This document shows positions 1 through 45,570 of a stretch of DNA of 45,570 nucleotides, one piece after another (position 1 is the stretch's first letter; every line of letters starts with the position of its first letter). The DNA lies in assembly GCA_012964825.1 (NCBI GenBank), contig DTTI01000028.1, forward strand, positions 70,614-116,183. Reading direction: 5' to 3'. Below the pieces are notes generated by a model. That model worked only from the letters and a program-made list of their open reading frames with translations, was not told where the DNA came from and made no database searches. The stretch is from Candidatus Neomarinimicrobiota bacterium. Lineage in GTDB: Bacteria; Fidelibacterota; Marinisomatia; Marinisomatales; S15-B10. The position numbers and the translations under genes are program-made.

Positions 1-1
1 A

Positions 2-670
2 CGGTGCGAAATAATTGCCACAGCCGCCATGTTTTATTTGTCAAATCTTGGGCCGGAAGAAGCGGTGCAACTTGCTGCGCTTTCCGCGGCCAAGGGTGCG
101 AGAAGAATAGGTGATGGTTTCCGGCGAGGTCAGTCTCTCATCTCGGATGCTGACAATAAAAGTGTTGGGAGAGCTTGGGCCGAGGCGGTGAATGTTCTTG
201 ATCATGCTGAAAGGATAGAGAAAGGTGTATTGCAATCCATTTTTACTTTTAACGATAATGAAATAGTAAAATCAATTGTTACAGGTCTGGAGGGAGGTCA
301 TACACAACAGGCGGAATCTTATAGAACAGTGCTGGCCGCTCTGGCACGAAAAAAAGGTGCGACCACTAAAACTCCTTCTGCAGTGATTACCAATATCGAC
401 AGCCAAGTTCCAGTTAGAACAACACGAGGACCTCTGGCGTTTGGCCTGCCGGGAAGTAAATTGCCTAAAGCTGAAGCTGCATGGTATTCCGGCAAAGATT
501 TCACACTCACTGGCGCGGAACGGTTTGAGCTGGTTAATTTTGTTGATGGAAAGATGACGGTAACGGAAATTCGTAACGCTTTAAGCGCTGAATTCCGTCC
601 TATCCGGCAACGGGAAGTGAAACGTTATCTTGAAGATTTGATAAAAGTAGGCGTGCTTAAATGGAAATAG
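2..670 (+). CDS. C-terminal part of a probable M28-type peptidase (5' end outside window)
   Basis: The frame is open to the left edge of the window, so the gene starts upstream; a Met at 29 is internal. The first visible residues (RCEIIATAAMFYLSN) resemble the last catalytic-domain helix of M28 metallopeptidases; compare the NAVIMASFVYHAAKL end of the M28 protein at 35905-37464. About 190 further residues follow. They include a Ser/Thr/Pro-containing linker and a final ~55-residue segment (LTGAERFELVNFVDGKMTV onward, ending GVLKWK) with the pattern of a small winged-helix domain, which some long M28-like aminopeptidases carry at this end. No metal ligand lies in the visible part, so the peptidase call rests on similarity of layout only. 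It converges with the hydrolase gene ending at 714. Confidence 0.5.
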   Translation, partial: RCEIIATAAMFYLSNLGPEEAVQLAALSAAKGARRIGDGFRRGQSLISDADNKSVGRAWAEAVNVLDHAERIEKGVLQSIFTFNDNEIVKSIVTGLEGGHTQQAESYRTVLAALARKKGATTKTPSAVITNIDSQVPVRTTRGPLAFGLPGSKLPKAEAAWYSGKDFTLTGAERFELVNFVDGKMTVTEIRNALSAEFRPIRQREVKRYLEDLIKVGVLKWK

Positions 671-700
671 GGCGGAAGACAGTTTTATTTGCCGGACAGA

Positions 701-725
701 GTGTTTGAGTTCACTACTCAAAAAC
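701..725. terminator. Hairpin between convergent genes
   Basis: GTGTTTGAG and CTCAAAAAC pair at 8 of 9 positions around a 7-nt loop, in the 43-bp gap between the stop at 670 and the opposing stop at 714. The right arm includes the last codons of the minus-strand gene. There is no T-run on either side, so it may only stabilise 3' ends. Confidence 0.3.
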
Positions 726-1595
726 ATCCAGGTCTTTTCCTGAAACCACGGCCCCGTTGTAGTTTTCCTGAATTTCTCTCAGTATTTCTTCTTCAGTAGC
801 GCCCCAGAAGATCTGGTGATAGAGCACCAGAAGCTTCGGTCTGGCCTGGGTGGCAATCTCAGCCAGCTCACTTGTGGATGTATGATAGCTGGAGTGATAT
901 GCCTTCCATTCTGGTGTCTTAAGCTGAAATTTCTCCAGTGAGTAAACTTCATGAAAAAGCATGTCGCACCCGTTGCACTGTTCAACAATGGATTCACTTG
1001 GAGCGGTATCGCCGGAAATGACGATTGTTTTGTCTTCGGTTTCGAACTTGTATCCGTACGCCTCTTCGATCTCCCCGTGATTTACTTTAAATGCTGTTAC
1101 TTTCAGATCATTATCGTCGAAAATCACACCGGGACGTATATCGGTGGCATTCACTTTGTAGCCGGTCGTATTTTGTGGTTGACGGCCGTTGATTCGGATG
1201 TCAATATCTTCCCGGTAAGCTCTGATAATGTTTCGTGCCATGGCCTTGATTCCCCGTGGACCATACACTGCCATGGGCTGGTCCCTGTCCAGAACCCAGG
1301 GAGTGAAGATGAGGTCAGCAAAACCGACGGTATGATCAGAATGAAGGTGGGTTACGAAAGCATGGGTGAGATTGGACATGGCCAGTTCCTCAACACCGTT
1401 ATTGAATGCCTCTGATGCTCTCCTGACAACACCTGGGCCAAAATCCACCAGGTAGGGTTTGCCGTTTGTGATAACGGCAATAGAGGCGCCCATCCTTTCC
1501 GGATTGGCGTTAGGGTTGCCGGTTCCAAGGAGAACAACCTTCGTCTGGGCCAGGGTGAGGGAGAGGAGAAAGTAAAGGAGGAGGCCGGCCCTCAC
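714..1595 (-). CDS. Secreted metallo-beta-lactamase-fold hydrolase (RNase Z/arylsulfatase-like)
   Basis: This 293-aa protein has a short signal peptide (about residues 1-16, ending SLTLA). The metallo-beta-lactamase ligand pattern is complete: HLHSDH at 83-88, His173 in VNHGE, Asp196 in ISGDT and His260 in LYHQ. The order matches the RNase Z/arylsulfatase branch, but the export signal argues against tRNA processing and for a periplasmic or secreted hydrolase; the substrate cannot be read from the sequence. The start is GTG at 1595, inside a GTGA overlap with the stop of the upstream propeller gene, so translation is probably coupled. It is the last gene of a three-gene minus-strand operon with a PAL-like protein and an M20 amidohydrolase. 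Confidence 0.85.
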   Translation of the reverse strand: MRAGLLLYFLLSLTLAQTKVVLLGTGNPNANPERMGASIAVITNGKPYLVDFGPGVVRRASEAFNNGVEELAMSNLTHAFVTHLHSDHTVGFADLIFTPWVLDRDQPMAVYGPRGIKAMARNIIRAYREDIDIRINGRQPQNTTGYKVNATDIRPGVIFDDNDLKVTAFKVNHGEIEEAYGYKFETEDKTIVISGDTAPSESIVEQCNGCDMLFHEVYSLEKFQLKTPEWKAYHSSYHTSTSELAEIATQARPKLLVLYHQIFWGATEEEILREIQENYNGAVVSGKDLDVFE

Positions 1596-2560
1596 TTCGC
1601 GAATTTCTGAATCCTCATACCAAAATGAACATCGCCCACGTAGACAGACCCTTTGGAATCAACACCAACATCGTGGGGCCAGTCCATCTGGCCGTCATAC
1701 TGGCCAAAGGAACCAAAGCTGCCCAGCACATTTCCTGACAGGTCCATTTTTACAATACGACTTCGCTGAACACCTGAAGGACTCGGGTCTCCACCATCCA
1801 CAACGTAAAGGACCCTGTCTTGACCAACTGCCATGCCCCACGGCCTACCGATTTCTGTGGACTGCCATGCATCAATAAAAGTACCATCAGATTTAAATAT
1901 CTGAAGCCGGCTATTGCTTCTGTCGGCCACGTAAATGCGGCCGTTGGCATCCATGGCTATACCATGAGGAAGATTGAACTGTCCGTTACCTTCACCACCA
2001 CTTCCCCATTCAAACTTGAATGTGCCATCCGGTGAGAAGACCGCTACGCGATTATTACCATAACCATCTGAAACATAAATGGTGCCATCAGGGGCAACAA
2101 CCATATCTGTCGGCTGGTTGAAATGCGTTTTATCCCAACCAGGTACACTTTTCTCACCAAGTGTCATAATAAGTTCACCGTCATGGCTGAACTTGTATAC
2201 TTGATGGTACTGCACATCTGTGACCCAGACATTATCTTTTGAATCAACGGTAAGTCCATGGGGCGTAAGGAAGGCATCTTTTCCCCAGGAATCCAAAAGG
2301 GCCCCACTGTTGTTGTCTAACATGAGGATGGTCGGTTCTTGGATGTTCTGGAACTCGCTATCACTTCCCAGATAGGCGGCATTCTTCCCTCGGTGAAATG
2401 CGAAAATGTGATCGTGCGAGTCAACTTCTACTCCCGAAACCTGCCCGAGAATAAAACCCTTCGGCAATTTCGGCCAATCGTGTACCACGCTATATCCAGT
2501 ACCTGCCTGCTCACATGAGATGAGTAGAATGAGGGAGAGGATTAGATTGATTCTTTTCAT
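1592..2560 (-). CDS. PAL-like NHL-propeller lipoprotein (peptidyl-alpha-hydroxyglycine amidating lyase family)
   Basis: The 322-aa product starts at Met 2560. That ATG forms an ATGA overlap with the upstream stop and is preceded by AGGAGG; an upstream Met at 2629 in frame lies inside the neighbour and is unlikely. It has a lipoprotein signal with lipobox LISC (Cys16). The rest is an NHL-type beta-propeller. Residues known to matter in animal PAL are recognisable: Arg57 in FHRG, His101 in TPHGLTVD followed by WVTD and HQV, Tyr167 in SDGYGNNR, His199 in LPHG and His296 in WPHD. Those three His bind zinc in the family. PAL splits peptidyl-alpha-hydroxyglycine into a peptide amide and glyoxylate. 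No partner monooxygenase (PHM) is in the window, so the natural substrate is open. Confidence 0.8.
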   Translation of the reverse strand: MKRINLILSLILLISCEQAGTGYSVVHDWPKLPKGFILGQVSGVEVDSHDHIFAFHRGKNAAYLGSDSEFQNIQEPTILMLDNNSGALLDSWGKDAFLTPHGLTVDSKDNVWVTDVQYHQVYKFSHDGELIMTLGEKSVPGWDKTHFNQPTDMVVAPDGTIYVSDGYGNNRVAVFSPDGTFKFEWGSGGEGNGQFNLPHGIAMDANGRIYVADRSNSRLQIFKSDGTFIDAWQSTEIGRPWGMAVGQDRVLYVVDGGDPSPSGVQRSRIVKMDLSGNVLGSFGSFGQYDGQMDWPHDVGVDSKGSVYVGDVHFGMRIQKFAK

Positions 2561-3852
2561 TTTAAACCTCCTGCTTTCATAAAATCGACAATTAATGTGG
2601 ACATTGCTTCCATACCGACCGAAATACATGAATCATCTGCTCTGAAAGTGGGTGTATGATGCCCGCCAGAAACGGTCCCCGGCTTCACCATACCAAGGCG
2701 GTAGTAGAAACCAGGTACAATATTAGAGAAAAACGAAAAATCCTCACCGCCCATAGTGGGAGGAATAGCCATGACATTTTCTTTACCTATGGCGCGTTCA
2801 AGACTCGGCACAACCTGAGTGGTCAGAGCGGGATTGTTGATGGTAGCTGGGGTTCCCCGGTTGTAATCCAGTTCATATGATCCTCCATAGGCCAGGGTTA
2901 TACCTTTGAGAATTTCACCCATCCTTCTTTCAACACTGTCCCTGGTCTCTTTGCTGTATGTTCGGACCGTTCCTTCCAAATGGACTTCAGCCGGGATGAT
3001 ATTAAAACGCTCTCCGCCACGGATAATACCAACGGTGATAACGCTGGGCTCCCGGGGATTCAGTGATCTGGAACGAATGGTCTGAAAAGCTGTTACAACC
3101 TCAGAGGCCATAACGATGGGATCGATAGATTCATCGGGATGGGCACCGTGGGCTTGCTTTCCTTTGACTATTGCAATGAAATGATCAACTGCGGCAAAAG
3201 ATGGTCCAGAAGTATACCCAATTTTTCCAACTTCCATACTGGCAAGAGAATGAAGGCCGAAAACTGCCACAGGCCGGGGATTTTCCAGGGCGTTTTCACG
3301 CACCATCAATTCAGCGCCACCCTCTTCACCCGGTGGGGGTCCTTCTTCGGCAGGCTGGAAAATGAATTTCACGGTTCCGGGGAGATCTTTTTTCATGGAT
3401 GCCAAGACAGATGCCACCCCAAGCTGTACAGAGGTGTGGATATCGTGTCCGCAAGCATGCATGACACCCACATCTTTACCGAGATAAGTTGCCCGTACGG
3501 TAGACTTGAACGGGAGATCGGTGTCCTCTGTAACTGGAAGAGCATCCATGTCAGCCCTTACGCCCACAACGGGACCCGGTTTGCCGCCCTTCAGAAGCCC
3601 GATAACACCTGTATGGGCCACACCAGTCGTTATTTCCATCCCTAGGCTCTTCAGATGATTGGCTATCATTTCGGCTGTCTTGAACTCTCTGTTACCCAGT
3701 TCAGGATTTTGATGTATCTGATGACGTAGTTCGACGATTTTTGGTGTATACTTCTTAACAGCTTTCTTTATGGCACGGTCGTTAGCGGTGGTTAAACCGG
3801 ACAAAAATACAACTATTGTGAACAAGCGAATAAACGAATTGTTTTTAATCAT
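2557..3852 (-). CDS. Secreted M20-family amidohydrolase (N-acyl amino acid / IAA-amino acid hydrolase type)
   Basis: This is a full-length 431-aa M20D-type protein with an N-terminal signal peptide (about residues 1-23). Metal and catalytic motifs are in order: GVRADMDALPV around 98-107, MHACGHD with Cys134 and His136, PAEEG with Glu169 and Glu170, GLHS with His201, and GGEDF near 368-372. Family members hydrolyse the amide bond of N-acyl amino acids, hippurate-like compounds or short peptides, usually in the cytoplasm; export here suggests periplasmic substrates. AGGAGA precedes the ATG. It leads an operon with the PAL-like lipoprotein (4-bp overlap) and the metallo-beta-lactamase-fold hydrolase. 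The 107-bp upstream gap holds an inverted repeat. Confidence 0.88.
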   Translation of the reverse strand: MIKNNSFIRLFTIVVFLSGLTTANDRAIKKAVKKYTPKIVELRHQIHQNPELGNREFKTAEMIANHLKSLGMEITTGVAHTGVIGLLKGGKPGPVVGVRADMDALPVTEDTDLPFKSTVRATYLGKDVGVMHACGHDIHTSVQLGVASVLASMKKDLPGTVKFIFQPAEEGPPPGEEGGAELMVRENALENPRPVAVFGLHSLASMEVGKIGYTSGPSFAAVDHFIAIVKGKQAHGAHPDESIDPIVMASEVVTAFQTIRSRSLNPREPSVITVGIIRGGERFNIIPAEVHLEGTVRTYSKETRDSVERRMGEILKGITLAYGGSYELDYNRGTPATINNPALTTQVVPSLERAIGKENVMAIPPTMGGEDFSFFSNIVPGFYYRLGMVKPGTVSGGHHTPTFRADDSCISVGMEAMSTLIVDFMKAGGLK

Positions 3853-3869
3853 TAACTATCTTCTCCTAT

Positions 3870-3964
3870 TATGACTTACAGTTTACAGTGATTTTTTATG
3901 GATGAACTATTCATAATGTTTATACATATTATGTGAACACTTTCATAATGGTTTGTAAGTCATA
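3870..3964. repeat. 11-bp perfect inverted repeat enclosing a palindromic spacer
   Basis: TATGACTTACA at 3870-3880 and its exact reverse complement at 3954-3964 bound a 95-bp AT-rich segment. Inside, CATAAT (3912-3917) and ATTATG (3928-3933) form a second dyad, and another CATAATG lies at 3944. The right arm contains the stop codon of the FadL-like gene (3960-3962); the left arm lies just before the Shine-Dalgarno of the M20 gene. It could be a small MITE-like insertion, an operator region or a 3'-end hairpin. No target-site duplication is evident. Confidence 0.5.
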
Positions 3965-5348
3965 TCCTGAATGTAGCATTGATAATTACAATTGTTCTAG
4001 TTAACTCTTCAAGCGTCCCTGAGGGTGTATAGCTATCGGAAGACTGTCTGTCCCACGATGAATTCAGAAAAGTGAAGTTAAGGATAAAGCGCTGTGTAGG
4101 TGAAATGGCAATTCCTCCCGTAAGGAAATTGCGATCCGGGTCTGGTAATGAAGATATTGGAGATGGATATATTGCATAACCGCCGCGAAAACTCACAGCC
4201 AATCCGCCAATTCGGAGAACATATTCTCCACCGAAATGCAATTCTACTGTTGGTTCATAATCAGATGATAAAATTCGATTTTCAGCGTCGAGATCTTGGT
4301 ATAAGTCTGAATCAGACGGAATTGTTTTGAGATCGAAACTTGTACTGGACCAGTCCCGAAAGCGGATCGACGAGCCGATTGTAAATGACTGATTTGATAA
4401 TGAGAGACCACCATCCAAGGTCATGGGTGTTTTGACTTTGTATTCCCAAAAGCCTGCCGTGGTGGTATCAGACTTTGTTCCGTCATCAAAGGTCAATACT
4501 TCCTTTATAAAGTGTTGTTCTGAGATCTCAAAAGTCGAAGGCAATGCAAGTGAAAGGCCGACCTTTAAACTGCGGGAGAGTGCCGTCAGAATGCCCCCTT
4601 TGATCTGTATTGCGGTCCCTTCCAATGAAAGCTCCTGAGTGACTTTATAGTGGTCAAAGTCAGCTGGGTAGGTTTGAAAGTTTTTTTCTGAATCCTCTTG
4701 TGTGAAAAGAAATCTGTATTCTTCCGTGGTGCCAAGAGATGATAAAGAGAGTCCGGCTGTGGTTCTTGGAGAGAGTGCCACACCCATTCCAAAAGAGATT
4801 TGATCAATACCTCCCACATTGCGTACCTCTTCTGAGCGAAGTGTGCTCGTACTGAATGGATAAACGATCTCCTGTTCGTTTTCAATAAATGTGAAACCCA
4901 GGCTGTTATCCACGTTGCTGAATCCTGAAAAATTAAGATAGTTATCATAACTGGCAATCCGGTTGATTCCAACCGCAATGACAAAACTCCCTCTCACAGT
5001 TGGCACTGCAGCCACCAGTCCCATGGCGCTGAGGAAGTTATTTTCATCTGTGGCGGAAGTCATTCGCCCCAAATAATTGACGTTATTGGACAGTATATTT
5101 CTGCCGCCTTCAGTGAAAACGCCACCGCCAGGTATGGATGCTAGGCCGGCAGGATTCCAGTAAATTGCGGAAAAATCGTTAGCCATAGCCGTATAGGCTC
5201 CGCCCATGGCCATGGCTCTGGCGCCAAATCCAGTTTCATTTTTGATTATTCGGATTGCATCAGCCGCAGTTTGGGATAAGACGGCAGATGGATAACTAAC
5301 AATAAATATGGCAGAAACAACCAGACAGAGTCGTGCCCAGTTGTACAT
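3960..5348 (-). CDS. OmpP1/FadL-family-like outer membrane beta-barrel protein
   Basis: A 462-aa protein with a signal peptide (cleavage near SAVLSQ, about residue 26). The mature N-terminus carries the FadL/PorV-like signature: GFGARAMAMGGAYTAMANDF, then AIYWNPAGLA (about 41-73). The rest is alternating beta-strand sequence ending in a strand (INATFRI). FadL-type barrels take up hydrophobic molecules across the outer membrane; PorV-like relatives act in type IX secretion, and the two are hard to separate by eye. It is the third gene of an envelope set: the Ser-rich lipoprotein lies 29 bp upstream, and a secreted repeat protein lies before that. No clear Shine-Dalgarno precedes the ATG, which suits translation from a shared transcript. 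Confidence 0.75.
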   Translation of the reverse strand: MYNWARLCLVVSAIFIVSYPSAVLSQTAADAIRIIKNETGFGARAMAMGGAYTAMANDFSAIYWNPAGLASIPGGGVFTEGGRNILSNNVNYLGRMTSATDENNFLSAMGLVAAVPTVRGSFVIAVGINRIASYDNYLNFSGFSNVDNSLGFTFIENEQEIVYPFSTSTLRSEEVRNVGGIDQISFGMGVALSPRTTAGLSLSSLGTTEEYRFLFTQEDSEKNFQTYPADFDHYKVTQELSLEGTAIQIKGGILTALSRSLKVGLSLALPSTFEISEQHFIKEVLTFDDGTKSDTTTAGFWEYKVKTPMTLDGGLSLSNQSFTIGSSIRFRDWSSTSFDLKTIPSDSDLYQDLDAENRILSSDYEPTVELHFGGEYVLRIGGLAVSFRGGYAIYPSPISSLPDPDRNFLTGGIAISPTQRFILNFTFLNSSWDRQSSDSYTPSGTLEELTRTIVIINATFRI

Positions 5349-5377
5349 AGACTTTATTCTGATAATGGCGAGGAAGA

Positions 5378-6076
5378 TTACCGCCGGCGTGTCACCCGGC
5401 CGCCGGAAGAAGAAGAACTTGAGCTTGTTCCAGATGAAGAGCTTGAAGAGCCGCTACTAAAAGATCTGCCGCCCGAAGAATTGGACCCGCCAGATCTGGA
5501 AGAAGACATAGTACCTCTGTAGGAAGGTCTGCTGTAATCGGTGTTTGACACATCCCACCACCTCTGGTAATTCATCCGTTGGGGAATAGGCGGTTCTTTT
5601 CTGATCGGTTTTGCAGTAACAGCTGCCAGAGGCGGCTCGCGTCTTATGATCAGATTGGACCGGCTTGATGATTCGTCTCCATGGCGATCCCAATTGCGAC
5701 GCACCTCAACATTGTTTTCACTTACAATAACAGGAGTTGTAAGCCCATAACCATATCCTGAATTGTAGTATGGGTGGTTGGTCATACCATAGTAGGAATT
5801 GTAAGGTGAATAAAGACTAAAAGGAGACCCATAATACCCATAATTTGACCAAAAAGTTGGATCGTAACCGTAATAGCGCCTTCCGTTATAAGTACTGCCC
5901 AGATAGGGTTCGAAATCGGAAGATCTTTCAATGGCTGAAAGACCGTACGGATCATTTTCGCCATACATGGACTGTTCCTCAGGTTCAGGCGTATGAAACA
6001 ATGCTAACTGTGTATAGCACGCCTGAGTTGAAAGGAGAAGAACTATAATGGGGCATAGTAAGAGTTTTTTAATCAT
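5378..6076 (-). CDS. Tyr-rich lipoprotein with a Ser/Gly tail
   Basis: I place the start at 6076 (MIKKLLL...), which gives a basic N-terminus and lipobox STQAC, 232 aa; an in-frame ATG at 6103 would add nine residues. The mature part is rich in Tyr, Asn, Pro and Gly (GYGYGL and YNSYYG types). From about residue 190 it becomes a low-complexity Ser/Gly tail ending VTRRR. It matches no family I know. The composition suggests an extended, surface-exposed or scaffold segment anchored in the outer membrane. It lies between a secreted repeat protein (34 bp upstream) and a FadL-like barrel (29 bp downstream), all on the minus strand. Confidence 0.65.
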   Translation of the reverse strand: MIKKLLLCPIIVLLLSTQACYTQLALFHTPEPEEQSMYGENDPYGLSAIERSSDFEPYLGSTYNGRRYYGYDPTFWSNYGYYGSPFSLYSPYNSYYGMTNHPYYNSGYGYGLTTPVIVSENNVEVRRNWDRHGDESSSRSNLIIRREPPLAAVTAKPIRKEPPIPQRMNYQRWWDVSNTDYSRPSYRGTMSSSRSGGSNSSGGRSFSSGSSSSSSGTSSSSSSSGGRVTRRR

Positions 6077-6110
6077 TCCGAATAAGTTTACTGACAGCAA
6101 CAAAGGGATG

Positions 6111-6890
6111 TCAAGGTTTTTCTTTAGAACCTTTGGTGAGACAGCCTTCCCCTACGTTCACTTCGCGAAAGGTAAAGTCTTCTCCTATTTCCACAAATCG
6201 TATCTTGAAATCTTCATTGATGTCGACAAAACTCCACCGCCCTGGGTTATTGGCCATTTCTTCTGAAACGAATTTTACCTGAAGATCTTCCCATTCGCCT
6301 GGATCAACCTTTCTCACTCTGTAGTCTTCCCCACCGATTACGATTTTAATTTTACCGTATACTTTGCAAATCTCTTTTTTAGGTAACTTACTCTTTTCCA
6401 GTGTGTAAGTCTCACCATTATCAGGTTTCAAAGATTTTATTAATTCGAAAGTTAGTGTTAACCCCCCTAGGTAATAAAAAAAGGATCTTTCTTTAGGCAA
6501 AGTGAAAGGTGCCTCGCCTTGGTCTGGCATTTCCCAAATCATGTTTCTTGCGTAATTCAGTGTGGCATAGGTGATCATCAACCCCATTAACCCGATAATT
6601 TGGTTTTGAAGTTGTGTTCTTTTTACGGCTCTCCTGAAGCAGTTACGATATTTTGCCTGATCCTGATAATCTGCGTAAGGGACAGATGCTGGTTGTGGTG
6701 CATATAAGTATGCTGCTGCAATGGCGCTGTAGGGAACCAGATAATTGCCTAGGAACCCGCCGGCCCACCACCCTGGACGCCATACAGCATCTCTTGCATC
6801 CTGTTGTGCTTGAACACAGGGGTCAACATTTTGGGAAGAAGATGGCGAGATAAAAAGAAGACATAGAAAAAATAGTATGCCGTTTCTCAC
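6111..6890 (-). CDS. Secreted or membrane protein of unknown function with C-terminal beta repeats
   Basis: 259 aa with a GTG start at 6890 and a signal peptide (MRNGILFFLCLLF..., cleavage near residue 19). Two hydrophobic segments follow, around residues 40-65 and 95-112. Between them lies a Cys/Arg/Lys-rich stretch (YRNCFRRAVKRTQ). From about residue 185 the sequence becomes tandem short beta units of 10-15 residues, each alternating hydrophobic and charged residues: YRVRKVD, LQVKFV, WSFVDI, FKIRFVEIG, FTFREVNVG. Similar short strand repeats occur in Bacteroidetes-type secreted proteins of unknown role. It is first in a three-gene set with the Tyr/Ser-rich lipoprotein and the FadL-like barrel. 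No Shine-Dalgarno is evident. Confidence 0.6.
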   Translation of the reverse strand: MRNGILFFLCLLFISPSSSQNVDPCVQAQQDARDAVWRPGWWAGGFLGNYLVPYSAIAAAYLYAPQPASVPYADYQDQAKYRNCFRRAVKRTQLQNQIIGLMGLMITYATLNYARNMIWEMPDQGEAPFTLPKERSFFYYLGGLTLTFELIKSLKPDNGETYTLEKSKLPKKEICKVYGKIKIVIGGEDYRVRKVDPGEWEDLQVKFVSEEMANNPGRWSFVDINEDFKIRFVEIGEDFTFREVNVGEGCLTKGSKEKP

Positions 6891-6981
6891 CGAGGCACTA
6901 ATCGCTGCTACTTAACTTTCAATTTAAACAGTGCCTGCTATAATAATCGTGACAGATATCACTGTTTTCAGTTCTATCCGA

Positions 6982-9015
6982 TTATTCTTTTCTATACTTT
7001 TCGAACCAATCCAGGATTTCAGCTACCTTCGAAATGTGCTGGCTCGGCCGCAGGTAAATTCCATGGGAGGCACCGGGGATTCGAACCAGTTTGGTATCAA
7101 TTTTCCTGAGCTTTAGAGCTTGATAGTACTGTTCCGATTCAGAGATGGGCGTGCGATAGTCGGCCTCACCGGTCAGGAGCATGGTAGGTGTGGTGACATT
7201 GCCTACAAGAGAGAGAGGGGACCTCTTATGGTAGTGATCAGGAATATTCCATGGGAAATCTGGAAACCAGTACTTGATAAAAAATCCGTAACTATCAGCA
7301 GTAAGAACAAAACTGTACCAGTTAATTACTGGTTTCGCTGAGACAGCGGCGGAGAACCTGTCCGTTCGGCCAACCAACCATGCGGTGAGAACACCTCCTC
7401 CACTCCCGCCTGTAACAAAAAGGTTTTTTTCATCAATATAGCCCTTGGCAATTACAGCGTCCACACCGGACATGAGATCGAAGAAATCATCACCTGGATA
7501 GGCATGGTGAATGAGATTACCGAACTCTTCACCGTAACTGGTGCTGCCGCGAGGATTGGTGTAAAGTACCACATATCCGGCGGCGGCAAAGGCCTGTATT
7601 TCTGCTGAGAATCTGTTACCGTAATTAGCGAAAGGCCCCCCGTGAATCTCAAGAATCAGAGGATACTTTTTCTTTGGGTCAAAACCGGGCGGTTTTGTGA
7701 TCCAGCCATGAATATCACGGCCGTCGTGTGATGACTTGTACCAAATTTCCTCCACTTCTGCCAGTTCTTTGTGTCCAAAGAGATCATCATTCAAAGAGGT
7801 AATTTTTTTTGGTGTTCCGCCTTTAGCATTTACAATGGCTATATCAGCGGGGCGATCAGGACGGGAAATGGTATACGCAATGTCGCCGTCTTTGGTAACA
7901 GTAAAAGAACCGCTGGAGTAAGGTCTCCCGATGGAAGTTCCTCCAAGGTTACTGGCGAGAACTTTTACTTTTCCCTTTACAGTAGCATAAGCCACTTTCC
8001 CGTTACCTTTATCGTTATAAGAGACATAGACACCTTTCCCATCTCCACTCCAAACGGGACTTCCCACAGAGCGATCCAGAGACTTGGTGATCATTTTTGA
8101 GCTGCTGCCATCCCTGTTCATTGTATAAAGGTGAGTTACCTGATAACCCTGGTACCGGTCATCGTAGCCTGTGTAGGCGATCTTTTTCCCGTCGGCTGAA
8201 AGAACGGGTGAACTGTCCGGCCCTTGTCTTTTGGTAATCTGTCTGAGTGAGCCGTCCGCCACTGAAATTTCGTACAGATCTGAATCGGCCGGTTCGTATT
8301 CCCAGTCGTTGCGACGGTTAGCTGAAAAGATAATTTTTGAGCCGTCGGTAGTCCACTGAAGCCGTCCACCGTGATGATAGTCACCAGACGTAATCTGACG
8401 GGGAGTGCCGCCATCCTCAGGGAGAGTGAAGATGTGTGTAAAACCATTTTCCTGGTATCCAGAGCCGTCGGCGCGGTAGGTCATTTTGTCGATCACCTTT
8501 GGCGGGTCAGCCCATTTGGCCCCTTCCGGTTTTTCAGGCATTTTCGCGGGCTTGGATGGAAGTGATTTCACAAACATGGTAAATGCGATCATTTTTCCAT
8601 CTGGAGCCCACGCAATGTTTCCCGGTGAATATTGGACATTTGTGAGCCTGGCAGTCTGTCCTGTGTCTATCCAGCGAATGTAGACTTCAGAGGAACCTTC
8701 CTTGTTTGATACATAGATAAGCTTGGACCCGTCTGGAGACCAGCGTGGCGATCTGTCATTCCGGTGTCCGGTGGTGAGTGGCCTGTGATCACTACCGTCT
8801 ATGTCGATGATCCAAAGGTTGGAGTAGCGTCTGTCCGTCATAATATCAGCAAAATTCCGGACGTATATAACCTGATTACCCTCAGGAGAAATTTGAGGAT
8901 CTGAGGCGTATTCCAGCTCAAAAAATTCCCTCATAGTAAAGATTTCACCACTTCCTGCGACGGCGATTCTTGTCAGAATCAAGGTAGACAGAAATACTAA
9001 CGGCAATTTTTTCAT
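6982..9015 (-). CDS. Secreted S9-family peptidase (acylaminoacyl/dipeptidyl-peptidase type)
   Basis: The start at 9015 (MKKLPLVFL) has AAGGAG 8 nt upstream and gives a signal peptide ending near AVAG; an upstream ATG at 9048 is rejected. The 677-aa protein has an N-terminal propeller built from repeated DGS(K)-type blade motifs (SPDGSK, APDGK, TTDGSK, SADGKK, SGDGK). An alpha/beta-hydrolase domain follows from about residue 435. The catalytic triad is readable: Ser538 in GGSGGG, Asp619 in GEADYRTP and His651 in ASHG. It is predicted to cleave short peptides in the periplasm or outside the cell. A second S9 gene lies 0.9 kb upstream on the same strand with a different active-site sequence, so the two are not recent duplicates. 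Confidence 0.92.
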   Translation of the reverse strand: MKKLPLVFLSTLILTRIAVAGSGEIFTMREFFELEYASDPQISPEGNQVIYVRNFADIMTDRRYSNLWIIDIDGSDHRPLTTGHRNDRSPRWSPDGSKLIYVSNKEGSSEVYIRWIDTGQTARLTNVQYSPGNIAWAPDGKMIAFTMFVKSLPSKPAKMPEKPEGAKWADPPKVIDKMTYRADGSGYQENGFTHIFTLPEDGGTPRQITSGDYHHGGRLQWTTDGSKIIFSANRRNDWEYEPADSDLYEISVADGSLRQITKRQGPDSSPVLSADGKKIAYTGYDDRYQGYQVTHLYTMNRDGSSSKMITKSLDRSVGSPVWSGDGKGVYVSYNDKGNGKVAYATVKGKVKVLASNLGGTSIGRPYSSGSFTVTKDGDIAYTISRPDRPADIAIVNAKGGTPKKITSLNDDLFGHKELAEVEEIWYKSSHDGRDIHGWITKPPGFDPKKKYPLILEIHGGPFANYGNRFSAEIQAFAAAGYVVLYTNPRGSTSYGEEFGNLIHHAYPGDDFFDLMSGVDAVIAKGYIDEKNLFVTGGSGGGVLTAWLVGRTDRFSAAVSAKPVINWYSFVLTADSYGFFIKYWFPDFPWNIPDHYHKRSPLSLVGNVTTPTMLLTGEADYRTPISESEQYYQALKLRKIDTKLVRIPGASHGIYLRPSQHISKVAEILDWFEKYRKE

Positions 9016-9119
9016 CTCACGACTCCTTGAAAAATGATTGTGAAACATGTGAATGTATATATCCCAGCGTGACGTGGCAAGGAGGTCAGTAAACTGAGAC
9101 CAAAAACGGGCGGCTTTAA

Positions 9120-9887
9120 CTAATAAATGGAGAGTCTAAATGTGAAATTAATGTCCAAGTGATTAAAGGGAACTGCGTGGGTCGGGAGATTTAGCTGATT
9201 ACCCTTAAATGACCACTCTATTTCCGGTACAATAAAATTAGGTATTGCATGGTAGCGCACCATCAAGCCAATTGCTGCCAATTGGGAAAGAGTATAATCC
9301 AAACCCGTCATCAGCATTCCCCCAACTAATGAGCCTGGAACTTCAGTTGGTGCGTACCCGTCTTGTGTATCCAGTTCGTATAAGACATTGTTGAATGAAA
9401 GACCCAGGTTCCCACGAGCAGTAAATGCACTACCTAGTGGAATAGAAAGTCCCGTGTAAATATATTGAGTTTTTAACCTGTAGAGAACAGAAGCAAATTC
9501 ATCTAAGGGAGTTCTGCCATTTACATTACCGTAATGATCATTTTGAATCCCCACCCCTGCCACTAAGAAATCAGTTGGGGCCAACTCAATTTGTATAAAA
9601 GCATTTTCCTTAGAGGCGGGTTCACTAAAAGGATAGACCTCCTCTATCTCAATATAAAGAGGGTGGGAGACAATTCTGCTGCTGGCAAAACCGTTTTTCC
9701 CAAGCATTGATAACAAATGTTCAATGGTCTCTGTCTGATGAACACCTAACCCACCTTGAATTTTCAAAGTTGACAGTAATCCTTTACCTGCCTGTCCAGA
9801 TCCAGTGGATATAAGAAGTAGAAAGAAGAGGAGGAATCTGGGTGATTTTGCTTGGCTCATAGACTTCTTATGGAATTTAGCCATCAT
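9120..9887 (-). CDS. Small predicted outer-membrane beta-barrel protein
   Basis: 255 aa with a signal peptide; possible starts are 9887, 9884 and 9860, the last with AAGAAG close upstream. The mature protein alternates short amphipathic strands with Gly/Asn turns (YIYTGLSIPLG, ARGNLGLSFNNVLYELD) and ends in an aromatic strand (INFTFRLSIY), a typical barrel C-terminus. I recognise no family. Its stop lies 104 bp before the S9 gene at 9015 and its start 24 bp after the stop of the other S9 gene. All three could be one transcript, with the barrel as a possible pore for the peptide substrates or products; that link is inference only. Confidence 0.6.
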   Translation of the reverse strand: MMAKFHKKSMSQAKSPRFLLFFLLLISTGSGQAGKGLLSTLKIQGGLGVHQTETIEHLLSMLGKNGFASSRIVSHPLYIEIEEVYPFSEPASKENAFIQIELAPTDFLVAGVGIQNDHYGNVNGRTPLDEFASVLYRLKTQYIYTGLSIPLGSAFTARGNLGLSFNNVLYELDTQDGYAPTEVPGSLVGGMLMTGLDYTLSQLAAIGLMVRYHAIPNFIVPEIEWSFKGNQLNLPTHAVPFNHLDINFTFRLSIY

Positions 9888-9911
9888 GTTTCAAAATCTA
9901 ACTTGTGGCTA

Positions 9912-12272
9912 TCATTTCAAGTGCATCTCAAAAAGTTTGAATATCCGTCGATATTCATCAGTCCAACTGCTCGGTTCTCGGAAGCCGTGTCCTTCTAGAG
10001 GATAGATGGCGACTTCCCAGTTTTCCTTCCCGAGTTCTATGAGACGTTGTGAGAGCCTTACCACATCCTGGAAGTGAACATTTGTATCAATCATGCCGTG
10101 GCAGATAAGCAGTGCTCCTTCCAGCCCTTCGGCATGGTAAATGGGTGAACTTCTGACATAAGCAAGACTGTCTGCTTGAGGGATATTCAGGATGTTTGAT
10201 GTATAAGGGTGATTATAATGAGCCCAATCGGTTACAGGCCGAAGCGAAGCACCGGCAGCGAAAACACCCGGTTCGGTGAACATGGCCATCAACGTGATAA
10301 AGCCACCGTATGAACCGCCATAAATGCCGATACGTTTTGGATCGACGTTGAACTTTTCAACGAGCAGTTTTGCCCCATCCACCTGATCACTGAGATCTTT
10401 ACCGCCCATGTAGCGATAGATGGCAGTCCGCCAATCCCGGCCGTAGCCGGCGCTGGCACGATAATCAATGTCCAGCACGGTGTATCCATTATCAACTAGC
10501 AAATTGTGGAACATGAATTCCCTATAATAACTGCTCCACCATTTGTGGACGTTCTGAAGATAGCCGGCACCATGTACAAAGACGACTGCCGGACCATTCT
10601 TTTCTGGATTTTCCGGCCTGTAAAGACGGGCATAAACCTCCGCTCCGTCATCAGCTGAGAAAGTGATGATCTCAGGATCGCGCCACGGATAAGCCTTCCA
10701 CTCACCGGTCTGAGAATCGGTCAGGCGTGTCGCCTTGGCTTTGGGTTTGTTCTTTATGACAAAAAGGTCCCAGGGGCGATTGCTGTAAGAGTGACGGATG
10801 GCGACAGTTTTTTCATCCGGAGAGAAGTCTCCGTCATTGTTACCGGTCATGGTTGTTATTTGCTCCCATTTGCCACCGCCTATTGGCATTCTGTAAAGAT
10901 GAAGTTCGCCGGGATGTACCTCGTTGGAGCGAAAGTACCACCATTTCTTATCTCTGGAGATGCGAACATCTCTTACTTCGAATTTACCTTTCGTCAGTTG
11001 GTTTTTTTCGCCCGTTGCCGTATTCACCGTGTAAAGATGGGAGTATCCGGTGGCCTCTGACTGGAACCAGAAGTTCTTGTTGTCAGGCGTCCAGCCGATA
11101 CTGACGGCACCGCGCCACCGACGGATACCTGGCCCGCCAACCCAGGCATCATCGTGTTGATGATCCAGCAACTTCAGGTTGGCTGAGGTGAGATCCAGAG
11201 CCACAATCCACCGGTCTTTATTGTCCAGTGACTGCAGAACGGTTGCGCACTGCTTACCATCATCAGACCAGTAGGGGCCCGAGAAATAGACTTCTCTTTT
11301 TTTCGAACCATCTGACTTTTCAAGCTCCGTGAATTGCGGGCGCTCAAAGATTCCTGGAAGGCTGTCTGTGGACACATACATGACGGTATCAGTAAGAATG
11401 TTGTAAATACCTAGTTCATACGTGCCGTTGGGGCGACCCACTTTATCGCGAGCATTAAGATCTTCCGTGAAGCCGGTCTCTGCTACGTAACTGGGGACAA
11501 TGGTACGCTTGGCGTCCTTTGCCGCTTTGTTGAGTTGAAAAGTGACATAATTTCCATCTGGGCTCGGCTGAATATTCTGAACCGCCTTGCTGCCGTAGAA
11601 TATCTCTAATGGTCGCTTTGGTTTTTCAGCATCTTCCATTTTTTCTGTTCTTTCACGCTTGGTTTTCCTCTCCTCCAGTATACCGATGAGTCTCAGCTCT
11701 TCCTGCTTCAGCCATTTTTCGTGTTCTGTCTTGGGCTCTTTGTCCTCACTTTTGTTTTCCCCTTCCCGGAAGTCAGTAATCTGTTTAACGCTCCCGGCAG
11801 TCATGAACCACCTGTAGATATTCCCGCCTGACAAAAAAGTAACGCTCTTTTCATTGCTTGAAAATTTTGGGTTTGACTCGCGATCTACTGTATTGGTGAT
11901 CTGTATTGTGTTTCCGTTCTTGATATTTAGCATGAAAATATCGCCGTTCTTTGAATACACTTTTTTCATCCAATCTTTACTGTAATCTCCGTAGCGGGAG
12001 GGGAGTGACTGGCGTTCCTTTGGAGAGACCTTCTGCGGCTTTTCCCCTTTCGGCGAAACTTTGTAGAGAGAATCACTCATGGCCTCATCCGGGTTCCAGT
12101 TGAAGTAGATCCATTTTCCATCTTCGGACCAGTGAACATTTGAAGGGGAGATCCCGATCCATTTGGGATCCTGCATAATCTTCGCCACTGTTAACTCGTA
12201 CGGCTTTTCACTGAACAGTTTTGTGGCACCTATGAGAACGACGCATAAAACACAAAGGGATTTTTTCAGCAT
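9912..12272 (-). CDS. Secreted S9-family prolyl-oligopeptidase-like peptidase
   Basis: The start is Met 12272, with GGAG six bases upstream; ATG 12284 overlaps that Shine-Dalgarno and is less likely. The 786-aa protein has a signal peptide (MLKKSLCVLCVVLIG...). A long propeller carries a Lys/Glu-rich insertion (about residues 180-215), and a C-terminal hydrolase domain follows. The catalytic triad is Ser654 in GGSYGG, Asp729 in GMIDTNVH and His762 in EGHGF. The motif and overall length fit the DPP4-like/acylaminoacyl branch. It is divergent from the DUF5916 gene starting at 12424; the 151 bp between them must hold both promoters. A TATACT box 12 nt before the first ATG has no well-placed -35. 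Confidence 0.92.
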   Translation of the reverse strand: MLKKSLCVLCVVLIGATKLFSEKPYELTVAKIMQDPKWIGISPSNVHWSEDGKWIYFNWNPDEAMSDSLYKVSPKGEKPQKVSPKERQSLPSRYGDYSKDWMKKVYSKNGDIFMLNIKNGNTIQITNTVDRESNPKFSSNEKSVTFLSGGNIYRWFMTAGSVKQITDFREGENKSEDKEPKTEHEKWLKQEELRLIGILEERKTKRERTEKMEDAEKPKRPLEIFYGSKAVQNIQPSPDGNYVTFQLNKAAKDAKRTIVPSYVAETGFTEDLNARDKVGRPNGTYELGIYNILTDTVMYVSTDSLPGIFERPQFTELEKSDGSKKREVYFSGPYWSDDGKQCATVLQSLDNKDRWIVALDLTSANLKLLDHQHDDAWVGGPGIRRWRGAVSIGWTPDNKNFWFQSEATGYSHLYTVNTATGEKNQLTKGKFEVRDVRISRDKKWWYFRSNEVHPGELHLYRMPIGGGKWEQITTMTGNNDGDFSPDEKTVAIRHSYSNRPWDLFVIKNKPKAKATRLTDSQTGEWKAYPWRDPEIITFSADDGAEVYARLYRPENPEKNGPAVVFVHGAGYLQNVHKWWSSYYREFMFHNLLVDNGYTVLDIDYRASAGYGRDWRTAIYRYMGGKDLSDQVDGAKLLVEKFNVDPKRIGIYGGSYGGFITLMAMFTEPGVFAAGASLRPVTDWAHYNHPYTSNILNIPQADSLAYVRSSPIYHAEGLEGALLICHGMIDTNVHFQDVVRLSQRLIELGKENWEVAIYPLEGHGFREPSSWTDEYRRIFKLFEMHLK

Positions 12273-12423
12273 ACTTGACTCCATATTTAAGTATAAAAGT
12301 TTTTATGAAAATACGAGTCCAATGATACAACAGACGTACGAAAGTTTCAATCTGAAGAGAGCATTGGTCTGTTTTTATTCGTTTTCTTGCAAAGTAGATT
12401 GGCAACCCTTTTCTGGGTTAAGA

Positions 12424-14625
12424 ATGAACAAAAAATATATAATTCAGTTTCTAGTGGTTCTTTGTGTGCCGTCTTTAGCAGTAGCCCAGGTAACTCAGGC
12501 TCAGAAAGTGAATCCTGTCGTCGAAACACGTGACATAGGGAGATCTGAGATCAAACTGGATGGTGTGCTTGATGAGGAAGTTTGGAGTTCCGTCTCTCCA
12601 GCTACAGGTTTTATTCAGGAGGATCCCAACGAAGGGGAGCCGTGCACCGAGAGGTCAGAGGTATACATTCTTTATAATAATGAGAACCTTTACATCGGTG
12701 CTAAGCTTTACGACAATGATCCTTCTGGGATTTTAGCCTATCAGAAACGCAGAGATGCAAGCCTCCGGACCGATGACCGTTTCATGTGGATTCTTGACAC
12801 TTTTCTGGATGGCAGGACCGGCTACTTTTTTGAGATTAACCCAGCGGGGCTCATGGGTGACGGTATACTCGGCGCCGGTGGCCATTGGAATGTAAACAAG
12901 TCGTGGGATGGCATCTGGGATGCTAGGGTTGTGGTCGATGATGAGGGGTGGTCGGCCGAAATCGTCATTCCTTTCCGGACTCTCAACTTCGATCCGGGGC
13001 TCGACACTTGGGGCATCAACTTTCAGAGAACTATTCGGAGGAAAAATGAAGATGCCCGGTGGAGTGGTTACAAGCGGAATCAGAATCTCACACAGCCCAT
13101 TCACGCGGGGCGCGTCACAGGGCTAAATAATCTCTCCCAAGGCAAGGGTATTGAAGTGAAGCCCTATGGTATCGTTAAAGAGCAGTGGAGTTCCGATGGA
13201 GTTCCTGCAAATCCCAATGAAGCAGGCTTTGACTTATCTTTCAATATTACATCAGGCCTGAGAGGTTCCTTCACTTACAATACCGATTTTGCAGAGGCAG
13301 AAGTTGATGAGAGGCGCGTGAACCTGACCCGGTTCCCGTTACGGTTCCGAGAAAAGCGGGACTTTTTTCTTGAAGGGTCAGGCGTCTATTCATTTTCAAG
13401 CCGGAATGGCGTGACACCATTTTTCAGCAGACGGATCGGAATATCTGAAGGAAGCCAAATACCTATTGTTTACGGTGGTCGCCTCACCGGTCAGGTTGGT
13501 GATTATGAAATCGGAATGATAAATGTAAAGACTAAGAGTCTCGGCCCCGTCCCTGCGGAAAACTTCAACGTGGCTCGTGTCAAGAAATCACTCTTCCGGG
13601 AATCTTACCTTGGGCTCGTCTACACAAGTCGTTCCGCTGATGCAGATTCTGTCTATAGAGACCAGGATCTTTTTGGGTTGGATCTGGATCTCTCCACCTC
13701 CCGGTTCAGAGGTGATCAGAACCTGAAGTTTCAGGCATTCTTTGTGGGCCACTCCTCCTCTAAGGACAATCCGGAAGCGTCGTTGGGCGATCTCTCCACG
13801 CGGGGTATTCGGCTCACCTATCCCAACGACCTGTGGCAGGCACACGTGTCGTATCGTGAGTTTGGGGAGGAGTTTGATCCCGCCGTAGGCTTCAACTCAA
13901 GGAATGGTTTTAAAAGGATAGAACCGTCGGTGAACTACCGTCCCCGACCGGAGAACTGGGAACTTGTGCGGCAGATGGAGTTCGGAGTTAAGTTTGAATA
14001 TATGGTTGATATGAGGAACCGGTTACTGAAACGACAAACGAAGGTGACACTGTTCGAACTGAACTTTGAAAGCGCTGACCGGCTCTCAGCGGAGATGATC
14101 AATCTGAAGGAGTATCTCGACAGAGACTTTGAAATCATAGAAGGCAATACCATAACTGTGGGGAACTATGTGACGAACGGCTTCCACATTTCCGGCGAAA
14201 CGTCAGAAAAAAGGATGGTAGCTGGTGAACTGTCATACTCAACGGGTGAATTCTGGACCGGAAAAAAGCAAACGGTTGAGAGTGAACTTTCCATCAAGCC
14301 GTTCCCGGGGTTGACTCTTCAGGGCGGTTCTGAATATAATTCCGTTTCCCTGTCTGCGGGAGAATTCGATACCCAACTGTACCGCCTGACCGTCGGTATA
14401 TATCCCACTCCAAGAACTGCCTTTTACAGCAATATTCAGTATGACGATGTCTCTAATCTGTTGGGCCTCTTTGCCAAACTGCGCCATACCATCCAACCAG
14501 GAAGTGATCTCTACTTGGTCTACACACACAACTGGTGGAGTCTTGGTGACAGTTTGTTTGATAGAGAGCTAGAAACCGTTTCCAAGGTGAGTTCAGTCAA
14601 AGTAAACTACACCCACCGTTTCTGA
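12424..14625 (+). CDS. DUF5916 protein with N-terminal CBM9-like domain
   Basis: I start at 12424 (MNKKYIIQFLVVL...), which gives a proper signal peptide ending near AVAQ; the frame is open further upstream but that part overlaps the divergent promoter region. The product is 733 aa. Residues about 45-230 match the carbohydrate-binding family-9-like fold (IKLDGVLDEEVW, YILYNNENLYIGAKLYDND, GYFFEINPAG). The rest fits DUF5916 (RVNLTRFPLRFREKRDFFLE, FFSRRIG), ending in amphipathic strands (VKVNYTHRF) suggestive of an outer-membrane barrel. Function is unknown; such proteins are common beside secreted peptidases and sugar-utilisation genes. It precedes the DoxX operon but is separated by a hairpin and a promoter-like sequence. 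Confidence 0.85.
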   Translation: MNKKYIIQFLVVLCVPSLAVAQVTQAQKVNPVVETRDIGRSEIKLDGVLDEEVWSSVSPATGFIQEDPNEGEPCTERSEVYILYNNENLYIGAKLYDNDPSGILAYQKRRDASLRTDDRFMWILDTFLDGRTGYFFEINPAGLMGDGILGAGGHWNVNKSWDGIWDARVVVDDEGWSAEIVIPFRTLNFDPGLDTWGINFQRTIRRKNEDARWSGYKRNQNLTQPIHAGRVTGLNNLSQGKGIEVKPYGIVKEQWSSDGVPANPNEAGFDLSFNITSGLRGSFTYNTDFAEAEVDERRVNLTRFPLRFREKRDFFLEGSGVYSFSSRNGVTPFFSRRIGISEGSQIPIVYGGRLTGQVGDYEIGMINVKTKSLGPVPAENFNVARVKKSLFRESYLGLVYTSRSADADSVYRDQDLFGLDLDLSTSRFRGDQNLKFQAFFVGHSSSKDNPEASLGDLSTRGIRLTYPNDLWQAHVSYREFGEEFDPAVGFNSRNGFKRIEPSVNYRPRPENWELVRQMEFGVKFEYMVDMRNRLLKRQTKVTLFELNFESADRLSAEMINLKEYLDRDFEIIEGNTITVGNYVTNGFHISGETSEKRMVAGELSYSTGEFWTGKKQTVESELSIKPFPGLTLQGGSEYNSVSLSAGEFDTQLYRLTVGIYPTPRTAFYSNIQYDDVSNLLGLFAKLRHTIQPGSDLYLVYTHNWWSLGDSLFDRELETVSKVSSVKVNYTHRF

Positions 14626-14658
14626 TTCAAACACTGATTTCCAAATACAGTGATTGAA
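14626..14658 (+). terminator. Hairpin directly after the DUF5916 stop
   Basis: TTCAAACACTG (14626-14636) and CAGTGATTGAA (14648-14658) pair at 10 of 11 positions around an 11-nt loop, beginning at the base after the stop codon. No T-run follows, so it may be an attenuator or 3'-stabilising structure. Its right arm overlaps the -35 element of the following promoter. Confidence 0.45.
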
Positions 14659-14682
14659 ACTGTTCGTGGTCTTTACTATACT
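14654..14682 (+). promoter_or_regulatory. Sigma70-like promoter for the DoxX-oxidoreductase operon
   Basis: TTGAAA at 14654-14659 and TATACT at 14677-14682 are separated by exactly 17 bp, 40 bp before the DoxX start codon. This is the best match to a housekeeping promoter that I noticed in the gaps I examined. Confidence 0.6.
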
Positions 14683-14722
14683 CTCACCTTATCATTTCAA
14701 GATAATCAATCACAGGTGAAAA

Positions 14723-15253
14723 ATGAGAAACTACCTTAACTGTTGTGCACCCCTGACAGATGCCAGTTATAATCAGTGCCAACTGACCGGCCTAGTGGTG
14801 ATGCGTGTCCTCATTGGGTGGCATTTTCTTTATGAAGGAATTGCCAAACTCCTTAACCCTTATTGGTCATCGGCCGCCTATTTGCTGGAGTCAAAATGGA
14901 TTTTTTCCGGGCTTGCCACCACCATCGTCGCCAACCCAACTCTTCTGACCATGGTGGACAATATTAATATGTGGGGGCTCACACTTATTGGTCTTGCGTT
15001 AATGCTTGGTATAGTTGAACGGCCTGCTGCTCTTGTCGGGATGACACTTGTATTGCTCTATTATCTGTTTATGCCGCCTTTCGTGGGATTCGAATACTCA
15101 CGGCCGGCAGAAGGGAGTTATATCATTGTGAACAAAAATCTTATTGAAGCGGCTGCTCTCTTTGTGGTAGCCTGCTTCCCGAGCGGCGGGATAATAGGTA
15201 TCGACAAATTTCTTTTTTCAAAGAATGAAACTGACCGGGAGGGATCCTCATGA
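14723..15253 (+). CDS. DoxX-family membrane protein
   Basis: 176 aa with four hydrophobic helices. The DoxX/quinol-oxidase-small-subunit pattern is visible: VVMRVLIGWHFLYEGIAKL near 26-44, a Trp-rich loop, then GLTLIGLALMLGIVERPAAL and a final helix EAAALFVVACF. AGGTGA precedes the ATG. It overlaps the next gene, a Tat-exported oxidoreductase, by 4 bp (ATGA), so the two are translated together. DoxX proteins sit in the inner membrane and are often linked to quinone-level electron transfer. Here it may accept or pass on electrons from the sugar oxidoreductase, which is inference from the coupling. Confidence 0.82.
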   Translation: MRNYLNCCAPLTDASYNQCQLTGLVVMRVLIGWHFLYEGIAKLLNPYWSSAAYLLESKWIFSGLATTIVANPTLLTMVDNINMWGLTLIGLALMLGIVERPAALVGMTLVLLYYLFMPPFVGFEYSRPAEGSYIIVNKNLIEAAALFVVACFPSGGIIGIDKFLFSKNETDREGSS

Positions 15254-16866
15254 GTGATTCAAATAAAGAAAATGTGGCAGATATGAATACAGCAGATGAG
15301 ACCAGTCTGGAGCGGCGGGAAGTATTGAAAGGCCTGGCTACTCTGCCCGTGGTGGGTGTGTTTTTCTATAACTTGTGGAAGAAACTTCGAATCGACGCCA
15401 TGAAAAAGAACAATATTCTTGCTGATCTGTTAACGACCAAAGATGCACCAGCCGTCGTGTCTTCGGCATCTTCAGGGGATCATCTCCGCATCGGCATCAT
15501 TGGTTACGGTGGGAGGGGTCAGCACCTTGTCCGTGGCGCAGGGTTTGCTGCACCTGAATGGACGCAAAGGGCATCAGAGAATGCAAAAGAAAACAAGCTT
15601 GACAAAGGCTTTGAGACCTTCATGCAACAGGAGGATCTTAATGTATCACTGGTGGGTGTCTGCGACCTTTTTGATGTGAGAGCTGACTTGGGGATTGAGG
15701 CATCAAAAAATGAAATCAGACCGGGGGGTAAACCCATGGAGACGGCCAAGCGGTACAGGCATCATGAAAATCTTCTGGAAAATGATGACATAGATGCGGT
15801 CATTATTGGCACACCGGACCATTGGCATGCTCAAATCGCCATGGATGCGGCTAATGCTGGGAAACATGTGTACTGTGAAAAGGGTCTTACTCGCACATTT
15901 GATGAAGCCATAGATTTGTATGATACAGTAAAAAGAACTGGCATCACTTTTCAGCTAGGTCATCAGAATAGACAGGTAGAGGCCAATGAAAAAGCAAAAC
16001 AAATTATTGAACAGGGCTTATTAGGGAAAATAAATTTAGTTGAATTAGCTACAAACCGTAATTCTCCATGGGGTGCTTGGGTTTGGGATATCCATCCTGA
16101 AGGCAACAGCAAAACCATTGATTGGGATACGTTCCAAAAGAAGGCTCCTAATAAAATAGAGTTTGGGGAAGAAGCGCTTAAACGGTTTTTCCGTTGGCGT
16201 TGCTGGTTTGATTATGGAACTGGTCTTTCGGGTGATCTATTGTCTCATGATTTTGATGCCATAAATCAAATTATGGAATTAGGTATCCCCAAATACGCGT
16301 CCTCATCAGGAGGAATTTATTATTACAAAGATGGTCGAGATGTACCGGATGTATGGAATGCAACTTTTGAGTATCCTGAGAAAGATCTTACCCTTCTTTA
16401 TAGTGCAACACTTTCGAGTAATGACCCTCGTGGAAATCGAATAATGGGGCATGATGCAACTATGCAAATGGGTGGTCAAAGTGGAGGCGGATCAGTTCAT
16501 GGTTTTATTGTAAAAGCTGATCCAGAATCAACCCGTTATAAAGAGCGTATGGAAAGCGGTATCATCAATACACAGTATCCGATTTATACTTACTCACCAG
16601 GATCCAAACAAATTGATGGTGTCACATCTGCAACATCCCGCTATTTCGCCAACAAAGGACTCCTTTATACTTATCGTGAAGGCAAACGGGTTGATTCTAC
16701 CCATCTTCATGTAAAAGATTGGCTCGATGCTATACGTAACGGTGGCCAGCCAAAATGTAATATCGAAGTTGCACTGCATGAAGCTGTGGCCTGTCATATG
16801 GCGACAGAATCGTACCTCAAAGGTCGTCGGATTGAATGGGATCCGAAAAGGCGCAGACTGGTATAG
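15250..16866 (+). CDS. Tat-exported Gfo/Idh/MocA-family oxidoreductase (mosaic base composition)
   Basis: 538 aa. A twin-arginine segment (RREVLKG, Arg22-Arg23, then a hydrophobic stretch) is followed by an NAD(P)-binding Rossmann motif GIIGYGGRG at 82-90, the EKG version of the EKP motif at 210-212, and a GFO-type C-terminal domain with SHDFDAIN near 332-339. Relatives act on sugars or glycosides, often with tightly bound cofactor in the periplasm. It overlaps DoxX by 4 bp and precedes an MFS symporter. Odd: by hand count, third-position GC is about 49% for 15481-15840 but about 27% for 15961-16620, while the frame stays intact. That suggests the C-terminal two thirds were replaced by recombination with an AT-rich homologue. 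Confidence 0.88.
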   Translation: MSDSNKENVADMNTADETSLERREVLKGLATLPVVGVFFYNLWKKLRIDAMKKNNILADLLTTKDAPAVVSSASSGDHLRIGIIGYGGRGQHLVRGAGFAAPEWTQRASENAKENKLDKGFETFMQQEDLNVSLVGVCDLFDVRADLGIEASKNEIRPGGKPMETAKRYRHHENLLENDDIDAVIIGTPDHWHAQIAMDAANAGKHVYCEKGLTRTFDEAIDLYDTVKRTGITFQLGHQNRQVEANEKAKQIIEQGLLGKINLVELATNRNSPWGAWVWDIHPEGNSKTIDWDTFQKKAPNKIEFGEEALKRFFRWRCWFDYGTGLSGDLLSHDFDAINQIMELGIPKYASSSGGIYYYKDGRDVPDVWNATFEYPEKDLTLLYSATLSSNDPRGNRIMGHDATMQMGGQSGGGSVHGFIVKADPESTRYKERMESGIINTQYPIYTYSPGSKQIDGVTSATSRYFANKGLLYTYREGKRVDSTHLHVKDWLDAIRNGGQPKCNIEVALHEAVACHMATESYLKGRRIEWDPKRRRLV

Positions 16867-16901
16867 CAATATCCTAAACCGTTAAGCAGGGAGGCTCTTC
16901 C

Positions 16902-18164
16902 ATGAGCAAGAACAGTCGTCTCGGGACAATGATGTTTTTGCAGTACGCTCTCTGGGGAGCGTGGCTGCCGGTCACGGCCAGATACCTTTCAGCCAGTGTT
17001 GCTGAAGGAGGCCTCGGTTTTTCCGGTTCTGAAATAGGGATGATTCTTGGGTTGGCGGGATCCATTGGTGCAGTGGCGGCACCATTCATTGCAGGTCAGA
17101 TTGCAGACCGCTACTTCAGCACCGAAAGAATACTTGCCGCCCTGGTTCTCATTGGGGGCGTGGTAAAATGGATAACCGCCTTCCAAACCACCTATTCAGC
17201 CTGGCTCATCCTTTCCATTATTTACAGTATTGTCTACATGCCGACCCTGGCACTCTCAAATTCAATCACCTTTTCACATATGCAGGACCCGGACAGCGAC
17301 TTTCCCAAGATCCGGGTCTGGGGCACCATTGGATGGATAACCGCCAGCTGGGCCTTCCCCATGATCTGGCTCCAGACAGACCTCGGCTTTCAGTGGATGC
17401 CGCCGTTCATTGTGGGGTCAGAAGTAGCCAATGTGACAAGCCGTTTGGCAGATGCACTCATTTTTTCTGGTGTCATCTCTGTAGCTTACGGAGCGTTCTG
17501 TTTTACACTTCCACATACGGCGCCGAAGCGGGACGCTATAGAAAAATTGGCATTTAAAAAAGCATTCCGGCTCTTTAACTATTCTTCGTTCACTGTTCTT
17601 GTCGTTGCCAGTTTGGCGGTTAGTGTGATTCATCAGATTTACTTTCTTCAGACCGGCCCGTTCCTATCATCAATTGGACTGAAAGACAGCCAGATCGGAC
17701 CCGCAATGACGGTGGGGCAGTTTGCTGAAATTGCAGCCATGGCTTATCTTGGATTCTTTCTGAAAAGACTTGGTTTCCGGAAAGTGATCTTCCTGGGCGT
17801 ACTCGCATACTCCGCACGTTACGCTGTTTTCGGTACTGTATCGTTTCCTATTTGGATCATGGTAGTCAGTCAGGCTTTCCACGGAATTTGCTATGCTTTC
17901 TTTTTTGCAGGAGCTTATATCTATGTTGACAGGATCGCCGATGAAGATGTCCGCCATTCTGCTCAAACTGTCTTTGGAATTATCATTCTTGGCGGCGGTC
18001 CGGTAATAGGTGGCTGGCTCTCTGGCTATCTCCAGGAGACATACACTCAAGAAGGTCTGTTCAACTACGCACCGTTCTGGTACACTCTTTCAGCTGTAGG
18101 TTTTATCACCGCACTTTTTTTCGTATTTATGTTTAGGGAACAGTTAGAAGGAGGAGAAGCGTAG
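16902..18164 (+). CDS. MFS transporter, nucleoside:H+ symporter (NupG-like) family
   Basis: 420 aa with about 12 hydrophobic helices. The N-terminus (MMFLQYALWGAWLPVTARYL) and the cytoplasmic motif FPKIRVWGTIGWI are characteristic of the nucleoside/proton symporter branch of the major facilitator superfamily. In this kind of gene neighbourhood such proteins often carry sugars rather than nucleosides. GGGAGG lies 8 nt before the ATG. It is placed between two Gfo/Idh/MocA oxidoreductases, with only one base between its stop and the next ATG, so it probably imports the substrate or product of those enzymes. Confidence 0.87.
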   Translation: MSKNSRLGTMMFLQYALWGAWLPVTARYLSASVAEGGLGFSGSEIGMILGLAGSIGAVAAPFIAGQIADRYFSTERILAALVLIGGVVKWITAFQTTYSAWLILSIIYSIVYMPTLALSNSITFSHMQDPDSDFPKIRVWGTIGWITASWAFPMIWLQTDLGFQWMPPFIVGSEVANVTSRLADALIFSGVISVAYGAFCFTLPHTAPKRDAIEKLAFKKAFRLFNYSSFTVLVVASLAVSVIHQIYFLQTGPFLSSIGLKDSQIGPAMTVGQFAEIAAMAYLGFFLKRLGFRKVIFLGVLAYSARYAVFGTVSFPIWIMVVSQAFHGICYAFFFAGAYIYVDRIADEDVRHSAQTVFGIIILGGGPVIGGWLSGYLQETYTQEGLFNYAPFWYTLSAVGFITALFFVFMFREQLEGGEA

Positions 18165-18165
18165 C

Positions 18166-19416
18166 ATGCCCACTAAAAGATTAGGAATCGGCTTTATCGG
18201 TGGTGGTTTTATTTCCCGCTTTCACATTCGGTCTCTCATCGGAGTGCGGGATGTGGATGTGCACGGTGTCTGTTCAAAAACAAAAGCTTCCGCGGAGGAG
18301 ACAGCGGCACTTGCCAGAGAAACAGGCGTTGGCCAAGCGAAAGCCTATGACTCCATCACAGACATGGTGGCAAATTCTGATATAGATGCACTTTGGATCT
18401 GTTCTCCCAACTTTACCAGAATGGAAGTGATGGAAGAGATTGTTCAGGCTGTGGAGTCCGGTAAGGGAGAACTTATTGGTATAACGTGCGAAAAGCCTCT
18501 TGGCCGTAATGTGAGTGAGGCAAAAAGAATGGTGGAACTCGCCCAAGGAGCTAATCTTTTGGATGGTTATCTTGAGAACCAAGTTTTTGCACCTTCTGTT
18601 ACTCGAGGTAAAGAGATCGTCTGGGCTCGCGGTGCCTCTACTACGGGGCCGCCTTTCCTTGCTCGTGCGGCGGAGGAGCACAGTGGTCCTCACATGCCTT
18701 GGTTCTGGGAAGGTGAACTCCAGGGTGGTGGCGTGCTTAACGATATGATGTGTCACTCGGTAGAAGAGGCACGATTCATGCTGACACCTCCGGGCGAAAG
18801 CAGGGAAGTACTGACACCCATAAGTGTAAATGCTTACACCGCATGTCTGAAATGGCAGCGGCCAGAGTATGCAAAAATTCTGTCAGATAACAGTAGCGGG
18901 AAAACAGACTATATAAAAAGACCTTCAGAAGATTTTGCCAGGTCTCTCATTGAATATGTGACAAAGGACGGTCATAAAGTCGTAGTAGAGACCACCACAT
19001 CCTGGTGCTTTGTTGGTGCGGGACTGAGGCTGAGCATGGAGCTTTTTGGTCCTGAATATTCTATGTTTGTAAATACACTCGACTCTGATCTTCGGGTCTT
19101 TTTCAGCAGGAATGTGAAAGGGTCTGAAGGAGAAGATCTTGTTGAAAAGCAGAATGCCGAATCGGGCGAGATGCCGGTGGTAAGCAATGAAACCGATGCC
19201 TATGGCTACACCGCCGAAAACCGCCATATGGTCCAATCATTTCTAACCGGAAACAGACCGGATGAAAACTTCAATGACGGACTAAACGTAACAGAACTCC
19301 TCATGACCGCTTACATGAGTGCTGAACAAGATAAAACTATATCATTTCCGCCACCCGATCTGGACACTTTTATCCCCGCTGTTGCCCGGGGCGAATGGAA
19401 TCCCAAGGAGAGTTAA
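18166..19416 (+). CDS. Cytoplasmic Gfo/Idh/MocA-family oxidoreductase
   Basis: 416 aa without a signal peptide. It opens with the Rossmann motif GIGFIGGGFISRFH (8-21) and has the CEKPLGRN motif near 107-114 with the family's catalytic-site Lys. NDMMCHSVEEARF near 190 supplies the conserved His. Members oxidise or reduce sugar hydroxyls with NAD(P). AGAAGGAGGAG before the ATG is strong, and the gene starts one base after the MFS stop. Together with the exported homologue upstream and the DUF1080 lipoprotein downstream, it suggests a two-compartment sugar oxidation route. Its codon use is even, unlike the mosaic first oxidoreductase. Confidence 0.86.
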   Translation: MPTKRLGIGFIGGGFISRFHIRSLIGVRDVDVHGVCSKTKASAEETAALARETGVGQAKAYDSITDMVANSDIDALWICSPNFTRMEVMEEIVQAVESGKGELIGITCEKPLGRNVSEAKRMVELAQGANLLDGYLENQVFAPSVTRGKEIVWARGASTTGPPFLARAAEEHSGPHMPWFWEGELQGGGVLNDMMCHSVEEARFMLTPPGESREVLTPISVNAYTACLKWQRPEYAKILSDNSSGKTDYIKRPSEDFARSLIEYVTKDGHKVVVETTTSWCFVGAGLRLSMELFGPEYSMFVNTLDSDLRVFFSRNVKGSEGEDLVEKQNAESGEMPVVSNETDAYGYTAENRHMVQSFLTGNRPDENFNDGLNVTELLMTAYMSAEQDKTISFPPPDLDTFIPAVARGEWNPKES

Positions 19417-19420
19417 CGCA

Positions 19421-20053
19421 ATGATGAAAAGATATTTGTTTCCTGTTCTTTTTCTGGTATTTCAGGCGTGCAGTTCAAATCTTGAAAGAGAGGGTTTTGA
19501 ACGAATATTGAAAGAGAATGAAGGTGTCTTTTCCAAACACGGTTGGAATCATTACGGTCCAGGGCATTTTGAACTGGACAAAGAGACAGGCGTTCTCAGT
19601 TCCTCCGGCGGCATGGGACTTTTCTGGTACAGTGTCAGTAAATACAAAGATTTTGTCCTTGAAATGGAATTCAAATGTTCGGAGTCAAAAACCAATTCGG
19701 GTGTTTTTTTGAGAGTACCTGAAGTTCCTTCTAGCGATGAATATATTTATCACTCATTCGAAGTTCAAATCAATGAGGATGGGGAAGGCATTCACAAAAC
19801 GGCGGCTGTATATGATGCGGAGCCACCATCTCATGATGCTTCAAAACCCACTGGCGAATGGAATCAATACAGAATCACTTTCTTGGGAAAGCGTATTCAG
19901 GTTGAACTAAATGGTGAGACAGTAGTGGACTGGGAGGCCGAGCCGAGGGGGAAAATCACTGACTTTGCTGACGAGGGTTATATCGGCCTACAAAACCATG
20001 ACTGGGACACAACCGTCTCTTTCCGGAATATTTACGTTAAAGAACTGAAGTAG
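19421..20053 (+). CDS. DUF1080 (3-keto-disaccharide hydrolase-like) lipoprotein
   Basis: The start is ATG 19421 or 19424, behind AAGGAG; upstream frame extension is rejected because it runs into the previous gene. The 210-aa product has lipobox FQAC (Cys about 14). It then has the DUF1080 core: FELDKETGVLSSSGGMG, FVLEMEFKCSESKTNSGVFL and GYIGLQNHD. DUF1080 proteins have a laminin-G/glucanase-like fold, and several act as lyases or hydrolases on 3-keto-glycosides. A membrane-anchored position fits action on sugars oxidised by the Tat-exported partner upstream. It is last in the plus-strand run and converges with the ApbE gene, 9 bp apart. Confidence 0.85.
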   Translation: MMKRYLFPVLFLVFQACSSNLEREGFERILKENEGVFSKHGWNHYGPGHFELDKETGVLSSSGGMGLFWYSVSKYKDFVLEMEFKCSESKTNSGVFLRVPEVPSSDEYIYHSFEVQINEDGEGIHKTAAVYDAEPPSHDASKPTGEWNQYRITFLGKRIQVELNGETVVDWEAEPRGKITDFADEGYIGLQNHDWDTTVSFRNIYVKELK

Positions 20054-20062
20054 TTCACTTAT

Positions 20063-21088
20063 TCAGTAAGGTTTTACGTTCATTCCTGAACTTTGCTGAG
20101 ATCTAAACCGGTCCGCAGTTTCCCTTATAATTAAGAACGCTTCCACTTCCGGGAGTGATTCCACCAGTTCCAGTCCATCGGTTATAGACATTACCATAAG
20201 AGCTGTTGCCAAAGCGTCAGCATCTGTGCAGGTGGGTGCAGTGACAGTAGCTGATGCAATTCCAGATTGGGAGGGATATCCTGTCCGAGGATCGATTTCA
20301 TGGGAGTATATCTCACCGTCAATCTCAAAGTAGTTTCGGTAATCTCCTGATGTAGCCATAGCTTGATTATCCAAATTTATCACCCAGTCAAAACCTTCTT
20401 CTCTTTCGGCCGACAGTTTAGGTCTCTCAATAGCTATTGCCCATTGTTTTGCTTGAAGGTTTTTACCTTTTACTCTGACTTCTCCGCCAATCTCAACCAT
20501 CATGTCAGAGACGTTTTGAGACTCCAGATAATCGAACACCGCATCCACTCCAAAGCCTTTGGCAATGGCGTTTAGATCTATGCTGATGTAAGGATCAAGT
20601 TTCACAATTGAAGATTTTTCAGTTCTGATTTTTTCATAGCCAACATGGGACATCCTTCGGTTGATTGTCGATGAATCAGGGAATTGATCCGGCACTCCTG
20701 TATCCCCGGGGCCGAAGCCCCACAGGTAGAGAAGAGGGAAGACGGTAATGTCAAAAGCGCCATTACTTTTTCGGGACCAGTAGAGAGCGCGGTTTACTAC
20801 ATAATAAAATTCTTCCCCCACAGTAATAGGTTCGGTGGATTCTGAGCGGTTGAACCAAGATATTTCACTGCCAGGTATATAGGTTGACATTTGTCTGTTG
20901 ACTTCTATTAACACAGAATCGATACCTACTTTTAGGACTGCCGGGACTGTCAGGCCGTTTGGGGAAACATATTTTAGCTGATAGGTTGTTCCCATGGTAA
21001 TCCCCTCCAGTACCGTGAGGCTGGAAGGGCCGCCACAGGCGGTAAATATAAGTGAAATTGTAGCGGCAAGAGTGAGTGATCGAAACAT
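20063..21088 (-). CDS. apbE: FAD:protein FMN transferase (ApbE), lipoprotein
   Basis: 341 aa with lipobox FTAC (Cys18), the usual periplasmic ApbE form. Family motifs are all visible: [12 protein letters not shown] after the leader, [48 protein letters not shown] and the Mg/FAD site [13 protein letters not shown]. ApbE transfers FMN to a Thr or Ser of target flavoproteins such as Nqr, Rnf and other membrane redox subunits. No obvious target is in the window. Its position between the oxidoreductase operon and a sugar isomerase suggests it may serve a flavin carrier of that pathway, or it may be a general housekeeping copy. No Shine-Dalgarno is obvious, and its start is only 28 bp from the divergent isomerase. 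Confidence 0.92.
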
Positions 21089-21116
21089 GGGAAAAGGCTA
21101 TATTCCAGGGGAAAAA

Positions 21117-22055
21117 ATGAGGTCAAACAATAGGATGAAACAGATTGGAAGAAGAGAATTTATTAAAAAATCAATTGGACTTGCTGGAGGTGTGAGTATC
21201 ATGAGTGTAACAAGTACCGGTTTAACCTCATGTTCTGGTACGCCGTCATTCAAAATCTCTTTAGCGGAGTGGTCGCTCCATAGAGCAATCAGGGCCGGAG
21301 GAGTGGAACATCTTAATTTTGCTTCCATCGCCAGAAATGAATTTGGTTTAGACGCTATTGAATATGTGAACATTTTCTTTTTTGACAAGGTGGAGGACCA
21401 ATCCTACCTGAAAGAGATGAAATCTCGGGCTGACAGTGAAGGAGTGAAAAGCCTTCTGATCATGTGCGACAATGAGGGGAATCTTGGAGATCCGGACAGT
21501 GAGGCCCGGCACCAAGCCGTTGAGAATCATCATAAATTGGTGAGGGCGGCGAAATATCTGGGCTGTCACTCCATTCGGGTAAATGCCAGGAGCGAGGGTA
21601 GTTGGGAAGAGCAGATGAAACTGGCGTCGGACGGCCTCAGAACTTTGACGGAATTTGGGGATGATCTCGGTATCAATGTGATTGTGGAAAACCACGGTGG
21701 TCTTTCAAGCAACGGTCAATGGCTATCGGGCGTGATAGAGAAAGTAGATCATCCCCGGTGCGGCACACTGCCCGACTTTGGGAACTTCCAGTTGAGCGAG
21801 GGTGAGTGGTACGATCGTTACAAAGGGATCGCCGAACTGATGCCTTATGCCAAGGCTGTAAGTGCAAAAAGCCACGATTTTGATTCAGACGGTAATGAGA
21901 TTAACACAGATTATTTCAAGATGATGGGGATCGTTCTTGACGCCGGTTACAAAGGTTATGTGGGGATAGAATATGAGGGGCAGAATATTTCTGAAATGGA
22001 TGGGATCAGGGCGACAAAGAATTTGTTAGAGCGAGTACGAATTAGTTTGGAATAA
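21117..22055 (+). CDS. Tat-exported sugar isomerase/epimerase (xylose isomerase-like TIM barrel)
   Basis: I start at ATG 21117, which has AGGGGA just upstream; the 312-aa product has a twin-arginine leader ([15 protein letters not shown], Arg12-Arg13). The TIM-barrel metal ligands of this family appear in order: Glu191 in VIVENHGG, Asp220 in TLPDFGNF, His253 in AKSHDF and Glu285 in GIEYEG. Family members isomerise or epimerise keto sugars, inosoles or hydroxypyruvate. Export together with the Tat oxidoreductase suggests both act in the periplasm on the same oxidised sugar. It is divergent from apbE with 28 bp between start codons, so its promoter must lie inside apbE. Confidence 0.86.
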
Positions 22056-22126
22056 CTCAACTTAGTTACAGGAAAATCACCTCAATAAAGATGAACATGT
22101 TGGAGCATTGATCAAGAGTAATTGTT

Positions 22127-23344
22127 CTACATTTCACTGCTTGTTTCAAATCGCTCTCTGAGATAATCCTCATAGAGAATTCTCCAATTCTGCTGCACGC
22201 GGAGCATATTGTCCACTCTAATGATAATGCCGAATCCGACATCGTGAAATTCAGCTATTATTCGGTCACTGTAGATCAGATGCTCCAAGTCATTTTTACT
22301 TATGAGGTGACCGCACTGAGATTCAAATGCTCTTGTGGGTAAGAAATAGACCGCTTTCCCATTATCACCTATAAGGGCGATGTGAGACAAAGTTGTGAGA
22401 CCAGTCCAAGAAAATTCATCCAAATTGAATTGAATACACATTTCGATTGAATCCTTTTTTACGTTTTCTAAAAAAATGAGATTGAAAAAAAGGATGCTCC
22501 CAATTCCTCCTTTTACTTTTGATGAGAGTGTAGTGTAATCCTGGACACCGTTGTTATACTGCCGAAATATAATCACTTTGTTTAGTCGACTCTCTGTCCT
22601 TAGTACTCTATAACGCAGGTTAGACATTGCCAATTGATGTTCAGAGATAAGCACTTTGGTCGGGGACCGAATAAAGCCGAGAGGTATTTCAAAATGGGTA
22701 GTAGAGGATGCCGTCATAGGGAAAGTGGTATTAACAAAATGACGACCGAATTCATTGGTGGTTCCCAGACGCCATTCACCAATCTTGGTGGGAAATGAGA
22801 AAGAGAGAGAAAGTGCAATTGATGTGAAATTCTGATTTCGAGCGCGAAACTGGTGATTATAAAAGTCTGAGTGAGCATTAATTCCGGTTCTGAAATAATG
22901 GTTACCTGATATGGCGAGACGTATGAATTTTCCAACAGGAGCTTCTATACCAAAGCCCAAATAGCTTTTCCGCCAGCTTATTGAATGGGGAACATTCACT
23001 TCTTCCCAGATGGGATCTTTAGCCAACATATAGCTCAGGCCATCTTCAAAAGACACAAAATGAAAATTGGGTGTGATCTTCCGCCACCTAAAACGGGGGC
23101 CAGCATAATATTTCATGCCAAAGACCAGTCCACCGCCTGAAGCTGTCAGTTGACTGTATTCCCATTGGTATCCAAAAGGGTTATGTACCCAGAGATTTGA
23201 AGCAAGCCCCTCCAGTGGAACAGGTTCATTTAGTTCATAACTATTCTGTCCAAGAATGAGAGAAAATCCATCCTTTATTTGCTGAGCAGATGTAGTGACG
23301 GGCCAGAGGAAAATAAGGAATGACCAGAGGAGCTTGAGAATCAA
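22127..23344 (-). CDS. Secreted protein of unknown function, probably outer-membrane associated
   Basis: 405 aa. The only possible start in frame is TTG at 23344, since a stop codon lies 12 bp upstream. It begins with a signal peptide (MILKLLWSFLIFLWPVTTSA). The mature part is rich in aromatic-Gly strands (GGGLVFGMKYYAGPRFRW, YLGFGIEAPVGKFIRLAISG) as in small barrels. The last ~130 residues look globular, with mixed helix and strand and two Cys. I recognise no family. Base composition is more AT-rich than the propeller gene upstream (stop 23381). It converges with the isomerase gene; the 71-bp gap holds no strong hairpin. Confidence 0.55.
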   Translation of the reverse strand: MILKLLWSFLIFLWPVTTSAQQIKDGFSLILGQNSYELNEPVPLEGLASNLWVHNPFGYQWEYSQLTASGGGLVFGMKYYAGPRFRWRKITPNFHFVSFEDGLSYMLAKDPIWEEVNVPHSISWRKSYLGFGIEAPVGKFIRLAISGNHYFRTGINAHSDFYNHQFRARNQNFTSIALSLSFSFPTKIGEWRLGTTNEFGRHFVNTTFPMTASSTTHFEIPLGFIRSPTKVLISEHQLAMSNLRYRVLRTESRLNKVIIFRQYNNGVQDYTTLSSKVKGGIGSILFFNLIFLENVKKDSIEMCIQFNLDEFSWTGLTTLSHIALIGDNGKAVYFLPTRAFESQCGHLISKNDLEHLIYSDRIIAEFHDVGFGIIIRVDNMLRVQQNWRILYEDYLRERFETSSEM

Positions 23345-23380
23345 GCTGATGGGTCAACCTTCAATCGTGTTAAAGCAATC

Positions 23381-26300
23381 TCACTTTCCAGTAATCACAC
23401 CTGTGAGATTGTGCTTTCTCAACAGCCTATCGAAAGTTGGAATATCATCACGCAAAATTTCATCAAACTGTCTTTCATAGCTTGTAAGCCGTTCTTTCAG
23501 AATTTGATGGACTTTTCGTTGTTGATCATTGGGAGGGAAATCAGCCACCGCCACATTGCCGGCGAGATAATTGAGCCTGCCAGCTAACTTGGTAGGCCAC
23601 CGAACGCGATCCTGACCGGTGCCTGTAAGTTTCATCTGATACAGTTCACTTTCTACATCAATGAGTTTTTCATTCAACGATTCAACAGCCGATGCAATCT
23701 CATCAGCTGCGTCATGATCTTCAGTCATTGTCCTTAGGTTATAGATCTGGCTGCGGATTATCTCGATTCTGTTTATGAAAGATGCCACCGAGTTCATGTC
23801 AGCCTGAATATCCTGGACCATTTCTGTCTGCTCAACAATGTCAGATATACTGCCTTCTGAATGAGGGTCTTTAACCACTGCTAGTCTCTGACTGGATTTT
23901 TGGTCGCCAGTCTCGAGTTCCACGATGTATGTACCGGGAGGTGCCAAAGTTGAAATCCTGCCCACAACAGCATCCCGTGTACCTTCTTCGTCGAGCTGGA
24001 CCCAGTCAGCGTAAAGGGGCTTGGTCCGCATGACAATCTTGGTGGTTGGTTCGCCTTGCAGATTCCACCAGACACGATTAATGCCAGCAACACTCGGTCC
24101 CTTCATTTTCTTGATCAGGTTGCCCGAACTGTCTGAAATTTTGATTGTAGCACTGTCATCAGATGCTTGTTTCAACCAGTAGTTAATTGATGCGCCATAG
24201 GGCGGATTTTCACCAGCTGATGGATCATCAAACATTGTAAAGGGGGACGTCATGGAGCGGAAACGGTATGCTTTTCTCGGCTCAAACAGATAAGCATCTG
24301 ATGATGTTACCTCATCCGTCAGTTGCTGAAGCGGCGTAATATCATCTAAGATCCATATGCCGCGGCCATAGGTTCCTACTACAAGATCATTGAATTCCTC
24401 TTGAATAACGATCCAGTACATGGGGGAAGCAGGCATATTATTCATGAGAGGCTGCCAATTATCTCCGTCATTCAAGGAGACATAGAGAGTATTCTCGGTA
24501 CCAAGATAGAGAAGCCCCGGTCGGATGGGATCCTCCCGGACATTCCGCGTGTAACTGAGGGTGCTGCTGGGAATACCCCTTGTAATCTTTTTCCATCGTC
24601 GGCCATAATTCTCAGTCTTGTAAATGTATGGTTCAAAATTACCCACTTGATGAAAGTCAACAGTGATATAAGCTTTGCCAGCATCCCATTTGGAAGCGTC
24701 TATGTTCCGCACAGTTCCAAGAGGCGGGAGAGCGGGGATATTGCCAGTAACATCCTTCCAAGTCTTTCCATCGTCTCGGCTAACATGGACAAGACCGTCA
24801 TTTGTTCCGGCCCATAACACACCTTTTTCTACAGGTGACTCATCAAAAGCATAGATGACGCAGCAATATTCCACGCCAATGTTGTCAGGTGTAAGACCAC
24901 CGGAAATGCCTTGTTTACTCTCATCATTGGTACTCAAATCGGGGCTGATAACGTCCCAGCTCTGTCCACCATTTCTGGTCTTGTGGACATGTTGGCTTGT
25001 CACATAGACTGTATTGTTATCGTGAGATGAAATATGCAGTGGAAAAGTCCACTGGAAGCGATACTTCAAACCTTTGGCTGGCCACCCACCGGTGCTTTCG
25101 GGCCACACTTCCAATTGTCTATATTGACGGTTCTTTTCATTATATCGAACCACAATGCCACCTCGAGCGCCCGCACCGGAAGCGCTGGACCAAATGATGT
25201 CAGGATCGATTGGATCAGGGGTGGCAAAACCGCTTTCGCCACCACCTACAGAATGCCACATGCCTCTCGATATGCCACCTCCAAAAAATCCGCCTGTCCT
25301 GCTTCGACTGGGACCTCTGGTAGAAGGCCCGTCTTGTCGATTGGCATACACGTAATAAGGAACGTTATTATCCACGGTGACATGATACAGTTGAGCAACA
25401 GGTAGCTGTATCCGGAACCATGTTTTCCCCCGATTATTTGAAATGGCAACACCACCGTCTCCGGCCACTGCCATCCGGTCAGCGTTGGTGGGATCTATCC
25501 ACATGTCATGATGGTCCCAGTTTGGGCGGCCAGCATCTGTGATTACTTCAGAAGTAAGGCCGCCATCCTTAGTCGTGCTGTATGCTGCTGCAAGGAAATA
25601 TACTTCATCAGGATCATCGGGAGAGACGGCACATCTCGAGTAATAGGCTGTCCGTCCTGCCAAGTCTCGATTGTGATTCACCAGTTTCCAGGTATTGCCG
25701 CCGTTGTCCGTACGCCAGAGTTCCCCTGATTCCGTTTCTCGGCCGTGCCAAGGGACACCGTCCCCAGTTTCAATTAGAGCATAGATACGGTTGGAATTGG
25801 CTGGAGTATTACAAACCGCTACTTTCCCAACGGGGAGCTTCGGAAGTTCACTGCCCTTAAGCCGTTCCCACGTGTCACCACCGTTTCTGGTCATGAAAAG
25901 CCCACTGCCCGGACCGCCACTCTCCCGTCCCCACGTCTTAATATCAAGTTGCCACATTCCGGCAAATAGGATTCTCGGATTATTGGGGTCCATCACCAGG
26001 TCAGATGCACCTGTACTGTCATTCACTGCCAAGACCAGGTCCCAGGTTTCTCCGCCGTCTTTTGTTCTGTAAATCCCGCGCTCCTTCTGCGGGAGATAGG
26101 CATGACCTAGGGATGCTGCGTAGACTACATCAGGATTGGTGGGATGGATGACCATACGACTGATTCTTCCTGTTTTATCAAGCCCCATATGAGTCCAGTT
26201 TTTGCCGGCATCGGTAGATTTCCAGACACCGTCACCAATGGAAACATTGGACCGGATGAAAGGCTCTCCAGTTCCTGCCCAGACAACATTTGGATCAGAT

Positions 26301-26611
26301 GATGCCACTGCCAGTGCACCGATGGCGTGCACAGGTTGCCCGTCAAAAATGGGCTGCCAGTTCAAGCCGCCGTCAATAGTTTTCCAGATTCCACCGGATG
26401 CAGCACCGGCGTAATAGGTTAAAGGGTTACCGGGTATGCCTGCGACAGAAACAACGCGATTGCCCACGGGGCCGATGTGCCGGTATTTCAGCTGATCATA
26501 TTGGTCAGGCGAAATATCTTGAGACAAGGCCGGTACCAAGAAAATGATCAACAATAATGAGATGAATTCTGCGAAGGGCAGTCTCTTTTGTTTAATAGAA
26601 TTGGTATTCAT
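23381..26611 (-). CDS. Giant secreted Asp-box (BNR/VPS10-sortilin-like) propeller protein, copy 1
   Basis: The start at 26611 has a near-perfect Shine-Dalgarno (AAGGAGGT, 5 nt spacing); upstream Mets at 26647 and 26626 are rejected. The 1076-aa protein has a signal peptide ending near ALSQ. At least ten Asp-box motifs follow (S/TxDGGxTW type: DGGLNW, DAGKNW, DGGETW, NGGDTW, NGGNTW, NGGQSW, DDGKTW and others) spread over residues about 50-720, implying two propellers as in sortilin-type proteins. A short beta domain (PPGTYIVELE) and an alpha-helical C-terminus follow. Such proteins are often labelled glycosyl hydrolases without biochemical support. A paralogue lies at 29765-33049. It is 25 bp after the ureohydrolase gene and may share its transcript. 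Confidence 0.85.
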   Translation of the reverse strand: MNTNSIKQKRLPFAEFISLLLIIFLVPALSQDISPDQYDQLKYRHIGPVGNRVVSVAGIPGNPLTYYAGAASGGIWKTIDGGLNWQPIFDGQPVHAIGALAVASSDPNVVWAGTGEPFIRSNVSIGDGVWKSTDAGKNWTHMGLDKTGRISRMVIHPTNPDVVYAASLGHAYLPQKERGIYRTKDGGETWDLVLAVNDSTGASDLVMDPNNPRILFAGMWQLDIKTWGRESGGPGSGLFMTRNGGDTWERLKGSELPKLPVGKVAVCNTPANSNRIYALIETGDGVPWHGRETESGELWRTDNGGNTWKLVNHNRDLAGRTAYYSRCAVSPDDPDEVYFLAAAYSTTKDGGLTSEVITDAGRPNWDHHDMWIDPTNADRMAVAGDGGVAISNNRGKTWFRIQLPVAQLYHVTVDNNVPYYVYANRQDGPSTRGPSRSRTGGFFGGGISRGMWHSVGGGESGFATPDPIDPDIIWSSASGAGARGGIVVRYNEKNRQYRQLEVWPESTGGWPAKGLKYRFQWTFPLHISSHDNNTVYVTSQHVHKTRNGGQSWDVISPDLSTNDESKQGISGGLTPDNIGVEYCCVIYAFDESPVEKGVLWAGTNDGLVHVSRDDGKTWKDVTGNIPALPPLGTVRNIDASKWDAGKAYITVDFHQVGNFEPYIYKTENYGRRWKKITRGIPSSTLSYTRNVREDPIRPGLLYLGTENTLYVSLNDGDNWQPLMNNMPASPMYWIVIQEEFNDLVVGTYGRGIWILDDITPLQQLTDEVTSSDAYLFEPRKAYRFRSMTSPFTMFDDPSAGENPPYGASINYWLKQASDDSATIKISDSSGNLIKKMKGPSVAGINRVWWNLQGEPTTKIVMRTKPLYADWVQLDEEGTRDAVVGRISTLAPPGTYIVELETGDQKSSQRLAVVKDPHSEGSISDIVEQTEMVQDIQADMNSVASFINRIEIIRSQIYNLRTMTEDHDAADEIASAVESLNEKLIDVESELYQMKLTGTGQDRVRWPTKLAGRLNYLAGNVAVADFPPNDQQRKVHQILKERLTSYERQFDEILRDDIPTFDRLLRKHNLTGVITGK

Positions 26612-26636
26612 AAGTACCTCCTTCATGCCGTACGGT

Positions 26637-27584
26637 TCAATTATCACTCACGTTCTCAGACAGAATACAGAGGATTTCATAAACAAGTGTGGCCGCTACC
26701 AATGCTGTGTTTCCTGACTGATCAAAGGGAGGGCTCACCTCCACCACATCAGCTCCTACTAGATTTTTGTGTCTCAATCCACGGATTATCTGTTGACCTT
26801 CGTACGGTGTTAGTCCTCCGATCTCCGGCGTCCCTGTGCCGGGGGCATAGACGGGGTCAATAGAATCTATATCGAAGGAAAGATAACTTTTCTCCTCTCC
26901 AATAACAGATTCAATCTCATTTAAAACACCCTTAACACCAAGCTCTCTGAACTCCTCAATAAAGATAACTCTCATACCTGAGTCTTGGGAGAATTTCCAC
27001 CCTTCGTCAGAGTTCTGAGCTCCCCGGATACCGACCTGAATGGTCCTTTTCGGGTCCAACAATCCATCTTCCACAGCACGGCGGAACGGTGCCCCGTGAT
27101 TCAGTTTTGATCCCATCCATTGGTCCCAGGTATCAGTATGAGCGTCGATGTGCACCATACCGATGGGTCCGTCTTGAGCCACTGCCTGAAAGATAGGGTA
27201 GGTAATAGAATGATCCCCACCAATGGAAAGTGGGATAAGATTATTTTTTACCAACTCTTTATAGAATGAGGCGATCTGTCTGTTAACCTCAGTTAGATCA
27301 TAAATGTTGGTGAGAGGAACGTCACCCACGTCACCGATTCTGCAAAGATCGTAGGGGTTGATCTTAGTGACGTGGTGGGTGGTACGCATCATACTGGACA
27401 TGTCTCGCACCTGTCTCGGACCGTGCCTGGCGCCGGGTCGGTTGGTTACAGCGCCGTCAAAGGGGACACCAACAAACGCAATGTCAATGGAAGAAAAATC
27501 TTCCACATATGGCACTCGCATAAAGGTAGCTACATCGCGAAAACGCGGTGCCATCATTGATGATTGATCAGTCTTGCCCGTCAC
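26637..27584 (-). CDS. Ureohydrolase (agmatinase / guanidino-acid hydrolase family)
   Basis: 315 aa. The manganese ligands of the arginase/agmatinase fold are complete: GGDHS (His125), HIDAHTD (Asp147, His149, Asp151) and FDIDSIDP (Asp238, Asp240). The NRPGARHGPR segment and NHGAPFRRAVEDGLLDP fit the agmatinase/guanidinobutyrase/guanidinopropionase branch more than arginase. These enzymes release urea from a guanidino compound; the exact substrate is not predictable here. The likely start is GTG 27584 in a GTGA overlap with the YdcF stop; ATG 27557 and 27554 are alternatives without a better ribosome site. It has no signal peptide. It is translationally coupled to YdcF and follows a creatininase-family gene. 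Confidence 0.88.
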   Translation of the reverse strand: MTGKTDQSSMMAPRFRDVATFMRVPYVEDFSSIDIAFVGVPFDGAVTNRPGARHGPRQVRDMSSMMRTTHHVTKINPYDLCRIGDVGDVPLTNIYDLTEVNRQIASFYKELVKNNLIPLSIGGDHSITYPIFQAVAQDGPIGMVHIDAHTDTWDQWMGSKLNHGAPFRRAVEDGLLDPKRTIQVGIRGAQNSDEGWKFSQDSGMRVIFIEEFRELGVKGVLNEIESVIGEEKSYLSFDIDSIDPVYAPGTGTPEIGGLTPYEGQQIIRGLRHKNLVGADVVEVSPPFDQSGNTALVAATLVYEILCILSENVSDN

Positions 27585-28336
27585 ACCCAGTTGAGAACTT
27601 TGTAAAGAATTAAAGCAAAATACTCATAGATGACCTGAGTGGAAAGGGAAAGGTTTCCTACATTGGGGACCAGAGTGAAGGGGTCAAAACGTTCTCTTTT
27701 TTTGGGCATCCGAAAGAGTCTTGCTCCTACAGGGATTACATCATAACCTAGTTTTGAGAATACGCCTACTGAGCGCCGCATGTGTATCGATGAAGTGACT
27801 AGTGCGATGGTATGAATATTCAGACTGTCCATCATGTCCTTAGTATAAAGGGCGTTCTCCCGGGTGTTCTTTGATTTTGATTCTGAAATGATACGATCTT
27901 TCGGAACGCCGAATTCCACCAGGAAATCGGTCATCCTGTGAGATTCTTTCTGTTCCTCCTGAAGAAGTTCTCCACTTCCACCAGCGGAGACGATTACTGG
28001 GGCAACTCCTTGTTTGAAGAGTCGAATTCCTGTCAGCGATCGTGCCGGTTCACCGCCAAGAATAATAATGGCATCAGCTTTAATCTCTGACATTATTTTA
28101 GAAGAAGCTACCCGAAGCGGGCGGACAAGAAGTCTCTGTACCGGTGTAATACTGAAAAGATATAGTACTGCAAAGCCGACAAAGAAAAATCGTCTGAACA
28201 GACGCCTGTCCCGTTTATGCTCAAACCAGTATGCCAGTAGAAGACATCCCATCCCCAGTGTTAGCGGGTAGAGACCCCAGACAAGGATCTTTGAAAGATA
28301 ATGGTAGATCACAGCTGACCCTTCCCGTTTAGGCAT
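27581..28336 (-). CDS. YdcF/DUF218-family membrane protein (SanA/ElyC-like)
   Basis: 251 aa. Two N-terminal membrane helices (around residues 12-35 and 48-62) precede a DUF218 domain with ADAIIILGGE, GVAPVIVSAGGSG, SKNTRENA and VTSSIHMRRS. Relatives (ElyC, SanA, YdcF) act in envelope maintenance or bind SAM/nucleotides; their biochemistry is mostly unknown. Its start overlaps the end of the creatininase-family gene by 8 bp, and its stop overlaps the ureohydrolase start by 4 bp, so three genes are tightly coupled. Why an envelope-type DUF218 protein sits between two amidase-type enzymes is unclear. Confidence 0.87.
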   Translation of the reverse strand: MPKREGSAVIYHYLSKILVWGLYPLTLGMGCLLLAYWFEHKRDRRLFRRFFFVGFAVLYLFSITPVQRLLVRPLRVASSKIMSEIKADAIIILGGEPARSLTGIRLFKQGVAPVIVSAGGSGELLQEEQKESHRMTDFLVEFGVPKDRIISESKSKNTRENALYTKDMMDSLNIHTIALVTSSIHMRRSVGVFSKLGYDVIPVGARLFRMPKKRERFDPFTLVPNVGNLSLSTQVIYEYFALILYKVLNWV

Positions 28337-29057
28337 CCCTGAAGTAGTCAGCGACGACGTCTGCCAAAGCAGTTAAACACTTTTCACCAATCTCTTTGGA
28401 CATACCTCGGGCGTCTCCCAGAATACCGTTGGGTGTCACCGCTTGGAAACCGTCATCTATGATCTTTTGGATAACTGCTTCATCCAGTTCAGCTGAAAAT
28501 CCTTTTTCCGCTTTTTCTTTTCTTACCAGATCCGGATGCATGAGAAGCATGAGTGAACTTTCGGCAATGTCGGCATGACCTCCCACGCGATGACCCAAAC
28601 CATTTTCCTCATCGACGACTTTTTTCCATGTTTTAACCAGCTCAATCAGGTCGGTGTATGCTACCACTTTGCACCCTTCTTCCACAGCACCGTTCAATTT
28701 ATCCAAGATTTTATCCAGTGGTTTAAAGTTGCCGCCGTGAGAGGGAAGCATGCATATCTTGGTGAAGCCGTGGTGGGAGAGGCTTGCACAATAGTCACGG
28801 CAAACGGCGTGGAAAGTGTCTTCCTGAAGAGAGATCGTCCCCGGAAAACTCATATGATGTTCTGAACATCCTACCCGGATGGTGGGTGCCACAAGGGTAT
28901 TGCCAAGGCGTTTAGCCACTTCGGCTCCCAGATAAGTTCCATGTTCGGAATCCATAAAAAGAGGGAGGTGGGGACCATGTTGTTCCACTGCACCACACGG
29001 AACAATAACAGTGGTTGTGCCTGATTCAATGGCAGCGTCAATTTCAGGCGACCGCAT
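28329..29057 (-). CDS. Creatininase-family amidohydrolase
   Basis: I place the start at ATG 29057 (MRSPEIDAAI...), giving 242 aa, the family's usual length; in-frame Mets further upstream overlap the small membrane-protein gene read in another frame. Metal-ligand motifs are clear: EQHGPHLPLFMDSEHG (Glu25, His27, Asp36, His39), SHGGNF at 106-111 and GHADIAESS. Members include creatinine amidohydrolase, the mycofactocin peptidase MftE and a deformylase of flavin/pyrimidine synthesis, so the substrate is open. VAPTIRVGCSEHHMSFPGT is also typical. There is no export signal. It overlaps YdcF by 8 bp and starts 16 bp after the small membrane protein's stop. Confidence 0.86.
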   Translation of the reverse strand: MRSPEIDAAIESGTTTVIVPCGAVEQHGPHLPLFMDSEHGTYLGAEVAKRLGNTLVAPTIRVGCSEHHMSFPGTISLQEDTFHAVCRDYCASLSHHGFTKICMLPSHGGNFKPLDKILDKLNGAVEEGCKVVAYTDLIELVKTWKKVVDEENGLGHRVGGHADIAESSLMLLMHPDLVRKEKAEKGFSAELDEAVIQKIIDDGFQAVTPNGILGDARGMSKEIGEKCLTALADVVADYFRDA

Positions 29058-29073
29058 CCGTTCCAGGAAGACT

Positions 29074-29235
29074 TCACCGTTCCTCTTTTTCAATCTCTCC
29101 CGATTCCTCATCACGTTCATATTTCCCATCTCGATAATCTTTGTGGATCTGGTTGATGGTCTTGAGGCTGTAAACAAATACAAAGAGACCACCGGCAAGG
29201 AATCCGAGAAAGAAAAAAAGTAAGTAGGCAGCCAT
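29074..29235 (-). CDS. 53-residue single-helix membrane protein
   Basis: A short open frame from ATG 29235 to TGA 29074. It begins MAAYLLFFFLGFLAGGLFVF, one strongly hydrophobic helix with a GxxxG-like face. A charged tail rich in Lys, Glu, Arg and Asp follows (HKDYRDGKYERDEE...EKEER). It fits the gap exactly: 9 bp after the lipoprotein stop and 16 bp before the creatininase-family start, on the same strand. The helix-plus-charged-tail layout is hard to get by chance in a noncoding frame. No Shine-Dalgarno is obvious, which suits coupling to the gene above. Function is unknown; it may be a small membrane partner of the neighbouring YdcF-like protein. Confidence 0.6.
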   Translation of the reverse strand: MAAYLLFFFLGFLAGGLFVFVYSLKTINQIHKDYRDGKYERDEESGEIEKEER

Positions 29236-29244
29236 ATTTATCAA

Positions 29245-29658
29245 TCAGAGCTGACTGGAATCCAACTTAAACTTTTTCCCAACTTCTGAAAAATCATATA
29301 CCCATGTCATAGTAGTGTCAGCAATACTGTAGTGTAAGTTTTCTTTACTCTCCCCGCGTCCGCAGTCGTTGGTCATAGTCAGGGCGTTTCCGCTGGCAAT
29401 CCACGTACCGGTGCAGTCGTACCTGTTGATGAAGTTTCCCTGCTGAATGGTATGCGTCCCGTTCGATTCAAAGGTGACGATGTAAAATGAGCTGCTCCCC
29501 ACCGGTACCCAGCCGGATGAGACGGAAGTCTTTTTTTCAGTCTGTTCCCAAGTTCCGAGAATAGAACCGTTTGATTCTTCATTCTCCTGGTTTGCGAGAT
29601 CACAGGACAAGAATATCAGACCAACAGCCACTATTATAAATACTTTTACCGATAACAT
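29245..29658 (-). CDS. Small lipocalin-like lipoprotein
   Basis: 137 aa with lipobox FLSC (Cys19). The mature part has GTWEQTEKK, then strands typical of small lipocalin-like domains (FYIVTFESNGTHTI, GTWIASGNALTMT). Two Cys (in DCTGTW and NDCGRG) could form a disulfide. The class usually binds small ligands or has a structural role; no specific function is predicted. It is the first gene of the minus-strand run leading into the 53-aa membrane protein, the creatininase-family enzyme, YdcF and the ureohydrolase. The 106-bp upstream gap holds a GCATAG...CTATGC dyad (29709-29734) but no convincing promoter. Confidence 0.7.
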   Translation of the reverse strand: MLSVKVFIIVAVGLIFLSCDLANQENEESNGSILGTWEQTEKKTSVSSGWVPVGSSSFYIVTFESNGTHTIQQGNFINRYDCTGTWIASGNALTMTNDCGRGESKENLHYSIADTTMTWVYDFSEVGKKFKLDSSQL

Positions 29659-29764
29659 GGTATCAATAACTGAGGGAATGTATAAAAATACAAACTATCA
29701 GACGAAGCATAGCTTACAAGCACTGACTATGCTAAAGAATCGCCAGAACTCTTGCGAACTGGTT

Positions 29765-32700
29765 TTAACGCCGAGGAAGAGGTTCCCCTTCTATCCAAGG
29801 TGCACCGGCTTCAAGCAAGTCCTGCGCCAGTTCGGACATTTTCTCCCGTGCTGATTCCAGGTCTCTCCTGGCTTCTGTCAACTGATCCATAGCGATCTCC
29901 AAGCTCATTCTGTTGGTTTCCGTAGGACCATAACTGGACTGGCCTACGCCACGAGATACGGAGAAGAGGCGATCGGTGATGGTCGGTTTTGTTTTTTCAC
30001 CGGGCTCATTTTTAGACTGGTTTCCGGATACTTTGCCTTCCAGCTCCAGAATTTCCATACGGAGATCGTGGAGACGCTTGTCAAGATCTCCGGCATCGGC
30101 AGTGGAGTTTGCCAATGCCAACTTCATTCCTTTTACTTTAGTCATAGCGTTATTGAAAGCCAAGTTAAGCGCACTGGCAGAGCGGGCTGCATCTTCATAC
30201 TTTCGCCAAAATTTAGCCACATCTGCGGGTCTGGCACCAGACAGTGCCCCTTTTCTGAGACGAACTACTTCAAACTGCGCTGTTTCCGACAGTTTTTCTA
30301 CTTTACCGTCCATCTGTTTGTACAGGGTGGCTGTGTAAGTTCCGGGCGGTGCCAGGAAGCCTCCGGACGGTTCATCAAACAAGGGTTCTTCGCCGCTGGC
30401 TTCCAATTCGATGGCATCCGGGGCCGGGTATCTTAAATCCCAGGCCACTCTATGAAATCCCTTCTTAGCAATCCCAGGTACTCGCCTGACTACGTTGCCA
30501 CCGCGATCTTCCACAGAGATCCAGATTTTAGGTTCTTCCTGCCGCCGTTCAGCCTCAAGGGCGTCCCAACCAGGGAACGGAACATCTCGATTTTTTTCAT
30601 TTAATGACTCTTCTTTTTTCAGCCGGATATCTTTCAATGTTTTGTAATCATCTTTCAGGTAGTAAGTGAAGACAGCACCATGCGGTGGGTTGGGTGAAAC
30701 GAAGTGGTCGGCACCCTGATCACCTTTTTGGCCGTAAAAGCCGAGATGTGACCTGGGGATGTACCACCACGTCTTCCGGACCGGGAAAAGTGTTGCTTCC
30801 TCCTGCATCTGTTTTTCAGAGACCCCCCGAAGAACTGTGTAATCGTCAAACACATAAAAACTCCGACCAAAAGAAGCACCCACAAGATCGTTCTCTCTGC
30901 GCTGAATGGCCAGATCACGGAACGATATAACCGGGACACCACCTGTCAGTTTCGTCCACACTTCACCTCCATCGACAGAAAAGTAGATGCCGAATTCTGT
31001 GGCAGAAAATAGCAATTCAGGTTTGACATGATCCTGAACAATGCGCCATACCAGTGTCCTGTCTGGAATGTTTCCCTTTATGGAACGCCAGCTCTTGCCT
31101 CCGTTGGTAGTTTTATAGAGATAGGGTTGATAATCACCGTATTTGTGGTTGTCCAAGGCTATGTAAGCGGTGTTGGCATCGAAGAGATCCGCTTTGATGT
31201 CATTTACATAAGCTGTGGCGGGGACACCGGGTAGTGTGCCCACTTCAATTTCCTTCCAGTTTTTACCACCGTCTTCGGTCATTTGGACTAGACCGTCATC
31301 GGTACCGATATAAATCAACCCTTCCTTTTGGGGGGATTCAGCAATGGAAGTTATGGTGTTGTAGGTGGACATGGCTCCCACGTCCCATGCATTGTCCCAG
31401 CTTTGTAATCTTCCCATAATTGGGAGAGAAAAACGTTCTTCGTTACGCGTGAGATCACCTGACACAGCTTTCCAGCTATCACCTCTATTATCAGATCGCC
31501 AAAGCCGATGTGAGCCAAAATAAAGCCGGGTGGGGGAGTGGGGACTGACAAAAATGGGCGCATCCCAGTTGAAGCGTTCATAGTCTTCATCAACACCAGG
31601 TTGGGGAACAATGTCCACCACTTCACCGGTGGTTAGGTCGATTCTGGACAACGTTCCCTCCTGACGCTGTCCGTACATGATGTCAGGATTACCGGGCTCA
31701 GTAGCAGGCTGGTGACCGTCCCAGTCCAATACCACCCTCCAGTCAGAATTTTGAATGCCCTGTGCATTGTCTGTTCTTGACGGACCGCCCTGGGTGCTGT
31801 TGTCCTGCGTGCCTCCATAGATATTATAGAACGGTTCGGCGTCATCTACCGCCACCTTGTAGAACTGTGTAATAGGCATATTCTCCATGAATCGCCAGTT
31901 TTCTTCTAGATCAAAACTTTCATACAGACCGCCGTCAGTTCCCACCAGAAGGTAATCGGGATCATCTGGACGGAAAGCGATAGCGTGGTTGTCACCGTGC
32001 TTGTTCTGTTCTTTCATCCGTCTGAAGGTTTTACCACCGTCTTCGGAGACCTGCATGCGGCTATCCACGAGATAAAGCCTGTCAAACTTGTGAGGTGAGG
32101 CGTAGAGCTCCTGGTAATAGTGAGGGCCCGTGGCACCTGAGACTGTGGTCGACCTTTTCTCCCAAGTGACCCCCCGATCTGTGGAACGGTACATAGCTCC
32201 TTTCCTCCGGTCCAGCTCAATGGCTGCGTAAAGAACGTCTGGACTTTGGGAAGAGATGGCGAGTCCGATCTTTGCCATGTTGGTTGTGGGCAGACCTTTG
32301 GTCATTTTCTCCCAACTTTCCCCACCGTCATTACTTTTGTACAGTGCTGTGCCGGGACCACCACCCATGTAGGCAGCGATGGTTCTGTGTCTCTGCCAGG
32401 TGGCGGCATAAAGTCTTTCAGGATCCCGAGGATCAATAACCATCTCCGTAGCACCTACCCATTCCTTGTCACCCAGGACTTGCTTCCATTTATTACCACC
32501 ATCTATGGATTTGAATACACCCCGCTCACCCCCTTTAGACCAGAGGGGTCCCTGGGCCGCTACCCAGATGATGTTGGCATTGTTGGGATGAACGATGATC
32601 CTGGATATATGTTCGGACTCCTTGAGCCCCATGTTGGTCCAGCTTTGTCCGCCGTCATCACTACGGTATATGCCGTCTCCGTAACCCATATGCCTGCCAC

Positions 32701-33049
32701 CCACATTTTCACCTGTTCCCAGCCAGACTGTTTCCGGGTTGTTGGGATCGATGGTAACTGTACCCGTGGAGTAAGAGCCTTGGTCATCAAAAATGGGTGT
32801 CCAGGTGACGCCTGCATTCACTGTTTTCCAAACGTTCCCTGATCCTACGGCTACATACCAAATATTGTCATCATGGGGATGGATAGCGATATCGGCAATT
32901 CTACCCGCCATGAGTGCCGGACCGATACTCCTCAGCTTAAGCCCTGAAAAATTTTCATCGGTCCAAACAGACTTGCTCTGCGCCGTGAGGGAGGTGCTCA
33001 ATAGAGCTGTAGCTAAAAGAATAATGAACGGTGATTTATGATTTTTCAT
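29765..33049 (-). CDS. Giant secreted Asp-box (BNR/VPS10-sortilin-like) propeller protein, copy 2
   Basis: 1094 aa with a signal peptide ending SLTAQ; GGGGAT lies 7 nt before the ATG. About ten Asp-box motifs are visible (NAGVTW, DGGQSW, DGGNKW, DGGESW, RGVTW, DGGKTF, NRGDSW, DGGKNW, NGGKSW, DGGEVW) through about residue 730. A PPGTYTATLY beta segment follows, then a helical, charged C-terminus (about 930-1094) with coiled-coil character. The layout matches copy 1 at 23381-26611 (LRSIGPALMAGR versus YRHIGPVGNR), but sequence divergence is large, so the duplication is old. Likely exported; the ligand or substrate is unknown. It is followed by the lipocalin-like lipoprotein gene and preceded by the propeller-phosphatase fusion. 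Confidence 0.85.
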   Translation of the reverse strand: MKNHKSPFIILLATALLSTSLTAQSKSVWTDENFSGLKLRSIGPALMAGRIADIAIHPHDDNIWYVAVGSGNVWKTVNAGVTWTPIFDDQGSYSTGTVTIDPNNPETVWLGTGENVGGRHMGYGDGIYRSDDGGQSWTNMGLKESEHISRIIVHPNNANIIWVAAQGPLWSKGGERGVFKSIDGGNKWKQVLGDKEWVGATEMVIDPRDPERLYAATWQRHRTIAAYMGGGPGTALYKSNDGGESWEKMTKGLPTTNMAKIGLAISSQSPDVLYAAIELDRRKGAMYRSTDRGVTWEKRSTTVSGATGPHYYQELYASPHKFDRLYLVDSRMQVSEDGGKTFRRMKEQNKHGDNHAIAFRPDDPDYLLVGTDGGLYESFDLEENWRFMENMPITQFYKVAVDDAEPFYNIYGGTQDNSTQGGPSRTDNAQGIQNSDWRVVLDWDGHQPATEPGNPDIMYGQRQEGTLSRIDLTTGEVVDIVPQPGVDEDYERFNWDAPIFVSPHSPTRLYFGSHRLWRSDNRGDSWKAVSGDLTRNEERFSLPIMGRLQSWDNAWDVGAMSTYNTITSIAESPQKEGLIYIGTDDGLVQMTEDGGKNWKEIEVGTLPGVPATAYVNDIKADLFDANTAYIALDNHKYGDYQPYLYKTTNGGKSWRSIKGNIPDRTLVWRIVQDHVKPELLFSATEFGIYFSVDGGEVWTKLTGGVPVISFRDLAIQRRENDLVGASFGRSFYVFDDYTVLRGVSEKQMQEEATLFPVRKTWWYIPRSHLGFYGQKGDQGADHFVSPNPPHGAVFTYYLKDDYKTLKDIRLKKEESLNEKNRDVPFPGWDALEAERRQEEPKIWISVEDRGGNVVRRVPGIAKKGFHRVAWDLRYPAPDAIELEASGEEPLFDEPSGGFLAPPGTYTATLYKQMDGKVEKLSETAQFEVVRLRKGALSGARPADVAKFWRKYEDAARSASALNLAFNNAMTKVKGMKLALANSTADAGDLDKRLHDLRMEILELEGKVSGNQSKNEPGEKTKPTITDRLFSVSRGVGQSSYGPTETNRMSLEIAMDQLTEARRDLESAREKMSELAQDLLEAGAPWIEGEPLPRR

Positions 33050-33137
33050 GATTTCATCCCCACTTCTGATTTTTTGAACTTATGGAATCTACAAAATTTT
33101 CTCCATGTGCGATTTTCTATGTTGCAGGTACATCCAT

Positions 33138-34439
33138 CTAGTTGCCTACATGGTCAACTGTCAGGGTCGGTATTCCGTCCTTCCAGCGTACAACATAAAG
33201 GTCTCCGTACTGATCATCTTCAATTGTGATTTTCTCAGGAATAACCAGCAACTCAATGAGGCCAGGTAAAGTGTTAGAGTGTCCGGCAATGACCACATTC
33301 TGATCACAATTATTCTTGAACAGAACGTCTATTTGTTTCTCAGGATCATCCGCCGATATTACGACTGCCTCCACGGACCACGCTTTTGTCAGCGGGGCTA
33401 CAGTTTGCTGTGTCCTTTTATACTGGCTTGAATAGACAGCGCCTGCCTCAATAGTGCTCATGGCAAGAGCGAGTGCCTCAGCGCGTTCGAAACCTTCAGA
33501 TGTTAGATCAGGGTCATCTTCCCCTGGGATAATCATCTTTTCAGCGTGGCGAATAAGATAGACAACTGAAGGTCTGCACACTTCCTCGACAACAACCACA
33601 GCAATCTTATCACCTCTGGGGCTCACAGCAAGGCGGGTGATGCCGGTGAGACCGAAATCGCTCAGGTCGGCTATTTCCGTCCAGTGTTGCTCCTTTTCGG
33701 GATCAAGTTTGTAGAGTCTGGCGCCTTCCCCGGTGAGGAGCTTTCCGGAAGGAGTCCAGGCATAATCATCCGACTCCTTATGGGTCATGCCGATATAACC
33801 GATCTTTCCCGTTTCAGGGTGGAATGAATTAATTGTCCACTGTTTCTCCTTCTTACTCACATAACTCATCACTTCTCTTCCGGGAACAGCATGGAGAGAC
33901 CGCCCGATGGTATTGTCCAGTACCGTATTCGTTCCCCGTTTTAGATCAGAGGACTGAAGGGTAGGAGGGTCGCCCAGTACGAAAGATATGAGACGGTTTT
34001 TGTCAACCCAGCTGTGATAGCCGATCTTGAGATCGGGAACGAGAACTTCCCCTTCGCCGCTCCTCATGTTGTATTTGTAGAGCAGCTGAGTCCCGTCTTT
34101 CTCCAGAAGAATGGCAGAGAATGTTTGTGTACTCCCAATTTGAATAGGGGAGTATTCACTTCCTTCTGTTTCAGTGAGCCAGGTTTTCCTGTTGATTCTC
34201 ATGTTATACCGAACAATATCGGTTTGGCCGTTGCGGGTGGAGGTGAAGAGAACTTCCCGGCCATTTGTCATGAATGAAGGCTGGTTATCATATCCCCGAT
34301 TGCTGGAGATATTAACGGGGTTAGAGACTGAAAAGTGGTTATTGACCTCTTTGAGATCGAATAAGTAAACCTCACTCGCAGGCTGTCCTGAAACTGCGGA
34401 GAGATACACAATTGAGATCAGAAGAAGTTTTGATCTCAC
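33138..34439 (-). CDS. Secreted TolB-like propeller fused to a histidine-phosphatase domain
   Basis: 433 aa with a GTG start (AGGA 9 nt upstream) and a signal peptide ending AVSGQ. Residues about 22-280 are WD40/PD40-like TolB-type blades (GREVLFTSTRNGQTDIVRY, SPRGDKIAVVVV). The C-terminal ~140 residues are a SixA-like histidine phosphatase. It has the RHGE-type motif as RHAE with catalytic His298, then SSQYKRTQQT with Arg342, and GHSNTLP with His387. A periplasmic phosphatase coupled to a propeller is unusual; the propeller may bind a peptide or phosphorylated ligand. It starts 10 bp after the aminotransferase stop, so the two are probably cotranscribed. Confidence 0.82.
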   Translation of the reverse strand: MRSKLLLISIVYLSAVSGQPASEVYLFDLKEVNNHFSVSNPVNISSNRGYDNQPSFMTNGREVLFTSTRNGQTDIVRYNMRINRKTWLTETEGSEYSPIQIGSTQTFSAILLEKDGTQLLYKYNMRSGEGEVLVPDLKIGYHSWVDKNRLISFVLGDPPTLQSSDLKRGTNTVLDNTIGRSLHAVPGREVMSYVSKKEKQWTINSFHPETGKIGYIGMTHKESDDYAWTPSGKLLTGEGARLYKLDPEKEQHWTEIADLSDFGLTGITRLAVSPRGDKIAVVVVEEVCRPSVVYLIRHAEKMIIPGEDDPDLTSEGFERAEALALAMSTIEAGAVYSSQYKRTQQTVAPLTKAWSVEAVVISADDPEKQIDVLFKNNCDQNVVIAGHSNTLPGLIELLVIPEKITIEDDQYGDLYVVRWKDGIPTLTVDHVGN

Positions 34440-34449
34440 AATTTGAGTC

Positions 34450-35730
34450 CTATAGCCCTTTTCGCAAGTAGCGCCTTATGGCGCCTACTGCCCTTTCCAC
34501 ATCGCTATTTGAGTTATAGAAGTGGGGGGAAAAGCGAACCCCCGCCCAATTCTCACCTCCCAGGTTAGCAGCGACAATGCCGTCCTCTTCGAGGGCTTTC
34601 ACCACTTTCGCCGGCTCGAGGTTAGCGGGGCGGAAAGTGACCACCGCCGAACGGAGGGCGCGTTCATTCGAGGTAAAGATGTATACACCTTTTATCTTTT
34701 GAAGCTCTTCAATGATTTCGGTTGCGATATCCCCGCTCCTTTCTTCGATCTTCTCCTGACCGATTTTCCGGAGAAACTTAATTTGTTGCCCAAAGGCGTG
34801 AATGGCGGGAGTATCACGCTGGCCTAGTCCTTCGTGTGTCTGGGCCAACCCCTCACGACCCTTGTAGGCGCTGTAAATGGAAGGCCAAAACCTCTCCTGG
34901 ATAGATTTGTTTACAAACAGAACGCCGGTCTCCTTGGGACCGCATGGCCACTTGTGAGCGCTGCCGGAGTAAAAGTCGGGCTGAATCTCGGAAAGATCAA
35001 CATCCAGCAGACCTAGGCTTTGAGCACCGTCTATCAGCGTGATTATCCCCCTCTTTCTTGCCATACCGCAAAGCTCCTTGGCGGGGAAGAGATCTCCCAC
35101 TGTGTTGCTCAGGTGCGTGAAAGAGAGGACGCGGGTGCGAGGAGTCAAGGCCTTTTTAAACGCTTCCAAGTAGTAGTCAAAACCGGGGTGGGGATTCAGA
35201 GGAGAAACTTCATTAACAGTGAAGCCGAATCGCTTACCTCTCTCTTTCCACGCCTCATTGTTGCTAGGATGATTATCCGAAAAGATTACTACTTCATCAC
35301 CGGCTCTCAGATCGAGACCGTTGGAGACCCAGTTGTTGGACTCGCTAGTGTTTCGTGTGATTAGAATCTCTTCCGGGGTTACTCTCAGATATTTGGCCAA
35401 CTGTTGACGTGTCTTCTCCTTAACCTCTCTCATCTCTGCCCGGTAGCTCGGTACCGGTTTACTATCGAGGCGCTTCGTGTAATTGTAAACGGTCTCAAGA
35501 ACCGGCGCAGGGGACGGGCAGAGATTAGCAGCATTTAGCACTGTGAGTTCAGGCGGCATGAGGAACTGAGATCTTATAGTTTTCCAGTCCACTGTACCGG
35601 CAGACGTAATTGGGTCAGTCATTCTTACCGGCTTTGAACCGAGCAATGTCTGGTGGCTCAGGATTGCGGCAGAACCTCCCATTGCAAAAAGACGGGCAAA
35701 CTCACGACGGCTCATGGAATGTGTCGTCAT
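34450..35730 (-). CDS. Tat-exported class V aminotransferase-fold protein (isopenicillin N epimerase-like)
   Basis: 426 aa from ATG 35730, which has GGAGG 5 nt upstream. A twin-arginine leader is present (SRREFARLFAMGG, Arg8-Arg9). The PLP-enzyme core is complete: NTSESNN near 127-133, SDNHPSNNEAW near 151-161, Asp234 in LIDGAQS and the Schiff-base Lys260 in GSAHKW. The family includes isopenicillin N epimerase-like enzymes and cysteine desulfurases; SufS-type active-site Cys motifs are not seen, so epimerase or lyase activity on an exported amino compound is more likely. It is upstream of the propeller-phosphatase fusion and follows an M28 peptidase gene on the same strand after a 174-bp gap in which I see no clear promoter. 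Confidence 0.85.
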   Translation of the reverse strand: MTTHSMSRREFARLFAMGGSAAILSHQTLLGSKPVRMTDPITSAGTVDWKTIRSQFLMPPELTVLNAANLCPSPAPVLETVYNYTKRLDSKPVPSYRAEMREVKEKTRQQLAKYLRVTPEEILITRNTSESNNWVSNGLDLRAGDEVVIFSDNHPSNNEAWKERGKRFGFTVNEVSPLNPHPGFDYYLEAFKKALTPRTRVLSFTHLSNTVGDLFPAKELCGMARKRGIITLIDGAQSLGLLDVDLSEIQPDFYSGSAHKWPCGPKETGVLFVNKSIQERFWPSIYSAYKGREGLAQTHEGLGQRDTPAIHAFGQQIKFLRKIGQEKIEERSGDIATEIIEELQKIKGVYIFTSNERALRSAVVTFRPANLEPAKVVKALEEDGIVAANLGGENWAGVRFSPHFYNSNSDVERAVGAIRRYLRKGL

Positions 35731-35904
35731 AGAAACCTCCACTGTTGAGTTAAATAACCTGAGCTACCCCACGAACGGGGAAACTAGCAACCGAAGGCGG
35801 TAAAACCAACCTGAGTCAGTTAAGTAGGAAACGGTTTGAAGAGTTAGTAACTCAATTAACCTGGAGATCAGAATAGAGTGAAAATCAACGTCAGAATCAC
35901 TGTG

Positions 35905-37464
35905 TCAATTCCTTTTCCGGGGCAACTTTTCATTCAGCTTGGCCGCGTGGTAAACAAAGGAAGCCATGATGACAGCATTTTTTTTCAGGTCATCAATGGG
36001 CAGTGTATCATAGTAATCCATGTTGGTGTGGCCTCCTGTGCCGCCGACACGGTCCTGCAAAAACTGGAATGCCGGAAGGCCAACCCGGTCAAAAGATACA
36101 TGATCTGTACTCCCTACACTTTGAGATGAGATAGTTGTCATTCCAAGGTCCTTAAAAGGTTCCATCCAGGATGTAAAGATTTGCCGAACATGTTCATTTT
36201 CCTGGAGATGAATACCTCTGTATTGTCCTGGGCCATAGTCTTGATTGAAATAGGCTGAAAATTTCTTATAGCCCGGTTTCAAACCGATCTCAGGGTCATC
36301 AGGATTGCCGAAATGCTTGTAGACATATTCCCTGGAGCCGTGGATTCCCTGTTCTTCACCTGACCAGAGGGCAATTCGAATAGTTTTCCTGGGCTTGGCG
36401 CCCACTGCTTTCAGGATACGGACAGCCTCCAGCATAACTGCCACACCGGAGGTGTTGTCGCTGGCGTTGGGGCTGGCGTGCCAGGTATCGAAATGGGCTC
36501 CCAGCATCACTACCTCATTCTTTTTGACTGACCCCGGTATTTCACCCAGAACATTGCTGGCTTTTTGAACTTTCTTACCCACCGTGGTTTCGATTTCTAT
36601 TTTAATTTTTACAGGGATGTCTCTTTCAAGGATCCGGTACATACGGTTGTAGTGTTCAGGGTTAACGGCGACAATGGGCAGGTGAGCCAGTGTTTCTTCT
36701 CGCGCCCATTTATCGATCTTGGCTCCGGGTCGGGCAAAACCGCGAACGGCGCCGGGCCAGCCACTACGGGATTCAAGGATCACCACGGCACCTTCTTCTT
36801 TAAAGAAAGTGTTCCGTTCTACATTTGTAATCAGGTCGGGATTGGCAGGGGGGCGAGGTTTACGGGGACCAGGCGGTATGGGTTTTTCGGCCTTTTCCCG
36901 CAACTCCTCATCACTCCACCGCTGGACACCTTCACTGTAGCGGGTCAGATCAATGATTGGCGGTGGTGTTGCCAGGACCGCCTTTCCCTTAAGCTTGTTT
37001 TTGAACTTCTCTTGGTCAGCTTTTGTCTTTATATCCGCAATAACGACATCAAGTTTTTTCCGGCCGGTGATACCCGGCGTATGGGCAATGGGGTACCCGA
37101 CCATGACCTGGTAATCCGGTTCCAAAAGATGTAATGAAAAATAGGTGTTGTCCCAGCTGACGCCGTAATCCATAAACGGTTCTATCTTCCTGTTTTCCAG
37201 ACCAATACGCTTCATTTCCTCCATGGCCCATGCCTGAGCCCGGCGCATGTCCTGTGAATTGGTGAGGCGGGCGCCTAGAACATCGGTCATATAGGATAGG
37301 GTGTTGGGGAGCTCTGAACGGTGAAATCCTTCCTCCCGGATCTTGGCAACCATTTCCCAATCTACTGGGTACTGTTGATCAATATTCTGTCCGTTGACAT
37401 GTGACTCAGCAAGCAGGAGCAGTAACAATAAAATTGTAAACATAGTGTGAAGGTATTTCTTCAC
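35905..37464 (-). CDS. Secreted M28-family metallopeptidase
   Basis: I favour GTG 37464 as start (GGGGAT 7 nt upstream, as at 33049), giving 519 aa with a signal peptide (VKKYLHTMFTILLLLLLLA). An ATG at 37497 is possible. A protease-associated insert (about 140-250) precedes the zinc aminopeptidase core. Ligands: His324 and Asp336 in AHFDTWHASPNASDN, Glu370-Glu371 in WSGEEQG, Asp409 in NQDYG, and His479 in GGTGGHTN. It probably removes N-terminal residues from peptides outside the cytoplasm. The upstream gap to the divergent aldehyde dehydrogenase-like gene contains a perfect TTGACA (minus strand, 37574-37579), but the only -10 candidate is 19 bp away. Confidence 0.88.
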   Translation of the reverse strand: MKKYLHTMFTILLLLLLLAESHVNGQNIDQQYPVDWEMVAKIREEGFHRSELPNTLSYMTDVLGARLTNSQDMRRAQAWAMEEMKRIGLENRKIEPFMDYGVSWDNTYFSLHLLEPDYQVMVGYPIAHTPGITGRKKLDVVIADIKTKADQEKFKNKLKGKAVLATPPPIIDLTRYSEGVQRWSDEELREKAEKPIPPGPRKPRPPANPDLITNVERNTFFKEEGAVVILESRSGWPGAVRGFARPGAKIDKWAREETLAHLPIVAVNPEHYNRMYRILERDIPVKIKIEIETTVGKKVQKASNVLGEIPGSVKKNEVVMLGAHFDTWHASPNASDNTSGVAVMLEAVRILKAVGAKPRKTIRIALWSGEEQGIHGSREYVYKHFGNPDDPEIGLKPGYKKFSAYFNQDYGPGQYRGIHLQENEHVRQIFTSWMEPFKDLGMTTISSQSVGSTDHVSFDRVGLPAFQFLQDRVGGTGGHTNMDYYDTLPIDDLKKNAVIMASFVYHAAKLNEKLPRKRN

Positions 37465-37746
37465 GGAAAAATCCCCGTTTCTGGTTGAAATTGGCAAATT
37501 AGGTTGAAAAACATAATGTTGATATTAAAAGGTTTGTTTAAAAGGGCGTATATCCGTTTTCTGCATCAGTGCTTGTCAAACCTACATATAATTGAAGCGG
37601 AGTGACAAGTCCTGAGAGGAAAATACAATAAATCCCTCATTATACAGTGGTTTCTTGAGTGGTCAGGGCAAAAGTACTTGTCATGTAGTAGGTGGTAGTT
37701 CAGCTAATGGCAATTTCTTCAAGTTATTCCATAAGATTACCTAACT

Positions 37747-39483
37747 TTGTCGAAACTTGAACTTTTTATGGTAGGCACGACACACTTAGATCAGGCTATT
37801 GATATCCTGAAGGCTCACAAGGATGAATGGGCCCTGATGCCCATGGAGGAAAGGATTCCCTATTATGAGGGCCTGGTTAGCAAAACAGCAGCAATAGCAG
37901 AGGATTGGGTCTTTGCTGCCGCAAAAGCAAAGTCGATTCCCACAGATTCACCGCTCGTGGGTGAAGAGTGGTCCTCAGGACCATGGGCATTCATTTATGG
38001 AGTTGACAGTATTCTTGGTACGCTGCGGGCACTGAGCCAAGGGAAACCCCCTCCTATTGGTAAGGTCCGAGAAAGGTCTGATGGACAGATTATTGCGAAT
38101 ATTTTCCCAAACAGTATTTATCACAGGCTGCTTCTGAATGGTATCCGGGGTGAAGTGTGGATGCAAAGTGAAGTTACTCGGGAAAACCTTCACGATAATA
38201 TGGCCGTCGCTTATAAGAATGGTGAATCAAAGGGGCAGTTGTCTCTTGTGTTGGGTGCTGGCAACGTTACCAGCATACCTTCCTTGGACGTTCTTGATAG
38301 GCTGTTTGCCCACAAGTCAGTTTGTCTACTGAAACTTCATCCTCTAAACGACTATCTTGAGGAATTCTTTCTTGAGATTTTTCAGGATTTTATCTCAGCC
38401 GGTTTTGTTCAGATCGTTACCGGTGGGGCAGATATCGGCAAATATCTATGTGGTCATGAATATGTTGACCATATACACATCACTGGCGGGGACAAGACCT
38501 ATGAAGCTATTGTTTACGGGCCGGGGCCGGATGGCCAGTCCCGGAAAGAACGGGATGAGCCCATAACGAACAAATCCATGACTGCCGAGCTGGGATGTGT
38601 TTCTCCTGTCATTGTTGTGCCGGGGCCGTGGTCTGAAGCTGACATCAAATTTCAGGCGGAGAATATCGCCTCGCAAAAAATGCACAATGGTGGTTTTAAC
38701 TGTATCGCCAGTCAGATCCTGGTCCTTCCGGGAACCTGGGACAGGAGTAAGGGCCTGCTGGACAGTGTTCGCAGCACTATTGAGAGTATGGCACCCAGAG
38801 AACCGTACTATACCGGAGCTGGTAACCGTTATGATGCCGTGAAAAATGCATATCCCAACGGCGAACTACTTGATGAACCCGGTGAATGTCAGGTACCACG
38901 AATGCTGATCACCGGTCTCGATGCGGATGACCGCGAGCAGTATGTCTTCAATAAAGAGGTCTTCGTAGGTGTGCTGGGTCAGACGGCCCTACCTGGTGCT
39001 GATGCAGGTGAGTTCTTACAGAATGCAGTACAGTTCTGTAATGAAAAACTGTGGGGAACGCTGGGCGCTAGTATCATCATCCATCCCAAGACCATGAAAG
39101 AACTTGGGGCTGAGTTCGAAGATGCCATAGGGGACTTGCGCTACGGTGCCATCGGTGTAAATGCGTGGTGCGCTCTGGCATTTCTGACAGCGGAATCGAC
39201 CTGGGGAGCTTTCCCGGGTCATGTAAGATCAGATATCCAGAGTGGTACGGGTGTTGTGCACAATTCACGGCTTTTCGAAAAACCGGAGAAGACAGTAGTT
39301 TATGCGCCTTTTACTCCGTTTCCTCGCAATCTCATAACAGGTGAAATGCATATGTTCCCTAAACCGCCTTGGTTTGTAAAAAACAAACAGGCACACAATG
39401 TTTCTAAGAGGTTTACTTATTTCCAGGCAAAGCCAGGCCCCATGCATCTACCGGGGCTGTTCTTTTACGCCCTACGGGGATAG
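37747..39483 (+). CDS. Aldehyde dehydrogenase-family protein
   Basis: 578 aa from TTG 37747; ATG 37768 is an alternative and neither has a clear Shine-Dalgarno. The aldehyde dehydrogenase fold is recognisable: LVLGAGNVTSIPSLDVL near 168-184 with LLKLHP (Lys197), HITGG at 244-248, the Glu281 motif AELGCVSPVIV and the catalytic Cys319 in NGGFNC. Compared with typical members (~490 aa) it is longer, with an extended N-terminus and a C-terminal tail. NAD(P)-dependent oxidation of an aldehyde in the cytoplasm is the natural prediction. It stands alone between the divergent M28 peptidase gene and the tRNA-fragment junction. The gap 37465-37746 otherwise holds nothing I can name. Confidence 0.8.
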   Translation: MSKLELFMVGTTHLDQAIDILKAHKDEWALMPMEERIPYYEGLVSKTAAIAEDWVFAAAKAKSIPTDSPLVGEEWSSGPWAFIYGVDSILGTLRALSQGKPPPIGKVRERSDGQIIANIFPNSIYHRLLLNGIRGEVWMQSEVTRENLHDNMAVAYKNGESKGQLSLVLGAGNVTSIPSLDVLDRLFAHKSVCLLKLHPLNDYLEEFFLEIFQDFISAGFVQIVTGGADIGKYLCGHEYVDHIHITGGDKTYEAIVYGPGPDGQSRKERDEPITNKSMTAELGCVSPVIVVPGPWSEADIKFQAENIASQKMHNGGFNCIASQILVLPGTWDRSKGLLDSVRSTIESMAPREPYYTGAGNRYDAVKNAYPNGELLDEPGECQVPRMLITGLDADDREQYVFNKEVFVGVLGQTALPGADAGEFLQNAVQFCNEKLWGTLGASIIIHPKTMKELGAEFEDAIGDLRYGAIGVNAWCALAFLTAESTWGAFPGHVRSDIQSGTGVVHNSRLFEKPEKTVVYAPFTPFPRNLITGEMHMFPKPPWFVKNKQAHNVSKRFTYFQAKPGPMHLPGLFFYALRG

Positions 39484-39526
39484 AAGAAAAACTCCTTCTT
39501 TATAGACAGACAGGCTTATTTGATTA

Positions 39527-39571
39527 CCGGGGTGATAGGATTTGAACCTACGCTCCCTGCTTTTCGGAGAG
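39527..39571 (-). other. 3'-end fragment of a type-II (Ser-like) tRNA; possible attachment-site scar
   Basis: Read on the minus strand, a possible long variable arm (CTCTCC...GGGAG) is followed by a T-arm, GTAGG-TTCAAAT-CCTAT, a 7-nt acceptor strand CACCCCG and discriminator G (39527). The T-arm pairs at five positions (one G-U) and has the usual B-box core GGTTCAAATCC. No 5' acceptor strand (CGGGGTG), D-arm or anticodon arm exists upstream, where the sulfotransferase coding sequence ends three bases away. No CCA follows. A tRNA 3' fragment without a body is what site-specific integration leaves at the far end of an island; the intact tRNA would then lie to the right of this window. Confidence 0.5.
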
Positions 39572-39574
39572 TAT

Positions 39575-40273
39575 TCATCTGACAAAAAATAGTAAACCAA
39601 CCGTAATCACTGCAAGAATGACCAATACATACGGCATTAACCTTGCAAAATACAGTGTCATAATCATTCTATTACTGGTGTTCAAGTGTGGGAACGGTCT
39701 ATTTTCCGGTATGCCCACACCCAAAAAGTCACACAGCGGTCCCCAACCGTCCTTCACGTCAAATATCAGCAGATCTTCTTCAGGTACAGTTTGCCTCACA
39801 TTTTGAATATGATCTTGATATACCCTGCTAGCAAATTCTTTGTTGCTAAACCTGCCCTTAAAGAGGCCGTCCCAGATCAACAGATCGGTCATTTCAATAA
39901 ACTGTCCCATAGGAGGAATGATACGCTGCAGCCATACCGGAACAGTTGAGGGCACCCTGTAAATAGTCCTGACCGTACTCTGATACCACGAATCCGTGTC
40001 CCGTACCGTAAGGATAATTTTTGCGTCTGGGTATCTCGTTTTTAGTTCGTTGTAGAACAGGCTGGCAGGGAAATCCACAGTGGCATTGAACTTCTTAAAT
40101 ATATAGTCCCAATCCACTGGCTTGTCCCTTCCCGCATCGCGCCACGCCCTGATATGTTTTGGCCGTTTGATGACACTTTTCATGTGGTAGCATTTGCCGA
40201 AACCGAGGAGTTCTAACGCAACTTTTAAAGACAGCGTGCCTGTGCGGCCGAATCCTGCACCGATAACTTTCAT
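39575..40273 (-). CDS. Sulfotransferase-like protein with C-terminal membrane anchor
   Basis: 232 aa. The N-terminus has the PAPS-binding P-loop GAGFGRTGTLSLKVAL (5-20) followed by GFGKCYHM, characteristic of the Sulfotransfer_4 group found in diverse bacteria and animals. VDFPASLFYNEL, AKIILTVRDTDSWYQS and a central Arg/Ser pair complete the fold. Residues about 208-230 form a single hydrophobic helix (YVLVILAVITVGLLFF), so the enzyme is probably tail-anchored at the cytoplasmic membrane. It would transfer sulfate from PAPS to an unknown acceptor. No clear Shine-Dalgarno is present. Its stop abuts the tRNA fragment and a shortened copy of the intergenic repeat lies just upstream of its start. 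Confidence 0.82.
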   Translation of the reverse strand: MKVIGAGFGRTGTLSLKVALELLGFGKCYHMKSVIKRPKHIRAWRDAGRDKPVDWDYIFKKFNATVDFPASLFYNELKTRYPDAKIILTVRDTDSWYQSTVRTIYRVPSTVPVWLQRIIPPMGQFIEMTDLLIWDGLFKGRFSNKEFASRVYQDHIQNVRQTVPEEDLLIFDVKDGWGPLCDFLGVGIPENRPFPHLNTSNRMIMTLYFARLMPYVLVILAVITVGLLFFVR

Positions 40274-40287
40274 ACAACTTAAGAATC

Positions 40288-40339
40288 TGGCGGTGTGTTA
40301 CATATTGTTACAAAGGAGGGTGGTTATAGGCTTTTTCAT
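40288..40339 (-). repeat. Intergenic repeat, copy C (internally deleted)
   Basis: On the minus strand it begins ATGAAAAAGCCTATAACCAC, close to the start of copy B, then jumps to TGTAACACACCGCC, which matches the far end of copy B. The reading frame ends after 13 codons. It lies between the SGNH esterase stop and the sulfotransferase start. Confidence 0.45.
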
Positions 40340-40399
40340 TATTGCAAATAATTACCCTATAGTGTGGCTCCTTAAGATTGGGAATTAGGTTGAGAAGGA

Positions 40400-41110
40400 T
40401 CAATTTTCTTTACTAAGTGTAGTTGCTATAGCTGCCTCTGCAAGAGTGGACATTATTTTGTATCCATTCTTGTTTGGATGAACACCATCATAAGTGTAAT
40501 CCTTTATTAACCCTTTTTTATCATCTACCATTAACGAATAATAATCAAGATACATGATTTCATTATTTAGAGCATAATTCCTGATGATCTCATTTAAAGC
40601 GTTGATCTTTTCAACGGGATTAAGTCCGGTCTTCCAAGTGTAATCATACACTGGTAGGACCGAACAAATAATAATCTTTATATCATTAATTATTGATAGT
40701 TCAGCCATTGAAATAATATTATTGGCTATCATTTCAATGGTTGAAGGACCAGTATTCTCAGCTATGTCATTGGTCCCAGCTAATATAATTACTAGTTCCG
40801 GGTTTAGATTGATAACGTCGGCTCTGAACCTTAATAACATTTGCGGAGTTGTTTGTCCGCTGATACCGCGATTGATATATGGTTTACCTGAAAAGAATTC
40901 GGGGTGAATCGTCTTCCACCCTTCAGTAATTGAATTACCCATAAATACTATTCTATTCCCATTTGAAGGAGTTAACGCGAGTTCTGCATTTTCATTTCTG
41001 TATCGGCTAAAATTGGCCCAATCTTGAGCAGACACAACAGTGTCTTGAGCGGACACAATACTCAAAAGAAAAAATGCATAAAATAATTTATTGGATTTTT
41101 CCCTCAACAT
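40400..41110 (-). CDS. Secreted SGNH/GDSL-type esterase or lipase
   Basis: 236 aa from ATG 41110 (purine-rich GAGAGA upstream); the frame is open further upstream but that part is the intergenic repeat. A signal peptide leads into the SGNH blocks: FMGNSITEGW (nucleophile Ser60), NRGISGQTT (Gly block), LAGTNDIAENT (Asn block), and YDGVHPNKNGY with Asp208 and His211. Such enzymes remove acyl groups from lipids or from acetylated sugars. Codon use is strongly A/T-ending, unlike genes before 39500. It lies between two copies of the intergenic repeat and downstream of the small membrane protein. Confidence 0.86.
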   Translation of the reverse strand: MLREKSNKLFYAFFLLSIVSAQDTVVSAQDWANFSRYRNENAELALTPSNGNRIVFMGNSITEGWKTIHPEFFSGKPYINRGISGQTTPQMLLRFRADVINLNPELVIILAGTNDIAENTGPSTIEMIANNIISMAELSIINDIKIIICSVLPVYDYTWKTGLNPVEKINALNEIIRNYALNNEIMYLDYYSLMVDDKKGLIKDYTYDGVHPNKNGYKIMSTLAEAAIATTLSKEN

Positions 41111-41117
41111 TGTCTCT

Positions 41118-41199
41118 CTTTCATGCCGACCGTTTCCAGGTCGGTTTCCAGGTTGAGATTGAGAAACTGGTTTAGGAGTGTGACAACGACTTGTTTCAC
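41118..41199 (-). repeat. Intergenic repeat, copy A
   Basis: Lies between the stop of the 89-aa membrane protein (41202) and the esterase start. It shares TTTCCAGGTTG-GATTG-GAAA-TGGTT (plus strand) with copy B at 45031-45060 and also the flanking sequence. It contains CCGACC (41126-41131) and GGTCGG (41139-41144), a 6-bp perfect stem with a 7-nt loop. In one frame it reads NLETDLETV, comparable to NLENDWGTV in copy B. Confidence 0.55.
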
Positions 41200-41201
41200 T
41201 G

Positions 41202-41471
41202 CTAAAATACCTCGTATAACCATTTACCTGTCCTGACAACAATTAGTAATGTGCAGAACCAACTGAAGGACAAAAGTATTAGCATCAATAAAACTACCAT
41301 CCAGATGACGTAATAACTTTCACCGCGAAGCAAACCCTGACTTACAATGATATAAACACCAAAGGCATTGGGTATTAGGAAGCTGAGCTTGGCAATTTTT
41401 TCCACACCTTCATTCGTAATCCCGATCCAATCAATTATTTTCTTTAACCGAAAGTTGAAAAGAATACTCAT
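41202..41471 (-). CDS. Small membrane protein of unknown function
   Basis: 89 aa, AGGA 5 nt before the ATG. A basic, partly amphipathic N-terminus is followed by two hydrophobic segments (LSFLIPNAFGVYIIVSQGLL at about 29-48, and YYVIWMVVLLMLILLSFSWF at about 53-72) and a short tail GKWLYEVF. No family is recognised. It sits alone between the DUF4198 gene (108 bp upstream) and intergenic repeat copy A, within the AT-rich right part of the window. The two-helix layout and a usable ribosome site support a real gene. Confidence 0.55.
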   Translation of the reverse strand: MSILFNFRLKKIIDWIGITNEGVEKIAKLSFLIPNAFGVYIIVSQGLLRGESYYVIWMVVLLMLILLSFSWFCTLLIVVRTGKWLYEVF

Positions 41472-41578
41472 GATCCTGTATCTACATTACATGATGAGGT
41501 TTCCATTTATGCTTTTTGGGATAACGCTCACAATAAAGAAATTATTATCTTGATTAACTTGATCATCTGAAAAAACAG

Positions 41579-42403
41579 TTACTGGATATAAAATGTAAGA
41601 GTAGCCCAATTCGATTCGTAGTCAAAATCTTTCTTGTCACTTTTCACCATATGGATGAGACGGATATACCACTCGCCACTTTCAATTAATTCTATCTTTC
41701 CAAATCCTTTAGCATCAGTTCTTGTCGTAATTGCTTCTTCATGACTGCCATCATCGGAATGTCCGTGGAAATCGCCATGGCTTGCGTAGACAAGTTGATT
41801 GGCTACAGGCTTGCCGTCTCGGAGAACCTGGAACGCCATTTCATCTCCCTTTTGAAGTTTGTAAGGATTTTGAGAAGGGATGATCTCAATTGGGTAGCCG
41901 AGATTGGCGTTGAATGACCCGGTTCGTTTGGTACCTACCTGAATCACGGTTTTGACATGTTTGGAGTAAAGCTCCCGGGCGGGCTGATTAGTTTCACCAC
42001 TTTTCTTGCGTTCCGCCAAAACATCCGTGACCCCGTCATGTGTCAGATAACCATTGAAATCTTCGGCGGAGAGTTCAATAGTATTTGTCTTTGTTGAGAC
42101 ACCTACCACGTGGGTTCCGGTTTTATTCATCTCTAAATCAAGTAAAGTTTCATACCACCCGTCTCGCCATTGCTTTTTGTCGATACTCTTTCGTTTACCG
42201 TTGGGATCTACCATGCTGACATCAATCATTCGGTCCCTGGTAATGATATTTTCACTTTTCTCAAACGTTCCGTTATAGAGTGCGACCGTTATACTTGTAT
42301 TTGGCTCAACAATATATAATCGCAGTTTCAGAAACATATCGTGCGCGGTGAGAAGGGAGACACCGAGCAACAGAGTGATGCATAAAGCTGTAAACTTCTT
42401 CAT
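41579..42403 (-). CDS. DUF4198-type periplasmic protein
   Basis: 274 aa; AGAGGATC precedes the ATG. A signal peptide ends at LLTA, and the mature protein begins HDMFLKLRLYIVEPN, the usual start of DUF4198 proteins. Two Ig-like beta segments follow. A His-rich loop (ASHGDFHGHSDDGSH, about 208-222) could bind metal, and GEWYIRLIHM near the C-terminus is also typical. The family is linked in databases to metal (nickel or cobalt) uptake, but that assignment is weak and no transporter is next to it here. Likely a single-gene unit on the minus strand. Confidence 0.75.
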   Translation of the reverse strand: MKKFTALCITLLLGVSLLTAHDMFLKLRLYIVEPNTSITVALYNGTFEKSENIITRDRMIDVSMVDPNGKRKSIDKKQWRDGWYETLLDLEMNKTGTHVVGVSTKTNTIELSAEDFNGYLTHDGVTDVLAERKKSGETNQPARELYSKHVKTVIQVGTKRTGSFNANLGYPIEIIPSQNPYKLQKGDEMAFQVLRDGKPVANQLVYASHGDFHGHSDDGSHEEAITTRTDAKGFGKIELIESGEWYIRLIHMVKSDKKDFDYESNWATLTFYIQ

Positions 42404-42485
42404 AATTGATCCTCTACTTTCGGTTGGTTGTTATTTTTATAGCTATTAATTAAAAGTTATTTTGAGAAGAGATTCTTCAACATGA

Positions 42486-43439
42486 TTATTTTATCGTATT
42501 TCTCTCGATGAGATCCAATATTGATACTGAAACTTCTTCATAGGCTTCTTGTATCAACCAGTGACCAGCATCTATTTCAACAAATTGATAGGGTCCCATC
42601 ATATATTTTTTAGTTAACTCAGCTCCTGTCCTGCCCAGAGCAATATCCTTATTACCCCAAATTAATTGACTAGGCGTTTTTACTTCACCGAAAGTGATCA
42701 AATTATCATCAGTGATCTTTGTACCAATGTTAGCCCTGTACCAATTTAATGCAGCTTTCAGTGCGCCTTCCTGATTGAAGACATTCATGTAAACCTCAAT
42801 TTGATCATCAGTACTCTTTCTCCAGATTTTTTTCAAATTTCGATAGTTGTTAAATGAAAAATAAAATTCCGGTATAAGAGGAAGTCTAAAGAAACCGAAG
42901 TATCTGCTCTTTTTTCTTTGATCTTTATCGTTTTGATACGCTGTACGAAATGCTAACATATGGGGGACTGACATTGCTGTCCAGCTAAGAACACGATCCG
43001 GCTTTAATGCAACAACCCCCCAGCCAATAGATGAACCCCAATCATGACCCACTAAATGGAACTTCTCAAATTCGAAAGAATCTGCAATGGAAAACACATC
43101 AGCCACTATTTTCTTCATGGTGTATTCAGTTATCTGCTTTGGCCGAGCTTTGGAGCTGTAACCTCTCTGATCTGGAGCAACAACTTTATGTCCCTTACCT
43201 GAAATCAGTTTCATTAGATCGATCCACATGTGGGATGTTTCAGGGAAACCATGAAGGAGAATAACACCATCGCCATCGTTTGACATACCCGCCACCCGGC
43301 AATCAAAAACAAAATTGCCAATATTTACTTCAGCTATGGATATATCTTGGATTTGAATTTTCTGTTTTGGGTTCGTTGATTTTTCTTGACAGGCAATATT
43401 TTGTAAGATCAGAATGATTATAATAAATAATTTTATCAT
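42486..43439 (-). CDS. Alpha/beta-hydrolase lipoprotein (epoxide hydrolase/haloalkane dehalogenase-like)
   Basis: 317 aa with lipobox NIAC (Cys17). The alpha/beta-hydrolase core has HGFPE (His63 onward, oxyanion region), PDQRGYSSKARP and the nucleophile elbow GHDWGS with Asp133. An Asp nucleophile is the mark of the epoxide hydrolase/dehalogenase group. The acid is probably Asp265 in GNKDIALG and the base His293 in DAGHW. A helical cap (about 155-235) is present; cap Tyr residues are available but cannot be assigned by eye. Lipid anchoring of such an enzyme is uncommon and suggests action on exogenous epoxides or halides. AGAAGA lies upstream of the start. Confidence 0.82.
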   Translation of the reverse strand: MIKLFIIIILILQNIACQEKSTNPKQKIQIQDISIAEVNIGNFVFDCRVAGMSNDGDGVILLHGFPETSHMWIDLMKLISGKGHKVVAPDQRGYSSKARPKQITEYTMKKIVADVFSIADSFEFEKFHLVGHDWGSSIGWGVVALKPDRVLSWTAMSVPHMLAFRTAYQNDKDQRKKSRYFGFFRLPLIPEFYFSFNNYRNLKKIWRKSTDDQIEVYMNVFNQEGALKAALNWYRANIGTKITDDNLITFGEVKTPSQLIWGNKDIALGRTGAELTKKYMMGPYQFVEIDAGHWLIQEAYEEVSVSILDLIERNTIK

Positions 43440-43530
43440 TATCTTCTAACATAATTCATTAATTATCAATACTCCTACAGACCAAAAACTCTGCTAGCAA
43501 AGTTACAAACCCAAACCTATCGAACTATGA

Positions 43531-43547
43531 GACCTATTGGAGGTCTT
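43531..43547. terminator. Intergenic hairpin
   Basis: AGACCT-ATTGG-AGGTCT, a perfect 6-bp stem in the 151-bp gap between the hydroxylase stop (43591) and the hydrolase start (43439). There is no T-run on either strand, so a terminator role is only a guess. Confidence 0.3.
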
Positions 43548-43590
43548 CTAATTAATCGACTAGCGTGATGATCTAAATGATTTATGAAAT

Positions 43591-44853
43591 TTATGCTGGA
43601 TGTGGATGGGGGGAACTTATTTTTTTTTCATTTTTAAAATATACCGTCAGCAAAAATGATGTAATGAAATATAAAATAAGTGCATAAACATAAACGCCAT
43701 TTAAACCAAACCAGTTATAATTTTGAAAATAGAGCAAGCTAAATACCAAAATCAACTTCACAGATTCTGCTGCCAACGCATAATTGCGTTGATCTAATGT
43801 AGATGTGAATGAGAAAATGTTGGCAATAAGAATAACCGCGTATAGATAATTCATGGTTGTACTGAAACTTGGAATAATTGAAAAAAAATGGAACATCAAT
43901 ATGTTCGTTATCACAAGCTGTGTCCATGACCAGGCAATCAACAACGGTGAATTTTTCGTATTATATTTTATTTGTTTTTTTGGATCTGCGATCGTCTGAA
44001 GTGGATATTTTTCTTTTACATCAGCCGGGCGCCAACCGGTGGGCATAAACCAGATCCGTAGCTTATCAAGGACCCGTTCCGTGTGCCAAGCATCTTTGAT
44101 CAGATGCCACATATGCTTGAAATTAATTATCATAGGATTCCAGGTCTTCATCTGTTTAAGTGTACCATAGACCGGGTTTACATTATCTAGTTCCGGCTGG
44201 AAGGTTCCAAACAGCTTATCCCAGATAATTAAGATCTGGCTATAGTTTTTGTCGATATACTCAGGATTAATCGCGTGGTGGACCCTGTGATGAGATGGCG
44301 TAACCAGGATATATTCTAACAAGCCCAGTTTACCGATCAGTTGTGTGTGATACCAGAACTGCATAAAAAGATGCAAAGGGCCCAGAATTGCGAAAATTGC
44401 GGCAGGAACACCTAACAATGCTGCGGGTATCATAAAAATTGCCGAAAAGCGTAGCGTATTTGAAATCGACTGGCGCAGGGCGCAGGAAAGGTTAAAATCT
44501 TCGCTGCTGTGGTGGATTATATGTCTGTTCCAGAAAATATTTACGCGATGATTTAGCCGATGCATCCAGTAGCCGGAAAAATCTTGAACCATAAAAGCTA
44601 TAACAACGGCAAGCCAGACGGGCTCCAGCTTATAGACAGTCATATGATCGACCAACCAGGCATAACTGATGATTGCAAAGCTAAATTTTACTCCATCACG
44701 GATCGTATTTGTAATTCCGGAGCTCAGGCTTGAGATTACATCTGCAGAACGGTTGATTTCTACTCCTTTGAATTTCGCAGCTATCGCTTCAAAAAGAATA
44801 AGCACTATAAAAGTGGGAATCACAAAGAATAGGGATTTTATGTAGAATTGCAT
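43591..44853 (-). CDS. Sterol desaturase/fatty acid hydroxylase family membrane protein, AGMO-like
   Basis: 420 aa with several membrane helices. The di-iron His clusters of the fatty-acid hydroxylase superfamily are complete: HRLNH (His98, His102), HIIHH (His111, His114, His115) and SHHRVHH (His188-189, His192-193), with additional His161 and His169. The arrangement, followed by INPEYIDKNYSQILIIWDKLFGTF, is close to alkylglycerol monooxygenase (TMEM195) and bacterial relatives, which hydroxylate lipid chains using oxygen. The C-terminal ~120 residues add four more hydrophobic segments. A 12-bp palindrome lies just upstream. It is a single gene, AT-rich, between two intergenic structured regions. 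Confidence 0.85.
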   Translation of the reverse strand: MQFYIKSLFFVIPTFIVLILFEAIAAKFKGVEINRSADVISSLSSGITNTIRDGVKFSFAIISYAWLVDHMTVYKLEPVWLAVVIAFMVQDFSGYWMHRLNHRVNIFWNRHIIHHSSEDFNLSCALRQSISNTLRFSAIFMIPAALLGVPAAIFAILGPLHLFMQFWYHTQLIGKLGLLEYILVTPSHHRVHHAINPEYIDKNYSQILIIWDKLFGTFQPELDNVNPVYGTLKQMKTWNPMIINFKHMWHLIKDAWHTERVLDKLRIWFMPTGWRPADVKEKYPLQTIADPKKQIKYNTKNSPLLIAWSWTQLVITNILMFHFFSIIPSFSTTMNYLYAVILIANIFSFTSTLDQRNYALAAESVKLILVFSLLYFQNYNWFGLNGVYVYALILYFITSFLLTVYFKNEKKISSPHPHPA

Positions 44854-44874
44854 TTCCGCCGTGTTTGTTTAAGG

Positions 44875-44886
44875 TTGTTTAAACAA
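44875..44886. promoter_or_regulatory. 12-bp palindrome upstream of the hydroxylase gene
   Basis: TTGTTTAAACAA is a perfect 12-bp palindrome 21 bp before the hydroxylase start codon, a plausible position for a repressor site. No known consensus is matched. Confidence 0.35.
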
Positions 44887-44939
44887 TTATTAGCCTAATT
44901 AGGAATTACTCCAATGAAACAATATTGCACTTACCAGTT

Positions 44940-45086
44940 CTAAATGTCTATTAACAATAATCCCGCCGGGCGGGTGTTACAATTACTCAACAATTTGCGA
45001 GAATGTTTTATTCTGACTGTACCCCAGTCATTTTCCAGGTTGCGATTGGGAAAGTGGTTGAAAAGAGTGGTAATGGGCTTTTTCAT
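44940..45086 (-). repeat. Intergenic repeat, copy B (longest; holds a 48-codon open frame)
   Basis: The minus strand can be read from ATG 45086 to TAG 44940 (MKKPITTL...NLENDWGTV...). Its first part matches copies A and C, the middle matches D, and its far end (TGTAACACCCGCC) matches the far end of C. It contains TGACTG-TACCC-CAGTCA (45014-45030), a perfect 6-bp stem at the position equivalent to the stem of copy A, and a GC-rich palindrome, CCCGCCGGGCGGG (44962-44974). Substitutions against copy A are not mainly synonymous, so it is more likely a decayed coding end or a structured DNA/RNA element than a working gene. Confidence 0.6.
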
Positions 45087-45130
45087 TTTACACTCTACTT
45101 AAAAGGCTTTTTATAGTATACCTGTTTTAG

Positions 45131-45445
45131 CTATCGGCAAAGTAAACCTTCTTCCTCTAATTGTTTTAAACACTTATTGAATATTTTTTTTGCCTCACGA
45201 GATTCGGCCCCTTCCATAGCATCATCTATTTTTTTTGAACATCTGAGCTTTACGTCAAGCTTCTCTCCAGTTATTTTATCTACTACTTTGTAATATTTTA
45301 CCTGGCTGATTACAGTATCACCCTTTCCAAATTGTCCTTCCGAAAGCTTTTTTTCGATTGAAAGCATATTGTATATAAAAAAATCATATTTTTCGCCATT
45401 TGTTATTGTTTCTCTTTTTACGAGATGAATATTATCGTTATACAT
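45131..45445 (-). CDS. Hypothetical 104-aa protein
   Basis: 104 aa, with GGAG about 9 nt before the ATG (TTATTGGAGAGTTCGCT). It has no signal peptide or membrane helix. The N-terminal half looks like beta strands (IHLVKRETITNGEKYDFFIY) and the C-terminal half is helical and charged (SREAKKIFNKCLKQLEEEG), with two Cys (in RCSKKI and NKCLKQ). No family is recognised. Codon use is A/T-ending like its neighbours. Intergenic repeat copies lie on both sides. Confidence 0.55.
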   Translation of the reverse strand: MYNDNIHLVKRETITNGEKYDFFIYNMLSIEKKLSEGQFGKGDTVISQVKYYKVVDKITGEKLDVKLRCSKKIDDAMEGAESREAKKIFNKCLKQLEEEGLLCR

Positions 45446-45504
45446 AGCGAACTCTCCAATAAAATAACCTGCAAAAAATTAATCAACTATGTGTCGTCTT
45501 CTAT

Positions 45505-45562
45505 TATCCCAACCCTATTCCAGTCATCGGCCAAGTTTACGCAAGTGTTTGAGAAAACAAAA
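45505..45562 (-). repeat. Intergenic repeat, copy D (most diverged)
   Basis: The plus strand has CCAGTCAT followed by sequence alignable with copy B (TTCCAGGTTGCG versus CGGCCAAGTTTACGC). One minus-strand frame reads NLADDWNRVGI, close to NLENDWGTVRI of copy B. The hairpin position is kept only with G-U pairs. It lies upstream of the 104-aa protein gene, at the window edge. Confidence 0.35.
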
Positions 45563-45570
45563 TCATTTCA

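Follow-up and report, generated by a model that had tools for sequence, protein, structure and literature searches.

A repeat family in Neomarinimicrobiota that looks like a reusable start-up segment of small shared gene cassettes

The AT-rich right end of the window, by which we mean the whole 45,570-nucleotide stretch of DNA that was analysed, carries copies of an intergenic repeat that is real and is a member of a family, and which looks like a reusable start-up segment of small shared gene cassettes. Our preferred reading, to which we give a probability of roughly 0.42, is that the repeat belongs to the 5' head of such cassettes, which in Neomarinimicrobiota would collect head-to-tail behind tRNA genes. 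As far as the searched open literature on Neomarinimicrobiota/Marinimicrobia shows, where no description of the repeat was found, the family is previously undescribed. The window forms the right end of a 116-kb contig in a 2.2-Mb draft genome (the host genome, G000), and this end is indeed AT-rich, as originally described, with a GC content of 0.35-0.42 compared with about 0.40-0.52 elsewhere. Its features are as follows:

37460..37510, minus strand: decayed fifth repeat copy, directly ahead of an M28 peptidase gene (profile and G002 alignment)
39528..39561, minus strand: 34-nt 3' fragment of tRNA-Pro(TGG), 94% to the intact tRNA-Pro(tgg) of G001
39575..40273, minus strand: cassette gene, sulfotransferase (PF17784; Pfam E 1e-66), with an 82.6% homologue in a different array of G002
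40317..40340, minus strand: MKKPITTL-type block downstream of the copy-1 fragment
40371..40396, minus strand: copy 1, a left-arm fragment of the repeat (profile)
40400..41113, minus strand: cassette gene, GDSL-like lipase (PF13472; Pfam E 1e-26)
41112..41177, minus strand: repeat copy 2, between the 89-aa ORF and the GDSL lipase gene (profile)
41202..41471, minus strand: small ORF, 89 aa, no family (ORF and Pfam search)
41579..42403, minus strand: gene for a DUF4198 protein (Pfam E 1e-30)
42486..43439, minus strand: gene for an alpha/beta hydrolase (Pfam E 3e-26)
43591..44853, minus strand: gene for a fatty acid hydroxylase / sterol desaturase (Pfam E 3e-29)
44991..45086, minus strand: repeat copy 3, core 45064-44991, left flank with an MKKPITTL block (profile)
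45131..45445, minus strand: cassette gene, 104 aa, no family (ORF and Pfam search)
45486..45556, minus strand: repeat copy 4, at the contig end (profile and nhmmer)

Four copies had been proposed from the letters of the window. A profile made of 69 repeat copies, all from outside the window, scored the core of copy 3 (45064-44991, minus strand) at 50.0 bits (E 8.4e-15), copy 2 (41174-41112, minus strand) at 43.0 bits (E 1.3e-12) and copy 4 (45555-45486, minus strand) at 16.4 bits (E 2.7e-4; nhmmer E 2.1e-8), against a top score of 8.0 bits in 1.2 Mb of shuffled right-end sequence. Three of the four are thus confirmed as real and beyond chance, while the first is only marginal: its proposed place, 40288-40339, is that of the neighbouring MKKPITTL block, which matches the block ahead of copy 3 (45064-45087) at 88% over 24 nt, and the repeat itself is represented by a left-arm fragment at 40396-40371 (minus strand; 9.6 bits, E 0.033). 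The statement that no copy lies before 40 kb was not quite right, given the decayed fifth copy at 37510-37460 (minus strand; 9.2 bits), at whose orthologous place the same-genus genome G002 has an intact module M (described below) followed by the same leader. The location of the copies in gaps between same-strand genes was borne out.

Far from lacking further copies, the host genome gave 12 more in a blastn search with copy 3 at E below 1e-3, and an iterated profile brought the family to 72 copies in the fetched loci, about 30 of these in the host genome. In an order-wide search (E<=1e-6) the repeat was present in 9 of 130 genomes, seven from the window's family and two from another, and the relatives with the same repeat are named Candidatus Marinimicrobia or Neomarinimicrobiota. 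Two copies were also seen on a short contig filed as Dehalococcoidia (DLRJ01000069.1, L100), which could reflect either a cross-phylum transfer or a misbinned Marinimicrobia contig. Many copies lie at the ends of short contigs, as is expected for repeats in assembly. Carriage by viruses was considered and rejected, as exact scans of viral contigs returned only four 17-mer matches, without the remainder of the repeat.

The arrays start behind tRNA genes on the same strand, with the repeat 33-148 bp downstream (range over the arrays listed):

G003:C11, same strand: tRNA-Ser
G003:C19, same strand: tRNA-Pro
G006:C26, same strand: tRNA-Arg
G001:C139, same strand: tRNA-Arg

If a genome is assumed to have about 45 tRNAs, chance would give less than one such case among 72 copies. 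A tRNA stands at one end of the arrays and a tRNA 3' fragment at the other or within: the G003 array holds two more tRNA-Ser 3' fragments, one of them 98% over 122 nt, and in the window the tRNA-Pro fragment at 39528-39561 directly follows the stop codon of the sulfotransferase gene and is taken as the putative far end of the island. The G009 array follows tRNA-Pro(tgg), and we infer the same position for the host genome, whose tRNA region is incomplete. Another host contig, C61, stops inside tRNA-Pro(TGG) at nt 47, and nothing else in the assembly matches that tRNA gene at 100%; the ends of the window and of C61 are physically separate contigs, the genomes being draft metagenome assemblies, and the other end of the island is missing. 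A search for an empty site using the ALDH-like gene that flanks the window island found no strong homologue in the relatives searched.

Copies usually bound one to four genes, and both neighbours are on the same strand in 40 of the 55 copies that have two. The interval between tRNA and repeat contains a terminator, a TTGAC-N17-TAGNTTG site and paired direct repeats with a period of exactly 15 nt. Module M, which occurs nine times in the host genome, consists of TTGAC-N17-TAGTTTG and then an inverted repeat; TTGAC-N17-TAGNTTG is common to module M and the tRNA-proximal type, with differing spacers, and module M also directly precedes genes that lack the repeat. Period-15 pairs were found in eight head regions, each pair different in sequence, while other periods gave about 1-7 pairs in 295 kb and the remaining four period-15 cases were accounted for by a pentapeptide-repeat gene and one other coding match. 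These pairs (L059:8909, 8108 and 6662; L062:910; L074:2868; L083:1324; L064:3872; L025:3430), with sequences that include TGTGCCCACA, ATGTAGATACA and TAGGGACAC, lie between the tRNA-proximal promoter-like site and the repeat, and look like candidate sites for diversifying DNA-binding proteins, either integrase arms or operators. Several copies come straight after the stop codon of a gene, at FlgD-type gene ends, and have no promoter module, so that not every copy is a gene head.

As judged from these motifs, a complete head would consist, in order, of the tRNA 3' end or the terminator of the preceding gene, the promoter-like TTGAC-N17-TAGNTTG, an operator-like element (the period-15 paired direct repeats or the inverted repeat of module M) and the repeat of about 95 nt, after which would come usually one gene, with up to four between copies, and a terminator. 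Both the promoter and the operator are predicted elements. Each cassette would obtain its own transcription and translation start from its head, the latter through stop/start overlaps at columns 35-38 and 55-58 of the repeat. Integrases provided in trans would insert incoming cassettes at tRNA 3' ends, with newer arrivals pushing older ones outward, and the shared repeat would provide homology for cassette shuffling and for deletions between copies. This putative expression-head function is likely; it is weakened by the missing integrase, by the copies without a promoter module and by a breakpoint test with no more than a suggestive outcome.

The repeat has a consensus of about 95 nt, ATCAGCTTTCTCAACCACTTTCCCAATCTCAACC..AARTGACGGGGGGACGGTCGGGATGAAAGAAGCACCCACATYGTGATATAAT, with a left boundary that is fairly sharp whatever the upstream gene (ATCAGC or ACATTATG) and a right side that fades past TATAAT. 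Its left arms fall into those behind module M, those behind FlgD-type gene ends, type B (ACATTATGCTTTTC) and type C (ATGAAAAAGCCCATTACCACT), the last being the MKKPITTL of the original prediction. Stop/start overlaps are conserved: of 42 copies, 32 have [AG]TGA at columns 35-38 and 31 have ATGA at columns 55-58. The repeat's own TGA (columns 36-38) is the stop of some genes, and certain genes downstream have the column-55 ATG as their start codon (a PRK-type kinase gene on two contigs and, by alignment, the M28 gene). The suggestion that copies are decayed 5' ends of one gene family was right in part: cassette genes begin with signal-peptide sequences that the MKKPITTL block resembles, and the ATGAAA of the repeat coincides with some start codon positions. 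The peptide readings that had been noted are truly related, but no coding signal was found family-wide; in the open frame the syn/nonsyn ratio was 0.41 where 0.37 was expected, 11 of 42 copies have indels that break the frame, and a coding peptide was rejected on these grounds.

A translational relay, which we regard as improbable, would make use of the same overlaps. Tiny ORFs chained by stop/start overlaps would let ribosomes pass between captured genes, from the upstream gene or the start in module M to MxxHQLSQPLSQSQPGK(stop), then MTGGRSG(stop), then ATGAAA. If this were true, any gene inserted behind the repeat would be expressed, and the repeat would be a portable expression head in a cassette system without an integron.

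A shared structured leader had been among the four meanings first proposed; the shared leader is the best supported of them, but the structured RNA is not borne out. A riboswitch, attenuator or other structured RNA leader would fit the position of the repeat 5' of genes and the terminator-like tail of one copy (G006:C26), but mean folding z was about 0 on both strands, +0.1 (RNA) to +0.5 (DNA), with no hairpin beyond those of shuffles, and Rfam gave 0 matches at the gathering score; we consider such a leader extremely unlikely and rejected structured RNA. RNAalifold found no pairs in a consensus structure for real and shuffled alignments alike, which says little by itself. In the G006:C26 copy (L054:6365-6420), right behind tRNA-Arg, the tail is a perfect-looking terminator hairpin with a T run, apparently joined at CACCCACATT.

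Sharing of cassettes is seen in comparisons between genomes, in which one cassette occurs with unrelated neighbours in different genera. A cassette for a 148-aa lipoprotein is present in G000, G009 and G003 with unrelated left flanks, each stopping at the ATCAGC of the repeat, and also in G001, there without the repeat. G000 and G006, which belong to different genera and share only 66% nucleotide identity in a primase-region stretch, have a cassette for a NAD-binding protein, repeat included, at 97.6% identity, and a 541-bp unit is shared between different families at 88.5%. In the orthologous units L055:4100-4600 and L077:2600-3017, a deletion was seen between two CTCAAC motifs within and just after the repeat.

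The right-hand repeat of the lipoprotein cassette is present in G000 and G003 and missing from G009. This orthologous gap, with bounds AATGATGAAA/AATCATGAAA and near-identical 10-bp flanks, is the one presence/absence case that speaks for a small non-autonomous, MITE-like insertion element, a very unlikely explanation in our judgement. The presence of the same repeat after that gene in G003 makes loss in G009 simpler than insertion; moreover, no terminal inverted repeats and no consistent duplicated target were seen, the ends are variable and the orientation is always that of the genes. The small mobile repeat of the original prediction is not supported.

The points at which shared DNA gives way to unshared DNA are scattered over the length of the repeat. 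Relative to shifted positions these breakpoints are enriched in it (21 observed, 3.3 expected), but when other intergenic gaps serve as the control, shared blocks end in 16 of 49 repeat-bearing gaps and in 28 of 144 others (p=0.075), so that this enrichment is only suggestive and we do not rely on it. The scatter would suit a passive repeat, that is, the duplicated flank of an expanded family of genes for secreted proteins with a FlgD/Por_Secre_tail C-terminus and MKK-type signal peptides, spread without function by hitchhiking and homologous recombination. Several copies directly follow the stop of a FlgD_ig/Por_Secre_tail gene, with identity of about 80% running into the gene, but copies are also found behind tRNA genes and module M, where there is no such gene, and the consensus is kept across genera that in a core stretch now share about 66% nucleotide identity; we hold this explanation to be rather unlikely.

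That the copies are recombination sites between single-gene cassettes, as had been proposed, holds for the cassette layout; as recombination sites the copies are at most candidates. An integron-like system, with the repeat as attachment site of a dedicated, unrecognised site-specific recombinase, would account for the single-gene cassettes, the uniform orientation, the same cassette in different neighbourhoods and the contigs that end at copies. Yet no such recombinase is consistently near the arrays, the crossover is not at one point, the copies have neither an inverted core nor a hairpin and breakpoint enrichment over other gaps is weak, which leaves this system quite unlikely. No integrase was found adjoining any array, those seen being Xer-like or tRNA-linked and often decayed, and no tyrosine recombinase was found beside the array tRNAs, decayed ones lying at other tRNAs. 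The host genome also has a truncated tyrosine recombinase at the end of a contig (L051, G000:C18:45523-46370), with a tRNA-SeC gene on one side and a tRNA-Ser 3' fragment on the other; these are the remains of another tRNA island. At G007:C29:31302-32120 (L088) there is a 302-aa tyrosine recombinase in which both ends of the IntI model match strongly and the middle is unmatched; it falls below the family cut-off.

The co-oriented, mostly single-gene units with one repeat family between them resemble integron arrays (attC/IntI, including CALIN), and the short ORFs of the repeat, with their stop/start overlap at the junctions, are reminiscent of the small ORFs that aid translation in integrons (PMC8876359, PMC4670013). 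The differences are that no IntI above the TIGR02249 cut-off was found in the repeat-bearing genomes, that the attC core pair RYYYAAC...GTTRRRY occurs in 0 of 72 copies on either strand and that no hairpin is present. Integron cassettes are generally promoterless, unlike the many cassettes here that are preceded by promoter-like modules. The only IntI above the cut-off was in G004, which lacks the repeat; the strict attC pattern had no match beside this IntI either, and is thus a pattern without a positive control. The G004 locus (C83:12717-17103, L161), from the same family, has an IntI of 439 bits and co-oriented small genes that include a BrnT/BrnA-like pair. An attC/IntI integron was rejected, the tested features excluding a classical integron as what drives these arrays.

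Additive flexible genomic islands at tRNA genes have been described in Alteromonas (PMC4119200), Ca. Actinomarinales (PMC7771536) and Methylophilaceae (PMC10872708). From the passages of these papers that we drew on, the arrays have in common with them a conserved tRNA as target, cassettes that are short and variable and end in recurring tRNA 3' fragments, and exchange between genera; those passages mention only tRNA-end repeats, whereas here an intergenic repeat of ~95 nt and promoter-/operator-like modules open many cassettes. Tycheposons, as cited in PMC10872708, are likewise cargo elements anchored at tRNA genes of ocean bacteria, but a unit here measures about 0.5-4 kb, and no gene for a tyrosine recombinase was detected beside the arrays. 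The arrays are best filed as a variant of additive tRNA-anchored islands to which a shared head module has been added.

Marinimicrobia (SAR406) are abundant, uncultured ocean bacteria. The repeat labels genes that they have acquired, and so offers a handle on the gain and expression of foreign genes; it can serve directly as a marker for such islands in metagenomes, whose assemblies are often broken at copies of the repeat. If our preferred reading is true, a cassette system with its own start-up segment, relying on tRNA sites in place of an integron, would be a second route to cassette arrays.
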